Shown here: in pieces, positions 1 to 55,523 of the stretch
Position numbering within the stretch: position 1 is the stretch's first letter
Layout of the letters: every line of letters starts with the position of its first letter
DNA from: a candidate division SR1 bacterium
Lineage (GTDB): Bacteria > Patescibacteriota > JACMRA01
Reading direction: 5' to 3'
Assembly: GCA_014377045.1 (NCBI GenBank)
Contig: JACMQI010000039.1
Span: 1 to 55,523 of the forward strand
Length of the DNA stretch: 55,523 bases
Program-made: the position numbers and the translations under genes
The notes under the pieces: model-generated
The model's database searches: none
What the model saw: only the letters and a program-made list of their open reading frames with translations
Told to the model about the DNA's origin: nothing

Positions 1-98
1 AGACATAAAATACTCAATAAACTTACCAGAATGAATACAATTGCGTTAAACATACTCAGTAAATAAGAAAAAATATTTATTGTAACTTTTCATACCTT

Positions 99-476
99 TT
101 ATACCTTGCAAAGAACAGTTTTATTTTCATATGGAATACCAAAAAACCAAATTTTAGTAAAATTTATTCTATAAAATCTAGTATACTGTTTTTTAACATC
201 ATTTGTGGTGCAAGTAGGGATGTCTGCATCCTCTCCTACTGGTATATCTTTTATATAAAAACTGTGAATGATAGTACCTAGCTTGTCACGATAATTTTCA
301 TCAGTACTACGGCTTCTTTCTTCGATTAAATACTTGTAACGTATTTCATCCATTTCATCGGGTTTTTGATTATAAAACGTCGCTATTGACCTTTCAGAGA
401 TAATAGTTGCTAGCATATTATTATAAAATAATAATAGAGTTAATAGAAAAATCACTATTATAGTTTTTTTTATCAT
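99..476 (-). CDS. small membrane-anchored or secreted protein, unknown
   Basis: A 125-residue protein with an N-terminal hydrophobic segment (about residues 5-20, after MIKK) that reads as a signal anchor or uncleaved signal peptide. The rest is polar and contains two cysteines (around residues 90 and 123) that could form a disulphide outside the cell. I recognise no family. The stretch ENYRDKLGTIIH resembles ENEYRDKRAGFIYK in the beta-propeller protein just upstream, a weak hint that both carry a related N-terminal segment. It starts 18 nt after the out-of-frame tail of that gene and is probably cotranscribed with it. Confidence 0.6.
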   Translation of the reverse strand: MIKKTIIVIFLLTLLLFYNNMLATIISERSIATFYNQKPDEMDEIRYKYLIEERSRSTDENYRDKLGTIIHSFYIKDIPVGEDADIPTCTTNDVKKQYTRFYRINFTKIWFFGIPYENKTVLCKV

Positions 477-494
477 AGAACTTAAGCTAAGAAT

Positions 495-697
495 TTAAGA
501 AGAATAACATATATTCGGATTGTTTGATTTCACAAAGTATGGGTATGTATTGGTATTAGTGATATTGGCATCAAATGGAACCATAATACAATTACCTGCT
601 GAAAATATACACCATACTGGAGCAGCCAAACCAAATAAACAATTTGGAGGAATATTTTTTGATCCTAGATTTGCAGTGACTTTAAACACAGGCTTAT
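495..697 (-). pseudogene. out-of-frame C-terminal tail of the beta-propeller protein
   Basis: About 65 codons in a different frame from the main gene at 665-2602, overlapping its end. Coding character is good (FKVTANLG, then a cysteine-rich segment ending NPNICYSS). Joining needs a one-base correction near 695-700. It has no start or promoter of its own, so I read it as the original C-terminus cut off by a frameshift. Confidence 0.6.
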
Positions 698-2602
698 CTC
701 TTGTTCCTTTTCTGTCTCAAAATTATTTACATAGACTAAGTTTGGTTTTATTTGCTCTGGATTTCCAGAACCTAAAGTATAAGACACCTCTCCATTTGCT
801 CCTGAATCAGCACTATCACACATTGTTTTTCCAGTCTCAAAAAATCGAGTATCTAAATAAGCACCTGGCAAACTTGATGTTGTCCAAGTAGTCGCAGGGA
901 AACAATCGGGAAAAGGTGAATTTGCTTTAGATAAGTAAGTAGAGTAATTATTACCTACTGCATTAGATAGAAATACATCTTGTTCATACCCTTGGTTTGA
1001 ATTAAATACATTTGCATTATTCCACTTCATATCACTTATATAACCTCTAACGTTGGAGTAAGAAGTCAATTTTCTAAATAATATATTATTTGTACCATTT
1101 CCAAGATTTGCAACTGTTATTTGAACAAGATGAAAGTCAGCACCAAGAGTAGGTGCAAAATTTGAAGGTGAATATGTATTAATAGCATATTTCTCGTTTG
1201 TTAAATTTGGATCTCCATTGCAATATTGGGTTGAGAAATCTATATCCTTAAATATAAAACATAACCTTCCATTGTATCCAGCCATTCCAAAACTGTCATT
1301 AACACCGTTTCTAACTATTTTGTTATTGTTATCAGTCCAATTATCTGCGGCAATATTCACATAGCCTTTACCATCTGCACCTTTGAATCCACCGTACAAC
1401 CTTCCAAAATATGAAGCTAGCACAGGTTTACTAGTGGTTGTTTGGTTTCCAACCAGCGTCCATGTGGACCAAATATCTGAACCACCATCTTGATAGCTAG
1501 TATATAGTCTATTATTTGTTCCCCTAACTAGTAAATAAAGACGATTATTGTGGCGTTTCATTTCGATATCAGATAACTGTGCAGGTATTTGATTCCAGCC
1601 TGACCAAGTCAATCCACTATTTAAAGAGTTTTTCCAAAAAATATTATTATTTGCATCTCTCATGATAACATAAAGTCTTCCATAATACCATTCTATAGAA
1701 GGACTTGATAAAGTTGTTTTTCCAGCACCAATGTCAATCCAACCTTTAAAATCATTACCATTGCTATCATAGTTTGCTACTATTAGCCCATTTAAGTTTG
1801 TTCTAGCAAGAATGAACATTCTTCCATTTCCGAAAGCTACTGAAGGTTGTTCAGTAGTAGTATTTCCCGCATCTTGCCAATTATTTATTGGGTACATCCC
1901 CAAATCATCAGCATCGTAAAAATATGTCGTAGATGAGTTTGGAACCCAGTTTGGAGCCTGGTAGGTTGTTGCCTGAGCGTCAGCCTGAATCGGCGATAAG
2001 GTTTTTTCGATATTATTTTTGACGTCACTACCAAATTTAGCGATTGCACTCTCGGTTTTTAATTTGGGTTTGTTTTCTTTTTTATCTCTTATTTTAGGGT
2101 CTTTTTTGACTTTCTCATCAAGTTTTTGTTTTTCACTATCACTAACGATAGCCTTGATATTTTTAATTACAATTTTATTATTATCGCTATTTCTTGTGAG
2201 CGCTTCTTGACCTTCTTCTTCAGTAATTCGCTTTTGGCTTTTATCATCAACTGGTGCAGTTTGTAGCTTATAGATGAAACCTGCTCGCTTGTCACGATAT
2301 TCGTTTTCAATATTGTCTAGGCTATCATTATTTTGTTTGACTAAAAAATCTGAATAAATTTGATCTCCAACTTGATACTCGCTTTTTAGTGTCAAATTAT
2401 TTATATTGATTCCATTGAGTGTATTTTTTGCATCTTCTGTTGTGTAGTTGTCTTGCGGAACAAGCTCGATTTCTGTTAGATTATTTTGAGGGATCGCTTG
2501 AGCCTCAGTGTCAAATTTGTGAAAAGAAAAAATACTAATAAATAGTAATACAACAGTAATAATAATGAGCATAGTTGGTTTAGGAGCAAATTTAGAAAAC
2601 AT
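665..2602 (-). CDS. secreted beta-propeller (PLL-like lectin fold) protein, frameshifted near C-terminus
   Basis: Residues 10-27 form a signal anchor. Residues 30-210 are a charged linker rich in K, D and E. From about 225 a repeat of roughly 45-50 residues recurs five or more times, each with a core like GRLYVIMRDANNNIFW followed by a W-x-x-W turn (for example TWSGWNQIP, IWSTWTLVG). This is the pattern of PLL-type/sialidase-like beta-propellers, which bind sugars or proteins; ligand unknown. The open frame ends after 645 residues, but the frame shifts near position 695: the other frame continues (RDKPVFKVTANLG onward) to a stop at 495 with four more cysteines. One extra A in the GAAAAGG tract would restore a protein of about 710 residues. 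The last 20 residues here are therefore probably out-of-frame. A promoter lies at 2624-2652. Confidence 0.75.
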   Translation of the reverse strand: MFSKFAPKPTMLIIITVVLLFISIFSFHKFDTEAQAIPQNNLTEIELVPQDNYTTEDAKNTLNGININNLTLKSEYQVGDQIYSDFLVKQNNDSLDNIENEYRDKRAGFIYKLQTAPVDDKSQKRITEEEGQEALTRNSDNNKIVIKNIKAIVSDSEKQKLDEKVKKDPKIRDKKENKPKLKTESAIAKFGSDVKNNIEKTLSPIQADAQATTYQAPNWVPNSSTTYFYDADDLGMYPINNWQDAGNTTTEQPSVAFGNGRMFILARTNLNGLIVANYDSNGNDFKGWIDIGAGKTTLSSPSIEWYYGRLYVIMRDANNNIFWKNSLNSGLTWSGWNQIPAQLSDIEMKRHNNRLYLLVRGTNNRLYTSYQDGGSDIWSTWTLVGNQTTTSKPVLASYFGRLYGGFKGADGKGYVNIAADNWTDNNNKIVRNGVNDSFGMAGYNGRLCFIFKDIDFSTQYCNGDPNLTNEKYAINTYSPSNFAPTLGADFHLVQITVANLGNGTNNILFRKLTSYSNVRGYISDMKWNNANVFNSNQGYEQDVFLSNAVGNNYSTYLSKANSPFPDCFPATTWTTSSLPGAYLDTRFFETGKTMCDSADSGANGEVSYTLGSGNPEQIKPNLVYVNNFETEKEQEISLCLKSLQI

Positions 2603-2623
2603 AACAATTTTTTACTCGTCCAA

Positions 2624-2652
2624 AACTAAATTCTTATTTTTTTTATTGTCAA
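2624..2652 (-). promoter_or_regulatory. sigma70-type promoter of the beta-propeller gene
   Basis: TTGACA (2647-2652) and TTAGTT (2624-2629) separated by 17 bp. The start codon lies 21 nt past the -10, so this transcript has a short leader, without a clear Shine-Dalgarno. Confidence 0.5.
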
Positions 2653-2697
2653 TTTATATTTGTGACAGCAATATTACTTTATAAATTAAAACTTGCT

Positions 2698-2722
2698 AAA
2701 AAAACTCACCCTTGCGGATGAG
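2698..2722 (-). terminator. Rho-independent terminator of the DEAD-box helicase gene
   Basis: On the minus strand CTCATCC-GCAA-GGGTGAG forms a 7-bp stem (one G-T pair) with a GCAA tetraloop followed by seven T. It lies 24 nt past the helicase stop codon. Confidence 0.85.
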
Positions 2723-2745
2723 AAAATATAATTTTTTTGAAAGAT

Positions 2746-4323
2746 TTAGTTTACAAAAGTAAATGAGTATCCTTTTTGACCATTTCTACCTGTTCGACCA
2801 ATACGGTGTACGTAGTCGTCATAGTTTTCTGGTGTATCAAAATTGATGACATGGCTTACATTTGGAATATCTAGTCCGCGAGCAGCTACATTGGTAGCGA
2901 TCAAAAACTTGACTCTGTTTTGCTTGAACATGTCCAGTGAACGCTGTCTAGATTGTTGTCTCTTATCGCCATGAATAGACGCTGTTTTGTAACCAGCTCG
3001 GTAAAGCTCTTGATCTAGGCGGTCTACACCAGCCTTGGTTCGATCAAAGATCAATACTTTATCAAAACCATCTTTAGCGATAAGCTCTAATAAAATCTCC
3101 ATCTTGTCAGCTCCACGTGGTACTTTGACAATATCCTGCTCTACATTATCAGTCGTTTTGCCTGTGACAACAGAAACATGTACTGGATCGACAAGCAAGT
3201 CTTTGGCAAGATTTTCAATACGCTTCTCCATAGTTGCAGAGAAGAAAAGAGAATGTTTATCCGCAGGCATTTGAGCTAATACGTCTTTGATCTCGTCTAC
3301 AAATCCCATATCGAGCATCATATCCATCTCATCAAGTACGATAGTTTTGTACTCTGTAAATTTGATAACTCCTCTATCAGAAATATCTTTGACACGTCCT
3401 GGAGTTCCGATTACAAAATGGTTTGATCTACCAAGTTGATGAATCTGTCGACCTATAGGCATACCACCTACTACTAAAGTAGAAAAAAGCTTTGTGCCAA
3501 TAATTAGATCTTTAAGTTCACCATCGATTTGCTGAGCTAACTCACGAGTTGGAGCCATGATAAGCACCTTCTGGTTTGGATCCTCAAGTACTTTGTGTAC
3601 CAAAGGAATCAAGAAAGCGGCTGTTTTACCAGTTCCAGTATTTGCAATACCCAGTACATCTTTTCCTTCAAGAAGATGACCAATTGCTTTATCTTGGATT
3701 GGAGATGGTGTTACATATCCTTTTTTCTTCAAAGCTGTTTTAATATGACTATGGATAGCCATTTCTTCAAATGTTTGGCTAGGCTGATACTCTGCTTCTG
3801 GAGCTACCATTTTAGCTGGTTTAATATACATTTGGTATGTTTCTTCTCTCGGAATGTAGGCTTTTCGACCTGATCCTCCACGACCACCGCGGCCTCCACC
3901 ACTGTATCCTCCGCGAGAACCGCCGCCAAAACCGCCTCGGCTTCCGCCTCTGTCATAACCTCCACGGTCATCGCTTCGACCTCCACGGTCTCCACCTCGG
4001 TATCCACCACCATCACGACTTCCATAGCCTCCGCGATCTCCGCCTGAACTATATCCACCAGAAGAACGTCTGTCATCACTTCGACCTCCACGGTCACCAC
4101 CAAAAGAACGAGCTGGTCTATCTGAAGAATAACTACGATCAGAACCTCGATCATTTCCTTCTCTATCAGCTTTCATAACTCCTTCAAATTTGTTTTTATC
4201 AAAAAAACTATCAAAACTTTTGCTGTTAGTAGCTGCTGTGCTAGTATTACTATTATTACGTGTTGTACTGTTACGACCTGAAGTGCGCCCACCTCGGGAT
4301 TTAATTGAATCATCATTATACAT
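2746..4323 (-). CDS. DEAD-box ATP-dependent RNA helicase with N-terminal RGG region
   Basis: Unwinds RNA duplexes using ATP; in bacteria such proteins act in ribosome assembly, mRNA decay and cold adaptation. Residues about 55-155 are a low-complexity RGG/DRGG/YSSGG region expected to bind RNA. The helicase core follows: Q-motif (TPSPIQ), motif I GIANTGTGKTA, Ia PTRELAQQ, Ib TPGR, motif III SAT, motif V ARGLD, motif VI HRIGRTGR. Motif II reads LDEMDMML, that is DEMD instead of DEAD. The RGG region is at the N-terminus, whereas bacterial homologues usually carry it at the C-terminus, and the protein ends only 11 residues after motif VI, so no C-terminal RNA-binding domain is present. A leader of about 200 nt precedes the gene, as is common for cold-induced helicases. 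The family is certain; the subfamily (CsdA/RhlE/CshA-like) is not. Confidence 0.93.
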   Translation of the reverse strand: MYNDDSIKSRGGRTSGRNSTTRNNSNTSTAATNSKSFDSFFDKNKFEGVMKADREGNDRGSDRSYSSDRPARSFGGDRGGRSDDRRSSGGYSSGGDRGGYGSRDGGGYRGGDRGGRSDDRGGYDRGGSRGGFGGGSRGGYSGGGRGGRGGSGRKAYIPREETYQMYIKPAKMVAPEAEYQPSQTFEEMAIHSHIKTALKKKGYVTPSPIQDKAIGHLLEGKDVLGIANTGTGKTAAFLIPLVHKVLEDPNQKVLIMAPTRELAQQIDGELKDLIIGTKLFSTLVVGGMPIGRQIHQLGRSNHFVIGTPGRVKDISDRGVIKFTEYKTIVLDEMDMMLDMGFVDEIKDVLAQMPADKHSLFFSATMEKRIENLAKDLLVDPVHVSVVTGKTTDNVEQDIVKVPRGADKMEILLELIAKDGFDKVLIFDRTKAGVDRLDQELYRAGYKTASIHGDKRQQSRQRSLDMFKQNRVKFLIATNVAARGLDIPNVSHVINFDTPENYDDYVHRIGRTGRNGQKGYSFTFVN

Positions 4324-4560
4324 AGAAAATAATCTATATTTTGTGTTGAGTTTGAATTGAGCCTGTAAAAGGCTACTATCGTTTCAACGAAAACTGACTT
4401 TGGCTAAAGCATGTATCTAATTTTAGATTAGGTGCGGTAGCGTGCCAGTTTAATTTCAAGGCACCATACACAAAACCTGAAAATCCTCAATTGTATTCAA
4501 TTTAATAGGACAAACAATTTCTATGTATAAACTTGTTTTAATTATATAATCATAAAATTA
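4324..4560 (-). other. long, possibly structured 5' leader of the helicase gene
   Basis: No gene fits this gap. On the minus strand, before the helicase ATG, there are several short hairpins: GTGCC/GGCAC around 4443-4465, ATCTAA/TTAGAT around 4417-4430, and AGCCT-TTTAC-AGGCT around 4360-4374. A weak -10-like TATACA lies near 4525. I infer a long leader of about 200 nt, perhaps temperature-responsive. I do not recognise a known riboswitch. Confidence 0.35.
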
Positions 4561-4618
4561 TGTTTTTGTAAAGGGTAAATTGTAAATAGCTGTATAAATC
4601 CTTATTTGTTGGTGAAGT

Positions 4619-4647
4619 TTGACCACATCAAATATCCCAGATATACT
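4619..4647 (+). promoter_or_regulatory. promoter of the CAP-domain gene
   Basis: TTGACC (4619-4624), 17 bp, TATACT (4642-4647). The leader to the ATG at 4675 is about 20 nt, A-rich, and has no Shine-Dalgarno. Confidence 0.75.
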
Positions 4648-4674
4648 ACATAGTACAAACAAAAACAAAAAAGT

Positions 4675-5262
4675 ATGATCTTTCATAAACTCACAAACAC
4701 CCTTCTCAAAGGACTTCTTTTATTTGTACTAACCTCGTCCCCAACCGCCAATATTTTTATAACGACTAGTCCTACAAACCATAATTTTTATAACTATCAG
4801 ACCACTCACCCAGATTTAAAAAATAACTCCATACAAGTTTCTGCTGAAGAAAAAACAAAGTCAAATTTGCCTAAAGAGAATTATGCTTCCTATACATGTA
4901 ATGAAAATCTCTATAAACCACTATTAAATGAAATAAATAAACTACGTAAAGAAAATGATGTACCAAAAGCAACATTAGATGGCCAACTCAATGCAGTTGC
5001 CTGTGCACATACAATATGGATGATAAAAAACCAAAAATTTGGTCATCGAGGTATAGATAATACTGGTTTTGCATCTCGCTGTTTAGAAGCAGGTACCAAG
5101 TGTGAAGATGAAAGCGTCTTGGTAGATATTGTGAACGATCTTGTAGATGTATATAAAAAAGCAATAGGCGATGAAAGTACAAAAGTAAAAATGCTCGATC
5201 CAGGTAATAAAAATATAGGTTTTGGACTCGAAGAAGGTGTGCTCACTGTGATTTATCGGTAA
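4675..5262 (+). CDS. secreted CAP-domain (SCP/PR1-like) protein
   Basis: A 195-residue protein with an N-terminal hydrophobic signal (about residues 9-30). After a polar linker, residues about 80-195 match a short CAP domain: NEINKLRKENDVP, then LDGQLNAVACAHTIWM and KFGHRGID, where the His pair is where CAP proteins hold their putative metal-binding or active-site residues. Bacterial CAP proteins are extracellular and of mostly unknown biochemical function. Four cysteines may form disulphides. It is a single-gene unit with its own promoter; a decayed gene with its own promoter follows. Confidence 0.8.
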   Translation: MIFHKLTNTLLKGLLLFVLTSSPTANIFITTSPTNHNFYNYQTTHPDLKNNSIQVSAEEKTKSNLPKENYASYTCNENLYKPLLNEINKLRKENDVPKATLDGQLNAVACAHTIWMIKNQKFGHRGIDNTGFASRCLEAGTKCEDESVLVDIVNDLVDVYKKAIGDESTKVKMLDPGNKNIGFGLEEGVLTVIYR

Positions 5263-5303
5263 ATATACTTACTAATTTAATGTATTTACCTAATATATTA
5301 AAA

Positions 5304-5332
5304 TTGACAATTAAGCTTTTATATGCTATTTT
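5304..5332 (+). promoter_or_regulatory. promoter of the decayed gene at 5348
   Basis: TTGACA (5304-5309), 17 bp, TATTTT (5327-5332); ATG at 5348. The promoter is well preserved although the gene behind it is broken. Confidence 0.6.
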
Positions 5333-5347
5333 ATAGGTAGTTTCATC

Positions 5348-5696
5348 ATGAGGTTTTTGTTTTGATTAAAAGTATTGACATCTTTACTATTCTGAATAAT
5401 GTTACGACTATCGAAGGAGTTAGTTTAGTTCAAGTAAAACTTGATTACTCTAAATCTAAGGCATTTTTGTAACAATGATAATCGCACTGTTATTTATACT
5501 TGCACAATCGATTTGATAAAGTAGACACTGGATTTGATGGAGTTACTAAAGAAATTTCGACAGCTGAAGTCTCAGTCGCTGAAATCAAAGCAATTATGTC
5601 TATGATAAAAGCAGTATAACTCGGTACTACCTAGTGGCTATTGTTAAATCTGTAAATAAGGAAGCAATAGAGAAAATTCAGAACAAACCTGAATAA
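5348..5696 (+). pseudogene. decayed small gene, unknown product
   Basis: ATG at 5348 opens MRFLF and stops at once; one extra T in the TTTTG tract would continue into LIKSIDIFTILNNV and VSLVQVKLDYSKSKAF. The same frame then holds TAA, TGA and TAA codons near 5470-5482, resumes with FDKVDTGFDGVTKEISTAEV, stops after MIKAV, and a third frame gives VKSVNKEAIEKIQNKPE up to 5696. Promoter and terminator flank it, so it was a gene of about 115 codons that now carries at least two frameshifts and several stops. I do not recognise the product. Confidence 0.55.
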
Positions 5697-5704
5697 ATTG
5701 AAAC

Positions 5705-5736
5705 GAGCTAGACCACCATGTCTAGCTCTATTTTTA
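5705..5736 (+). terminator. Rho-independent terminator, possibly bidirectional
   Basis: GAGCTAGAC (5705-5713) pairs perfectly with GTCTAGCTC (5720-5728) around a 6-nt loop, followed by TATTTTTAT. It ends the decayed gene at 5348-5696 and faces the end of the converging decayed gene at 5744-6686. Confidence 0.8.
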
Positions 5737-5743
5737 TTGATTT

Positions 5744-6686
5744 TTATTTTATTACTTTATCTATATTATTGAAGATATTTGGCGAATTATCATAGTGAGT
5801 ACCGTCATTTTTAATAAACCCAGTGCCTCGAATTTCAAATAAAATCTTTCCAAGTTCCACAGTTACTTTGTCTTTCTCCAACCCAGCTTCATCAAGAGTT
5901 TTTACAAAAGGAATATAAATTTGGATATTTTTGTTCGTATATAATTTGATTATTTCTGCAAATAGAATAGTTTTTGCTGAAAAAATATATAAGATAATAC
6001 TTATACTGTTGTAAATCTAAGAATTCCATTTTGGATTTCCGAAAGATTTTTCCATTTAATTATGTCAGAAATCAACCAAATATTTGGAGTATGCTCAAAC
6101 TCAAAGAATTGAAAAAAAATAAAAGTTACCAGAATTGCGAGTGTTATGAACATAGCATTGCGCCATTTTGATGCCTCTACTTCATTTTTCTTCTCATAAA
6201 TTTCATACTGATCTTCATACCCTTTAATAGCTTCTTTTTGGAACAAAAGTTGTTGAGTTGATAAATATTCTTTTCTATCTTTTTCAATATTATCTCTTAT
6301 TTCTTTACTATTATTGTTTATCTCTTGGATTTCCTCATAAAGCTTTCTAGCTGCATTTTTATTTATTGCTTCTTTATTAACTAAATTAAATGTATTTATT
6401 AGTGATGTTGCATTTGCAAAGGCAGATCGTAAATTTTGTTCTGCGTAGCTGAGCATGTTTTGGTCTTGATCGGTTAAATTTAACAACTGACTAACGTAAC
6501 TTTGAGCTTGATAAAAATAAGATATAGCCCACTATTCAATCGAGTTTAGGTTGCTAATAGTTATAAAATCAGACTCATTATTTTTACAAACATCAATAAT
6601 CTCTTCCAACAAATTGTACTGCCTAATGAAGCCATCAATTCTTTTTTCTTCATAGTCAAGATTCTTTAATTTTGTAAGTCAGTCAT
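5744..6686 (-). pseudogene. decayed membrane protein with coiled coil
   Basis: The longest open piece (6001-6486) gives a coiled-coil-like helical region and a membrane segment (about RNAMFITLAILVTFIFF). Upstream the same frame continues through a TAG at about 6538 into FIRQYNLLEEIIDVCK and LKNLDYEEKRIDG. The likely ATG at 6684-6686 is out of frame by one base. Downstream, past a frameshift near 6001, another frame gives a second hydrophobic stretch and TKNIQIYIPFVKTLDEAG-like sequence up to a TAA at 5744. A promoter (TTGACG at 6725-6730, TATTTA at 6703-6708) is still visible. The intact ancestor was about 310 residues. Family not recognised. Confidence 0.6.
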
Positions 6687-6779
6687 ATTTAGTTATTTGT
6701 TTAAATACTAAATAATTAATAAATCGTCAATACTAACCTATTTAGATATCAAAAAACACCCAAATTGGGTAAGATATTA

Positions 6780-6856
6780 TGGTGCGCTCGGAGGGGATCG
6801 AACCCCCGACCCTTGGTGCCGAAAACCAATGCTCTAATCCACTGAGCTACGAACGC
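6780..6856 (-). tRNA. tRNA-Arg (anticodon TCG)
   Basis: Full cloverleaf on the minus strand: acceptor GCGTTCG/CGAGCGC, D-arm with GCTCAGTGGATTAGAGC, anticodon stem TTGGT/ACCAA with loop TTTCGGC (anticodon TCG, reads CGA and probably other CGN), T-arm GGGGGTTCGATCCCC, and an encoded CCA end. Confidence 0.95.
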
Positions 6857-6895
6857 GTTTGAATATTTATGGACTAGATTACTAGATTTGTCAAA

Positions 6896-7270
6896 TTATA
6901 TAGCTTTTGGAGTTAACAAGACACCGATGATGATTGGGTAAAAAAGCATCGTAAGTGATAGTAAAACCAAAAAAGAAAAAAAAGCTAGTAATTTATTCAC
7001 TTTTGTAAGCCTATTGCGGTTTAGAAAACCCACTACAAAAGAAACAGTTATAAAAGCCACCTGCTGTAACCATAGATTTTGCAGGTTTTGAGGACTATTT
7101 TGATAAGCAAAGAATATAAAATCAGGATTATATTTGAATGGATCACTTAAAAAACTCTGGATGATACCATACAAAATAGCTAGATAAAGCCATACAAAAG
7201 CCCATGATGTAAATACAAAATGGTGTATGATTTCAAAAATTTCTTTCTTAATCTTGAGTAAAATAGGCAT
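6896..7270 (-). CDS. small integral membrane protein, three or four TM segments
   Basis: About 125 residues starting at the ATG at 7270 (MPILLKIKKEIFEII). An upstream TTG in frame at 7285 overlaps the -10 box and is unlikely to be the start. Hydrophobic segments lie near residues 18-40, 70-87 and 95-118. No family recognised. It has its own promoter and lies between tRNA-Arg and clpP. Confidence 0.65.
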   Translation of the reverse strand: MPILLKIKKEIFEIIHHFVFTSWAFVWLYLAILYGIIQSFLSDPFKYNPDFIFFAYQNSPQNLQNLWLQQVAFITVSFVVGFLNRNRLTKVNKLLAFFSFLVLLSLTMLFYPIIIGVLLTPKAI

Positions 7271-7283
7271 GTAACTACTTAGC

Positions 7284-7312
7284 AATATATCAGTAATTCC
7301 TTGATTTGTCCA
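7284..7312 (-). promoter_or_regulatory. promoter of the small membrane protein gene
   Basis: TGGACA (7307-7312), 17 bp, TATATT (7284-7289); the ATG at 7270 follows after 13 nt, so the leader is only a few nucleotides. Confidence 0.6.
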
Positions 7313-7327
7313 GACAAAAACTTTAAA

Positions 7328-7948
7328 TTAAGACAAAATTTTATCTACGATACCATAGTCTAGAGACTCTTGAGCATCCAAAAAAGTGTCTCTATCCATA
7401 TCTTTTTCAAGTTTTTTGATTGGTTGTCCAGTCTTATCCGCCATAAACTTATGTAGTTGTTCTTTTGTTTTTAGAATTTCTTTTGCGGTGATTTCGATAT
7501 CACTTGCTTGACCTTGAGCACCTCCTGACGGCTGATGGATCATAACTTTTGCATTTGGAAGGATAAATCTTTTACCTTTTGCACCATTAGCGAGAGTCAA
7601 ACTTGCAGCACTTGCAGCCATACCTATACAGACTGTCGATACATCTGGTTTGATTAGATTCATCGTATCGATGATGGACCACATGGATACTACACTACCC
7701 CCAGGTGAATTGATATACATAGTGATATCTTTTGTAGCATCTTCTGACTGTAAATATAGAAGCTGAGCTACAATAATACTAGCCATTGTATCATTAAAAT
7801 CCTCTGCTAAGAGAATAATTCGTTCATCTAAAAGACGAGAATAAAGATCCATAGAACGCTCGCCATCGTGAGTACGCTTGACAACCATAGGTACAAGTGA
7901 AGCATTTGGAGCTGCGTTTAAAGCTAAGTTTGGTGATATATAAGACAT
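7328..7948 (-). CDS. clpP: ATP-dependent Clp protease proteolytic subunit
   Basis: Serine peptidase of family S14 that forms the tetradecameric barrel working with ClpX or ClpC to degrade unfolded and tagged proteins. 206 residues, the usual length. Catalytic Ser113 in GMAAS, His138 in MIHQPSGG, and the Asp in the [11 protein letters not shown] region are all present, as are the INSPGG loop and the YGIVD C-terminal signature. A TTGACA about 50 nt upstream (around 7993-7998) marks the probable promoter. No Clp ATPase gene is in the window. Confidence 0.97.
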
Positions 7949-8063
7949 AAATAAAACTTTATTGGTATGCCTCGAGGCTATAATATTAAATATATTTTGT
8001 CAAGGTTCATCCTTGGTTGCTAACTTTATTATTGACTGCTCAGCTCAAGGAAGTGCTTTATAT

Positions 8064-8094
8064 AAAAAAACTCCATCTTAATTAAAAGTGGAGT
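8064..8094 (-). terminator. Rho-independent terminator of the gene at 8119-8433
   Basis: On the minus strand ACTCCA (8089-8094) and TGGAGT (8070-8075 region) form a stem around an AT-rich loop, followed by a run of seven T. Confidence 0.7.
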
Positions 8095-8118
8095 CGTATG
8101 TTTCTTAATTCAAATAAT

Positions 8119-8433
8119 TTAATTGCGAAGATTCTCATATTCCAAAGTACAGTATTGTACAAAATTTTCGTCGATATAATAGTCTACAACGAGTGCAGCC
8201 ACAATATCTGGGAGAATTTGCGATAGAGTGTTATCAACAAGGTTTAGTCTATTCATATAAGAAAGATAAGCCTTATTTATTTCAAGAATTAGTATACCAG
8301 GAGATACCGTAGTATCTGCCAATTTTTCAATCTCGGGATATAGATATCGTTCAAAATGAGTAACTTTGTAAAAACCGAGAAGTCTCTCTCTCAGAATTTG
8401 TTTATCAGGAATTATTATGAGCATATCAGACAT
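8119..8433 (-). CDS. hypothetical 104-residue protein
   Basis: A soluble, leucine- and isoleucine-rich protein with no signal peptide and no motif I recognise. Unlike most genes here it has a real leader of about 30 nt and a Shine-Dalgarno-like AGAGGT eight bases before the ATG at 8433. A second ATG three codons later is an alternative. It has its own promoter (8469-8497) and terminator (8064-8094), so it is a single-gene unit, divergent from def. Confidence 0.65.
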   Translation of the reverse strand: MSDMLIIIPDKQILRERLLGFYKVTHFERYLYPEIEKLADTTVSPGILILEINKAYLSYMNRLNLVDNTLSQILPDIVAALVVDYYIDENFVQYCTLEYENLRN

Positions 8434-8468
8434 ATAAATGTACCTCTAATTATCAAACACTAGCAATT

Positions 8469-8497
8469 TAAATACAACGAAATTATATTTTTGTCAA
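8469..8497 (-). promoter_or_regulatory. promoter of the gene at 8119-8433
   Basis: TTGACA (8492-8497), 17 bp, TATTTA (8469-8474). The start codon is 35 nt away and is preceded by AGAGGT, so this is a leadered, SD-type unit. Confidence 0.65.
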
Positions 8498-8523
8498 GAC
8501 TATAATTGCAATCAAATCAATCC

Positions 8524-8552
8524 TTGACAATAAATCATTTTCACAGCATATA
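8524..8552 (+). promoter_or_regulatory. promoter of def (leaderless type)
   Basis: TTGACA (8524-8529), 17 bp, CATATA (8547-8552; TATATC two bases further is an alternative). The def ATG is at 8560, about where transcription should start. Confidence 0.7.
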
Positions 8553-8559
8553 TCAAAAT

Positions 8560-9063
8560 ATGTTGAAGATTATTACCTATCCAAATCCTATTCTTGAGCA
8601 AGTTGCCCAGGATGTCACTTTTCCCCTAGATAATGTAACTAAAACCTTGATTAAAAATATGTGGGCTACTGTTAAAGAGCTTGGTGTGGGACTTGCAGCT
8701 CCACAAGTAGGTATATCAAAAAGAATCTGCCTAATTCATCTTGCCAATGTTGAAAAAGGAAAAAGTGCAAAAGATTTACTACTTATTAATCCAATAATAA
8801 TATTTAATAGCAAAATAGAAGCTCAAATGATCGAGGGTTGTCTATCATTTCCTGATGAATTTTGGAAAATATGGCGTCCAGCAAATATAGAAATCGAATA
8901 TCAAGACGAACGTGGAAATCTCAAGAAGCTTAGAGCTAGCAAATGGCTTTCACGCGTCATTCAACACGAAACAGATCATTTAGAAGGCAAAATATTTATC
9001 AAAAAAGGCGGAGAAAAAATTGAAGAAAAAGATCTACAAAACAAAGATGAAATAATAGACTGA
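8560..9063 (+). CDS. def: peptide deformylase
   Basis: Removes the formyl group from the N-terminal methionine of new proteins. All three deformylase motifs are present: GVGLAAPQVG (residues about 41-50), EGCLSFP (with the metal-binding Cys) and QHETDHLEG (HExDH with the metal-binding His pair; Thr replaces the common Met). I choose the ATG at 8560 (MLKIITYPNPIL), which matches the family start; the frame is open 18 codons further up to 8506, but that region contains the promoter. The protein is 167 residues, normal length. A single TGA separates it from hrcA, which has its own promoter. Confidence 0.95.
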   Translation: MLKIITYPNPILEQVAQDVTFPLDNVTKTLIKNMWATVKELGVGLAAPQVGISKRICLIHLANVEKGKSAKDLLLINPIIIFNSKIEAQMIEGCLSFPDEFWKIWRPANIEIEYQDERGNLKKLRASKWLSRVIQHETDHLEGKIFIKKGGEKIEEKDLQNKDEIID

Positions 9064-9066
9064 TGT

Positions 9067-9095
9067 TTGACATCTTTAGACCATTTGACTAATCT
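9067..9095 (+). promoter_or_regulatory. promoter of hrcA (leaderless type)
   Basis: TTGACA (9067-9072), 17 bp, TAATCT (9090-9095), then 10 nt to the ATG at 9106. The TTG of the -35 box is in frame with hrcA and could be miscalled as the start. Confidence 0.65.
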
Positions 9096-9105
9096 TGATG
9101 TTAGT

Positions 9106-9912
9106 ATGACCAAAAAAGACGATTTCGACCCAAACATAAATCTAAGCCAGAGACAGCGTAATATATTGTTTGCTATCGTAAAAGAGTACTGCGATCATAG
9201 TCAAAGCTTAAGTTCACTTGAATTAAAACAAAAATATGGATTTAATTTTTCACCTGCAACTATCCGTAACGAAATGGTAGTTCTTCGAGATAAAAATTTT
9301 TTGTATCAACCCTTTACTAATAGTAGTTCTAAGCCAACTGAACAATCATTTAAGCTTTTCATTAATCAACTTATCGTTGGTTTGCAGGTTACTTCAGCCC
9401 AGCAGCAAGAGCTTAGAAAGCAAGTACTAGAAATGGAACAAAAACAAGTCAATCTAAGCAAGGAAATCAGTCGATTATTGGCTCTTAGCAGTGGTGGAGT
9501 AGGATTCAGTGTCAATGGAGATGGTGAAAGTATTGCAGGTATGAGTAATCTACTGGTATCTCCAGGCGAAGGAAAAGTATCAGATATATTAAACTTTTTA
9601 GACAATCTTGATCAGTACAAACAGTACCTTTTAGAGGGAAATATCGGTACAAATGGTGAACCAAAAAACCAAATAATCAAGCTAAATAAAACTGATGAGC
9701 AAAATATCCGAACTATCATTGGTGGCGAAAGTACTATATTACCACTTGGAAAAGGATATGCCATGATTGCGACTGAAGTTTATCTTGATAATAACGAAAA
9801 GAGCGTTGTTGGTCTGATCTCCCCTATTCACCTACTAGCACGCAAAAAAAACATCGAGCTTATTGAGAATATCTCTAAGCTTTTCGCAAAAAAGAATAAT
9901 ACCAAAAAATAA
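9106..9912 (+). CDS. hrcA: heat-inducible transcription repressor HrcA
   Basis: Represses chaperone genes by binding the CIRCE inverted repeat. Residues about 10-90 form the winged-helix DNA-binding part with the typical SPATIRNEMVVLRDKNFLYQP and KPTEQSFKLFI. The rest is a shortened HrcA effector domain: 268 residues in total against about 340 in Bacillus. I prefer the ATG at 9106 (MTKKDDFDPNINLSQRQ) because the promoter occupies the upstream in-frame stretch. A CIRCE-like site is found at the DnaJ-domain gene at 21.7 kb. It converges with the membrane protein at 9925. Confidence 0.85.
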   Translation: MTKKDDFDPNINLSQRQRNILFAIVKEYCDHSQSLSSLELKQKYGFNFSPATIRNEMVVLRDKNFLYQPFTNSSSKPTEQSFKLFINQLIVGLQVTSAQQQELRKQVLEMEQKQVNLSKEISRLLALSSGGVGFSVNGDGESIAGMSNLLVSPGEGKVSDILNFLDNLDQYKQYLLEGNIGTNGEPKNQIIKLNKTDEQNIRTIIGGESTILPLGKGYAMIATEVYLDNNEKSVVGLISPIHLLARKKNIELIENISKLFAKKNNTKK

Positions 9913-9924
9913 TTTATCTATTAA

Positions 9925-11346
9925 TTATAATTGTATTTTTCTCACTGTCTGAGACTCCTCAGTGCTTTTTTTATGGGTTGTAGCAGTGTTAAGTTTATTA
10001 GGAATTATGAAATGATTATTAGGTAGAATCTTTGTCTCCTTATTTTTATTAATTCTAGCAGTCGTAAGCCGTTTGATATAGCCAAATGTACCAGGTAAAT
10101 TTAGTCGCGGTGAAGGTAACCTAAGAAGCTTTTTATTTTGTAAATTATGCTCATTTTTTTTGAGTAAATCTGGTTTATTTTTATGATTATTTCCAAGAAT
10201 TGATTCCTCAGGAACTCTAAATAACTTTTTGTAGCTTTGATTAGAAGTTTTAGGTATTCTTTCTTTAAACTTTTTTGGAACAAAAATATTAAGCCTGTTG
10301 AAAATCCAAAATAAAAGACCGACTAAAAGAAATCCGAGCGCTGTTATCAATGCTGGAAAGACTAAATCTAATGCAAAAATTACTAATTGTTCTGAAATTA
10401 TTTTTATAACCTCCGAATTTACAAATCCTGGAAGTAAAAATTCTTTTATAGCAGAAATAATATAGCTAGTACCACCAACAGCAAAAACGAAAATTCCACT
10501 AAATATAGATGTAAATAGTGCTACAGAAAAACAAGCTCTAAATACAAAGAATAGAGGATTTCTACGTGTAGCATATAAAAACATTACATTAGTGAGGATA
10601 AGACCAATGATGATCAAAGCTAAACTGATAACGTTATTGCGTAGTGCAATTGATAGATCCCTAGCAGATGTAATAAAAGATATTATTTTTTGTTTACTTT
10701 GGGAGCTGTTTGCTGCTATTTCATTGATATTTTGGATTTCGCTTTTATTACTTAGGTTTGATCCTTTTACTAAATCATTTAAAATTCCAATAGATGGTTG
10801 CAATGAAGAATTAGATATAAATTCAGTGAGAGTTTTTTGATTATTTCGAACTTCGCTTGGAATACAAAAATCTTTATTTAAATCAAAACCTTCTACTTTT
10901 ATAGTATCTGACTGAGTTTGAGTACAAACTTTGAGTTCTTTTTTATTTGCTGTGACAAAATTATCTGTTTCTTTATCTACGCTTTTTAAAAGTGCTTGTT
11001 CTACTTCTCGTGTTGGAACATACAGTTCCCAATTATCTTTACCATTTAACCAACTAGATGTAATATCGATATTTTTCTCTATAACCCCCCGAAGAAACAT
11101 AGGTGTTACAATCTCTCTTATAATAGTATTAGATAGTATATAAGAAAAACTACTTTTAAGCGCAGCTTGTTCTAGGCTAATTTCTGGCTTGATCTGAGTG
11201 TTGATTTTTTCATAAAAATTATTGTCCACTAATCGCTTTTTATGAAGCTGGGAATTTGGTAGAACAAACACTACACTAGTGACAACAATTGAGGAGCTAG
11301 CAAACCAAACGAAAAGATGAAAAAATAACCGCCTAAGATTGTTCAT
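9925..11346 (-). CDS. large membrane protein with extracytoplasmic domain, unknown
   Basis: 473 residues. One N-terminal TM (about 9-29), a roughly 200-residue extracytoplasmic region with two cysteines (in VCTQTQ and DFCIPS), three TM segments (about 235-257, 267-290, 325-350), and a basic cytoplasmic tail of about 120 residues rich in Lys and Asn. The topology is clear, but I recognise no family. It has its own promoter at 11358-11385. Confidence 0.75.
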   Translation of the reverse strand: MNNLRRLFFHLFVWFASSSIVVTSVVFVLPNSQLHKKRLVDNNFYEKINTQIKPEISLEQAALKSSFSYILSNTIIREIVTPMFLRGVIEKNIDITSSWLNGKDNWELYVPTREVEQALLKSVDKETDNFVTANKKELKVCTQTQSDTIKVEGFDLNKDFCIPSEVRNNQKTLTEFISNSSLQPSIGILNDLVKGSNLSNKSEIQNINEIAANSSQSKQKIISFITSARDLSIALRNNVISLALIIIGLILTNVMFLYATRRNPLFFVFRACFSVALFTSIFSGIFVFAVGGTSYIISAIKEFLLPGFVNSEVIKIISEQLVIFALDLVFPALITALGFLLVGLLFWIFNRLNIFVPKKFKERIPKTSNQSYKKLFRVPEESILGNNHKNKPDLLKKNEHNLQNKKLLRLPSPRLNLPGTFGYIKRLTTARINKNKETKILPNNHFIIPNKLNTATTHKKSTEESQTVRKIQL

Positions 11347-11357
11347 AGTCTAAATAA

Positions 11358-11385
11358 AGATTAAGCACTACACGTTTTTTGTCAA
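11358..11385 (-). promoter_or_regulatory. promoter of the 473-residue membrane protein
   Basis: TTGACA (11380-11385), 16 bp, TAATCT (11358-11363), then 11 nt to the ATG at 11346. Confidence 0.65.
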
Positions 11386-11472
11386 ATACTTGTTTCTATC
11401 TCTTTTATTGGCTATTTTTAGCAAAATACTTGACAAATGTAGATTAAATTGCAATTAATTCTAAACAAGAAA

Positions 11473-11549
11473 GGGAATGTAGCTCAGCTGGTTAGAGCAC
11501 AGATCTTATAAGTCTGCGGTCGCGGGTTCGAGTCCCGCCATTCCCACCA
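11473..11549 (+). tRNA. tRNA-Ile (anticodon TAT)
   Basis: Acceptor GGGAATG/CATTCCC, D-arm GCTCAGCTGGTTAGAGC, anticodon stem CAGAT/GTCTG with loop CTTATAA, T-arm GCGGGTTCGAGTCCCGC, CCA encoded. The anticodon is TAT, decoding AUA directly, instead of the usual bacterial CAT that needs lysidine. A TTGACA at 11430-11435 with an AT-rich -10 region marks the promoter, and a terminator follows at once. Confidence 0.95.
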
Positions 11550-11558
11550 TAAATTATT

Positions 11559-11582
11559 AGTCCGTTATGGACTCGTTTTTTT
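11559..11582 (+). terminator. terminator of tRNA-Ile
   Basis: AGTCC-GTTAT-GGACT stem followed by CG and seven T, 9 nt after the tRNA. Confidence 0.85.
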
Positions 11583-11638
11583 CATAAAATAAAACTCTAG
11601 AATATTAATTCAAGAGCAATATTTTGTGTATTTGTGTT

Positions 11639-12865
11639 TTAATATATTTTACCACCACTTTCGATGATGATTTTAGATCCTGTTTGTGCTTTCACATTAT
11701 AACTTGTAAAGTTCACATCAAGACTTGCCCCAGCTATAATACGCAGCGTAGTGTTGTTTTGTACGTATATGCCTCCTGTTACATTTGCAGAACCTGTGAA
11801 ATCGCAGCTAGCACTTACAAACCATGTTCCACTTGCTGGAGGCGTACAACCACTTCCATTTGTTGAAGTATATGTTCCAGATGTCGGACCGCTAGCGTTA
11901 AAAGTTGCCGATTCAATTGCAAGCGGTATAGTTACATAATAATGGACATGCCCTGTTCCATCTAGCTCACTTGTATATCCACACGAGCCAGTATCAGTAA
12001 AAGTTCCTGCTTTAACATTTCCAAGCTTTGTTCCTTGAGTAATCTGTGTTAAATTTTGAGTAATTCCAGTAATTAGATTTGAATTATTTTCTAAATGCAC
12101 ATATCTTGCTGAGTTTGCATCTGTGTCTTTGATCCTGATATAAGCAGATGACATACAAATTACACACTTAGTTACAATACCGTTTGCGAAAGCATATATA
12201 TTTCCATCATTGGTTACATTACTTATTCCCAAATCAAATCCACATTCTGTACTTGTCGCTACTGTCGCTCCATTACATCCATGAGGACCTTGCCAAACAT
12301 CAAACGATTTGCCGTTACCGTAGGGAAACTTATAAGAAACGTTTTGTATGGCTTCGGCATTGACAAAAAACCAGCTTTTTGCATATTGCTTTTGAGCTTC
12401 TCCAAAAAATACATTTCGCTGTTCACCATTTAGCTCATCTTTGCTGATTTTATTTATTTCAGGAATTGACGCTGGATCAGAAGTCAGAAATACTAATGGT
12501 GGATTTGATTTTATCAATATTACACTCTCGCTATAACCTATTATACCACCATGTTCAATATCCTTTGTTGGAGCATATACGGTAAACAGTTGATAGCTTG
12601 TTCTTTCTAAAACCTCACCAATTACAAATTTGTTGTTTTTTGGTTTGTCTTTTTTCCAAACTTTTTTTATAGTTTTGAGTATCTCACCTTCCTTTTCTTT
12701 GTCTACCTTATCTTTATCTTTTTGCTCTAAATAATCCGAAGTATAAATCTCATCAGGTAGTGTACCTTTTGCTTCTACAGGATTAAATAAAGAAAAAGTA
12801 GATAAGGCGATTGCTCCTAATAATAAAATACTAAGTGATATAATAACTTTTTTATTTATAGACAT
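11639..12865 (-). CDS. secreted protein with M23-like (LytM) peptidase domain
   Basis: 408 residues. N-terminal signal segment (about 7-27) with NPVEAKG as a plausible cleavage region. A charged linker, then residues about 185-325 resemble lysostaphin/LytM peptidases: GPHGCNG...CGFDLG could give the first His and Asp ligands, FANGIVTKC matches the GxV strand, ARYVHLEN the Y-x-H-L strand, and GTGHVHYYV supplies the HxH motif. M23 enzymes cut peptidoglycan cross-bridges. The spacing of the first His and Asp is longer than usual, so activity is uncertain. The C-terminus (NTTLRIIAGASLDVNF onward) looks like a short beta-helix of the kind found in adhesins. It follows the broken surface-fibre gene by 22 nt, probably in one transcript. 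Confidence 0.65.
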   Translation of the reverse strand: MSINKKVIISLSILLLGAIALSTFSLFNPVEAKGTLPDEIYTSDYLEQKDKDKVDKEKEGEILKTIKKVWKKDKPKNNKFVIGEVLERTSYQLFTVYAPTKDIEHGGIIGYSESVILIKSNPPLVFLTSDPASIPEINKISKDELNGEQRNVFFGEAQKQYAKSWFFVNAEAIQNVSYKFPYGNGKSFDVWQGPHGCNGATVATSTECGFDLGISNVTNDGNIYAFANGIVTKCVICMSSAYIRIKDTDANSARYVHLENNSNLITGITQNLTQITQGTKLGNVKAGTFTDTGSCGYTSELDGTGHVHYYVTIPLAIESATFNASGPTSGTYTSTNGSGCTPPASGTWFVSASCDFTGSANVTGGIYVQNNTTLRIIAGASLDVNFTSYNVKAQTGSKIIIESGGKIY

Positions 12866-12887
12866 ATATAAGTTTTATTTATATTAC

Positions 12888-13652
12888 TTAACAAGCTCCG
12901 AGGTAGACTTCTCCGTTATTACTTGTGAGCCTGCCTCCGTTTGAGCCTAGTTTGATACGTACTTGAGTAGAATTATTTGAGCCTTGGATTCCCATGCTGT
13001 TTGCTTGATCCAAATCAGTAAACTGAGCATCATCTCCTACATTCATGACGACCCCACCAGATGGTTTACCGTTATCATTTGCAGTTAATACGCTATTTGA
13101 AGTAATGTTTCCACTAGTTGTAGTACTTGCTGCATTAACTGAATTATTAGCCGTTACATTGGCTGCGGTTACTGAACCACCAGCTTACACATTTCCAGTA
13201 GCTTGAATATTAGAATTTGTATTGATTGTACCGTTTACATCTAGTGGATAGTTTGTTGCATAGCCGTTAATACCTACGTTTCCTCCTGGTGCATTTATAG
13301 TTATAGGTTTAGCAATTACAGATGTACCCAAGTTTTGCATTGCATTAATTATTCCATTTCCTGTATTTTGATCATGCCCAATTAATACTCCATGAGTTTG
13401 ATCACTATTTTGAGAAACCCTAAATGGATACAAACCATTTACTACATCAAGTGATGCTCTTGGTGAATTAGCATCTCCAATTTTAACATAACCAGAACGA
13501 TAATAAATATCAGAAAAACCTGATGCACTGTTTACTGTCCAGCTGAGTGCTGCATTGTCTGCATATCCCTTAATTGGAGTAAAAATAATTGTGGTCAATA
13601 AAAAAGCCCTACCAATAAAAGTGAGCTTAGAAAATATAGAGTTATTTAACAT
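12888..13652 (-). pseudogene. secreted surface fibre (tail-fibre-like) protein, interrupted by TAA
   Basis: MLNNSIFSKLTFIGRAF begins a signal peptide ending near GYADNA. The body resembles tail-fibre and surface-fibre proteins (PLDVNGTINTNSN, preceded by NVGINGYATN, the usual GNVGIG..P..LDVNGTI pattern). The frame is stopped by TAA at 13185-13187 after 155 codons but goes on without a break for about 98 codons more (AGGSVTAANVTANNSVNAAS, then GGVVMNVGDDAQF) to the TAA at 12888. A single C-to-T change of CAA would explain the stop. A TTGACA upstream is followed by a TATAAT at a long 20-bp spacing. Confidence 0.7.
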
Positions 13653-13716
13653 AAAATAGTGCGATTACGGCATACAAATTATAAACAAACAAAAAAAGTT
13701 ACTTGTCAATGACTAT

Positions 13717-14885
13717 TTACCCAACCCAAAAATTGTAACTAAAAAGTACCATAGTAATGGTAAATCCTATAATATAAAATACTAGTAATAAAATTCTTGA
13801 AAATTTATTTTTAAAATATAATTCTGAAAATGCAAAAATAAATGGGAAACTTTGAAGTAAATATCTATTGAGCGAAGCAGTTTCGGTAGTCATAGGAACT
13901 ATCCAAAGTAACCAAGCAAAAAATAAATCATAGTAACGTTTTTTTGTATAAATATACATTACTTATTGCCACCAAAATAAATGGTAATTGTATTAAATAC
14001 AGACGCCTTAAATGCTCATAATAAAAAGTGAAGCTACCTATTTTTCCTAATAATTCATAATTAAAAAGCTCCTTTAAATCCTCATAATATAGCACTTCTT
14101 TAATATAACGAATTAGAAAATCCCAGTGAAATACTCTCAAAAAAGATATTTGTTGCGATTTAAAGAAAAGAAAAAAATCACCATAATGCAAGTAAAAATA
14201 TGTGAATAAAAAAACTGTACCTATCCCAAAAGACGCAAAAAAAGCACTTTTAGAGGGTATTTTTTTGAAAAATTTGGCTCAATGTTTGTTACAAACTTTA
14301 TTAAGTTCAATAACCCAATTACCAAAGAAGTTACCCGAAAAAATCCGAAAAATAAGCCAATAATATTTGATTTATTTATTTTATTCTGTTCAAGGTAGTA
14401 AAGTGATAGAAAAGTCAACGCCATGAAAATGCCTTCTGTATAAGGCACATAAAAAAAGTAAGCAAAGGGAAATAATAAATAAATCCAAAATACATAATTT
14501 CTTAACTGAATATCAGAATACTTTTTATTAAGATATCTACATAACGCATATGCTAAAAATAAAAAAATCATAGTATTCTGCAAATACATAAAATAATATG
14601 AATTTATATTTGGTACCATACCAATAATCAAAAAAAAGGTAATCCAGGATAAAAACTAAATTTTAACAATTTATCAGAATATTTAGAAGCATTTAAGTTT
14701 TCATATCCGTTGTAGGAAATACCCCAATAGAAAGACGTATCCCAATTTGAAACTACTTTTTCGAAGCTATTTTGCTGATACTTATTGAAAGTTTGTGGGT
14801 TTATAGGCTTTATAAATAAAATCCCTAACAGCATAATTAATACAATTATTTTAAAAATAAATGCTTTAAATAAGACTTTTTTCAT
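13717..14885 (-). pseudogene. PIG-V-type mannosyltransferase (GT-C), broken by three frameshifts
   Basis: Four consecutive open pieces in shifting frames together make one polytopic protein of about 385 residues: WDTSFYWGISYNGYE (the Asp of GT-C enzymes after the first TM), FAYFFYVPYTEGIF, FRVTSLVIGLLNL, and LNRYLLQSFPFIFAFSELY near the end, in the order seen in PIG-V-like mannosyltransferases. The breaks fall in homopolymers: eight T where nine are needed (near 14630), seven T where eight are needed (near 14230), and seven A where six are needed (near 13950). Such enzymes transfer mannose from a lipid carrier; substrate unknown. Confidence 0.75.
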
Positions 14886-14945
14886 ACTAAAAATACACTG
14901 AGCAATCTAAACATCATCGTCAAATTATGTAAATCCTAATTTAGT

Positions 14946-15930
14946 TTAAAAGTCAAAACAATCATTTGTAAGTGGGTTTTTATCGCAACCTGCTTTAACA
15001 CCTTTTTTTAATCCCTTGAGATTTTCCACTATATTATCCACTTTTTGAATTTCTTTTTCTGATGTATTTTGAGGTGTATTTAGGTCTATTCTAAGAATTG
15101 TAGATGCTCAATAGTTTTGATTAGGGTTGCATCTATTTTTATTATCAATTTCTAATGAATTTCCCATCTCTACAAAATAATCTAAAAGAATATAGACTTA
15201 AAATTGATGTTCTTCGGTATCCCTATACTTATAAGTTTGTTATTTACTCCTGCTTATAACCATCTTGTGTTTTAAAGATTTTCAAGTAACAAATTTTTTT
15301 CATCTTCACTGAAAGTATAACTGCTATTTCCGCTATAAATAGAAGGAGTGAGAGATATTTCTAAAATACATATATTTATCTAGATATTTGATCCTAGACC
15401 AACCATTTTTGAAACTAATTACAACATCCTCATCTGTGCAGTCTATTGGAATTGGTCCATAATCACTGATATTAAATTCATTAAATTTCAGTACACTATT
15501 ATCTTTTTCAAGCTTTATAACATATCCACTATCATTTGGTGAATAATTTTCCCCTTCATTAAAATATTCTTTTATCTTCCAATTCGTAGAATACTCAAAG
15601 CCAAATTTAGGACAATCTACATTGGCATAGCTCTTAATTGGAGATTTCAAAAGCCCCTTGATAGTTTGAGTGTTTTCAATATTCTGAGGTAATAGCGATG
15701 ACGTTTTATTTTTGTACTTCACGTCTGGAAAATCTTTATTTGCAAGATACTAAATGGAGTTTGATTCCTTTGAAATTAGTCTTTGAATGAGTTTTGATGG
15801 TTTGATATTTGTAGAAAAAACTATTTCAGAAATTAATATAGCAAAGATGAAAACTAAAAATATTATAATAATATAGGCTTTTACAAAATTTTTGTTTGGA
15901 TTTGATGGTATACTAACCCGTGCTAAGATT
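14946..15930 (-). pseudogene. membrane-anchored exoprotein, heavily decayed
   Basis: Reading from 15930 downwards: a TM anchor (FVKAYIIIIFLVFIFAILIS), an in-frame TAG near 15750, then an open piece (15333-15722) with FGFEYSTNWKIKEYFN, a motif common in exported lipoprotein-like proteins. A frameshift near 15350 leads to YSGNSSYTFSEDEKNLLLEN, more shifts to IFKTQDGYKQE, ISIGIPKNINFKSIFF and FVEMGNSLEIDNKNRCNPN, a TGA where Trp is expected, and the end KKGVKAGCDKNPLTNDCFDF at 14946. There are at least three frameshifts and two stops. No start codon is apparent next to the upstream gene. Product unknown. Confidence 0.65.
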
Positions 15931-15932
15931 TT

Positions 15933-16619
15933 CTAAACCTGAATATCGATACTAGAGACGTCTCTAAGTCTTATAGATTCCAAAAGATCAGGATTGTACG
16001 AGTTATACATAAGAGCAATGAGCTGTTCAGTATTGAGTAAATTAACTTTGAGATCCAGTGAAGCGAATCGTGAAGCAATAGCATCAGTTCTACTCATCAT
16101 GAGCTTACGGTTTTTCAAAAAATCTTCTTGCTTTTGTTTAATAGCACGGCTCGGATTTAGAGCACGTAAAAATCTACCAAAAATACCATCTTTAAGACTA
16201 ATAGGCTCGTATCCAACAATTACATAAAAATCTTTATTCATGATATTTACTTCTTGAAGCATTTGTTTAATGTACTCGACATATTCTTGCATTTTAACAC
16301 GCAAAAGATCATTTGTGAGATTGTCCTCAATATGTTTGAGTTTTTCAATATAAGAAGTAAGATCGAGGCGGCGACTTTGAACTAAAATCTGGATTGGAAA
16401 ATCAATAGAATTAAGAATCCCTTGGAAAGCACCAATAATAATTTCTTGCTCTTGAATACTTTTTAATGCGAAGTTTGCTGATGATACAGCTAGCACAGCT
16501 CTCATCTGCCCTTCGCGTAATATCAAAACACTATCTCTTATTTCACTAATTTCTACAAAACCTAGAGTAGAACTTTTAGTACTTGATTTGGTAGAATTTG
16601 ATTTTTTTTCTGTTGCCAT
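15933..16619 (-). CDS. VirB4/TraC N-terminal-domain-like protein
   Basis: 228 residues. After a Ser/Lys/Thr-rich start, residues about 20-90 (RDSVLILREGQMRAVLAVSS, then NSIDFPIQILVQSRRLDL) match the N-terminal domain of VirB4/TraC-type ATPases of type IV secretion, which in patescibacteria is often a separate gene beside virB4. No ATPase, PrgI or pilin gene is in this window, so the gene is isolated here. It is soluble, with no TM segment. The decayed exoprotein follows in the same frame after the TAG. Assignment from memory of the family, moderate confidence. Confidence 0.55.
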   Translation of the reverse strand: MATEKKSNSTKSSTKSSTLGFVEISEIRDSVLILREGQMRAVLAVSSANFALKSIQEQEIIIGAFQGILNSIDFPIQILVQSRRLDLTSYIEKLKHIEDNLTNDLLRVKMQEYVEYIKQMLQEVNIMNKDFYVIVGYEPISLKDGIFGRFLRALNPSRAIKQKQEDFLKNRKLMMSRTDAIASRFASLDLKVNLLNTEQLIALMYNSYNPDLLESIRLRDVSSIDIQV

Positions 16620-16700
16620 ATTTGTTATATTTTATGTTACTTGATAAATTAGTTTAAATCTAACTATTATAGGAAATAGTATATCTCATGATTTTTTTTT

Positions 16701-16729
16701 TGACAAGGTATATTTACTCGTGTATAATT
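16701..16729 (+). promoter_or_regulatory. consensus sigma70-type promoter
   Basis: TTGACA (16701-16706), exactly 17 bp, TATAAT (16724-16729). This is the strongest promoter in the window. The leader of about 26 nt to the ATG at 16763 is A-rich without Shine-Dalgarno. Confidence 0.85.
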
Positions 16730-16762
16730 ATTACAATCACTACAAAATAAAAAAATAATAAT

Positions 16763-17878
16763 ATGAAAGATGAAACAAATTTAAATCCACAACCGCAAGC
16801 TCCTGGAACAACTTTTAATCCTGAGAACACTCAAGCACAGCCTGTACAAAACACTAGTTTTCCTGATGCGTCTCAAGATTTTAGTTATTTTGATCCTTCT
16901 CAAGCTCAAGAACCTCAAGCTCAGGCCCCAACATCTAACTATTATAATACAGGAGATTATTCTAATTATAACGGACAGCCTCAAGAAGCAGTAGCGCAGG
17001 ATTTTTATACACAGCCAGATAATACATTTCCAGATCCTAATATTGGTATTGCACCAACAACTAACCTAGAACCTGCAACTGAAACTGTACCAGAAACACA
17101 AAATACTTTCACTGAGCAAAAAACTGGCAATCGTAAACTATTGTTTATCGCTGTTGGTGCAGTCGTAGTATTACTTATAGCCGCAGGTTCTCTAGCTTAT
17201 CTAAACTACAACAATAAATCAATAAAAACTGATAAAGAAACAGCTCAAACAGCCACAACTATAACTACAACACCTGAAGAACCGATGAAAATTGATAATT
17301 CTATTACTGGTGGCGATACTACACCAGCTACAAAAGCAAAAAAGAACTCTGATACAAAAATAAGCTTAGATTGGAATAAAAAGTACTTTAGATCTCCCTC
17401 TATTGACGCTGATGGTAACTGTATAGTTCTTGAAACTTGCGGTTTAGATTCAGATAAAGACCGTGATGGCCTAACTACATTACAAGAATATCAATATGGA
17501 ACCGACCCACTTAATGAAGATACTGATGGTGATGGAATTGCTGATGGTGACGAAATATATATATATTATTCTGATCCAACAAATAAAGATACTGATACGG
17601 ATAGTTATAGCGATGGCGAAGAAATAGTCGCATGCTTCGATCCAAATATTGCATCAGTAGACAATTTTAGTACTTCCAGACTAACTACAATCGGAAATAA
17701 TGTTTCATTAAAAACTTTGCATGAGCCAACTATAAAAACTCTGAAAGCTAAAGGAGCGACTCAAGTTGATCTAAATAGCAAAGCTACAGTATCTGCCAAA
17801 TGTCTAAAACCTGCTTCTGACAGCATGTCATCTACTCAAACCAATGTAAAAGTAACAAATACTTCAACATTGAAATAG
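16763..17878 (+). CDS. membrane-anchored protein with thrombospondin type 3-like Ca-binding repeats
   Basis: 371 residues. The N-terminal 120 residues are low-complexity (Pro, Gln, Asn, Thr) and would be cytoplasmic; one TM segment follows at about 129-150 (LLFIAVGAVVVLLIAAGSLA). Outside the cell, residues about 210-285 carry DxDxDGxxxxxE repeats (DADGNC, DSDKDRDGLTTLQEYQYGTD, EDTDGDGIADGDEI, DTDTDSYSDGEE), the TSP type 3 pattern that binds calcium and stiffens surface proteins. The C-terminal 85 residues have no recognised motif. It has a strong promoter and its own terminator. A related-looking Ca-binding exoprotein at 21.8-23.0 kb is decayed. Confidence 0.85.
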   Translation: MKDETNLNPQPQAPGTTFNPENTQAQPVQNTSFPDASQDFSYFDPSQAQEPQAQAPTSNYYNTGDYSNYNGQPQEAVAQDFYTQPDNTFPDPNIGIAPTTNLEPATETVPETQNTFTEQKTGNRKLLFIAVGAVVVLLIAAGSLAYLNYNNKSIKTDKETAQTATTITTTPEEPMKIDNSITGGDTTPATKAKKNSDTKISLDWNKKYFRSPSIDADGNCIVLETCGLDSDKDRDGLTTLQEYQYGTDPLNEDTDGDGIADGDEIYIYYSDPTNKDTDTDSYSDGEEIVACFDPNIASVDNFSTSRLTTIGNNVSLKTLHEPTIKTLKAKGATQVDLNSKATVSAKCLKPASDSMSSTQTNVKVTNTSTLK

Positions 17879-17904
17879 TTCAATAGATAAACGACCTTTA
17901 TTTT

Positions 17905-17930
17905 ACCGACCCTGACATAGGTCGGTTTTA
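17905..17930 (+). terminator. terminator of the Ca-binding protein gene
   Basis: ACCGACC (17905-17911) pairs with GGTCGGT (17920-17926) around an 8-nt loop, followed by TTTATTATT. It lies just before the converging proS stop codon. Confidence 0.8.
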
Positions 17931-17934
17931 TTAT

Positions 17935-19227
17935 TTATTCGATTATTTGAATAATATTAGAATCACCAGTATATCGATTTTTGAGTTCAACGCCACCTTG
18001 CTCTAAACTTCTCTTACTGACGATAATTTGCAATGGACATCCTATTAAATCAGCGTCTTTAAGCTTTTCTCCAAACCCTACACTTTCTCTGTCATCCCAT
18101 AATACTGTCTCTGGATTAGCCTCAAAAAGATCCTCAGCTTCAGACTCTCCTTGGTATATACTTTGAGCAATTTTTACAATTTGGTTATTTATCTTCTGAT
18201 CATCTTTATGATTTACATTAGTTATCATTTGATATTTAAATGGTGCTACACTTTCTGGCCATTTTAGACCGTTTTCATCACTATAGATCTCAGCTATAAC
18301 TGCCATGCAACGCGAGGTACCGATACCGTGGCAACCCATCCAAGGTAATTCTTTTTTATTATTTTTATCTGTATAACTAGTATCAAAAGCTTTGACCCAC
18401 TTTTGACCTAAATCAAAGATATTTCCGACCTCCGCACTTTTAGCTTCTTGAATATCCACAGGAATTTCCTTACCGCTGGCTTTGATATCTTCAAAAACCT
18501 CTATATTACATGCAAAATTAGTAGTTTCTGAGTATTTAATAAGATCTTCACCAGCATCACATATAACCTGAAACTCTCGACTAAGCTTATCACTAAAATT
18601 GCCTCCAGACGCGTCAACTATATATACTTTTAGACCCATTTGATTATATATGGTTATATAAGTTTGTGTTATGTATTCAAAATATGCCTCCTGAGATTCT
18701 TTTGTTTTGTGAAAATCATACATATCTTTCATCCTAAATTCACGCCCTCTAAGTAGTCCAGATTTAGCTCGTAACTCATCACGATATTTAGTTTGGATTT
18801 GGTATACGGCTAATGGCATCACACCATTCTCTTCGTCAAAATCAGGTAAATCTTTGTAACTACTAATATACTGTTTAATAAGCGGACTTATCTGCTCTTC
18901 ATGTGTAGGAGCGAGAGCGTATTCAGTATTTGTTTGACTTGATAGCTTAAATAAAACATCCACGGTATTCCATCTACCTGTTTTATCCCAATTTGCTTTT
19001 GGTTGAATTCCATTCATAAGTATCTCCTGACCTCCAATTTGATTTAAATTTTCTCGTACGATATTTTCGATATTATTTAAAACTCTGAGTCCTAATGGTA
19101 AAAAAGCATAGACACCCGCCATAGTTTTATGTATGTATCCTGCTTGAATAAGTAATTGAGCATTTTTAGAAGTCTCGTCTGAAGATACTTCTTTGGTTGT
19201 TTTGGTGAAAAGTTTACTATATAGCAT
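17935..19227 (-). CDS. proS: prolyl-tRNA synthetase, short form without INS editing domain
   Basis: Class II aminoacyl-tRNA synthetase charging tRNA-Pro. Motif 1 region (AGVYAFLPLGLRVLNNIENI), motif 2 (LRGREFRMKDMYDFH) and motif 3 (GCHGIGTSRCMAVIAE) are clear, followed by an anticodon-binding domain (from about 345). At 430 residues it lacks the roughly 180-residue INS editing domain between motifs 2 and 3 found in the 570-residue bacterial form, as in mitochondrial and alphaproteobacterial-type ProS. Charging errors with alanine would then need a separate editor, none of which is visible here. Confidence 0.95.
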   Translation of the reverse strand: MLYSKLFTKTTKEVSSDETSKNAQLLIQAGYIHKTMAGVYAFLPLGLRVLNNIENIVRENLNQIGGQEILMNGIQPKANWDKTGRWNTVDVLFKLSSQTNTEYALAPTHEEQISPLIKQYISSYKDLPDFDEENGVMPLAVYQIQTKYRDELRAKSGLLRGREFRMKDMYDFHKTKESQEAYFEYITQTYITIYNQMGLKVYIVDASGGNFSDKLSREFQVICDAGEDLIKYSETTNFACNIEVFEDIKASGKEIPVDIQEAKSAEVGNIFDLGQKWVKAFDTSYTDKNNKKELPWMGCHGIGTSRCMAVIAEIYSDENGLKWPESVAPFKYQMITNVNHKDDQKINNQIVKIAQSIYQGESEAEDLFEANPETVLWDDRESVGFGEKLKDADLIGCPLQIIVSKRSLEQGGVELKNRYTGDSNIIQIIE

Positions 19228-19333
19228 ATATTAACTATATAAAAAGATAATTTAATATTTGACAAGTACGAAATAAAAAAATATTTTTGCTATAAAAGCG
19301 ATGTAACAAAAAATATTATTCTTTTCTCTAATA

Positions 19334-19363
19334 TTGACATTTTTTAGCTTTTCAAAGAGTATT
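19334..19363 (+). promoter_or_regulatory. promoter of dnaX (leaderless type)
   Basis: TTGACA (19334-19339), 18 bp, AGTATT (19358-19363), then 8 nt to the ATG at 19372. Confidence 0.6.
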
Positions 19364-19371
19364 TTAGCATT

Positions 19372-21021
19372 ATGGCATGGTACAATACCTATCGACCCCA
19401 GACTTTTGAGGATGTGATCGGACAAACACTTGTAAAATCTGTTCTCCAAAATTCATTAATAAGAAATAAGATTAAGCACGCATATCTTCTAAACGGACCA
19501 AAAGGAGTTGGTAAAACCACAATAGCGCGTATTTTTGCTAACAAGCTTAATGATATAGCAACTAAGCCTGAATCTAGGATAGATATAATCGAAATGGATG
19601 CTGCAAGCAATACTGGTATTGATGACATCCGCCAGCTTATCGAGTCTGCTAAAATCCCACCAATCTCAGGTAAATTTAAAATTTTTATCATTGATGAGGT
19701 GCATATGCTTAGCAAGAGTGCTATGAATGCGCTGCTTAAAATTCTTGAAGAACCACCTACCTATATCGTTTTTTTACTTGCAACAACCAATCCAGAAAAG
19801 CTTATTCCTACAGTTTTATCCCGTCTTACAAAACTCAACCTCTCAGCTCATACCGAACAAGATATTATATCTCGCCTTAAATTCATAGCTGAGCAAGAGA
19901 AGCTAAATATTGATGAAGCCTCTCTTAAAATTATTGCTAAAAGAAGTACTGGAAGCCAGCGAGATGCTATCAATCTCATGGAAACCTTGTCAGCATATGA
20001 GCTAGATACATATAACAAGAATAACACTGCCGAGCTTTTAGGATTACTACCAGAAGAACTATTAAATGAAATTTCAAAAAAAATAATTCAAAAAAAATTT
20101 GATACTAATCTAATCAGTTTACTTGAAAAAACAGGTATGGATGGTGAGTCTGTTTTGATTCAATTATTAGAATATCTACTAGATAAAAGCTTTACCGGTG
20201 ACGAAACTTTTGACGCACTTGTTCCGCCAATTGCAAGCTTGCTTGAATCAAAACTACCGATTACCTCTGTTTCAGCAGTTTTGGCTCTATTACAAATTAC
20301 CATGAAAAATATCAATAGCCAAAGTGTTAGTAAGTTTTCAATACAAAATGATAGATCTCAACAACCATTTGATCAACCGCAGCCTATCAAAGAAATAAAA
20401 CTACCGGAAATATCCCAACCTGAAGAAGTAGTAACTAAAGTTGAAAAATCAGTAAAAAATATAACTTTTGCCCAAGAATTTCACTCGACAACCGAGAGTA
20501 TAGCAAAAATTATTTTAGAACTATCTAAAGAAACTTCTTCACCACCTATATTTAAAATGCTTGCTCCTGATTTGATAATAGAAAAAGTAGAAAATAACAT
20601 CATAACTTTTAGTGTAACCAATGGTATCTTTGTTGCACAATTGGGATCGGAAAAACTCCAACAATGGCTAAAAGATAATCTAAATCAACGATTGGGAGGT
20701 AGTTGTACTATCAAAGTCGAGCAACGCAAATCAAATGCTATAAAACCGCAAGTTTTTGAGTCAGAAGAAATCATAAAAGTGGAAAAAATGCAAAAAAATG
20801 AATTTAAAAATGAGGCTGTTTACACTGTAAAATTAATTGAAAAAACGATAGAAAAACCTAGTAAAGATGATATTTTCTACAAAGTTTATGACAGTCTTCC
20901 AGAGGAAATTAAAAACTCTAAAGTTCCTATTTATTTAGGTGAAATTCCAGATCCTACTGAAAAAGGCGGTAAAGAAGAAAACTGGGATAGTCATGTCGAC
21001 GATATGTTTGAGTTTGAATAG
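19372..21021 (+). CDS. dnaX: DNA polymerase III subunit gamma/tau
   Basis: Clamp-loader ATPase of the replisome. It opens with MAWYNTYRPQTFEDVIGQ, followed by Walker A NGPKGVGKTT (41-50), IDIIEMDAASNTGIDDIRQL, Walker B IIDEVHM and the sensor region LLATTNPEKLIPTVLSRLTK. The zinc module normally between Walker A and IDAASN (four cysteines over about 25 residues) is missing: ANKLNDIATKPESRIDII runs straight through with no Cys. SRL replaces the usual SRC motif. The C-terminal half (about 330-549) is tau-like linker with a fold ending in short acidic segments. No slippery heptamer was obvious, so tau/gamma frameshifting is not supported. It converges with the DnaJ-domain gene, two bases apart. 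Confidence 0.95.
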   Translation: MAWYNTYRPQTFEDVIGQTLVKSVLQNSLIRNKIKHAYLLNGPKGVGKTTIARIFANKLNDIATKPESRIDIIEMDAASNTGIDDIRQLIESAKIPPISGKFKIFIIDEVHMLSKSAMNALLKILEEPPTYIVFLLATTNPEKLIPTVLSRLTKLNLSAHTEQDIISRLKFIAEQEKLNIDEASLKIIAKRSTGSQRDAINLMETLSAYELDTYNKNNTAELLGLLPEELLNEISKKIIQKKFDTNLISLLEKTGMDGESVLIQLLEYLLDKSFTGDETFDALVPPIASLLESKLPITSVSAVLALLQITMKNINSQSVSKFSIQNDRSQQPFDQPQPIKEIKLPEISQPEEVVTKVEKSVKNITFAQEFHSTTESIAKIILELSKETSSPPIFKMLAPDLIIEKVENNIITFSVTNGIFVAQLGSEKLQQWLKDNLNQRLGGSCTIKVEQRKSNAIKPQVFESEEIIKVEKMQKNEFKNEAVYTVKLIEKTIEKPSKDDIFYKVYDSLPEEIKNSKVPIYLGEIPDPTEKGGKEENWDSHVDDMFEFE

Positions 21022-21022
21022 A

Positions 21023-21661
21023 TCAAACAGTATTGATAATATCTACTATTTGATTTACAAGTCCGCGATATAGTAGAAGTAAGTTATCGATATATTCACT
21101 ATCTTGTTTTTGCTTAATATTATTATATTCATCTATCAATGCATTATACTGATAATTGTAATCCCCTTCACTCATAGTTCTGATACCCAGTGGCTGTTTC
21201 CACCAACTACTATTGTATTGTTTCTTTAGCTTATCTAGCTCCTCATCCAGCACAGATCTAAGTCTATCATCTTGATTTTTTCCGAATTCTATACCAGACT
21301 GCAAATTACCTTGAAAACTAGAAATTAGATTGATCTGGCTACTTATCATATTTTCGTATTCATGTATTTTTGTTTGGGAGTTAACAAACGCTTTCTTATA
21401 TTTGTTAAGATCTTTCAGTATATCATCAAACTCTGTTTTTTCTTTACCTCCAAGATTTTCTTCTATTCCTGGGTTAGCTAAGTAATCTTGCAAAAAGGTG
21501 TATGCTTCTCGAAGCTTGATAAACTCATCACTACTACCGCCTTTATCTGGATGATACATTTGAGCTAAATGATGATAACGCTTCTTCAAATCATCAAGGG
21601 TAACCCCTTTAATATTTTGTAATCCAAACCAGCGTAATGCAACCTCCGACTTCATATTCAT
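21023..21661 (-). CDS. J-domain protein (DnaJ-like co-chaperone)
   Basis: 212 residues from the ATG at 21661 (MNMKSEVALRWFGL). The frame is open six codons higher, but that region overlaps the -10 box. Residues about 5-65 are a J domain with the HPD motif in MYHPDKGGSSDEF. The rest is a long helical, probably coiled-coil region with no Gly/Phe region, zinc-finger or client-binding domain, so this is not the main DnaJ but a specialised J protein that would stimulate a DnaK. The promoter carries a CIRCE-like inverted repeat, suggesting control by the HrcA encoded at 9.1 kb. Confidence 0.85.
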   Translation of the reverse strand: MNMKSEVALRWFGLQNIKGVTLDDLKKRYHHLAQMYHPDKGGSSDEFIKLREAYTFLQDYLANPGIEENLGGKEKTEFDDILKDLNKYKKAFVNSQTKIHEYENMISSQINLISSFQGNLQSGIEFGKNQDDRLRSVLDEELDKLKKQYNSSWWKQPLGIRTMSEGDYNYQYNALIDEYNNIKQKQDSEYIDNLLLLYRGLVNQIVDIINTV

Positions 21662-21667
21662 AATAGT

Positions 21668-21698
21668 AAAATAGCACAAAAAAAAGGTTTGTGCAAGC
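21668..21698 (-). promoter_or_regulatory. promoter with CIRCE-like operator at the J-domain gene
   Basis: TTGCAC (21691-21696), 17 bp, TATTTT (21668-21673), 6 nt to the ATG. On the plus strand TAGCAC (21672-21677) and GTGC (21691-21694) are separated so that GCAC and GTGC lie 13 bp apart, exactly as in the consensus CIRCE (TTAGCACTC-N9-GAGTGCTAA). About 11 of the 18 arm positions match. A repressor bound here would cover both -35 and -10. Confidence 0.5.
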
Positions 21699-21771
21699 TA
21701 TTTTTGAAAGGCTTTTATTTAAAATTTTACTTAATTGAAATTCTTTAAATTTACTTATTACCTCCAGTCCT

Positions 21772-23008
21772 TTAAGTTTTTTTATTGCTTGTATTAATCG
21801 GACTAGTGATCGTAATACTTGTATTATTGTCCGAAATATTTCCAATATTAGTGCTGTTATTTAATCCTTCTTGTTTTGGAATTTGTGATTCAGGAGTGTC
21901 AAGCTTTGCTAGACTAGTAATATCAACAATTATACTATTGACTATCCCATCTTAATCTAGATGACCTCCATCTGAGATTTGGTATGATACGATTAGTGTT
22001 GCTACTCCATCCAAATATATTAGTACTTTTGTAGCAGACTCTAAATTAGAATAAATCCCATTCATAAGTTTTTTACAAAAAGACCTTGCGAATGAATAGT
22101 ATTGCCAAAATATACTTCTACTGCACAACTAGAACTTGGTTCCACAAAATTTAGTGTATATTCTATAAGGCCTTTTGGATACTTATAAAGATTATCTTGA
22201 TTTGCAGGAGAATTCTAGATTATTTTTAAATTTTCGCTCATCACGACAATCAGTCCTTATATTACCTTTACTATATTCAAAATTTCCAGAAATACCTACG
22301 AAATCACCGTGTAACTTTTTTTTACCAAACACATACGAATTATTAAAATCTCTATTATTCGGCCCAGCTACTTCGATTTCATTACTTATATCATCCTCAT
22401 CTATATCAAGATTTATAGCATCATAGTATGGTAAAATATTTTTTTAATCTAAAAAGCTATTCTTATTTGTGTTTCTTCTATCATCTGTTTAATTTGAAAT
22501 AGAAGTTACTGAAAAGCCGTAGTCAAAAAAATAAATTATTTTCACATAATCAGAAGTGCTACCGCTGCCTGTATCCTTAAAGCTTAATTTATCTGTAGTA
22601 CTTGTACCATTTATGCCTTCGATATAGTCTGGAACTAAATCACCATAAGAGTCTTTGTAACTTTTGCTATCGTTAGGAATAGAATTGTCTTCAATTCCTA
22701 CTTCATCTAGAACTCTGTCTCCGTGACTATTTAGGCTTAAAGTGTACTTTTACTTATTGTAGGAGCATTTGTATAATTATATATATTATTCGAGGTCTCA
22801 TTTGATGAGATGAGCTCTGATTTTCATTCATATTGACTCGCAATGTTTAGTTTTCAATTTGTACTTATGGTTAGATTATAATAGAAAGCGAAGTTACTAC
22901 AATTGTTATTGTGATTTTTGTAAAAGCAAAAACACCAATATTAAGCTAAAAACGAATAAAGTAAAAAAGTTTTTTGAAAAAGTTCAAAAATAAAGAATAA
23001 TCTTGCAT
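21772..23008 (-). pseudogene. secreted Ca-binding exoprotein with anchor domain, decayed
   Basis: From an ATG at 23008 (MQDYSLFLNFFKKLFYFIRF) a hydrophobic signal region is cut by TAG and shifts. Then come YTLSLNSHGDRVLDEVGIED, DSYGDLVPDYIEGINGTST (a degenerate TSP type 3 repeat), DTGSGSTSDYVKI, EDDISNEIEVAGPNNRDF, and YPKGLIEYTLNFVEPSSSCA, which looks like the anchor domain often found at the end of such proteins, ending DGGHLD-stop-DGIVNSIIVDITSL and a Thr/Asn-rich tail to a TAA at 21772. At least four frameshifts and four stops break it. The intact ancestor had about 400 residues. Confidence 0.7.
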
Positions 23009-23053
23009 ATTATTGATTATTTTTAAGCTTTGTCCATCTCACAAGTGATTGAT

Positions 23054-23081
23054 TTGACACTCTCTGCAATCTGTATAACAT
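23054..23081 (+). promoter_or_regulatory. promoter of the ABC exporter operon
   Basis: TTGACA (23054-23059), 16 bp, TAACAT (23076-23081), then 11 nt to the ATG at 23093. Confidence 0.6.
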
Positions 23082-23092
23082 TAGTGAGTATT

Positions 23093-24001
23093 ATGAATGC
23101 AATCGACATTAAAGGTCTTATCAAAACCTACAAAAATGGTGTGAAAGCACTAAATGGAATAAATCTTGAGGTTAAAGAGGGCGATTTTTTTGCCTTACTT
23201 GGTTCAAATGGAGCAGGAAAAACTACCATTATAAGTATATTGACAAGTATCGTGACTAAAACTTCAGGAGAAGTTAAAGTGTTTGGTTATGATCTCGATA
23301 ATGAGACAAATCTAGTCAAACAATCTATTGGTGTAGTGCCTCAGGAATTCAACATCAGTATATTTGAGAAAGTGCAAGATATTGTAATTAATCAGGCTGG
23401 ATACTACGGTATGCCACTAAAAGAAGCTACGAAGCAAACAGAATTTATCTTAAAAAAACTAGATTTATGGGAAAAACGTGACCAAATTTCCAAAAATCTT
23501 TCTGGTGGTATGAAACGCAGGCTTATGATAGCCCGTGCTCTGGTACACAATCCCAGATTACTTATTTTAGATGAGCCAACTGCTGGAGTAGACGTAGAAT
23601 TGCGCTACGGAATGTGGCAATATTTAAATGAACTTAATGCTCAAGGTACCACTATTTTACTCACAACTCACTATCTTGAAGAAGTAGAACAGCTTTGCAA
23701 AAATGCTGCTATTATCAAACAGGGTGAAATTATCAAAAATGATTCAGTAAAAAACTTAGTAAATTCACTAGATTCTGAAACTTATATTGTAAATATAGAA
23801 AAAATGACAACACCACTGAAACTTATTGACGGCTTTACAGTTACTAACATTGGCGATGATAAACTTGAAATCGATATTAAAAAAGGTCAATATATGAACA
23901 GTCTTGTGAAACAATTAGATGCAAACGGAATACAAGTGATTAATATTCAGCCAAAAGAAAATCGACTAGAAAAACTCTTTTTAAATATACTTAGTAAATA
24001 A
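23093..24001 (+). CDS. ABC-2 type exporter, ATP-binding protein
   Basis: 302 residues from the ATG at 23093 (MNAIDIKGLIKTYKNG); the upstream in-frame codons overlap the promoter. Walker A LLGSNGAGKTT, Q-loop VPQEFN, signature LSGGMKRRLMIARAL, Walker B LLILDEPTAGVD and H-loop TTHYLEE are all present, so it is an active ATPase. It resembles DrrA/CcmA-type subunits that energise export of drugs, lipids or polysaccharide. The permease follows after 9 nt, forming a two-gene operon. Substrate unknown. Confidence 0.93.
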   Translation: MNAIDIKGLIKTYKNGVKALNGINLEVKEGDFFALLGSNGAGKTTIISILTSIVTKTSGEVKVFGYDLDNETNLVKQSIGVVPQEFNISIFEKVQDIVINQAGYYGMPLKEATKQTEFILKKLDLWEKRDQISKNLSGGMKRRLMIARALVHNPRLLILDEPTAGVDVELRYGMWQYLNELNAQGTTILLTTHYLEEVEQLCKNAAIIKQGEIIKNDSVKNLVNSLDSETYIVNIEKMTTPLKLIDGFTVTNIGDDKLEIDIKKGQYMNSLVKQLDANGIQVINIQPKENRLEKLFLNILSK

Positions 24002-24010
24002 ATCTTAAAT

Positions 24011-24787
24011 ATGTCTCCGTCCAAACTTTTCACAACATACAAAACTATAGTACGTAAAGAAATGATTCGTATTTTTAGAATATGGTCGCAAACTCTCTTA
24101 CCCCCTGTTATAACACAGTCCCTATATTTTCTAATATTTGGAGGATTCGTAGGTTCGCGCATATCAGGAGATTTCAACGGACAAAAATATATCGAATTTA
24201 TCGTTCCTGGTCTTGTTATGATGGCCGTGATTACTGCAAGCTTTTCAAATGTAGTAGGGTCATTTTTTGGTTCAAAATTTCAAAGAAATATTGAGGAGAT
24301 TCTTGTCTCACCTACTCCAAATTGGATCATTATTGCTGGATTTATAACTGGTGGTATTGTTCGTGGCCTTCTGGTGGGATTTATAGTATTTTTAGTTGGT
24401 TATGTTTTTACTGGGGTGACTATATTGCATCCACTTATTACTCTAATTTTTGTATTTTTAACTGCTGTAGTATTTTCTTTAGGTGGTCTTATCAATGCCA
24501 TTTTTGCTACTAAATTTGACGACATTTCTATTTTTCCTACCTTTGTCCTTACTCCCCTAACCTATTTGGGAGGGGTATTTTATAGTATTAATCAATTACC
24601 GCCAGCTTGGCAAAGTATTTCAAAAATAAATCCGATAGTCTATATGATTGATGGATTTCGATATGGCTTTAGTGGACGAAGTGACCTCAATGTAGGATAT
24701 AGCTTTGTCATGCTTATGCTATTTACAATTGGCTTTTGGTATATTGCTTGGTATCTACTAAAAAAAGGTATAGGACTTAAAAGTTAA
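24011..24787 (+). CDS. ABC-2 type exporter, permease
   Basis: 258 residues with six hydrophobic segments and the ABC-2 signature near the end of TM5 (LTPLTYLGGVFYSINQLPPAW, followed by INPIVYMIDGFRYGFSG). It resembles the DrrB/NodJ group. It forms the membrane channel for the ATPase encoded 9 nt upstream. No substrate-specific neighbour is seen. Confidence 0.9.
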   Translation: MSPSKLFTTYKTIVRKEMIRIFRIWSQTLLPPVITQSLYFLIFGGFVGSRISGDFNGQKYIEFIVPGLVMMAVITASFSNVVGSFFGSKFQRNIEEILVSPTPNWIIIAGFITGGIVRGLLVGFIVFLVGYVFTGVTILHPLITLIFVFLTAVVFSLGGLINAIFATKFDDISIFPTFVLTPLTYLGGVFYSINQLPPAWQSISKINPIVYMIDGFRYGFSGRSDLNVGYSFVMLMLFTIGFWYIAWYLLKKGIGLKS

Positions 24788-24859
24788 AGTTATTTGACTA
24801 AAGTTAAAATTAAAGTTTTGTTAAGGATAGTCACATTTTTGAATAGCAGGGCAAGTACC

Positions 24860-25087
24860 ATGACGCTTCGCAAACCAAATACAGACAAAAACAATGGAAG
24901 TCCTGATTATTATGACTACCCTGACTTAATTGGAATACCTGTGGACATAATCTCTAATGAATGTGGTTCGGCTCCACTGTTTCATTTTGATGATCCACTG
25001 AATCTTGCTGATTATAAAAAAATCGATAACTTATCTTTTAGAAAAAGAGAATCTGATCCATTCGATTTTAATGGATACTTCGTTTAA
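24860..25087 (+). CDS. small acidic protein, unknown
   Basis: 75 residues from the ATG at 24860 (MTLRKPNTDKNNG). Rich in Asp, Pro and Tyr, with no TM segment and no recognised motif. The frame is open further up to a TTG at 24794, but that TTG belongs to a TTGACT that may be the -35 box of its promoter. It is followed by a strong terminator. It is a weak gene candidate, as it could also be a remnant. Confidence 0.45.
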   Translation: MTLRKPNTDKNNGSPDYYDYPDLIGIPVDIISNECGSAPLFHFDDPLNLADYKKIDNLSFRKRESDPFDFNGYFV

Positions 25088-25110
25088 GTTTTTAATAGAA
25101 AAATGTGTTC

Positions 25111-25148
25111 GACCTAAATTATTTATTTATTATTTAGGTCTTTATTTT
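25111..25148 (+). terminator. bidirectional terminator
   Basis: GACCTAAAT (25111-25119) pairs with ATTTAGGTC (25132-25140), followed by TTTATTTTTT. It separates the converging genes at 24860 and 25149. Confidence 0.75.
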
Positions 25149-26060
25149 TTACTTGAGCGTACTTCCACTTGCTAGAATATAATCAGCTTCAGGAGTAAGT
25201 ATAGATATTGATTGTTTTACAGAATCTGCACCATCTAGAAATTGCGGCATATTATCTGAGTTCACACCATCCTCTACAGTTAGCTGAGATTCAAGCTTAA
25301 TAACATCTCCTACTTTTGTTGTGATTACATGACTAGACTCAGTCTTACCATTCTCAGTATATTCATCTACACCTGCATTTTTAGTAACTCCATAGGCTAG
25401 ATCTTTAATATTTGTCTTATTTACAAGTGTTTCTGTTTGAACTTTATAGTAAGCAAACTTTGTTACAGGGTTTCCGAAACCTCCTACCGATCTATTAATT
25501 TGTAATGATACAGGAGTTCCTTTTGCTAAGGTTTTAGATGTTACACTAAGTGTGTCACCCCAAAACATTCGGACATTAGCCTTTGCATATGACTGTGGGA
25601 GTATAGTGTTTATATTTAAAGATTCACTTTTTCTTACAAAACCAATTTTTACGTCTTCAATACGGTGAGTAGACGTTACAAAGTTTCCATCTTCGTTATC
25701 TACACGCTGTTCATTTACACTGATTTTATCCTCTTTTAACCTCACATCTGAAGTTTGTTTATATATAGTGTCTTCTGCTTTAACAAAAGAAGATTTCTTA
25801 TCTCCAATCGCAGCTATATTTCCGTCTCTATTATAACCTACATAATAAAGTGCTGATCCACAACTAGAACGACAAAATAAAAAATCTGTTTTGTTTGTTT
25901 CTGAGACAGTCTCTGACTTAGAGTCTTGACTTGACTTTGCAGCTTCTTTAGTTACATCTGATTTATGTAAGTACCAACCAATAGTTGAGCCAGTACCAAA
26001 TAATAGTATTCCTACTGCAAATAGTGTTATTGATTTAGTTATTTTGTTTTTGTTTTCCAT
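25149..26060 (-). CDS. membrane-anchored exoprotein with C-terminal beta-sandwich
   Basis: 303 residues from the ATG at 26060 (MENKNKITKS). A TM anchor spans about residues 9-30, followed by a Ser/Lys/Glu linker, a Cys pair (CRSSCGS) and a beta-rich body. The end, with GDVIKLESQLTVEDGVNSD and ILTPEADYILASGSTLK, resembles the beta-sandwich anchor domains of exported proteins that end in a YxSASG-like strand. Function unknown. The promoter is TTGATT-N17-TATAAT about 22 nt before the ATG. Confidence 0.7.
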   Translation of the reverse strand: MENKNKITKSITLFAVGILLFGTGSTIGWYLHKSDVTKEAAKSSQDSKSETVSETNKTDFLFCRSSCGSALYYVGYNRDGNIAAIGDKKSSFVKAEDTIYKQTSDVRLKEDKISVNEQRVDNEDGNFVTSTHRIEDVKIGFVRKSESLNINTILPQSYAKANVRMFWGDTLSVTSKTLAKGTPVSLQINRSVGGFGNPVTKFAYYKVQTETLVNKTNIKDLAYGVTKNAGVDEYTENGKTESSHVITTKVGDVIKLESQLTVEDGVNSDNMPQFLDGADSVKQSISILTPEADYILASGSTLK

Positions 26061-26218
26061 ATAAAATATATTATTTATTTTAATTATATTTAAAGTTTTA
26101 TATTTAATCAAGTTTTTGTAAATAATCTTGCTATTACTTAATAACTAACAGTCTAGTGCAAACTATTATCATACGAAAAGAATACTTACATCATTTTTTA
26201 AAAAACAAGTTATAGCAG

Positions 26219-26989
26219 TTATGGTATTAATTTAGTCAAAGCTTCCATTGTATCTGGTGTGATCGTATATACACCATAAATAGGCTTAATACTTAAAACT
26301 CCATACTCTTTAAGCAATCGCTTATTGATAATATTTGCAGCTTCTGCAGAGCTCATAAACTCATCCGAAACCATCACACCCTTCCATGGACGAAACTTGA
26401 ATCGATTCATCAAGAAAGTAGTAGCAACTATCAAACTTCCTTCTATTAAAGCATTTGGCAAAAGTTTTTTTATTAATTCAGCACCTTTTTTGAGTGCATT
26501 TGTATTTGTTCCGATTTGTAAATAAACATTATCTACTATACCTGAAAGTGCTTTTTTTTCTAGTCTCTCATTTTCTTTCACTAGCTCTTCATTAGAATAA
26601 AATGGATTGTAAGCAACAGCTAGTTTTATATTTTTTGGCTTTAAATGATTACTTTTGATGTATTCAAGCGCTTCCAACGTATCAAATTTTGGTCTAGGAT
26701 TACCTGAAACAATTAATAAACTTTCTATTCCAGATTTTGTAGAGCGATCAAGATAATCCTTTAAGTGCTCGTACTTTTCTTCTAATTTCTTACTAGTGTG
26801 ATTTTTGAGAGAATAGTATGTAGTTAGTATTAATTCAGGCAAAGCCTCTTTGATTTTTTGGGCTGCAAGTAAGTTGTCAGGCATGCCATTTTTGTCTGTT
26901 AATGCCACCTCTGTAGCACCAGTTTCCTTAATTAATTCTATAGTTTTTTCTATTCCAATGAGGTTTTGGATTGTTAATTCGATAAGCAT
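26219..26989 (-). CDS. methylenetetrahydrofolate reductase-like TIM-barrel protein
   Basis: 256 residues. The alternation of strands and helices and the segments SGNPRPKFDTLEALEYIK, IKLAVAYNPFYSNEELVKEN and GIVDNVYLQIGTN correspond to the FAD-binding barrel of MetF (the LRGDPP, GVAxYPEGH and AGADFxxTQ regions). Several signature residues differ: YNPF in place of YPEGH, and QIGT instead of TQ. The 5,10-methylene-THF reduction is therefore only a possibility. No methionine gene is nearby. It has its own promoter, with an ATG 8 nt past the -10. Confidence 0.55.
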   Translation of the reverse strand: MLIELTIQNLIGIEKTIELIKETGATEVALTDKNGMPDNLLAAQKIKEALPELILTTYYSLKNHTSKKLEEKYEHLKDYLDRSTKSGIESLLIVSGNPRPKFDTLEALEYIKSNHLKPKNIKLAVAYNPFYSNEELVKENERLEKKALSGIVDNVYLQIGTNTNALKKGAELIKKLLPNALIEGSLIVATTFLMNRFKFRPWKGVMVSDEFMSSAEAANIINKRLLKEYGVLSIKPIYGVYTITPDTMEALTKLIP

Positions 26990-26997
26990 GATATGAA

Positions 26998-27026
26998 AAC
27001 TTAGTCTTTATTTCATAATATGTCAA
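26998..27026 (-). promoter_or_regulatory. promoter of the MTHFR-like gene (leaderless type)
   Basis: TTGACA (27021-27026), 17 bp, TAAGTT (26998-27003), 8 nt to the ATG at 26989. Confidence 0.65.
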
Positions 27027-27044
27027 GAAATGTAAGTATTAAAA

Positions 27045-28139
27045 TTAAGAAATAATTCCTCCTGCTACCATTTCATCTCCATCGTATATCACTACACTTT
27101 GACCTTTAGAAACAGCCCTTACTTGTTGCTTGAAATCGATGGTAATACTATCTCCATTTCTTGTCATTATGCATTCTTGAGCATCCTGCCTATATCGTAT
27201 CTGAGCTGCAAATACATACTCGGTCCCATCAATCAAATCACGAAAATAATTTATATTATTAGCAATCAATGAGTTGCTATATAAACTTTTTTGATCTGTA
27301 TCGTGTGCGACAGATACTGTATTTTTTTCAATATCTGTCGATCGTACAAACCATGGTCCCCCAGCTAAGCCAAGTTGGTGTCTTTGACCTATTGTATACT
27401 GAAAAGCACCACTATGTTTTCCTAAAATTTTTCCATAAACGTCAAGTATATTACCCTCTTTTTCTCCAAGAGTTTGTAGTAACAATTGTCTGACTGGAGT
27501 TTCACCGATAAAACAAAGGCCTTGAGAATCAGGCTTATAAGCAGTAATTAAGTTATATTTTTCAGCTAGTGCCCTCACTTCAGCTTTGGTATCAAACTTG
27601 CCTATTGGCATTAAAACATGGTCTAATTGGTCTTTTCTAATACGCCAAACGAAATAACTTTGGTCTTTTTTTTGATCTTTTCCTCGATATAATCGACCAT
27701 TTTGTGAGCGCGCATAGTGTCCAGTAGCTACAAAGTCGGCCCCAAGTTGTATAGCTTTTTCGTAGAAAATACCAAACTTTATAGTTGAGTTACACATTAC
27801 ATCAGGATTTGGCGTGCGACCTATTTTATACTCATTTATCATATAATCTACTACACCTTTCTTGTATTCTTCTTCAAAATCCCATACATAAAACGGTATA
27901 TCCAAACTATCTGCTACTAGTTGAGCATCAGTAGAATCTTCTTCCCAAAAACATCCATAGAGATCGTCACTTACTCCGATCTGTTTAAGCGATTCTATCG
28001 ACCAACATTTGATAAAGACACCGATAACATTATATCCTTCATTTTTGAGAATAGCAGCAGCAACCGATGAATCTACTCCACCTGACATCATCATATAAAC
28101 TGTAGATGTTTTTTTGATATGGCTAGACTCGATATTCAT
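27045..28139 (-). CDS. mnmA: tRNA-specific 2-thiouridylase MnmA
   Basis: Adenylates U34 of tRNA-Lys, -Glu and -Gln and adds sulfur at position 2. The PP-loop SGGVDSSVAA is at residues 19-28, the first catalytic Cys in NPDVMCNSTIKFG, and the second in SQGLCFIGE. The central part includes YTIGQRHQLGLAGGPWFV, and a beta-barrel ends the protein. 364 residues, normal length. The start at 28139 agrees with the family's short N-terminus. It may belong to the same leftward series as ftsW, whose reading direction and spacing (47 nt) are consistent. Confidence 0.96.
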   Translation of the reverse strand: MNIESSHIKKTSTVYMMMSGGVDSSVAAAILKNEGYNVIGVFIKCWSIESLKQIGVSDDLYGCFWEEDSTDAQLVADSLDIPFYVWDFEEEYKKGVVDYMINEYKIGRTPNPDVMCNSTIKFGIFYEKAIQLGADFVATGHYARSQNGRLYRGKDQKKDQSYFVWRIRKDQLDHVLMPIGKFDTKAEVRALAEKYNLITAYKPDSQGLCFIGETPVRQLLLQTLGEKEGNILDVYGKILGKHSGAFQYTIGQRHQLGLAGGPWFVRSTDIEKNTVSVAHDTDQKSLYSNSLIANNINYFRDLIDGTEYVFAAQIRYRQDAQECIMTRNGDSITIDFKQQVRAVSKGQSVVIYDGDEMVAGGIIS

Positions 28140-28186
28140 ATAGGTATCTTGGCATATTTACACAATATATGCAAGGTTTGAATTTA

Positions 28187-29461
28187 TCAGTTATTTCTCA
28201 GAAATCGACGTCTCTTTCCAGCATTTGTTTTACTTTCGACTTGTGAAGCGATATTATTTTCATTTTTTTGACTCGATATATTCATAAGGATACCAACTGA
28301 AGCTAGATTAAGTACTAAGGCAGTACCCCCTTCTGATACAAAAGGAAGCGGTAAACCTTTTAGCGGTGCTAACCCTATAATTCCCCCTACATTCCAAAAA
28401 GCTTGCAGTACAATCCAAATTGTGATGCCTACCGCAAGTGCTTTACCACCAACATCAGGAGCTTCACGAGCAATTTTTAGACCACGAAAACAAAAAACGA
28501 TATAAAGACTAAGAAATAATGTAGTAAAAATAAATCCCATTTCTTCTGCTATGATAGAAATGATGGCGTCTGTACTACTCTCTGGCACTATACCTTGTTG
28601 TTTTGCAATACTATTTCCATATCCAGCTCCCCACAATCCTCCATCTGAAATAGCTTTTTGGGCATTTTTTGTTTGATAATTTTCTGCTTTCGTGGCGTTT
28701 TTAGTATCATAGGCAGATTTGATACGGCTAAGACGATAACCAGTTGTAAAACTCGAAATAAGAACAAAAATACTAACAATAGTTACAACAATTCCCAATA
28801 TTTTCATGGGTACTTTAGTAGCCCACATAGCTGAAAAAAGTATACAAAAAATAAGCACTATACTACCAAGATCTGGCTGCACGATGATGAGCGAAGATAT
28901 CAGAAAAAAAGCATAAAATGGTCGTTTTAAAGACATCCAGGTTATTTCTTGATCTTTAAACTCATTGATTTTAGCAGCAAAAAATATCAATAGTGTAAGT
29001 TTAGCTAGCTCACTTGGCTGCACAAGAAGAAGCGGTGTATCTATCCAGCGTATAGAACCATTGGCAATACTAGGAGCGATAATTGGATTGGCTCGCCCGT
29101 CTATAAATACTTTTTTTGCAGCCTCTGACATTCCAGTAACCTGTGTAAAAATAGCGAACCCAGCTAAAAATGCCAGTAAAACAATAGTAATATAAAGTAA
29201 AGTATTTTTGACCTTAAATAAATTATGATAATCAACTCTTGCAAGAATATATGATAAAAACCCACCAATCCAAAGACCAAATATCATTTGTTTAAGTAGT
29301 TCTTTGTAAAAATCTGCTTGTACTTTAACTGATAAAGCACTGGCGAGAAAAGTAAGTCCAGCAATACAAAGAGTAATAACCACAGTTAGTAAAACCCAAT
29401 CATAGTTTTTGTTAATCGATTGGAAGCGAGTAAAAAATTTGTTACGAGAAAAATTGTTCAT
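28187..29461 (-). CDS. ftsW: FtsW-type SEDS peptidoglycan glycosyltransferase
   Basis: 424 residues from the ATG at 29461 (MNNFSRNKFFTRF). The frame is open to 29488 but that ATG overlaps the promoter. There are about ten TM segments, with LLLVQPSELAKLTLL, GAGYGNSIAKQQGIVPESSTD, and the SEDS signature LKGLPLPFVSEGGTALVLNL. SEDS proteins polymerise lipid II at the septum or side wall. FtsW is favoured over RodA by PLPFVSEGG, but no division gene is adjacent to decide it. Confidence 0.9.
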   Translation of the reverse strand: MNNFSRNKFFTRFQSINKNYDWVLLTVVITLCIAGLTFLASALSVKVQADFYKELLKQMIFGLWIGGFLSYILARVDYHNLFKVKNTLLYITIVLLAFLAGFAIFTQVTGMSEAAKKVFIDGRANPIIAPSIANGSIRWIDTPLLLVQPSELAKLTLLIFFAAKINEFKDQEITWMSLKRPFYAFFLISSLIIVQPDLGSIVLIFCILFSAMWATKVPMKILGIVVTIVSIFVLISSFTTGYRLSRIKSAYDTKNATKAENYQTKNAQKAISDGGLWGAGYGNSIAKQQGIVPESSTDAIISIIAEEMGFIFTTLFLSLYIVFCFRGLKIAREAPDVGGKALAVGITIWIVLQAFWNVGGIIGLAPLKGLPLPFVSEGGTALVLNLASVGILMNISSQKNENNIASQVESKTNAGKRRRFLRNN

Positions 29462-29472
29462 GCTACCTATTA

Positions 29473-29501
29473 GTAGTATATGAGTCAAATCCTTTTGTCA
29501 A
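29473..29501 (-). promoter_or_regulatory. promoter of ftsW (leaderless type)
   Basis: TTGACA (29496-29501), 17 bp, TACTAC (29473-29478), 11 nt to the ATG at 29461. Confidence 0.6.
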
Positions 29502-29587
29502 GTTGGTTATTTTGTCTTATTAATAAAGGCTAAATGATAAAAATGGAATACTGTTTTGATTCTTCTTTTATTTATAAAATAGGTGAT

Positions 29588-30562
29588 TTATTTGCAATCT
29601 AACGCTTTTGCTAACGCGGTAAGATTTTCTTTTTGTACAGAAATATAATCCTTACCTATTTTTTGCTCCTCATCGGTCAACCCTTCCAGTGGATTGAGCA
29701 CTAGAATTTGAGCTCCAGTTTCTTTGGCGATAGTTTCGGCTAATTTAGGGGACGCTAATGTCTCACTAAATATATATTTAATACCTTTTTCTTTTACCAG
29801 CTGGGATATTTGAGCCAAATCTTTACTAGACGGTTCACTTTCAGGCGAAATTCCACTAATAGGAGTAGATTTAAACCTATACTCTTTTGCTAAATATTGG
29901 AGGAAATTGTGTGAAGTTATAACCTCATTTTTTGTGCAATTAGCAAGCCTTGTCTCATACTCGTTGTCTAACTGAGCTAAATTGTTGATAGCACCGTTAC
30001 TATTATATTCGTATATATCTTTATTTTTTATATCGATTTTTATGAGCTCATCTCGAATTACTTGTATTTGCCTAATAGCCATCTTTGGACTCAACCAAAT
30101 ATGAGGATCTGTTTCATTTTTTTCTTCAGTCGTATTTTTATAAATATTTACGGTTTCAAGTGGCTTTAGAATTGTAAAATTAGAACTCATATCGATTGTT
30201 TTGACATTAGCTTTCTCAAGATCAGATTTTATTTTGGATGCCCAAGGATCAAGACCAGCACCATTGAATACTAATAATTGAGATTTATATACGTCTTGTG
30301 TTTGGCTGGTAGTAGGTTCATACTCATGCGGCTCACTTCCTGCAGGAGTAATATTTTTGACCGTAACAAGACCGCCGCCGACCTGCTGCGCGAAATAATA
30401 AAGAGGGTAAAAACTAGTAGATACTGTAATGTTTGGATTTTGAGCGACTTTATTTGGATTATTTTTGTGCTGTAATATAAAAATAAAGGTAAAGACTATA
30501 AAAAGTACTATACCCAATACTGCAAATATTTTAATTTTGGGACTTATAGTCTTACTAATCAT
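29588..30562 (-). CDS. metal ABC transporter substrate-binding protein (ZnuA/TroA family)
   Basis: 324 residues with an N-terminal membrane anchor (about 12-30). It binds a divalent metal outside the cell and hands it to an ABC permease. Metal ligands of cluster A-I proteins are visible: His in AGSEPHEYEP, His in DPHIWLSP, His in TSHNFLQYL, and an acidic residue in FSETLASPKLAE. The His-rich loop typical of many ZnuA proteins is absent, so zinc and manganese cannot be told apart. No permease or ATPase gene is in the window. A Fur-family regulator lies about 0.9 kb away, and the promoter shares a 15-mer with the M16 protease promoter. Confidence 0.9.
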   Translation of the reverse strand: MISKTISPKIKIFAVLGIVLFIVFTFIFILQHKNNPNKVAQNPNITVSTSFYPLYYFAQQVGGGLVTVKNITPAGSEPHEYEPTTSQTQDVYKSQLLVFNGAGLDPWASKIKSDLEKANVKTIDMSSNFTILKPLETVNIYKNTTEEKNETDPHIWLSPKMAIRQIQVIRDELIKIDIKNKDIYEYNSNGAINNLAQLDNEYETRLANCTKNEVITSHNFLQYLAKEYRFKSTPISGISPESEPSSKDLAQISQLVKEKGIKYIFSETLASPKLAETIAKETGAQILVLNPLEGLTDEEQKIGKDYISVQKENLTALAKALDCK

Positions 30563-30566
30563 ATAA

Positions 30567-30581
30567 AATAGTTAATGCAAC
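30567..30581. repeat. 15-bp sequence shared with the M16 protease promoter (copy 1)
   Basis: AATAGTTAATGCAAC on the plus strand, covering the -10 and part of the spacer of the znuA promoter. An identical 15-mer is at 34779-34793. The core GTTAATGCAAC has a partial GTT-N5-AAC dyad. Candidate operator of the Fur-family protein encoded between the two. Confidence 0.45.
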
Positions 30582-30598
30582 TCGTTTGCTTTTGTCAA
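30569..30598 (-). promoter_or_regulatory. promoter of the znuA-like gene (leaderless type)
   Basis: TTGACA (30593-30598), 18 bp, TAACTA (30569-30574), 6 nt to the ATG at 30562. Confidence 0.65.
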
Positions 30599-30720
30599 TA
30601 AAAAATTAAGAAATTATAAAAGACACCAAAATAAATTTATGCCCTAGAATAATATGCTTAGAAAAGTCATATCAGCTAAGTCAACTTTTGTTGAGTATCC
30701 TTTATATTTTTAGATTGAAG

Positions 30721-30972
30721 CTAATTTAGACGACAACCCATTGTTCTAATACCTACATTTCTTGCTAATTTTTGTGCGGCTTCACATCCATTTTCAGTGA
30801 GATATGGCTTTGAATATTGTTTATTCATTATACTGCCTGAATCGCTGAACATGTACGTCCACATTCCAGCAACCGCTTTTTCTTCACGAATGCCATTTTG
30901 AATTACCGAACCAAGAAATACGCCAAAAACAATTGAAACGACGACGATGTAAGCAATATTGAACTTATTCAT
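30721..30972 (-). CDS. small single-TM protein, unknown
   Basis: 83 residues with an N-terminal TM (about 6-25) and a 55-residue extracytoplasmic part containing two Cys (NGCEAA and MGCRLN) that may form a disulphide. No family recognised. A TTGTAC-N16-TAGTAT promoter lies just upstream (about 30991-31018), on the far side of a decayed stretch. Confidence 0.6.
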   Translation of the reverse strand: MNKFNIAYIVVVSIVFGVFLGSVIQNGIREEKAVAGMWTYMFSDSGSIMNKQYSKPYLTENGCEAAQKLARNVGIRTMGCRLN

Positions 30973-31314
30973 TAAAAAAATTCCAAAAGGATACTATAAT
31001 TTAATAGCTACAGTACAATAGCGTATTTATAGTATTTATGCAAATATAGTTTATTCTTAAACGACGATATAATGACAGAGATAACAATCTTTATGGTAAA
31101 GCTGTATTTCATTTATTTTATGAAGGAATCAGCTATATAAGCACTTGGGAAAGATTCTTGATTTCCTGAATATGGCTTATAAGGATAGTATCTCTCTAGT
31201 ATTATCTGTTATATCTCTTTATGCAAAAATATACAGATCGGCAATAAAACAAGTTTAAATTAGTACTACAGCTCTAAGATTTATTAACACCTCACCCCTA
31301 AACTATTCTATTGT
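30973..31314. other. gap with possible gene remnant
   Basis: No intact gene. On the plus strand, 31060-31170 reads RRYNDRDNNLYGKAVFHLFY and then GISYISTWERFLIS before a TGA, and another frame continues MAYKDSISLVLSVISLYAKI to a TAA near 31259. Coding character suggests a remnant of a small gene broken by a shift, but I cannot name it. The rest holds only the promoter of the small TM protein gene. Confidence 0.3.
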
Positions 31315-31343
31315 TTGACACTAATGTTGAACTTATATATAAA
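31315..31343 (+). promoter_or_regulatory. promoter upstream of the Fur-family gene
   Basis: TTGACA (31315-31320), 17 bp, TATAAA (31338-31343). The first ATG, 7 nt on at 31351, opens a 12-codon reading frame (MLVTKAITQFIF); the regulator itself starts at 31419. The leader is thus about 70 nt and may contain a leaderless mini-ORF. Confidence 0.6.
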
Positions 31344-31418
31344 TAACAATATGTTAGTCACCAAGGCTATTACCCAATTTATATTTTAATAAATCCTCCT
31401 AAAAATGATATTCTTAAT

Positions 31419-31850
31419 ATGCAGTCAATTATAGTTAATAAACTAAAAACAAAAGGATATCGCCTTACTGTAGCACGAAAAGCTATAATCAATATTTTTG
31501 AGTCTAATAATAAGCCAATTTCTGCCGAGCAAGTCAATGACATTTTGATCGAAGACAGCATATATATTAATAAAAGTACGCTTTATAGGGAAATAGATTT
31601 TTTAGTTATTCAAAACTTACTAAAGCCTATTCAGCTTCAAGAAAAGACCAAGAGATATGAACTAGTCCACCTTCACCATCACCATCATCTAATATGCCAA
31701 AAATGTAATAAAATAGAAGATTTTGAAATAAAAAACTGTATTGATGATGTATTAACAAAAGTTACATCAGATCACAATTTTTTGATAAGTGATCACATTC
31801 TTGATATATATGGGATATGTAGCCAATGTCAAATTAAGAAAGAGGTTTGA
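31419..31850 (+). CDS. Fur-family metal-responsive transcription regulator
   Basis: 143 residues. Winged-helix part: GYRLTVARKAIINIFE and STLYREIDFLVIQNLL. Metal region: the His-rich HLHHHHHLICQKCNKIEDFE plus CxxC pairs CQKC and CSQC, the structural zinc site of Fur, Zur and PerR proteins. The neighbouring znuA-like gene makes Zur the most likely type. Its 3' end overlaps the converging M16 gene by 17 nt. A 15-bp sequence shared by the promoters of znuA and M16 is a candidate operator. Confidence 0.9.
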   Translation: MQSIIVNKLKTKGYRLTVARKAIINIFESNNKPISAEQVNDILIEDSIYINKSTLYREIDFLVIQNLLKPIQLQEKTKRYELVHLHHHHHLICQKCNKIEDFEIKNCIDDVLTKVTSDHNFLISDHILDIYGICSQCQIKKEV

Positions 31851-34740
31851 TTACTTCATAGCTTGATTTATTTGCTATTTCATCAAAACTACTTTGTGAG
31901 CTAAAGATAGCCCATTTTCCATCTTTAAAAGAAGTGGATAAAATATTACCGAGCTTATGGAAATCGTCGATACTGACATCTAGTATTTGCTTGCGGATTT
32001 GAGATAATTCCTCATATGTACGACCTGTCAAAGTACGTATGAGACTTACCCATCCTTTATCTCGCGGAGCCATATACGAGTCAAATTTACCAATTGAACC
32101 TATAACCGAATTAAGTATATCATTTTTGTCGATTTTTAGATCTTGTAAATATTCACCAATTTTAGCATAGTCTTTGATAGTACCTTCAAAACGAGGATCC
32201 CGATACGACCAAAAATTTACTACCCCACTTAATTTATCAAGTGTAGCTCGGGAACCATATGCGCCACCTTGAGCACGTATCTTGGACCAAAGATAATCAT
32301 AGTTTAGATGATTTAATACGACATCAAGCTGTCCGCCAATCACCCCTGAAAAAGCAGTCTTTAAATTTACTCCATAACATACATAATTTACTTTTGTAGG
32401 TATTACAAAGACTGTTTTATCTTTATATTTAGATGACAAAATACTAGATTTATTGATAAATCCTTGTCTAAAAGTAGAGATAAAATCAAAAATAGGTTTT
32501 TCAAGAGTGTTCAAATCTTTCGACTCAACAGTAATATTTACTACTAAACTATTTTTTATAAAAAGATTATTTTGAATATAAAATAAATCATTTAGTACTT
32601 CCTGCCAGTTAGTTTCTACTCTCAAAATTGTTTCTTGAAGCCATTGTAGATATCTATAACCACTCGTAATCTCATCGAAATCACCTGACCTAGACACCAG
32701 TGAATTTATAGCCATAGTACCATATACTCGACCATCGGATACTATATTTGACTCCAAAGTAGATTTCAGATCTATAAGAATTTGCTTTATCTTGTCTTTA
32801 TTATCTAGTTTAAGTGTTTGGATTATTTCACTCCATATTTCTAAAAGTGAAGCAATACTACGAGGCAATACCTTGCCTCTCAAAAATAAATACCGTACAA
32901 CACTTTCTCCATCAACTTTCTCCATATTTATGACTTTCGATGAAAAATTTCCTGTATGAAGATCTAATAATTGATTTATGTCATTTGCAGTATAGTGGGT
33001 AGTATTAAGTTCAGTAAAGAGCCTACTATACAGTGCTAAATATGGATAATACTTTGCATCAATTGCATCCAGATCAAAACCTATGTCAATATATGCCACG
33101 CCATTTGTATGAATATTATGGTAATATACAGGTACATCTTGAACACTATTTTTTATACTTGGTATTATTTCAGGATCACCTTTTAAATCTTCAAAAGTGA
33201 GTTTTGGAAGCATTGCTAGTTGCTCTGGAGTGTCCTTTATATTTTGAAATTCTTTAAGTTTTTGTGTTTCTAATACTAATTCGTTAAGTTTGGATATAGA
33301 TAAAGATTGTTTATAACTATCTAATTCTTTGGTTTCTTCTGCAGCAATATCATCAAGCAAGCCTTTCTTAGGTAAATAAATAAAATCTAATCTATGAGTA
33401 TTTTCAATAAGCTCTTTTTGTATCATGTCTTCAAAATATCTAGGATTGGATTGCAGCTCTTGTTTAAGCTCAAGCAAGTCTTTTTCAAATGATAGCGTGT
33501 TCATAAAATCCCTATCATAAACCCAATCTACCAGTATATCAAGCATCATTGCCAAACCCTTGGGATAACTACCAGTTTCATACTCACGAAGCTGAAACTC
33601 GGTTGAATTAATAGCAGCTTCAATATCTTTAGGATTTATTCCATTGGTTACAATATTATCTAAAGTACTGTATACTAGCTCGATTACTTTAGATTGGTCA
33701 GACTCAATAACACCTTTTAATCCATAACTAATCATAGGCTGCACAAGATCAAGTTCAAAACCAAAAAATGGAGCAGTATCTTCACCTAGCTTAGAGTCCA
33801 CAAGTGACTTGTAAATAGGTGCAGTTGGAGAGCCTGTTAAAATTTTATCTAAAATATAGTATGGTAGGCTATTTTCTTTTTTTGAAAATAACCAGCTAGT
33901 TGATACATAACCTTTATCAAGAGAGCTATCACCAGGATCAAAATATTCAACTTTATGCGCTAATCTAGGTAAAATATCTTGAGTGTGAATAGTGGAATCT
34001 ACATCTATTTTATCAAATTGGTTCAAATATTCGTTTATAAGATCAAATCTATCATCGCTTGTATCATCACCATAAACATATATAAGCGAGTTTGAAGGAT
34101 GGTAAAAAGTTTTATGGAAATTAACAAAGTTTTCGTAACTTAAAGATGGAATTTTTGCTGGATTACCTCCGCTATCATGACTGTATGTGTTATTAGGGTT
34201 TAAAGCATTCATGATATAGTCCGTATATATACTATCAGGATTTGAATATACACCTTTCATCTCATTAAACACTACTCCTTTATAAGTTACAGGATTATCT
34301 GTACCCTCTATTTCATAGTGCCAACCTTCTTGTTTAAAAGTTTCAGGAAGAAGCTTTGGGAAAAGTACAGCATCCATATACACCTTTGCAAGATTATATA
34401 GGTCTTTTTTATTCTGACTTGCTACAGGATAAACTGTACGATCTGGATAGGTAAATGCATTTAAAAATGTATTGAGCGAAGACTTAACTAAGTTTACAAA
34501 AGGTTCTTTAAGAGGATAGTTTTGAGATCCATTTAGTACTGAGTGTTCTAATATATGAGGAACACCGGTACTATCGCTGACAGGAGTTCGAAAGCTCACA
34601 CCAAAAACTTTATTAGTGTCATCATTTTCCATAAATAGCACGGTAGTACCACTTTTAATATGAATGTATAATTTTAGCTCAGATGAATATTCTGTAATAG
34701 TAGTTTGCTTGATAAGTTTGAAAAAATCTTTAGCTGACAT
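31834..34740 (-). CDS. M16C zinc metalloprotease (presequence protease/insulinase family)
   Basis: 968 residues, the length of the single-chain M16C enzymes (PreP/Cym1/HypA type) that degrade peptides inside a closed chamber. The inverted zinc motif HILEH is at residues 62-66, with VVFNEMKGVYSNP carrying the likely distal Glu. The second half is the inactive homologous half. No signal peptide, so it is probably cytoplasmic and recycles peptides. As a zinc enzyme next to a Fur-family regulator and a ZnuA-like protein it may be metal-regulated. It has a leaderless-type promoter, 9 nt from -10 to ATG. Confidence 0.93.
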   Translation of the reverse strand: MSAKDFFKLIKQTTITEYSSELKLYIHIKSGTTVLFMENDDTNKVFGVSFRTPVSDSTGVPHILEHSVLNGSQNYPLKEPFVNLVKSSLNTFLNAFTYPDRTVYPVASQNKKDLYNLAKVYMDAVLFPKLLPETFKQEGWHYEIEGTDNPVTYKGVVFNEMKGVYSNPDSIYTDYIMNALNPNNTYSHDSGGNPAKIPSLSYENFVNFHKTFYHPSNSLIYVYGDDTSDDRFDLINEYLNQFDKIDVDSTIHTQDILPRLAHKVEYFDPGDSSLDKGYVSTSWLFSKKENSLPYYILDKILTGSPTAPIYKSLVDSKLGEDTAPFFGFELDLVQPMISYGLKGVIESDQSKVIELVYSTLDNIVTNGINPKDIEAAINSTEFQLREYETGSYPKGLAMMLDILVDWVYDRDFMNTLSFEKDLLELKQELQSNPRYFEDMIQKELIENTHRLDFIYLPKKGLLDDIAAEETKELDSYKQSLSISKLNELVLETQKLKEFQNIKDTPEQLAMLPKLTFEDLKGDPEIIPSIKNSVQDVPVYYHNIHTNGVAYIDIGFDLDAIDAKYYPYLALYSRLFTELNTTHYTANDINQLLDLHTGNFSSKVINMEKVDGESVVRYLFLRGKVLPRSIASLLEIWSEIIQTLKLDNKDKIKQILIDLKSTLESNIVSDGRVYGTMAINSLVSRSGDFDEITSGYRYLQWLQETILRVETNWQEVLNDLFYIQNNLFIKNSLVVNITVESKDLNTLEKPIFDFISTFRQGFINKSSILSSKYKDKTVFVIPTKVNYVCYGVNLKTAFSGVIGGQLDVVLNHLNYDYLWSKIRAQGGAYGSRATLDKLSGVVNFWSYRDPRFEGTIKDYAKIGEYLQDLKIDKNDILNSVIGSIGKFDSYMAPRDKGWVSLIRTLTGRTYEELSQIRKQILDVSIDDFHKLGNILSTSFKDGKWAIFSSQSSFDEIANKSSYEVIKPLS

Positions 34741-34749
34741 ATTGTATAA

Positions 34750-34777
34750 GATATACTAAAATCAAAAAATTAGTCAA
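34750..34777 (-). promoter_or_regulatory. promoter of the M16C protease gene (leaderless type)
   Basis: TTGACT (34772-34777), 16 bp, TATATC (34750-34755), 9 nt to the ATG. The shared 15-mer (34779-34793) lies just upstream of the -35. Confidence 0.65.
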
Positions 34778-34778
34778 G

Positions 34779-34793
34779 AATAGTTAATGCAAC
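34779..34793. repeat. 15-bp sequence shared with the znuA promoter (copy 2)
   Basis: Identical to 30567-30581. Here it ends 1 bp upstream of the -35 box of the M16 protease promoter. Confidence 0.45.
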
Positions 34794-34830
34794 AAAAAAG
34801 GGCTAGAATATAAACTAATTCTAACCCTTT
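34793..34830 (-). terminator. terminator of the gene at 34854-35060
   Basis: On the minus strand AAGGGTTAGAAT pairs with ATTCTAGCCCTT (one G-T pair) around an 8-nt loop, followed by TTTTTT. Confidence 0.8.
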
Positions 34831-34853
34831 AAATTATATAGTTGAGTAATTAA

Positions 34854-35060
34854 CTAACTAACCTTTTTAGTCAATGAAGAAGAGAGTGAAATATCTTGAA
34901 CTCTTAATTTAGGATTGTCTTTTATTGCAAAAAACAGCTCTATAAATAAAGTTTTAAAACCTGTTACAATTTCTTGTAGCCATGGATAACCAGACTCCCA
35001 CACTAGTCTGTGTGTTGGTTTTCCATTTCCATTATACACTAACACTCTTGACATGTCCAT
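34854..35060 (-). CDS. small hypothetical protein with SD-type start
   Basis: 68 residues, no signal or TM apart from a moderately hydrophobic stretch (LFIELFFAI). No family recognised. It has a promoter (TGGACA-N17-TTTATA near 35110-35140), a leader of about 40 nt with TAGGAG before the ATG, and a terminator, so it is probably a real single-gene unit. An ATG two codons later is an alternative start. Confidence 0.55.
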   Translation of the reverse strand: MDMSRVLVYNGNGKPTHRLVWESGYPWLQEIVTGFKTLFIELFFAIKDNPKLRVQDISLSSSLTKKVS

Positions 35061-35201
35061 GTTGCTTAACTCCTAAGCTATTGAAAATAATAGTTAACTA
35101 ATCTATATAAAAATAGTTTTTCATATTTTGTCCAGTGGTTTTTTTTCAATGAAAGATTTTACTTGACAAAACCATAATAAATTATAAGTATTCATGACAT
35201 T

Positions 35202-35276
35202 GGGCGAATAGCGCAGCGGTAGCGCAGCTCGTTTACACCGAGAAGGTCGGGGGTTCGATCCCCTCTTCGCCCACCA
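35202..35276 (+). tRNA. tRNA-Val (anticodon TAC)
   Basis: Acceptor GGGCGAA/TTCGCCC, short D-arm GCGCAGCGGTAGCGC, anticodon stem CTCG/CGAG with loop TTTACAC (one G-A mismatch at the top of the stem), T-arm GGGGGTTCGATCCCC, CCA encoded. A TTGACA at 35163-35168 with TATAAG/TAAGTA downstream is the likely promoter, though the spacing (14-16 bp) is short. Confidence 0.93.
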
Positions 35277-35293
35277 AATCAATCATATTTAAT

Positions 35294-35315
35294 TACCCTT
35301 AAGGGGTGACTTTTG
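35294..35315 (+). terminator. probable terminator after tRNA-Val
   Basis: TACCC-TTAA-GGGGT hairpin followed by GAC and TTTTGTTATT. A short stem, so moderate confidence. Confidence 0.45.
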
Positions 35316-35342
35316 TTATTAGGTAAAAATTAATCTACTTAT

Positions 35343-35371
35343 TTGTCTAAAAATATTTTACATGGTATACT
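35343..35371 (+). promoter_or_regulatory. promoter of the 617-residue protein
   Basis: TTGTCT (35343-35348), 17 bp, TATACT (35366-35371); A-rich leader of about 17 nt to the ATG at 35396. Confidence 0.65.
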
Positions 35372-35395
35372 TTTTCTAATAACAAAAACAAAATC

Positions 35396-37249
35396 ATGAC
35401 TGAAAATTTTCCTCAGCAAAAAAAATTACTACCGGGCTTGCCTCAAAATCCAAAGTTACTACTTTCTTTAAAACAAGATAATAAAAGTCAGTTGACTATC
35501 GATCATATCGAATCACCATTAGCATACGATGCTGCAAATAAGGAACCTGAACTGAATAAAAACGAAAAAAAATTACCTGATCCAAGCTCACCATTAGGTG
35601 TCGATATCTCACAATTAAATTTAAGTGGGGAAGAAATGCTTATATTTAATCAATTAAGTGATAGGATTGGGGAAAAATTAGATTATAGAATAGCAAAAGG
35701 AGGTCAAAGTATAAAAGATGTTGAAGACGCAATAATTTCATTACAGAAGGCTAAATCATTAGAAGCCGCAACGCCATATATTAATTTTTTACGAAAGGTT
35801 GAAGATCGGATAGACCAACTTGCAGAGTTGACAACTGTTATAAAAAATTTTACTGAACGTCACCCTGGCTTTAGTAGTATCGAGCAGGATGTAAAAAGTA
35901 TAAAACGTAGTTGTGATAATGCTAAAACGTACGGAGGCTTTCAATACGGTATAGAGCAATTACCTAAATATAAAAATTTTTGTACACAATATGTATCCCT
36001 ACAAACTACAATGAATGCTAGGAAACATTTGATAAGCCTGCAAGATCAAGAAAAAGTTATATTACTTTACCAAAGCTTAAAAGCTCTAAGTTTTGACGCA
36101 ATGGTTGATACTTTAGGTAAGATGCAATTGATTTGCGATAGCTATAATACTATTATTAATGAAAAACAAAGCTCAGCAGAATTTTTACAAACTAAAACTG
36201 ATCTAATATCAAAAATTAATTCTATTTTAAAAACTGGAGAAATAACAGAAAAGCAAAAACAGCAAATATTGAATCAACTAGACGATTTAAACAATTATGA
36301 AAAAGAAATAAAAGAATCTTTACAATACGGATTTGATACTATATTTACAGATCCTAAATTAAAAATATCACAAGAATTAGAAACTAAACAAAAACAAAAT
36401 GATTTAGATTCACTACCGTTTGATCAGTATATAGCACGTCACGATTTTGAAAAAACTATGAAAGATATGAATTATTTTGAAAAGGTTATCGATATTATCT
36501 TATTATTACCAGAACCTTCTCCAGAAAACCACTTAATCGATTATTCAGATGACTTTATAAGTGATACTACTAGTGATGAAAAAATATTTAGATATGCAGA
36601 ACAAGCTTCTGAAACACTACTAGTTGAAGAAAAAATTAACGAATCTCAAGATAAAATATTAGTGCCAAAAGATGATATTGAAAAGCTTGATGAGCCTGTC
36701 AAGCCTAAACTGCTTCCGCAAAGACTCAACGTTGGTCAAATTATCCCTAATGAAACTAAAAAACTCGATAGTACACCAAAAAATACTTCAGGTCGCTTTA
36801 AAAAATTTATGTCAAAACTTATTCCCGCAGGACTTATCAGTGCCTTGACCGCAGTAACAGTTGCAATTTCTAATCCAAATAACCTAGACCAAAGTGCAAA
36901 TATCGCAAAAAAGCCATTCATGCCTTCTAATGAAAAAGAAAGGATGATGCAATCATTGGATGAAGCTGGACTTAGAGGTCAGCTATATCAAGCAGCTAGA
37001 CAACTTCCTGGAAATATAACTTCTATACAGCAATTAGCAGAAAAAAGAGCTGATTTTGATAAGCCGGATTTAACAGAAGCTAAAAAACAAGTAAATGCAC
37101 AACGATTTATAGATGGTATAATGATACAATCACCAAAATCTATGCCAGTAAATCAAATATTTGGTGCTGTGAGAATAGAAAATAAAGGCAAGCAAGATAT
37201 TATCGAAAAAATAGACAAAGCAGAACAAATTTATAACAATAAAGACTAG
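35396..37249 (+). CDS. large coiled-coil protein with one central TM segment, unknown
   Basis: 617 residues. The first 80 residues are polar and Pro-rich (KKLLPGLPQNPKLLLSLKQD). Residues about 85-430 are strongly helical and charged, with coiled-coil character. One hydrophobic segment lies near 478-495 (LIPAGLISALTAVTVAISNP), and the last 120 residues are helical with repeated Gln and Lys. Without a signal peptide the large N-terminal part would be cytoplasmic. I recognise no family. The thioredoxin gene follows after about 60 nt with its own promoter. Confidence 0.7.
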   Translation: MTENFPQQKKLLPGLPQNPKLLLSLKQDNKSQLTIDHIESPLAYDAANKEPELNKNEKKLPDPSSPLGVDISQLNLSGEEMLIFNQLSDRIGEKLDYRIAKGGQSIKDVEDAIISLQKAKSLEAATPYINFLRKVEDRIDQLAELTTVIKNFTERHPGFSSIEQDVKSIKRSCDNAKTYGGFQYGIEQLPKYKNFCTQYVSLQTTMNARKHLISLQDQEKVILLYQSLKALSFDAMVDTLGKMQLICDSYNTIINEKQSSAEFLQTKTDLISKINSILKTGEITEKQKQQILNQLDDLNNYEKEIKESLQYGFDTIFTDPKLKISQELETKQKQNDLDSLPFDQYIARHDFEKTMKDMNYFEKVIDIILLLPEPSPENHLIDYSDDFISDTTSDEKIFRYAEQASETLLVEEKINESQDKILVPKDDIEKLDEPVKPKLLPQRLNVGQIIPNETKKLDSTPKNTSGRFKKFMSKLIPAGLISALTAVTVAISNPNNLDQSANIAKKPFMPSNEKERMMQSLDEAGLRGQLYQAARQLPGNITSIQQLAEKRADFDKPDLTEAKKQVNAQRFIDGIMIQSPKSMPVNQIFGAVRIENKGKQDIIEKIDKAEQIYNNKD

Positions 37250-37273
37250 CTCGAATTAGTAAAATTATATAAT

Positions 37274-37302
37274 TTGACACAAATCCAAAAAATATCTATT
37301 TT
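37274..37302 (+). promoter_or_regulatory. promoter of the thioredoxin gene (leaderless type)
   Basis: TTGACA (37274-37279), 17 bp, TATTTT (37297-37302), 10 nt to the ATG at 37313. The TTG of the -35 is in frame with the gene and is not the start. Confidence 0.65.
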
Positions 37303-37312
37303 TATTATTATT

Positions 37313-37693
37313 ATGAGCGATACTTTAATAGCTAACGAACCAGTTGACATCACAGCAGTAGATTTTGAAAATTTTAAACAAACCCAAGATTTAGTTCTTA
37401 TAGATTTTTGGGCTGAATGGTGTGGACCTTGTAGAGTCATGGGACCTATTATTGATAAACTTGCTCCCGACTTTTCAAATGTAAAATTTGTTAAAGTAAA
37501 CGTTGATGATGTTCCTGAAGTTGCAGAAGTTTTTGGTGTACAAAGTATCCCAACGTTTTATATGGTAAAGTTTAATGGCGACGGCTCATTCGATTTACAA
37601 AAAAATATTGTTGGTTAAATCGTAGGTGCTGTTTCTGCTTTTGATTTTAAACAGGCTGTAGAAAAATTGGTTGAAAAATCCAAAGAAAGTTAA
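37313..37693 (+). pseudogene. trxA: thioredoxin interrupted by in-frame TAA
   Basis: Thiol-disulphide oxidoreductase. The product begins MSDTLIANEPVDITAV and has the active site WAEWCGPCRVMGP and the cis-Pro loop QSIPTFYM. After LQKNIVG a TAA at 37616-37618 interrupts the frame, yet it continues IVGAVSAFDFKQAVEKLVEK to a second TAA at 37693, exactly the last strand and helix of a thioredoxin. A single base change (AAA to TAA) explains it. The truncated 101-residue product would miss the final strand and helix and is unlikely to be stable unless the stop is read through. No other trx gene is in the window. Confidence 0.8.
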
Positions 37694-37706
37694 TATTTAA
37701 AAAAAT

Positions 37707-37982
37707 ATGATTAGTTTAACTAACATAGTATCCTATATATTTTTATTTGTTGCTTTGTGTATTTTTGTATTTTTGTTATTAGCTCTTATTAATATATTTA
37801 GTAAAAGTTATCAACCGACACTGATTGTACCTATCATTATAGTTGTTATATTTTTATTTATATTTAATACTGTTACAGGATATGGTGCAATACGCAGAAT
37901 GTTTCAAAATATTAGTAATAATATAGATGGAACTACTCAGCCCACCTCTCCAAACCCTACCCGTGCTAAAAATATTTTTTAA
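37707..37982 (+). CDS. small membrane protein with two TM segments
   Basis: 91 residues; TM segments about 7-30 and 40-62, then a polar tail. No family recognised. It begins 13 nt after the thioredoxin gene and is probably cotranscribed with it. Confidence 0.6.
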   Translation: MISLTNIVSYIFLFVALCIFVFLLLALINIFSKSYQPTLIVPIIIVVIFLFIFNTVTGYGAIRRMFQNISNNIDGTTQPTSPNPTRAKNIF

Positions 37983-37984
37983 TA

Positions 37985-38347
37985 TCAGATATATATAGGC
38001 CAATATAGGCCTCCTTTTTCATTTAACTTATTTACTCTAACCTGCTCCCACTTATCACCGATCATATTCGCAATTACTTCGCTATTATATAGACCTTCTT
38101 GATATACACATTGTATGATCAGTTCTCTTCTACGTTTTTCATAGCTTATAATTTTGTAGTATTTTAGATCTGAATTTTTTCGCTGACATAATGTATTTAT
38201 GCTATGTATTTGACTAGCATAGATGTTTGTTAGTACCTCAGATTTAATATAACTTGAAAACAAAAAAATACATATAATGGCTATAGAAAACCATAGGAAA
38301 AAGATTTTAAAATATTGAGAATGTTTTTGAGGACTCATATTACGCAA
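37985..38347 (-). CDS. small single-TM protein, unknown
   Basis: 120 residues with an N-terminal TM (about 15-34) and an extracytoplasmic part with two Cys. Another ATG at codon 4 (38338) is possible. It starts 10 nt after recJ and is surely cotranscribed with it. Function unknown. Confidence 0.6.
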   Translation of the reverse strand: MRNMSPQKHSQYFKIFFLWFSIAIICIFLFSSYIKSEVLTNIYASQIHSINTLCQRKNSDLKYYKIISYEKRRRELIIQCVYQEGLYNSEVIANMIGDKWEQVRVNKLNEKGGLYWPIYI

Positions 38348-38357
38348 ATGTGTGTTA

Positions 38358-40130
38358 TTATTCGTGCCAAATCTTGTCAGCTATTAGCTCTAGTTTAGTA
38401 GTATTATTCCAAGTGTTTTGTGAAATTTTAGCAAGTAGCCAGACAGTTAATGAATCTGAATAATGTAAAAATGACTCTTTTATTTCATTATCGAGATTAA
38501 AAATAGTTATTGTTTGCATGTTTTTGAGGATTATCTTTATATGCTTATTTTCTGATCCCAACCATCGAAATGATACTACAGTAACTTTAAACAAAAATTG
38601 TGGAAAAGGAAAATCTTGTCCAAACGGATCCAAGTTTAGTGTTTCTTGCATTAAGTCAGGCGTAATCGCTTCTAGGTCAATATACAGTGTATTTTTTTTA
38701 AGCAAATAAGGTTTCAAGTTATCTGGTAAAATCGATTCTGCTTTGGATTCTGTAGATATTTGAGTTTTTTTATATATCTTTCCTTGCAAACTTAGTGAAG
38801 AGATAAGTGCAGTTTTTATACTTTCTAGTTTTTCAGGTAAAGCACTGAATCCAGCTGCACCAGGATGACCACCTGCCTTCTCAAATAAAGTCGAGTGTTG
38901 TTTCATAGCATCGGGTAGACTAAAACCTTCTGGTGCCCGCGAGCTAGCTACGATTTTACCATCTTCTTGAGAAGTTATAATGACTGGAATATTGTATTCA
39001 TTAACCAGACGAGAAGCTAATAATCCTATAATCCCCTTATTCCATTCCCCTTCTAGCCAAATTACTTGAGCCCTCTGATCAGCTTGATTTTTAGCCTCTA
39101 GTTCTACATCGTGCAAAATATCTTTAACCATGATTTTGCGTTGATTATTGGTTTCAATAAGTTGCTCTACTAAACCTATGACTTTTGTCTCATCGTTATC
39201 TAGTAAAACTGAAATAGATAATCGTGCATGACTGATACGACCTGAAGAGTTAAGAATAGGTGAAAGCACGTAGCCCAAATCCTGACTACTAAGTCTATAC
39301 CCTTGGGTCATCTTTTCTAGAGTACCAGTTTGTCTAAGCATTTCGTTGATACCGATATTATGGCATTTTCCTAATTGCATCATCGATAGTCCTGACCTTA
39401 CCAATAATCTATTTGTCGGCTCCAATATACTTTGACAATCTGCAATAGTCCCAATAGCTACAAAAGGCAACAATTTATTAAGATTTTTTCGTTTTTTTTC
39501 AAATTTAGGATCTTTAGTTTCATTTTCTAAATAATAAGCAAGCCATACTAGACTGAACCACGCCACTCCTACTCCCGTAACAGAGCTATTAAGATAAATC
39601 TTATTTTCCTCACGCCTATCGAGGTAAACTTCGCTTAATCTCGGATTGATAACTGCTATACAATCTGGAACCAGCCCTGTAAGTTGGTGATGATCGGTGA
39701 TTATGAGATCACAGTTTGTATTTTTAAAAACTTCTGCCTCAGCAACTGAATTAATACCACAATCAACAGAAATAACCAGGTTGTATTTTTTACTAAGCTC
39801 CTGAGCAGCTTCTGGGTTCATACCATATCCTTCAGTAAATCTATCTGGAGCATAAAAATCTAGCTTTTCCGACTTTACCCCCAGCTCAATTAAACCCCAA
39901 TACATAGTACCTGTTGCCGTGACAGCATCAGTATCGTAGTCACTATAAATGCAGATACTCTCTTCTTTATCTATAGCTTCTTTAAGACGTATACAAAATT
40001 TATCTATATCATATAGAAATGGTAATTTATCTTCATAGTCACTTAAACTAAATTGAGTAAAGAATTGGTCAAATTGTATGCTTTCAGGTTTCTTAAATCG
40101 TGAAATGTACTCGATAAGGATTGGGTTCAT
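38358..40130 (-). CDS. recJ: single-stranded-DNA-specific exonuclease RecJ
   Basis: 5'-3' exonuclease of the DHH phosphoesterase family used in recombination and repair. Motif I is SDYDTDAVTATG (usually DxDADGxTA; here Thr and Ala replace Ala and Gly), motif II ISVDCGI, motif III IITDHHQL (DHH). Later motifs are SSGRISHARL and GGHPGAAGF, followed by an OB-like region (LDPFGQDFPFPQFLF). 590 residues, normal length. Leaderless-type promoter with a 6-nt gap to the ATG. Confidence 0.95.
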   Translation of the reverse strand: MNPILIEYISRFKKPESIQFDQFFTQFSLSDYEDKLPFLYDIDKFCIRLKEAIDKEESICIYSDYDTDAVTATGTMYWGLIELGVKSEKLDFYAPDRFTEGYGMNPEAAQELSKKYNLVISVDCGINSVAEAEVFKNTNCDLIITDHHQLTGLVPDCIAVINPRLSEVYLDRREENKIYLNSSVTGVGVAWFSLVWLAYYLENETKDPKFEKKRKNLNKLLPFVAIGTIADCQSILEPTNRLLVRSGLSMMQLGKCHNIGINEMLRQTGTLEKMTQGYRLSSQDLGYVLSPILNSSGRISHARLSISVLLDNDETKVIGLVEQLIETNNQRKIMVKDILHDVELEAKNQADQRAQVIWLEGEWNKGIIGLLASRLVNEYNIPVIITSQEDGKIVASSRAPEGFSLPDAMKQHSTLFEKAGGHPGAAGFSALPEKLESIKTALISSLSLQGKIYKKTQISTESKAESILPDNLKPYLLKKNTLYIDLEAITPDLMQETLNLDPFGQDFPFPQFLFKVTVVSFRWLGSENKHIKIILKNMQTITIFNLDNEIKESFLHYSDSLTVWLLAKISQNTWNNTTKLELIADKIWHE

Positions 40131-40136
40131 AAAATG

Positions 40137-40165
40137 AATATAAGATAAGCGCTAGAAGTAGTCAA
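40137..40165 (-). promoter_or_regulatory. promoter of recJ (leaderless type)
   Basis: TTGACT (40160-40165), 17 bp, TATATT (40137-40142), 6 nt to the ATG at 40130, so transcription should begin at or next to the A of ATG. Confidence 0.75.
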
Positions 40166-40252
40166 CTTATTTGGAGCAAGTTTTATGTAATATATTCTTA
40201 TACCTTCAAATATACTATTTGGCGAGATGAACCTAAGCTGTATTATGATTGC

Positions 40253-40280
40253 TTGACTAATTAAGTAAATCTAATATAGG
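40253..40280 (+). promoter_or_regulatory. promoter of the rmlABCD operon (leaderless type)
   Basis: TTGACT (40253-40258), 16 bp, TATAGG (40275-40280), 9 nt to the rmlA ATG at 40290. Confidence 0.65.
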
Positions 40281-40289
40281 TTACTTACC

Positions 40290-41150
40290 ATGAAAGGAAT
40301 AATTTTAGCTGGTGGTACGGGATCAAGACTATATCCAGTTACAAAAGGAATCAGCAAACAGCTCATGCCGATATACGATAAACCAATGATTTATTATCCC
40401 ATTTCTACCCTACTTCAAGCTGGAATTAACGAAATTTTGATCATTACAACACCTTCCGATCAAAATAATTTTAAGAATCTATTGGGAGATGGAAAATCCA
40501 TTGGGTGTAATTTTGAATTTGCTGCGCAACCCACACCAGACGGAATAGCTCAAGCGTTTATTATAGCTGAAAAATTTATTGGAAAAGATTCAGTATGTTT
40601 AATATTAGGAGATAACCTTTTTTACGGGTCTAATTTAAATCAAATACTCGAAGATAGCAATAATCCAAACGGCGGTATAGTTTTTGCATGCCACGTATCT
40701 GATCCAGAACGATATGGTGTAGTCGAATTTGATACTCATTTTAACGCTCTTTCGATAGAAGAAAAACCAAAAATACCTAAATCAAATTATGCAATATCCG
40801 GTATTTATTTTTATGATAATAGTGTTGTTGAAATTGCTAAAAATATAGTGCCTAGTCCACGCGGCGAACTTGAAATTACAGACGTAAATATAAAATATCT
40901 CGAACAAAAAAAGCTTAAAGTAAAGCTCATGGAAAGAGGAATAGCGTGGCTCGATACAGGCACTTTTGCTTCATTTAATCAAGCTTCACAGTTTGTCCAA
41001 GTCATAGAAGACCGACAAGGACTGAAAATTGGCTGTATTGAAGAAGTAGCCTACAACAAAGGATTTATAAATGAAAATCAACTTAAAGAGCTCGCAAATC
41101 CTTTACTTAAAAGTGGATATGGAGAGTATTTGTTGTCTATAATAAAATAA
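40290..41150 (+). CDS. rmlA: glucose-1-phosphate thymidylyltransferase
   Basis: Makes dTDP-glucose from dTTP and glucose-1-phosphate, first step of dTDP-L-rhamnose synthesis. N-terminal nucleotide-binding motif [20 protein letters not shown], then [29 protein letters not shown] and [11 protein letters not shown]. 286 residues, normal length. First gene of a tight four-gene operon: 7 nt to rmlB. Confidence 0.97.
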
Positions 41151-41157
41151 AAATATT

Positions 41158-42114
41158 ATGCTGGATTTATTACAAATAAAAACGATTCTTGTCACTGGTG
41201 GTGGTGGATTTATCGGATCAAACTTTCTAAACAAATATGTGGTTGATTTACCTGAAATTAGATTTATCAATCTCGATATTCTTACATATGCAGCAAATTT
41301 AAATAATATAAAAGTCTCAGAAGCTAGTAATTATAAGTTTATTCAGGGCGATATTTGTGATATTGATTTTCTAGATAGTTTATTTACTACAATGGCAATT
41401 GACGCTGTAATCCATTTTGCTGCTGAAAGTCATGTGGATCTGAGTATCAAAAATCCGAAGATATTTATCGAAACAAACGTTATCGGTACTCATAACTTGT
41501 TAGAAATTTCCCGCAAATATAGTATAAAAAGATTTCACCATGTTTCAACAGATGAGGTATACGGATCACTAGGTAATACTGGATATTTTACTGAAGAATC
41601 ACCTATAAATCCAAGCTCTCCATATTCTGCGTCCAAAGCTGGTAGTGATCATTTGGTCAATGCTTATCATCAGACTTTTGCTTTAAATACAACTTTAAGT
41701 AGGTGTTCTAATAACTACGGTCCATACCAAGATACGACTAAACTTATTCCTAAGTTTATCTCCCTTTTGACTTCAGAGCGAAAAGTACCACTATACAAAG
41801 ATGGTAAAAATGTTCGTGACTGGTTATTTGTAAAGGATCATATAGAAGCTATTTGGTGTATTTTTAGTAAAGCTAAAAGTAGTTCGATTTATAATATAGG
41901 TGGAAACAACGAGAAGTCAAACTCAGAAATAACACAGATTTTATTGGAAAATTTTGGTAAAGACGAAAGCTATATTGATTACGTCGCTGATAGGCCTGGG
42001 CATGATTTCCGTTACGCTATCGATGCTTCTAAAATTAAAAAAGAGCTTGGTTGGGAGCCTATTTATACTTTTGAAAAAGGTATCAAAGAAACAATAAAAT
42101 TTTATACAAGATAA
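41158..42114 (+). CDS. rmlB: dTDP-glucose 4,6-dehydratase
   Basis: NAD-dependent short-chain dehydrogenase of the extended type. NAD-binding VTGGGGFIGSNF, the HFAAESHVDLSI signature, the active-site region HVSTDEVYGSL, and the catalytic Tyr in SPYSASKAGSD (YxxxK). 318 residues. It lies 7 nt after rmlA and 4 nt before rmlC. Confidence 0.97.
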   Translation: MLDLLQIKTILVTGGGGFIGSNFLNKYVVDLPEIRFINLDILTYAANLNNIKVSEASNYKFIQGDICDIDFLDSLFTTMAIDAVIHFAAESHVDLSIKNPKIFIETNVIGTHNLLEISRKYSIKRFHHVSTDEVYGSLGNTGYFTEESPINPSSPYSASKAGSDHLVNAYHQTFALNTTLSRCSNNYGPYQDTTKLIPKFISLLTSERKVPLYKDGKNVRDWLFVKDHIEAIWCIFSKAKSSSIYNIGGNNEKSNSEITQILLENFGKDESYIDYVADRPGHDFRYAIDASKIKKELGWEPIYTFEKGIKETIKFYTR

Positions 42115-42118
42115 CTAT

Positions 42119-42664
42119 ATGCCTTTTATTGAAACTAAACTAGCTGGAGTGATTATATTTGAGCCTCAAAAATATGAAGATGAGCGTGGATATTTTTTTG
42201 AAAGCTACAATCGAAAATTGTTTGCCGATAACGGAATAAAAACGAATTTTGTTCAGGATAATCAGTCTTTTTCTAATTATGGTGTACTACGAGGAATTCA
42301 TTTTCAGACAGGTATTTTTGCCCAAGCAAAACTTGTAAGAGTGATTACTGGATCCGTTTTAGACGTTGCGGTTGATTTGAGAGCAAAATCACAAACCTTT
42401 GGTCAATATATTGCTGTCACGCTTAGTGCGAAAAATATGAAACAACTCTTTATACCTCGTGGATTTGGACATGGTTTTATAGTTTTGAGCGAAACTGCAG
42501 AATTTTTTTATAAGTGTGATAACTATTATTCAAAAAATTACGAAGGTGGTATTTATTATAATGACTCAGATCTGAAAATTGATTGGAAGATTAGTAACGA
42601 AAGTATTATAATCTCAGAAAAAGATAAAACGCTCGAGCCATTTAAGCAACAAGTTTTTGTATGA
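42119..42664 (+). CDS. rmlC: dTDP-4-dehydrorhamnose 3,5-epimerase
   Basis: Cupin-fold epimerase. VQDNQSFSNYGVLRGIHFQT carries the catalytic His, and IPRGFGHGFIVLSETAEF and FYKCDNYYS follow as in the family. 181 residues. Its TGA overlaps the ATG of rmlD (ATGA), so the two are translationally coupled. Confidence 0.96.
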   Translation: MPFIETKLAGVIIFEPQKYEDERGYFFESYNRKLFADNGIKTNFVQDNQSFSNYGVLRGIHFQTGIFAQAKLVRVITGSVLDVAVDLRAKSQTFGQYIAVTLSAKNMKQLFIPRGFGHGFIVLSETAEFFYKCDNYYSKNYEGGIYYNDSDLKIDWKISNESIIISEKDKTLEPFKQQVFV

Positions 42665-43479
42665 AATATATTTTAGTTACAGGTAGCAGTGGTCAGCTTG
42701 CCCTCGAGATTAAAAAAAATGTAACTGATTCAAGGCTACAAAATACAGAATATTCATGGATTTTTGCAGACAAAGAAACTCTAAATATTTGCGATAGGCA
42801 GGCTGTATCGAGTTTCTTTAAAAATAATAGTATTGATATTTGCATTAATTGTGCGGCATATACTGGAGTGGACAAGGCTGAGGAAGATAAAAAAAATTGT
42901 AAAAAGATAAATATTATAGCAGTTGGGTATCTAGCTGAGATATGTAAAAAAAATCAGACAGTCCTTTTTCACATATCTTCCGACTATGTATTTGACGGTA
43001 CGAAAGGTAAACCTTATGTCGAAAGTGATATAACAAATCCTATTAATTACTACGGCGAGACAAAAGTAGCAGGAGAAAAAATAGCAATAGAAAACAATCC
43101 AAAAACAATTATTATTAGAACATCTTGGCTCTATTCAAAAGAATTCGGTAAAAATTTTTATAAAACGATGCTAGGCTTAGCAAAGCAAAAAGACGAAATA
43201 AATGTAGTCTCAGATCAAACTGGCACCCCTACTGACGCATCTAATTTAGCGAAATTCATAATTAAACTGATAATAGCTTGTACAAATGAAAAGTTTAATG
43301 AGTGGGGTATTATTCACTTTGCTGGTGATACCATCTGTAGTTGGGCAGATTTTGCTCAAAGCATAGTACAAGAACATGGTTTAGACTGCAAAATTAATTA
43401 TATTTCATCGCAACAATATCAAACTAAAGCTAAAAGACCATCTTACTCAGCACTGAGGTCAATTAGAAATTTGTATTGA
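42661..43479 (+). CDS. rmlD: dTDP-4-dehydrorhamnose reductase
   Basis: NADPH-dependent reductase giving dTDP-L-rhamnose. VTGSSGQLALEI (nucleotide binding), NCAAYTGVDKAEED, HISSDYVFDGTKG, the YxxxK pair in YYGETKVAGE, and TSWLYSKEFGKNF. 272 residues: it ends soon after RPSYSAL, about 20 residues earlier than usual, possibly from a late change near 43450. Core and active site are complete. Confidence 0.94.
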   Translation: MKYILVTGSSGQLALEIKKNVTDSRLQNTEYSWIFADKETLNICDRQAVSSFFKNNSIDICINCAAYTGVDKAEEDKKNCKKINIIAVGYLAEICKKNQTVLFHISSDYVFDGTKGKPYVESDITNPINYYGETKVAGEKIAIENNPKTIIIRTSWLYSKEFGKNFYKTMLGLAKQKDEINVVSDQTGTPTDASNLAKFIIKLIIACTNEKFNEWGIIHFAGDTICSWADFAQSIVQEHGLDCKINYISSQQYQTKAKRPSYSALRSIRNLY

Positions 43480-43486
43480 GATTAAA

Positions 43487-45481
43487 TTATTTTGCAACAA
43501 GTGTTACGCCTGATTGAATAATTTGCGGATCTGTAACCTCTCTAATATTTTGATTTTTATAAATATCAATCCCCTCGCCTAAAAACAAAGAAGGCTCGTT
43601 GAGACCTGGTTGGCCAAAAAAGTCTATTCTATCACCAGCTTGCATGGGTACAGTAAACTCAAAATTAACTACTGTTTGACCTACATTATTGTCACTGATA
43701 TAAGCACCTGCAACTAAACTACCATCAGCTTGGTTATAGGTAAAACCGCCATTCTCAAGATCCCTACCCGTATCAATTGTTGTTTGTATAACACTTGGTA
43801 TTTTTGCAATTTTATTTTCTTCTTGTGTAACGGCATTAAGATAATTTTCTCGTTTATAAGCCAATTTTAATAGTCTATCACTTTGTATTTTTATATCAAA
43901 GGAATTTTTTGGAATTTGTAGCCCTATCATAGTAAATGGATATACATCATTAAAATTGCGTTGTAGATTTTTACTTTCAGGTAAATTTTGAACGTAGCTA
44001 ATACTTATTTTTCGGCCTCCCCACACTCCTTTTGATTGAACAGCAAAACGATTTGAAGATATGAGATTTCGTTTGTCTCCAGAAATATTTAAAATTAATG
44101 GAGTAACGATATTTTTATTTTTATAATCGCAAACTTGTTCACTTGCAAAACCTAAATCAATAGATAAATTTTGTATATTAGAATCTCTAAACCAAATATT
44201 GAGATCTCGCGAATAAAATGAATCTAATAATTTTGACAAAATAGTTGATAACCCTTCCTCTCTTATTATATCAGGCATTTTCTCTATTAGAGATTTAAAA
44301 ACAGGACTTAATAATGACTTTGGATTTAACTTATTTGGTGCTTCAATAGAAGATATACGTTCTATTTCACGCACAAAATTTTCTTTATTGATATTTCCAA
44401 CACCATTTACATAAAATGAAAAATCATCTGGTAAAATATTTTGTATAATTTGTGGATTTATCATGACTAACTGGTCTATACTATAACCATTAGAGCTGGC
44501 GGAAAACTCTTGCTCAAGAACACTTGCAGTATTTGGAAAACAATTAAACACATTTAAATTTCGAATACCTCCAAAACTATTTATGCCTTCGTCTTTATTG
44601 GAATACCAAATTGATGGATGGCTTATAATACCCTGTTTTGTTTGACCATCTACAAAATATATTGATTGACTCTCGCCAAGATTTATTTTTCCTTGTGATA
44701 TATCAACAGGAATGTGCGATCCTATAAAACCACCTGTAGGTCGAGCCTCTCCTACATTTTGGTTAAAAATAACCATACGCTGCGTACTATAATGACCCAA
44801 AATCTTCAGAAGTAAAGACTTACTTTGTATTATTTTGGGAATACTGGAGATAAAACTATCAATCAGGCTTATGAGACTTTTTGCCTTTTCATTTCCAGAA
44901 GTAGCTATAATAATTTTGTATGCCCACATGTTATTCCAAACTTTTTCAGTCTCGATTTGAAGCTCGGGTAATTGATCAAAAAATAATTCAAGATCACTTG
45001 TAAAGATTTTATTTTGATCTAATCTACTAATAAATCCTTCAGCAGTAAAATTATATTCTTTCAATGGATCAATAGCATTAAACCAATGAGTAGCTAAGTT
45101 TTCAACAGCACTAAGGTCCTTGTCTATTAGCCATTCAACATTGAAAAAATCTGTTGTTGGTTTTACGCTTTCTAAAAGAGTTTTTTTTATAGTTTTAAGT
45201 GAAGATTCCCTATCTAATATATTTAGTTCAAAAAGTGATTTTAACTTCAAATTTAGAAAACTATTATTTTGTGCAAACTGGGTTTTTGAAACCTCTACTC
45301 TGGATAAAAAACTAGCTAGTGTAACAACTGTAATAAAAAATATCGTTATGAGTATAAAAAAACCTTGCCTCAATTGATTTTTTAATAAAATGGATGTAAA
45401 ACCTTCTTTTTCAGGCGATTTCTTCAGCTTTTGAAGTTTTTGTAGATATGAAGTTTTGTAATTAGGCAATGTACTATTCAT
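43487..45481 (-). CDS. DUF4012 membrane-anchored exoprotein
   Basis: 664 residues. A cytoplasmic N-terminus of about 38 residues, one TM (about 39-60), then a large extracytoplasmic domain with the DUF4012 hallmark NVGEARPTGGFIGSHIPVDI and QSIYFVDGQ. Such proteins occur in patescibacteria and Gram-positives beside envelope polysaccharide genes; their biochemical role is unknown. Start: TTGCAG-N17-TATAAT (45508 to 45480) is a good promoter, but its -10 overlaps the ATG at 45481. If it is used, translation would begin at the TTG of codon 5 (45469), 10 nt downstream, as in the leaderless genes around. It converges with rmlD. Confidence 0.88.
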   Translation of the reverse strand: MNSTLPNYKTSYLQKLQKLKKSPEKEGFTSILLKNQLRQGFFILITIFFITVVTLASFLSRVEVSKTQFAQNNSFLNLKLKSLFELNILDRESSLKTIKKTLLESVKPTTDFFNVEWLIDKDLSAVENLATHWFNAIDPLKEYNFTAEGFISRLDQNKIFTSDLELFFDQLPELQIETEKVWNNMWAYKIIIATSGNEKAKSLISLIDSFISSIPKIIQSKSLLLKILGHYSTQRMVIFNQNVGEARPTGGFIGSHIPVDISQGKINLGESQSIYFVDGQTKQGIISHPSIWYSNKDEGINSFGGIRNLNVFNCFPNTASVLEQEFSASSNGYSIDQLVMINPQIIQNILPDDFSFYVNGVGNINKENFVREIERISSIEAPNKLNPKSLLSPVFKSLIEKMPDIIREEGLSTILSKLLDSFYSRDLNIWFRDSNIQNLSIDLGFASEQVCDYKNKNIVTPLILNISGDKRNLISSNRFAVQSKGVWGGRKISISYVQNLPESKNLQRNFNDVYPFTMIGLQIPKNSFDIKIQSDRLLKLAYKRENYLNAVTQEENKIAKIPSVIQTTIDTGRDLENGGFTYNQADGSLVAGAYISDNNVGQTVVNFEFTVPMQAGDRIDFFGQPGLNEPSLFLGEGIDIYKNQNIREVTDPQIIQSGVTLVAK

Positions 45482-45571
45482 TATACACTAAAATCAATCT
45501 TTCTGCAAGAAAACGAACACTAGACAAAAAGTGATATAACTGGTTAATATGTGTTATAACTTAAAGTCGAT

Positions 45572-46375
45572 ATGATTACAATAATAATCCCTGCTTATAA
45601 CGAACAAGATAGAATTCAAAATACCCTAGATGAATATGGTAAGTATTATCAAAATCATTATTTGAATAACTATGAAATTATTGTTGTTCTTAATGGATGC
45701 AAAGATGAAACAGAAGCGGTAATTATTGAGTCTATAAAAAAATATAAAAATATTAAATATCTCAATTTTCCTGCGGCAATCGGTAAAGGTGGTGCTATAA
45801 AAGAGGGTCTCAAAATAGCTAAAGGTGAGCTAGTTGGTTATACTGATGCAGATAATAGTACGCGACCAGAAATACTTCATAGACTTTTCTCTGCTTTAGA
45901 ACTAACTCCAAGCTTAGATTGTATTATAGGGTCGAGAGAAGTAATAGGTTCAGTTATTAAAAACAAAACTTTAAAGAGAAAAATAATGAGTCGTGCATTC
46001 AATGGTTTAGTAAACTTCTATTTCAATACTGGTTTCAAAGATACTCAATGTGGAGCAAAAGTGGTTCGTAGTTCTATAATACCTAAAATTATGCCAAATT
46101 TACTTTTAAGTGATATGTCTTTTGATGTAAATTTTATTGTAGATGTTCAGAAGGCTGGTGGAAAAATTTTGGAAATGCCAATTGAGTGGGAAGATGACAA
46201 TAATTCTACAGTAAAGCCAGTAAAAACCTCACTACTTATGTTTATGTCGATAACTAGACTCAAAATTCTATACTCACCTCTAAAAGTTATCTACCCATAT
46301 ATAAAACCAGCAAGTAAATGGATATATAATAAAATCGTAGGGAAAAAAAATATCTCTATAATGGAAAATAGCTAA
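45572..46375 (+). CDS. GT2 family glycosyltransferase (dolichol-phosphate-glucosyltransferase-like)
   Basis: 267 residues. It starts MITIIIPAYNEQDRIQNTL, has VVLNGCKDETE and the DxD metal site in GYTDADNSTRP, and a C-terminal DTQCGAKVVRSSIIP region as in ALG5/DPM1-type enzymes that load a sugar onto a polyprenyl phosphate. No TM segment. The product would be the donor for the GT-C enzymes encoded next. The gene for one follows after 30 nt. Confidence 0.9.
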   Translation: MITIIIPAYNEQDRIQNTLDEYGKYYQNHYLNNYEIIVVLNGCKDETEAVIIESIKKYKNIKYLNFPAAIGKGGAIKEGLKIAKGELVGYTDADNSTRPEILHRLFSALELTPSLDCIIGSREVIGSVIKNKTLKRKIMSRAFNGLVNFYFNTGFKDTQCGAKVVRSSIIPKIMPNLLLSDMSFDVNFIVDVQKAGGKILEMPIEWEDDNNSTVKPVKTSLLMFMSITRLKILYSPLKVIYPYIKPASKWIYNKIVGKKNISIMENS

Positions 46376-46405
46376 CGTTGTAAATGACCAAAATCTTGTA
46401 GTTTC

Positions 46406-48160
46406 ATGACTAATATATTAAAAAAAGAATCAACTAAGCTATTTATTTTTTTAGCACTTTTGCTATCTTTTGTATCTATGGGCGTTTATAACGTTTACGA
46501 TTATTCAGTCACAATTGACGAACCAGCTCATATTGGTGCAGCGGAAAGCTACCGATGGCACGAAGGAGTAAATCCTGAACATCCACCACTGATGAAAGTT
46601 TTAAATGCTATTCTTATAAGACTAAAATTTCCGAATTACAAAACTATCGCAGCTGGTCAATATGCCAAAGGTGCCGAATTTTTATGGCTTAGTGAATACA
46701 ATCCAAATATAGTTATACAACTATCTAGATTTGTATATCTCGTGGCTCACTCATTGATATTTCTATGGTTCTGGTATTATACTTTTTTCAGAAAAATAAT
46801 TAATAAAAAATTTAGTCTTATTTTCCTTACACTTTTTGTGTTTTCTCCTACTGTGATAACTCTTAATCCACTCCTTTTGTTTGATATTGCAGGCGCAATT
46901 GGGGCTTTAATGGCTGTATTTTCATCTATTCTATTATTATTTAATTTGCGTAGTATTACAAAAAAATATTTAATTTTTGATACACTTATTACAGCATTTT
47001 CTATCAGTTTTGCACTTCTTAGCAAATTTACTAATCTTTATTTAGTACCAGTGTTTATAGTTATATTGGTGTCTAGTCTAATCTGTTATTTTAAGAAAAA
47101 ACAAATCAATCAAATATGGAAAAAACTTTTGCCTGTACTAGGATCTATTATTACTATCACCCTTATAAATATATGGATTGTTTATAATTATGCCTACAAA
47201 AATTTACCTTATATTTTTACTACTCATACTGGGCTAGAAAGAAAAGTACTGATACCTTTTTGGCGCATGTACGATGGCGCAATGCTTATATATAACTATG
47301 TTCGAGACACGCCAAAACCAAATTTTATAGATGATAAGTATGTTTTTATAACCTATCAGCAATTTATAAATCGCGTTTTTTTGTTTAAAGAAAATCCTAT
47401 TTTACCCATTATAATAGCACTTTGTGTCATATTTATAATATGGAGTTTACTTAAATATAGTAAATATATTAAAAAATATCTCACTCTTCAAAATTTACTT
47501 ATTTCTCTGTGTACGTCGTCTTATCCTATCTTATATTTTTTTATTGCTAAAGATAAATTTTTCGCTATTGGGTTTAGACATTTCTTAGCTATAGATGTGT
47601 TTATATTTGCGGGCTTGGCAGCGATTATTTACTATGCTTCAAATCTAAAACCTAAATTTAATAGTATTATTATAGTATTACTTATCTTATACGCTATATT
47701 TGGCTCTCTTTCTTTGCAAAGTGGAGTTGGTTATACAAATTTTTTATGGCAAAAACCAAACTGGGAGCTTGCAAATGACTCTACAATATTTCTGGCTGAA
47801 TATCAAAAAAAACCACTAGAATATCTGTATTCGTTAGGACTACTAAAACCTAATAATAATGGCGATATTACTTTTATTTATCGCGGCCATTTCATAAGTC
47901 CACAAATGCAAATATATCAAATTACTGGAAATAAAGATGAGCGATATGGTAGTTACAATATCGAAATAAATCCCATTACTGAATTAATTACAAACTCAAA
48001 AGCAAAATATCTTGTACTAGATATATTCTGGTTTCACGAAATCTTAAACAATATATCTACTAAAAATGGAATTATTGCAGAACAAAATTGGAAATATATA
48101 GAATCGTATAATCCTATTTATAGTTATAACAAAGCTGTTTTTATCTATAAATTAAATTAA
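46406..48160 (+). CDS. GT-C membrane glycosyltransferase
   Basis: 584 residues with about ten TM segments. The first extracytoplasmic loop carries VTIDEPAHIGAAESYRWHEG and NPEHPPLMK, the acidic motif typical of PMT/ArnT-type GT-C enzymes (catalytic Asp/Glu after TM1). These use polyprenyl-phosphate sugars on the outer face of the membrane. The acceptor (glycan or protein) is unknown. It lies 30 nt after the GT2 gene, in the same transcript. Confidence 0.88.
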   Translation: MTNILKKESTKLFIFLALLLSFVSMGVYNVYDYSVTIDEPAHIGAAESYRWHEGVNPEHPPLMKVLNAILIRLKFPNYKTIAAGQYAKGAEFLWLSEYNPNIVIQLSRFVYLVAHSLIFLWFWYYTFFRKIINKKFSLIFLTLFVFSPTVITLNPLLLFDIAGAIGALMAVFSSILLLFNLRSITKKYLIFDTLITAFSISFALLSKFTNLYLVPVFIVILVSSLICYFKKKQINQIWKKLLPVLGSIITITLINIWIVYNYAYKNLPYIFTTHTGLERKVLIPFWRMYDGAMLIYNYVRDTPKPNFIDDKYVFITYQQFINRVFLFKENPILPIIIALCVIFIIWSLLKYSKYIKKYLTLQNLLISLCTSSYPILYFFIAKDKFFAIGFRHFLAIDVFIFAGLAAIIYYASNLKPKFNSIIIVLLILYAIFGSLSLQSGVGYTNFLWQKPNWELANDSTIFLAEYQKKPLEYLYSLGLLKPNNNGDITFIYRGHFISPQMQIYQITGNKDERYGSYNIEINPITELITNSKAKYLVLDIFWFHEILNNISTKNGIIAEQNWKYIESYNPIYSYNKAVFIYKLN

Positions 48161-48206
48161 AAATAAATCAATAATGACGACATTAAAAAAAATCAATTTC
48201 GTTTAC

Positions 48207-48235
48207 TTGACATAAGTAAGACTTAGGTTTACTTT
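48207..48235 (+). promoter_or_regulatory. promoter of the methyltransferase gene
   Basis: TTGACA (48207-48212), 17 bp, TACTTT (48230-48235); the ATG is 20 nt away. Confidence 0.6.
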
Positions 48236-48255
48236 TTGTAAGACAATTTTATTTT

Positions 48256-49005
48256 ATGGCTGAAACAATTAGCAAGAGTGTATTTTCTGGTGACAAAAAC
48301 TTTGATTATGATGGAACTGACCTGGAATATCTAGAAGATATGGACAATCTATACAATATGATTTTGTCCAAATTTGATGACTATATTGGCGAAAACTTAC
48401 TTGAAGTGGGTGCAGGAATTGGAACTTTTTCTAAATCAATATTGAATCGATACAATAAAAACTTAATTGCTATCGAACCATCTAAGATGATCAACAAGCT
48501 TAAGCAAAGTCTCGCAGAAGAAATCTCCACAAAAAAAATAACACCTCTTTCAGGATTTTTAAACAATAATCTACAAAATCTTAAAAAGATAGACACTATT
48601 TTTTACAACAATGTTTTAGAGCATATTAAAGATGATGAGATAGAGCTACAAATTGCCTATGATGTATTACAGCCAGGTGGACACATACTCACATATACAC
48701 CTGCGAATCCAAGTCTTTACTGTGAAATGGATCAAGAAATTGGTCATTACAGACGTTATACGTTATTTGAGATGAAAGGCAAAATGCAAAAAGCCGGTTT
48801 TGTGATAAAAGAAGGATATTACCACGATTTTGTGGGTATGATTCTCATGTATATTAAATACAAAATCCTAAAAATGACTAAATTGTCTAAAAAAAATGTT
48901 AGTTTATATTTCAATACAATCTTACCTTTACTAGACAAGATAGAACCATCAAGACTACTACCGAACGGTAAAAATATATTTGTAATAGCACAAAAACCAC
49001 TCTAA
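48256..49005 (+). CDS. class I SAM-dependent methyltransferase
   Basis: 249 residues. Motif I is NLLEVGAGIGTFSKSIL (SAM-binding), the acidic post-I residue sits in LIAIEPSKM, and FYNNVLEHIKDDE and LQPGGHILTYTPA follow as in sugar/lipid methyltransferases of surface-glycan clusters. Substrate unknown. A GT-C gene follows 19 nt on. Confidence 0.88.
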   Translation: MAETISKSVFSGDKNFDYDGTDLEYLEDMDNLYNMILSKFDDYIGENLLEVGAGIGTFSKSILNRYNKNLIAIEPSKMINKLKQSLAEEISTKKITPLSGFLNNNLQNLKKIDTIFYNNVLEHIKDDEIELQIAYDVLQPGGHILTYTPANPSLYCEMDQEIGHYRRYTLFEMKGKMQKAGFVIKEGYYHDFVGMILMYIKYKILKMTKLSKKNVSLYFNTILPLLDKIEPSRLLPNGKNIFVIAQKPL

Positions 49006-49024
49006 TAGATCTTTGACACTATAT

Positions 49025-50530
49025 ATGTATAGTTTTTTTACAAAGCCAACTATAGTCAAAATAAGTTGGTTTATAATTTGTTTTTCTCTTATTATTGGGG
49101 GATTTTTAAGATTTGGCTCGCTCCTAAATTACACTGCCTTTCAAGGAGATCAGTCTTTTCATGGTGGGTTCATAATGGACATTTGGAGTGGTAAGATGCC
49201 TACCCTAGGCTCAACCACTTCAGCAGGTGGGCACTCCCTTACTCCCTTACACTACTACTTATTTTGGATATTTACTATCTTCGGTACTAATCCAGTATTT
49301 CAAGCTTTGCCCAATGCAGTATTTTCTTTCCTTTCTATCCCAGCACTCGTTTACTTCATTTATCGCCTGCTAAATAAAACCGAACAAACAAAACGGTTGT
49401 TTTTATCAGCATTAGCGGGTTTCTGGTGGACTTTTTTCTACAATGACATTCTTTTTGCTAGCTTCGAATGGAATCCAAACCCTATAGCCTATTTTGCACT
49501 TTCTTTTATCCTGCTTATTGATTTGATAGTAAATCAATACATAAAAAACCCTAAAATCATAGCAGTATCTTGGATATTTTTAGGCATAAATACAGCTCTT
49601 TTTACTAGTCTTCACACCACAACTTTATTGTTATACCCTATAATATTTGTTGTGTTTTTAGCCTACTATACTTTTAAAACTAAAACTATCAAGCTTACAC
49701 TTATTTCAGTTTTCAGTTTTTTTATTACTTTGACTCCGTATTGGATTGGAGAATGGCAAACATCTGGACATAATACCAAAGCGCTCATAGACACTCTGCT
49801 CAACAGCCAATCTACACTCACTATTTTGGAAAAAATAAATCGTATTTTCTTTAACTATTTTGAAATAGGTCCATTGATGTATTTTGATAATACTCTCAGC
49901 TATCTTTCATTTGGATTTCTTGGACTTGTATTGACCCTTGCATTATTTCACTTTGTCGGAAATAAACAAATGTGGACTTGGTATCTAGTCACTACCCTCC
50001 TATACTTTCTGATCGCAATGAACTATACTGGTATCTACTTTGTGCACTATAAAGAAGTGTTCTGGGTGCTTCCTATTATTTTTACGATAGTAACTCTAAA
50101 TTATTTAATAAGTATAGAAAATAAAATTACTAAAATATTAGGTATCACTACCATCTCACTTTTGATCTTCCTTTCAATCTTTCTAAATACTAGACACACC
50201 TATCGTATGTTCCAACAAAAATATGGATCAACTAGACAAATTGGAGTAAACGATTACATAGATATTTTCAGTTCAGTCATAAAAAATCAAACCATCTGTA
50301 CACCCTATATACAAAATATATGGGATAGAAATGCTCTAAATTTCATAGATAAATACAATACCAAAAAAGCAATTATCATAACCAAGGATTGTACTCCAGG
50401 TAGTATAGAAATATTACCAAAATACGACTTTCCAGATCTTTCTAAAAGACAAATACCAACTAAAATCCTACCAGAATCAAGAGCAAAAGTTGTCAAGGAT
50501 AGTGATGCTTATTATTTGATTGAAAGGTAA
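49025..50530 (+). CDS. GT-C membrane glycosyltransferase
   Basis: About 501 residues from the ATG at 49025 (MYSFFTKPTIVKISWF). A TTG four codons earlier, at 49013, is also in frame. Ten or more TM segments; the first loop has FQGDQSFHGGFIMDIWSG, with the acidic residue GT-C enzymes need, and GGHSLTPLHYYLFW, resembling ArnT/PMT-type proteins. Cotranscribed with the methyltransferase gene. Confidence 0.8.
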   Translation: MYSFFTKPTIVKISWFIICFSLIIGGFLRFGSLLNYTAFQGDQSFHGGFIMDIWSGKMPTLGSTTSAGGHSLTPLHYYLFWIFTIFGTNPVFQALPNAVFSFLSIPALVYFIYRLLNKTEQTKRLFLSALAGFWWTFFYNDILFASFEWNPNPIAYFALSFILLIDLIVNQYIKNPKIIAVSWIFLGINTALFTSLHTTTLLLYPIIFVVFLAYYTFKTKTIKLTLISVFSFFITLTPYWIGEWQTSGHNTKALIDTLLNSQSTLTILEKINRIFFNYFEIGPLMYFDNTLSYLSFGFLGLVLTLALFHFVGNKQMWTWYLVTTLLYFLIAMNYTGIYFVHYKEVFWVLPIIFTIVTLNYLISIENKITKILGITTISLLIFLSIFLNTRHTYRMFQQKYGSTRQIGVNDYIDIFSSVIKNQTICTPYIQNIWDRNALNFIDKYNTKKAIIITKDCTPGSIEILPKYDFPDLSKRQIPTKILPESRAKVVKDSDAYYLIER

Positions 50531-50570
50531 CATACTGTTAATAAGAACATTTTATTTTGAAATAAGCAAT

Positions 50571-52211
50571 TTATTTTTTCATCATAAGCTTGTTATTAAA
50601 TCCTTGCCAGTCACTATTTTCACTTACTAAGTGATATTCTTTATCATACTTTGTTGTGTCTATTTTATCAAAAGAAGTTGATCTACCTATCAAAATAAAA
50701 CATGGTTTTTCGGTGTCTGCAATTTGTAGTCCATATTCTTCAGACAAGCCCCAAACAGTGCCAAAGTTTGTATGAAGCGGTTGCGGATCAAAGTCAACTC
50801 CTATGCTTGGCCTCGTATACCACGGAGTTTTACCAACGCACGAATCGTCTCTATCTATATATACATTTTTTAATGATTTAGCTTTTTCTAAAGCCTTGTA
50901 TATTCCCCAATCCTGATCTTTAATACGAGTATTGGTATAGCCTGTAGCCCCAACCACAGTTATAGGAAAGGAAGAGTTTTCTGCGAGAATGATATTTTGA
51001 TTACCGAGTGGTAAAGATAAATTTAGCAAATTAGCTATACATACTACTCCAGCAACTAACGAAATATATCTCAAAGCTTTCATACGATTTAAACGAACTA
51101 AAATTTGACTGCAGATAGCTAAAAATACGATCAAAGAAGGATATAATATAATAGCATATCTAGTATCTTTATTCCCCTGTTTCATAAGATACAAATACAT
51201 CAATACAAAGTTAAAAACGGACAAAAGTATTGCAAAACTAAATTTGTTTAGCACTAAATATGATTTGATTTTATCTTTTTGTTTAAAAATAGTTAGTATA
51301 GCAAATCCAAATATTACCGCAAAAAATAGCAACCAAGGTAACCAAAGGTATTCATTGACAATGACTTTAACATAAAATATAAATGACTCAATAGTTAAAC
51401 CTTGAGGATCACCTTCATTGAGACCTGCAGTTTGAGAATTTTGAAACAGATCTAGCTTGAGACGAACGATATTTGGTAAATACCATAAACTACATATACC
51501 AAAAATAGATAGAACTAAAGTATAGACAGCAAATGAAATATCAGAAAAACTAACTTGCCTGTATTTTTTTACAAGATAAATGAACCTAGCTGCATACAAT
51601 CCTATTATGGGTAAAACAAATAACCCGAAAGACCATTTGGTCATCAATCCAAAACGAAAAATAAATGAAAAAAGTGCCACATTTTTAAAATCAAACTTCT
51701 GCAACAGTTTTTCAGCAGACCAAAAAGTTACTATCAGCATGGAAAGGAGCGGTAAATCTACCTGAAACTCTCTGCTTTGACCTATTATAAAGGGAGAACC
51801 AAGAAGAAAAGCAAGTGCTATAAAACGAGGAATTTTATCAAATGACAGTCGCTTGAGCCAAAGGTTTGCAAAAGTACCAAGTGTTAAAATCCAAACAAAA
51901 TTACTAGCAAGTGATGCCTGATAGGTACTACCAAAAAAAGCTTGAAACGGTAGGCTAATCCAATACACAAAGGGAGGATAATATAAATATGATCTAAAAA
52001 ATGCCACTGCCGCATCAAGACGCACATTTGTATATTTATTAGTAAAAATAGTATTAAGCCACTCCCAGTACTTGCTAGAATTGTAGTAATGTCGACCAGC
52101 GTCCCAGTGTGGAGGAGTATTATCGAATCTTAAATAAATTAAAAAAAATAAAGCTGAAATAAATATTAAACAAGCGATCAAGTTTTTTTTCAGGAAATTG
52201 ATGATAAACAT
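50571..52211 (-). CDS. GT-C membrane glycosyltransferase
   Basis: 546 residues with about ten TM segments and a C-terminal soluble domain. After TM1 comes TPPHWDAGRHYYNSSKYWEW, with the expected Asp, and SREFQVDLPLLSMLI as in PMT-family (dolichyl-phosphate-mannose-type) enzymes. Leaderless-type promoter. It converges with the GT-C gene at 49025. Confidence 0.85.
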   Translation of the reverse strand: MFIINFLKKNLIACLIFISALFFLIYLRFDNTPPHWDAGRHYYNSSKYWEWLNTIFTNKYTNVRLDAAVAFFRSYLYYPPFVYWISLPFQAFFGSTYQASLASNFVWILTLGTFANLWLKRLSFDKIPRFIALAFLLGSPFIIGQSREFQVDLPLLSMLIVTFWSAEKLLQKFDFKNVALFSFIFRFGLMTKWSFGLFVLPIIGLYAARFIYLVKKYRQVSFSDISFAVYTLVLSIFGICSLWYLPNIVRLKLDLFQNSQTAGLNEGDPQGLTIESFIFYVKVIVNEYLWLPWLLFFAVIFGFAILTIFKQKDKIKSYLVLNKFSFAILLSVFNFVLMYLYLMKQGNKDTRYAIILYPSLIVFLAICSQILVRLNRMKALRYISLVAGVVCIANLLNLSLPLGNQNIILAENSSFPITVVGATGYTNTRIKDQDWGIYKALEKAKSLKNVYIDRDDSCVGKTPWYTRPSIGVDFDPQPLHTNFGTVWGLSEEYGLQIADTEKPCFILIGRSTSFDKIDTTKYDKEYHLVSENSDWQGFNNKLMMKK

Positions 52212-52217
52212 AAGGTT

Positions 52218-52246
52218 ATTAGGCTAGTTTTTTACCGACTTGTCAA
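52218..52246 (-). promoter_or_regulatory. promoter of the GT-C gene at 50571-52211 (leaderless type)
   Basis: TTGACA (52241-52246), 17 bp, CCTAAT (52218-52223), 6 nt to the ATG at 52211. It lies just past the end of the GT4 gene. Confidence 0.6.
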
Positions 52247-52250
52247 CGGA

Positions 52251-53375
52251 CTACGATAATATATTTTTGATATTTGAAATTGCTTGATCTAAAGAAAAAT
52301 TTTCTTGAACTACGGTGTGAAGTTTTTTTTGATATTCTAAAGTTTGATAAAAAGCGGTATTGTTTATAAAATACATTATTTTTTCACTTAAACTATTACT
52401 ATTTTCAGATTCAAAAATTAATCTCTTTTCATCCTCCTTATTCGTAAATGATTTGAGTTCTATAAATGCTGGTATATTACTACAAATCACAGGTACACCA
52501 CGCTCCCAAGCCTCCACCATCACAAGTCCGAATGATTCAAATTTACTAGGAAATATCAAACAATTTATTGAGTTAAAAAAAGCTTTAGTATCTTGCACTT
52601 GTCCAAGCCATATAATACTAATATTCGGGTTTTTGAGAACTATCTTATCAGACCAAGCTTTGTATTTATTAAAATCAACACCTACCCCGCCAAATTTTAT
52701 TGTTATCTTTTGGCTTAGATACAAACTTTCCAGTGCCCTAAAAAGTATATCCATTCCTTTCTGTTCTTCGATGCGCCCCAAATAACCAAATGTAATCTCG
52801 CTAGTTTTAAGTTTATCTATTTGCTCCAAACTGTCTATTTTTATTCCATTGTATACCACTACTGGGTTTTTACCTGCCAAATCATACTTTTTCCACATAT
52901 TAAGGTGCGCGTTCGACACAAACACCACTTGCGAACGATTGTATACCCATTTCATAATAAATCTAAGAGGATTTTTATATAAAGATTGTGGACAGCGACC
53001 AGTATGATTCATTATGGTTACGGGCTTTTTAAACAAAAACAAAACCCAAGGAATAGTAAAAAATACTTCAGTGTGACACGTAATAACAATCACCCTATCC
53101 GCAGCTTGATAAAGTTTTCTATATTTTACAACTTGGATAAATCCCAAAATAAATGAAACAGGCATCAATAACCAATTTTTTATATTTACTGGCTCAAATC
53201 CTGGAAAAGACTTTATAAATTTTCCACCGTTTGCTGTGAATATTTCACCCATATACTTGCAACTACCGATATAAATATGAGTGTTATTTTTTAAACCCTG
53301 CACCATATTTTTAGTGACGGTAAGAGCTCCACCTCGCGTATCTGTTAGCGGTGACGCCACCCATAAAATATTCAT
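52251..53375 (-). CDS. GT4 family glycosyltransferase
   Basis: 374 residues, GT-B fold. N-terminal WVASPLTDTRGGALTVTKNM acceptor half; C-terminal donor half with YLGRIEEQKGMDILFRAL and PSKFESFGLVMVEAWERGVP (the EX7E motif). Cytoplasmic; adds a nucleotide-sugar to a growing glycan. It follows the GT2 gene by 3 nt, one operon. Confidence 0.92.
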   Translation of the reverse strand: MNILWVASPLTDTRGGALTVTKNMVQGLKNNTHIYIGSCKYMGEIFTANGGKFIKSFPGFEPVNIKNWLLMPVSFILGFIQVVKYRKLYQAADRVIVITCHTEVFFTIPWVLFLFKKPVTIMNHTGRCPQSLYKNPLRFIMKWVYNRSQVVFVSNAHLNMWKKYDLAGKNPVVVYNGIKIDSLEQIDKLKTSEITFGYLGRIEEQKGMDILFRALESLYLSQKITIKFGGVGVDFNKYKAWSDKIVLKNPNISIIWLGQVQDTKAFFNSINCLIFPSKFESFGLVMVEAWERGVPVICSNIPAFIELKSFTNKEDEKRLIFESENSNSLSEKIMYFINNTAFYQTLEYQKKLHTVVQENFSLDQAISNIKNILS

Positions 53376-53378
53376 AAC

Positions 53379-54356
53379 TTACAAGTACCAACCACTTATA
53401 ATTTTGGCAATGCAAGTAAGCAATTTCTTCAAAAATTTGCCAAATACACTATATTTATTCACTAAACTAAATCTCCAAATACCTAGCCTACATAGTACTT
53501 TTTGCCTAAATGTTAGGGTTTCATTTTCAAGAAGATTAGCATAAGCGTTTATCTTGTCTATTTTTTCTTTTTCAAACCCAACCTGGCTATCTGCAAACGT
53601 CATAGATCCAAGATGAAGCCTGTGGTACACAGTATCAACAGAAATTCTATCAAAATTTAGTTTTTTACCCTCCTTTTGAAATTTAGAGGCAAGGAGATAA
53701 AATATTTCAACATCCTCCATCGTCTTCGTATTTTTGGTGTACCTAAGTGGGTGTAAGATATCTAGCTTAAAAACGGCAAATGTAGTACCAACTTCATTGA
53801 AAACTAAGTATGTTTCAAATGTGGGATAATTTGGCTTTTGATGTATTGTAGGCTTACTTCGAAATATTTTTTTACTGTTTTCACAATAAAATTCTTTAAG
53901 ATTATCAAATAAAAATACTGTATTTTCTATTTTATTATTTTTTTTAAAAATTTCTGAATGGATATATTCAAGGTGATTTGGCTCATACACATCGTCTGAG
54001 TCTAAACAAAGAAGAAATTGTCCGCTCGAATTATCAATAGCGAGGTTTTTTGCAGTACCCTGTCCCCCATTTTCTTTTTGAAAAAACTTAAATCTCGAAT
54101 CACCTTTTGTAATAAAATCAAAAATTGCTTTCAACTGATTTTTAGGACTTATTAAAGTAAAGTCAAATATATTTTGATAATCTCTATCTTTTGTAGAGTC
54201 AATATAGTCAGTTTTGGATATTCCTGTACTACCGTCACTTACTAATATGCATTCAAAGTTAGTAAATGACTGATTTAAGATACTTTGAAGAGCTTCTTCA
54301 ATATATGCTTCAGATTTGTAACATGGAATAATAATACTAAAAAATGGTTGTTGCAT
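53379..54356 (-). CDS. GT2 family glycosyltransferase
   Basis: 325 residues. N-terminal GT-A fold: FFSIIIPCYKSEAYIEEALQ, CILVSDGST, NGGQGTAKNLAID and the DxD-type LCLDSDDVYEP. The C-terminal half has conserved-looking aromatic and charged residues but no TM. First gene of a two-gene operon with GT4; a TTGACA about 43 nt upstream belongs to its promoter. Confidence 0.92.
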   Translation of the reverse strand: MQQPFFSIIIPCYKSEAYIEEALQSILNQSFTNFECILVSDGSTGISKTDYIDSTKDRDYQNIFDFTLISPKNQLKAIFDFITKGDSRFKFFQKENGGQGTAKNLAIDNSSGQFLLCLDSDDVYEPNHLEYIHSEIFKKNNKIENTVFLFDNLKEFYCENSKKIFRSKPTIHQKPNYPTFETYLVFNEVGTTFAVFKLDILHPLRYTKNTKTMEDVEIFYLLASKFQKEGKKLNFDRISVDTVYHRLHLGSMTFADSQVGFEKEKIDKINAYANLLENETLTFRQKVLCRLGIWRFSLVNKYSVFGKFLKKLLTCIAKIISGWYL

Positions 54357-54422
54357 ATTTATAGTTAATCAATGACATAATATCAATTTATGTCAAAAAA
54401 TATCACTAATATTCAATAATTC

Positions 54423-54451
54423 TTGCATAAAAATAAAATAGTAAATAGTCT
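54423..54451 (+). promoter_or_regulatory. promoter of the flippase gene (leaderless type)
   Basis: TTGCAT (54423-54428), 17 bp, TAGTCT (54446-54451), 11 nt to the ATG at 54463. Confidence 0.55.
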
Positions 54452-54462
54452 TATTAAGTTAT

Positions 54463-55523
54463 ATGAATCTTAAAAAACTCAGCTTTTCTATCGTCATTAC
54501 GATACTCATCAAGTTTGCAGCTATTGCCACTGGTCTTTATACTGCTAAGTGGACTGTAACGTATATTCCTTCAGCTGATCTAGCTAACTTTAATACTATA
54601 TTAGGATATTGCACATCCATTGTAACAGTTATAAATTTTGGATTGCCATCCATCATCCAACGATTTTATACAACCGAAAACGAGCCTGAAAAAGATGGAG
54701 ATTTTTGGACTACATTTTCTATACTTAGGATTCTCACCTATCCTATCGGGCTTATTTTGACACTTGTCTTACTACCTATCACAGGAGTATACAATCCTAC
54801 TTTAGCTTTCCTAATGTATACTATGCTATTTATACTAGTAGCAGATCTCAATTTCAGATCTATTACAGACGCTAAAGGCAACAGCTGGCAGTTTAGTATT
54901 TCAGATTTCGCTGGAAAAGCTTTTATAATAGCAACCCTAGTCTGGTTCAATATTACTCAGCCACAATACAGCAGTCTATATGTGCTAATCGTGGGTAGTA
55001 TCATGGCGTATATATTAGGTGTAGTGATAGATGCACTATGGCAAAAGAAATACTATAGCATAGGCAAATTTGACTGGAAAATCGTAAAAGAAAATCAAAA
55101 ATCAATCACCTATTTTTTCTTTATCAATTGTCTAATAGCTTTATATGCGAGTACTGATAAAATCTTTCTCAAACGATATGGTTTTGATGATGCGATTATA
55201 AATGGATATGCAAACGCATATAAACTTTTTGAGCTTTCAGTGGTAGTCATAGGGTTGACAACACCAATGCTTGCCAGTTTTGCTAAAAAAAGAATTGATA
55301 GTCCAAGTCTAAGTAATACGGAAATAAAATTCAAAAAAGTCTTTCAAAATTTATTTAAGAAAATAAGGGATAAACAGGTAATATTTTATACATATTTCAC
55401 TTTGAACACAATCATTGCTCTATGTTGTTCAGTGCTTGTAAGCATACTAGGTCCCTTTGTACTAAGATACATAGATCAAAACAATTTATATCCAGTTGCT
55501 TTTCCGACACTATCCATACTTGC
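54463..55523 (+). CDS. Wzx-like polysaccharide flippase, cut by the window end
   Basis: 353 codons without stop up to the end of the window. MNLKKLSFSIVITILIKFAA opens the first of at least nine hydrophobic segments, followed by an INFGLPSIIQRFY region and STDKIFLKRYG, matching the MOP/PST flippase superfamily that moves undecaprenyl-linked repeat units across the membrane. It probably exports the glycan built by the neighbouring glycosyltransferases. The last 80 or so residues are outside the window. Confidence 0.82.
   Translation, partial: MNLKKLSFSIVITILIKFAAIATGLYTAKWTVTYIPSADLANFNTILGYCTSIVTVINFGLPSIIQRFYTTENEPEKDGDFWTTFSILRILTYPIGLILTLVLLPITGVYNPTLAFLMYTMLFILVADLNFRSITDAKGNSWQFSISDFAGKAFIIATLVWFNITQPQYSSLYVLIVGSIMAYILGVVIDALWQKKYYSIGKFDWKIVKENQKSITYFFFINCLIALYASTDKIFLKRYGFDDAIINGYANAYKLFELSVVVIGLTTPMLASFAKKRIDSPSLSNTEIKFKKVFQNLFKKIRDKQVIFYTYFTLNTIIALCCSVLVSILGPFVLRYIDQNNLYPVAFPTLSIL

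Follow-up and report, generated by a model that had tools for sequence, protein, structure and literature searches.

What is conspicuous in the window, i.e., the whole stretch of 55,523 nucleotides analyzed here, is the site at the znuA promoter once lengthened to its palindrome, and not the identity of the 15-mer AATAGTTAATGCAAC shared by the promoters of znuA and an M16 protease gene, which had been considered a possible operator in a preliminary description. Instead, conservation is seen for a 15-bp palindrome, TGCAACTCGTTTGCT, filling the spacer from TTGACA to the candidate –10 hexamer of znuA (Table 1). The 15-mer carries one half of it, the overlap of both being TGCAAC only. The findings as a whole are in all likelihood best explained by a Zur-type regulator encoded at 31419–31850 that represses znuA via the palindrome at 30576–30590.

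Table 1. Features discussed in the text, with positions in the window.
Feature	Position	Strand	Basis or remark
znuA, zinc-binding ABC transporter protein	29588..30562	-	PF01297, 265.6 bits, cut-off 29
15-mer copy 1	30567..30581	+	complete half-site ATGCAAC (30575-30581) plus znuA -10 region
znuA candidate -10 TTAACT	30570..30575	-	by inspection; 17-base spacer after TTGACA
Predicted Zur operator of znuA	30576..30590	-	reads AGCAAACGAGTTGCA on znuA strand; one mismatch to TGCAA-N5-TTGCA; in the -35/-10 spacer
znuA -35 TTGACA	30593..30598	-	hexamer by inspection
Fur-family regulator, proposed Zur	31419..31850	+	PF01475, 89.3 bits, cut-off 23.1; relatives adjoin znu or ZIP genes
M16C (PreP-type) metallopeptidase	31834..34740	-	PF08367, PF22516, PF05193, PF00675
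15-mer copy 2	34779..34793	+	lone half-site ATGCAAC (34787-34793), upstream of M16 -35
Intrinsic-terminator-like hairpin	34797..34830	-	consensus match only

The –35/–10 pair of znuA was chosen by eye and is absent from the output of a consensus promoter scan; given the candidate –10, znuA would be transcribed with little or no leader. With a matrix derived from 58 sites and built without the window, the znuA site ranks first in the 55 kb (score 19.61) and shows the top score among the 40 places of its own genome with at most one mismatch, while 600 kb of sequence generated with a first-order Markov model contain no score of at least 16. Counting against an operator are the one mismatch and the asymmetric center of the site as well as a near-equal score of 19.44 at 36123, within a gene.

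In genomes of relatives outside the window's genus, Fur-family relatives of the regulator are found at most 1 kb from znu or ZIP zinc-importer genes at 37 of 60 loci, with znu as partner at 19 and ZIP (PF02535) at 18 of them, the ZIP identity being confirmed by Pfam in all three cases tested. Among 11,264 half-site/spacing combinations (1,024 half-sites × 11 spacings), TGCAA-N5-TTGCA is the commonest and occurs exactly in 38 of 100 leader regions, and the remaining combinations present in more than 7 leader regions represent the same motif in another register. The leaders, 9,861 bp in total, contain 26 exact copies, and the other 576,980 bp contain 4. Counted by family, the motif is exact in leaders of 20 of the 36 and present with at most one mismatch in 27. 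At the latter stringency, a leader site is missing in the other 9 families and, counted by locus, at 16 of the 60. Moreover, of the znuA promoters held out from matrix training, 12 of the 23 from Fur-positive genomes reach scores of at least 16, but only 1 of the 25 from genomes lacking a Fur hit does (Fisher p 0.0002); a good site is missing at the other 11 of these 23 znuA genes. More distant ZnuA proteins tend to occur in the Fur-negative genomes, which is a confounder of this comparison. Within the window's own family, znuA of genomes G001 and G004 is devoid of the site, the Fur hits there being distant only.

The preliminary description had also considered that the operator may be of a new sequence class. 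However, Rodionov et al. (2004, PMC545781, in excerpt) had already predicted the same inverted repeat and spacing, TGCAA-N5-TTGCA, at the same target operon in Desulfovibrio, where ATGCAACnnnGTTGCAT is the ZUR_D operator of znuABC-zur. The window's znuA site agrees with this consensus in 12 of 14 defined bases (2 mismatches), which is the best match in the window, albeit the number of matches is not above chance (2 at up to 3 mismatches when using the published consensus alone, versus 2.7 expected from shuffles). In contrast to the Desulfovibrio arrangement, the regulator is a separate gene in the window and znuCB lies on another contig, and some sites of the phylum bear outer C/G, CGCAA-N5-TTGCG being exact in 5 of the 100 leader regions. 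The Gram-positive Zur box, quoted in the same excerpt as TAAATCGTAATnATTACGATTTA, likewise is a palindromic operator at the promoter of zinc transport operons repressed by a Fur-family protein, but its half-site sequence is unlike that of the window. According to excerpts of PMC6103462 and PMC8000910, the E. coli Zur operator also overlaps the –35/–10 region, with repression by blocking RNA polymerase, whereas the box itself is RNNNY-based and AT-rich and binds one or two dimers. A report on a Zur operator in Patescibacteria/CPR was not found in a limited literature search; znuABC is mentioned for a patescibacterium in an excerpt of PMC13059738, and Zur is not mentioned in PMC5343134. Little is known of how small-genome Patescibacteria control transcription. 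With a zinc operator recognizable in 27 of the 36 sampled families, a matrix is at hand by which zinc regulons of uncultured members can be predicted, and the Desulfovibrio-type Zur box would seem to have a far wider distribution than described in the single paper found (PMC545781, in excerpt).

The regulator gene, located 0.86 kb from the znuA start, encodes a protein with a FUR domain and the structural Cys4 zinc site (CxxC...CxxC), with C93, C96, and C134 present in all 66 aligned relatives and C137 in 65. Likewise, E81, H88, and H90 are kept in 63, 66, and 65 of the 66 relatives, respectively. What we take to be the sensor-Cys position before the His cluster, in an alignment judged by eye, is occupied by Val83, and the regulator presumably is without the sensor cysteine of Mycobacterium Zur. 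In the curated Zur model NF008646 of NCBIfam, the protein scores far below the cut-off (51.9 versus 167 bits) and, therefore, is not an equivalog of that Zur, which also sets it apart from E. coli Zur. The best NCBIfam scores, all below cut-off, are those of Fur and PerR models, and among PDB entries a ferric uptake regulator matches best by sequence. In addition, Mn can be a substrate of ABC importers of the ZnuA family, and a Mn model ranks second among the NCBIfam matches of ZnuA. This would accommodate a Fur/Mur/PerR-like protein sensing iron, manganese or peroxide with an operator serving that response, a reading that is nevertheless very unlikely in view of relatives pairing with ZIP about as often as with znu.

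The Zur-like role suggested in the preliminary description for the Fur-family gene is supported by the linkage of its relatives to zinc importers and by the held-out promoters, and an operator of the Zur type in the znuA promoter by the first matrix rank and the recurrence at zinc genes. The DNA itself shows the palindrome, where it lies, that it recurs at zinc genes and that it goes along with a Fur relative; together with the held-out promoters, this makes the Fur-family gene most likely a Zur repressing znuA. We infer zinc as ligand, repression as mode and the pairing of this regulator with the palindrome. Accordingly framed as a model, the gene would encode a repressor of the Zur type, one of a kind frequently met in the phylum (probably Patescibacteria/CPR), the zinc-loaded dimer of which would bind in the –35/–10 spacer and keep RNA polymerase off the znuA promoter, a position fitting the blocking described for E. 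coli Zur (PMC8000910, in excerpt). When zinc becomes scarce, the repressor would leave and znuA would be transcribed. The 15-mer at znuA would then simply be one operator half-site plus –10 sequence.

In the own genome assembly (1,044,403 bases, 85.86% complete), inspection of the 40 places with at most one mismatch did not reveal a clear second Zur target. Places with a matrix score of at least 10 are located within mechanically called ORFs except for the znuA site, L264:1482 and L093:2890. Automatic calling puts the former 71 bp ahead of a 66-aa ORF, but by eye it lies within an open frame; the latter has no ORF start within 200 bp downstream. Searching the genome for similar sites gave a candidate at the separate znuCB operon, albeit a weak one (score 8.44 at L065:670), while the 11-base core GTTAATGCAAC of the 15-mer is found exactly only twice, corresponding to the two known places. 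The degenerate pattern YGCRAN5TYGCR has five places in the genome, none of them tied to a zinc gene. Before the regulator gene itself, a site is not detected by the matrix, and the weak relative TAATGTTGAAC proposed there (31322–31332) is no operator by this measure.

The 15-mer as such is a real repeat, exact at both promoters and without a third exact copy in the whole window. As initially described, copy 1 overlaps the candidate –10 of znuA and copy 2 abuts the –35 of the M16 gene, being one base away from TTGACT (34777–34772). Such sharing had been supposed to be unlikely by chance when only promoter regions are considered. At least 15 common bases were obtained with two dinucleotide-shuffled 100-bp promoters in 14 of 20,000 trials, which for the 45 upstream regions of the window (at most 990 pairs) gives an expectation of about 0.7 such pairs versus the one observed (znuA/M16). 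In the whole window, 37 repeated 15-mer pairs compare with 15–31 in 10 shuffles, and allowing up to 3 mismatches the 15-mer has 7 matches versus 5.6 expected. With this expectation and no mismatch excess over chance, the identity by itself is weak evidence. Another factor might use the 15-mer as operator, centered on the imperfect inverted repeat GTT-N5-AAC and overlapping the Zur site at znuA by accident, which would be in line with all 15 bases agreeing at both places and with the core being exact only twice in the assembly. This is extremely improbable, given 17 further one-mismatch places in the assembly, near the 12 of a reversed control pattern (a rough control), and the absence of the GTT-N5-AAC type from the 20 inverted-repeat combinations reaching 4 of 100 leader regions.

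For the M16C gene, co-regulation as initially proposed is not borne out. Its copy lacks the second half-site, at the place of which the T-tail of the hairpin extends into the 15-mer; the best matrix score nearby is –3.95 (rank 178 in the window), ATGCAACnnnGTTGCAT has no match at this promoter at up to 3 mismatches, and ATGCAAC alone occurs at chance level in the window (8 versus 7.8 expected). At the M16C loci of seven other phylum genomes (G001, G003, G004, G005, G303, G307, and G366), neither a palindrome at up to one mismatch nor, at the gene starts, a relative of the 15-mer at up to 3 mismatches was found, although this comparison is weak, as Fur hits there are distant (G001, G004) or lacking. 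In G004, the M16C gene follows znuABC at a distance of 3.7 kb in the same orientation, with a 2-mismatch relative of the 11-base core upstream of it. A scan of the named genomes with the M16 protein gave no match. The M16 copy, a single half-site adjoining a terminator tail, most likely has no regulatory role and may be due to chance.

A functional half-site, perhaps weak or activating, with Zur upstream of the M16 –35 tying M16C to zinc supply, is rather unlikely for these reasons. It would be favored by the identical 15-mer including the full half-site, by the tail-to-tail arrangement with the regulator gene (3' ends overlapping by 17 bases), by the vicinity to znuABC in G004 and by a Syntrophaceae locus (UBA6252, L205), where M16C and a fur-znuA-znuC-znuB operon are transcribed divergently. 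The TGCAACTCGTTTGCA between them shares 14 of its 15 bases with the operator of the window, so that a link may exist; but the identity of the L205 regulator to that of the window is only 24%. Of 568 M16C stretches, the best 80 were compared, none of which is labeled CPR/Patescibacteria and one of which is labeled only as a bacterium; in the flanking DNA covered, a znu or zip gene is present at one and a fur gene at three, and sites with at most one mismatch between –300 and +60 are limited to L205 (exact) and L192 (1 mismatch). The fur genes near M16 in L226 and L238 show iron-type Fur boxes by eye. Decidedly unlikely is the broader scenario of a Patescibacteria-wide Zur lineage with TGCAA-N5-TTGCA as main zinc switch, which in the window's lineage would also have recruited M16C via the half-site, with the Syntrophaceae arrangement as independent case; if true, peptide breakdown would answer to zinc.

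The preliminary description had pointed to an identical 15-mer before znuA and an M16C metallopeptidase gene, with a Fur-family gene between them, and both copies are indeed exact. The added argument that such sharing is unlikely by chance holds for a single pair, as at least 15 shared bases were found between two shuffled 100-bp promoters in only 14 of 20,000 trials, but not for the whole window, where 45 upstream regions give an expectation of about 0.7 such pairs against one observed. The sharing is noteworthy mainly for which genes are joined. The source assembly, of which the window is one contig, comprises 1.04 Mb at 85.86% completeness. Six genomes of its class were covered by the search. 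Their sizes and the lack of ribosomal protein uL30, which is present in 13 of 14 control genomes and the absence of which we take as a mark of Patescibacteria/CPR, make an assignment to that phylum probable.

Features of the znuA–M16C locus in the window
Feature	Position	Strand	Remark
15-mer AATAGTTAATGCAAC	30567-30581 and 34779-34793		two exact copies
znuA	29588-30562	minus	PF01297; first 15-mer copy just before gene
Fur-family gene	31419-31850	plus	between both 15-mer copies; tail-to-tail with M16C gene
M16C peptidase gene, PreP type	31834-34740	minus	second 15-mer copy before gene

A palindrome, TGCAA-N5-TTGCA, was first recognized as recurrent upstream of zinc and fur genes of relatives. 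The Fur-family protein is matched (E 0.001 or better) in 110 of 379 genomes of the phylum, from which 60 further loci of 58 genomes were taken as the best-scoring matches beyond the loci that had suggested the motif. A znu (19) or ZIP (18) gene is located no more than 1 kb from fur at 37 of these 60, the ZIP identity being upheld by Pfam in all three cases tested, one of them outside the 60-locus set. When every 5-base half-site at spacings of 0–10 was counted in 100 leader regions (180 bases upstream plus 120 downstream of the start, drawn from the 60 loci, the earlier loci and the window, divergent genes with a common site counting twice), TGCAA-N5-TTGCA came out on top with 38, followed by other registers of the same motif, while the first other inverted repeats reached 7 and 6. 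Within the 60 loci, 26 exact sites fall into 9,861 bp of leaders versus 4 in the remaining 576,980 bp. Allowing one mismatch, 44 loci have a leader site and 16 do not; by family, 20 of 36 have an exact site, 27 one with no more than a single mismatch and 9 only worse ones. Eight loci (L144, L146, L155, L160, L163, L173, L175, and L179) bear at least two copies in their fur, znu or zip leaders, spaced by no more than some 70 bp, which suggests that several dimers may bind.

For comparing znuA promoters with and without a Fur-family regulator, a position matrix from 58 sites excluding the window was used (training scores 3.5 to 27.5, median 23.3). ZnuA was found at E 1e-15 in 70 of the 379 genomes, 45 with and 25 without a Fur hit. 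In the region examined, which extends from 60 bp inside znuA to 600 bp before it (less upstream sequence being covered in G149 and G246), all 25 Fur-negative genes lack sites with fewer than two mismatches, and only that of G149, beside N bases, scores at least 16; in G243, counted as Fur-negative, a local search did reveal a fur gene by znuA. Among 23 Fur-positive znuA genes outside the training set (7 plus 16 from 15 genomes), 12 score at least 16 and 11 below (Fisher p 0.0002 for 12/23 versus 1/25, the threshold having been set after first scores had been viewed). Likewise, 12 of the 23 carry a site deviating at no more than one base, that of G041 lying 40 bases inside the called gene. ZnuA proteins of Fur-negative genomes tend to be more distant, and five with 40–43% identity to that of the window are still without a site.

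In the window, the best matrix score (19.61) belongs to positions 30576-30590, the predicted Zur operator of znuA. This site takes up the spacer that separates TTGACA (30593-30598) from the candidate -10 element TTAACT (30570-30575), a classical position for a repressor. The runner-up at 36123-36137, inside a 617-aa ORF (35396-37249) without Pfam match, is probably due to chance; as it scores nearly equally (19.44), the matrix score alone is no proof. When one mismatch is allowed, the palindrome has 40 matches in the own genome, none of them perfect. The top score among these falls to the znuA site, the sole high scorer preceding a recognized zinc gene. A check for further sites at znuBC gave only a weak candidate upstream of a separate znuCB operon (8.44, position 670-684 of stretch L065 from the same assembly), a score that Markov sequence yields at about 0.06 per kb. 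Near the fur gene itself, the best score is -6.68 (rank 364).

Of the Zur-type operator proposed to be shared by znuA and M16C, only the znuA part is supported. The M16C copy offers one complete half-site, ATGCAAC, but a terminator-like hairpin has its T-tail at the position of the second; the best score nearby is -3.95 (rank 178), and ATGCAAC occurs eight times in the window versus 7.8 expected. M16C was found at E 1e-30 in seven further genomes of the phylum, none of which shows, at this gene, the palindrome within one mismatch or, near the gene start, a relative of the 15-mer with up to three mismatches, although G004 has a 2-mismatch relative of its 11-base core. This comparison is a weak test because Fur hits are distant in G001 and G004 and none were obtained in the other five.

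The regulator has four structural cysteines that are invariant or nearly so among aligned relatives, along with conserved E81, H88, and H90. It stays below the cut-off of the curated Zur model and is a Zur by context, not by that model. Contrary to the suggested new sequence class, the operator class is already known, since Rodionov et al. (2004; PMC545781) give ATGCAACnnnGTTGCAT as predicted ZUR operator upstream of Desulfovibrio znuABC-zur, with which the znuA site agrees at 12 of 14 defined bases. Used alone, the Desulfovibrio consensus is not enriched in the window (two matches with up to three mismatches versus 2.7 expected). The accessible portions of the literature searched gave no account of the operator's breadth in this phylum, nor were the motif letters found in those of two Zur reviews (PMC6103462 and PMC8000910).

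Outside the phylum, 80 M16C loci of other bacteria were compared. Only in the Syntrophaceae UBA6252 locus (L205, 4737-10907) does the DNA examined contain a znu or zip gene near M16C, which is here divergent from fur-znuA-znuC-znuB. The intergenic operator, TGCAACTCGTTTGCA, is an exact TGCAA-N5-TTGCA equaling that of the window at 14 of 15 bases; the two regulators share 24% identity. This neighborhood is retained as a lead.

Two genomes of family f9, G352 (locus L345, 1135-1149) and G377 (L349, 1887-1901), have a different perfect palindrome, TGAAAAT-N-ATTTTCA, about 384 bases before znuA in place of TGCAA-N5-TTGCA, at a position with a fur gene as well, possibly reflecting an operator change within the phylum. 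In G004 (L072, 7168-8476) and G001 (L069, 7222-8439), a short, diverged Fur-family gene adjoins a gene whose product, as judged by eye, resembles CooC/MinD-type P-loop ATPases at its start, and the promoter of the diverged gene in G004 bears the exact palindrome TGCAACACAATTGCA at -62.
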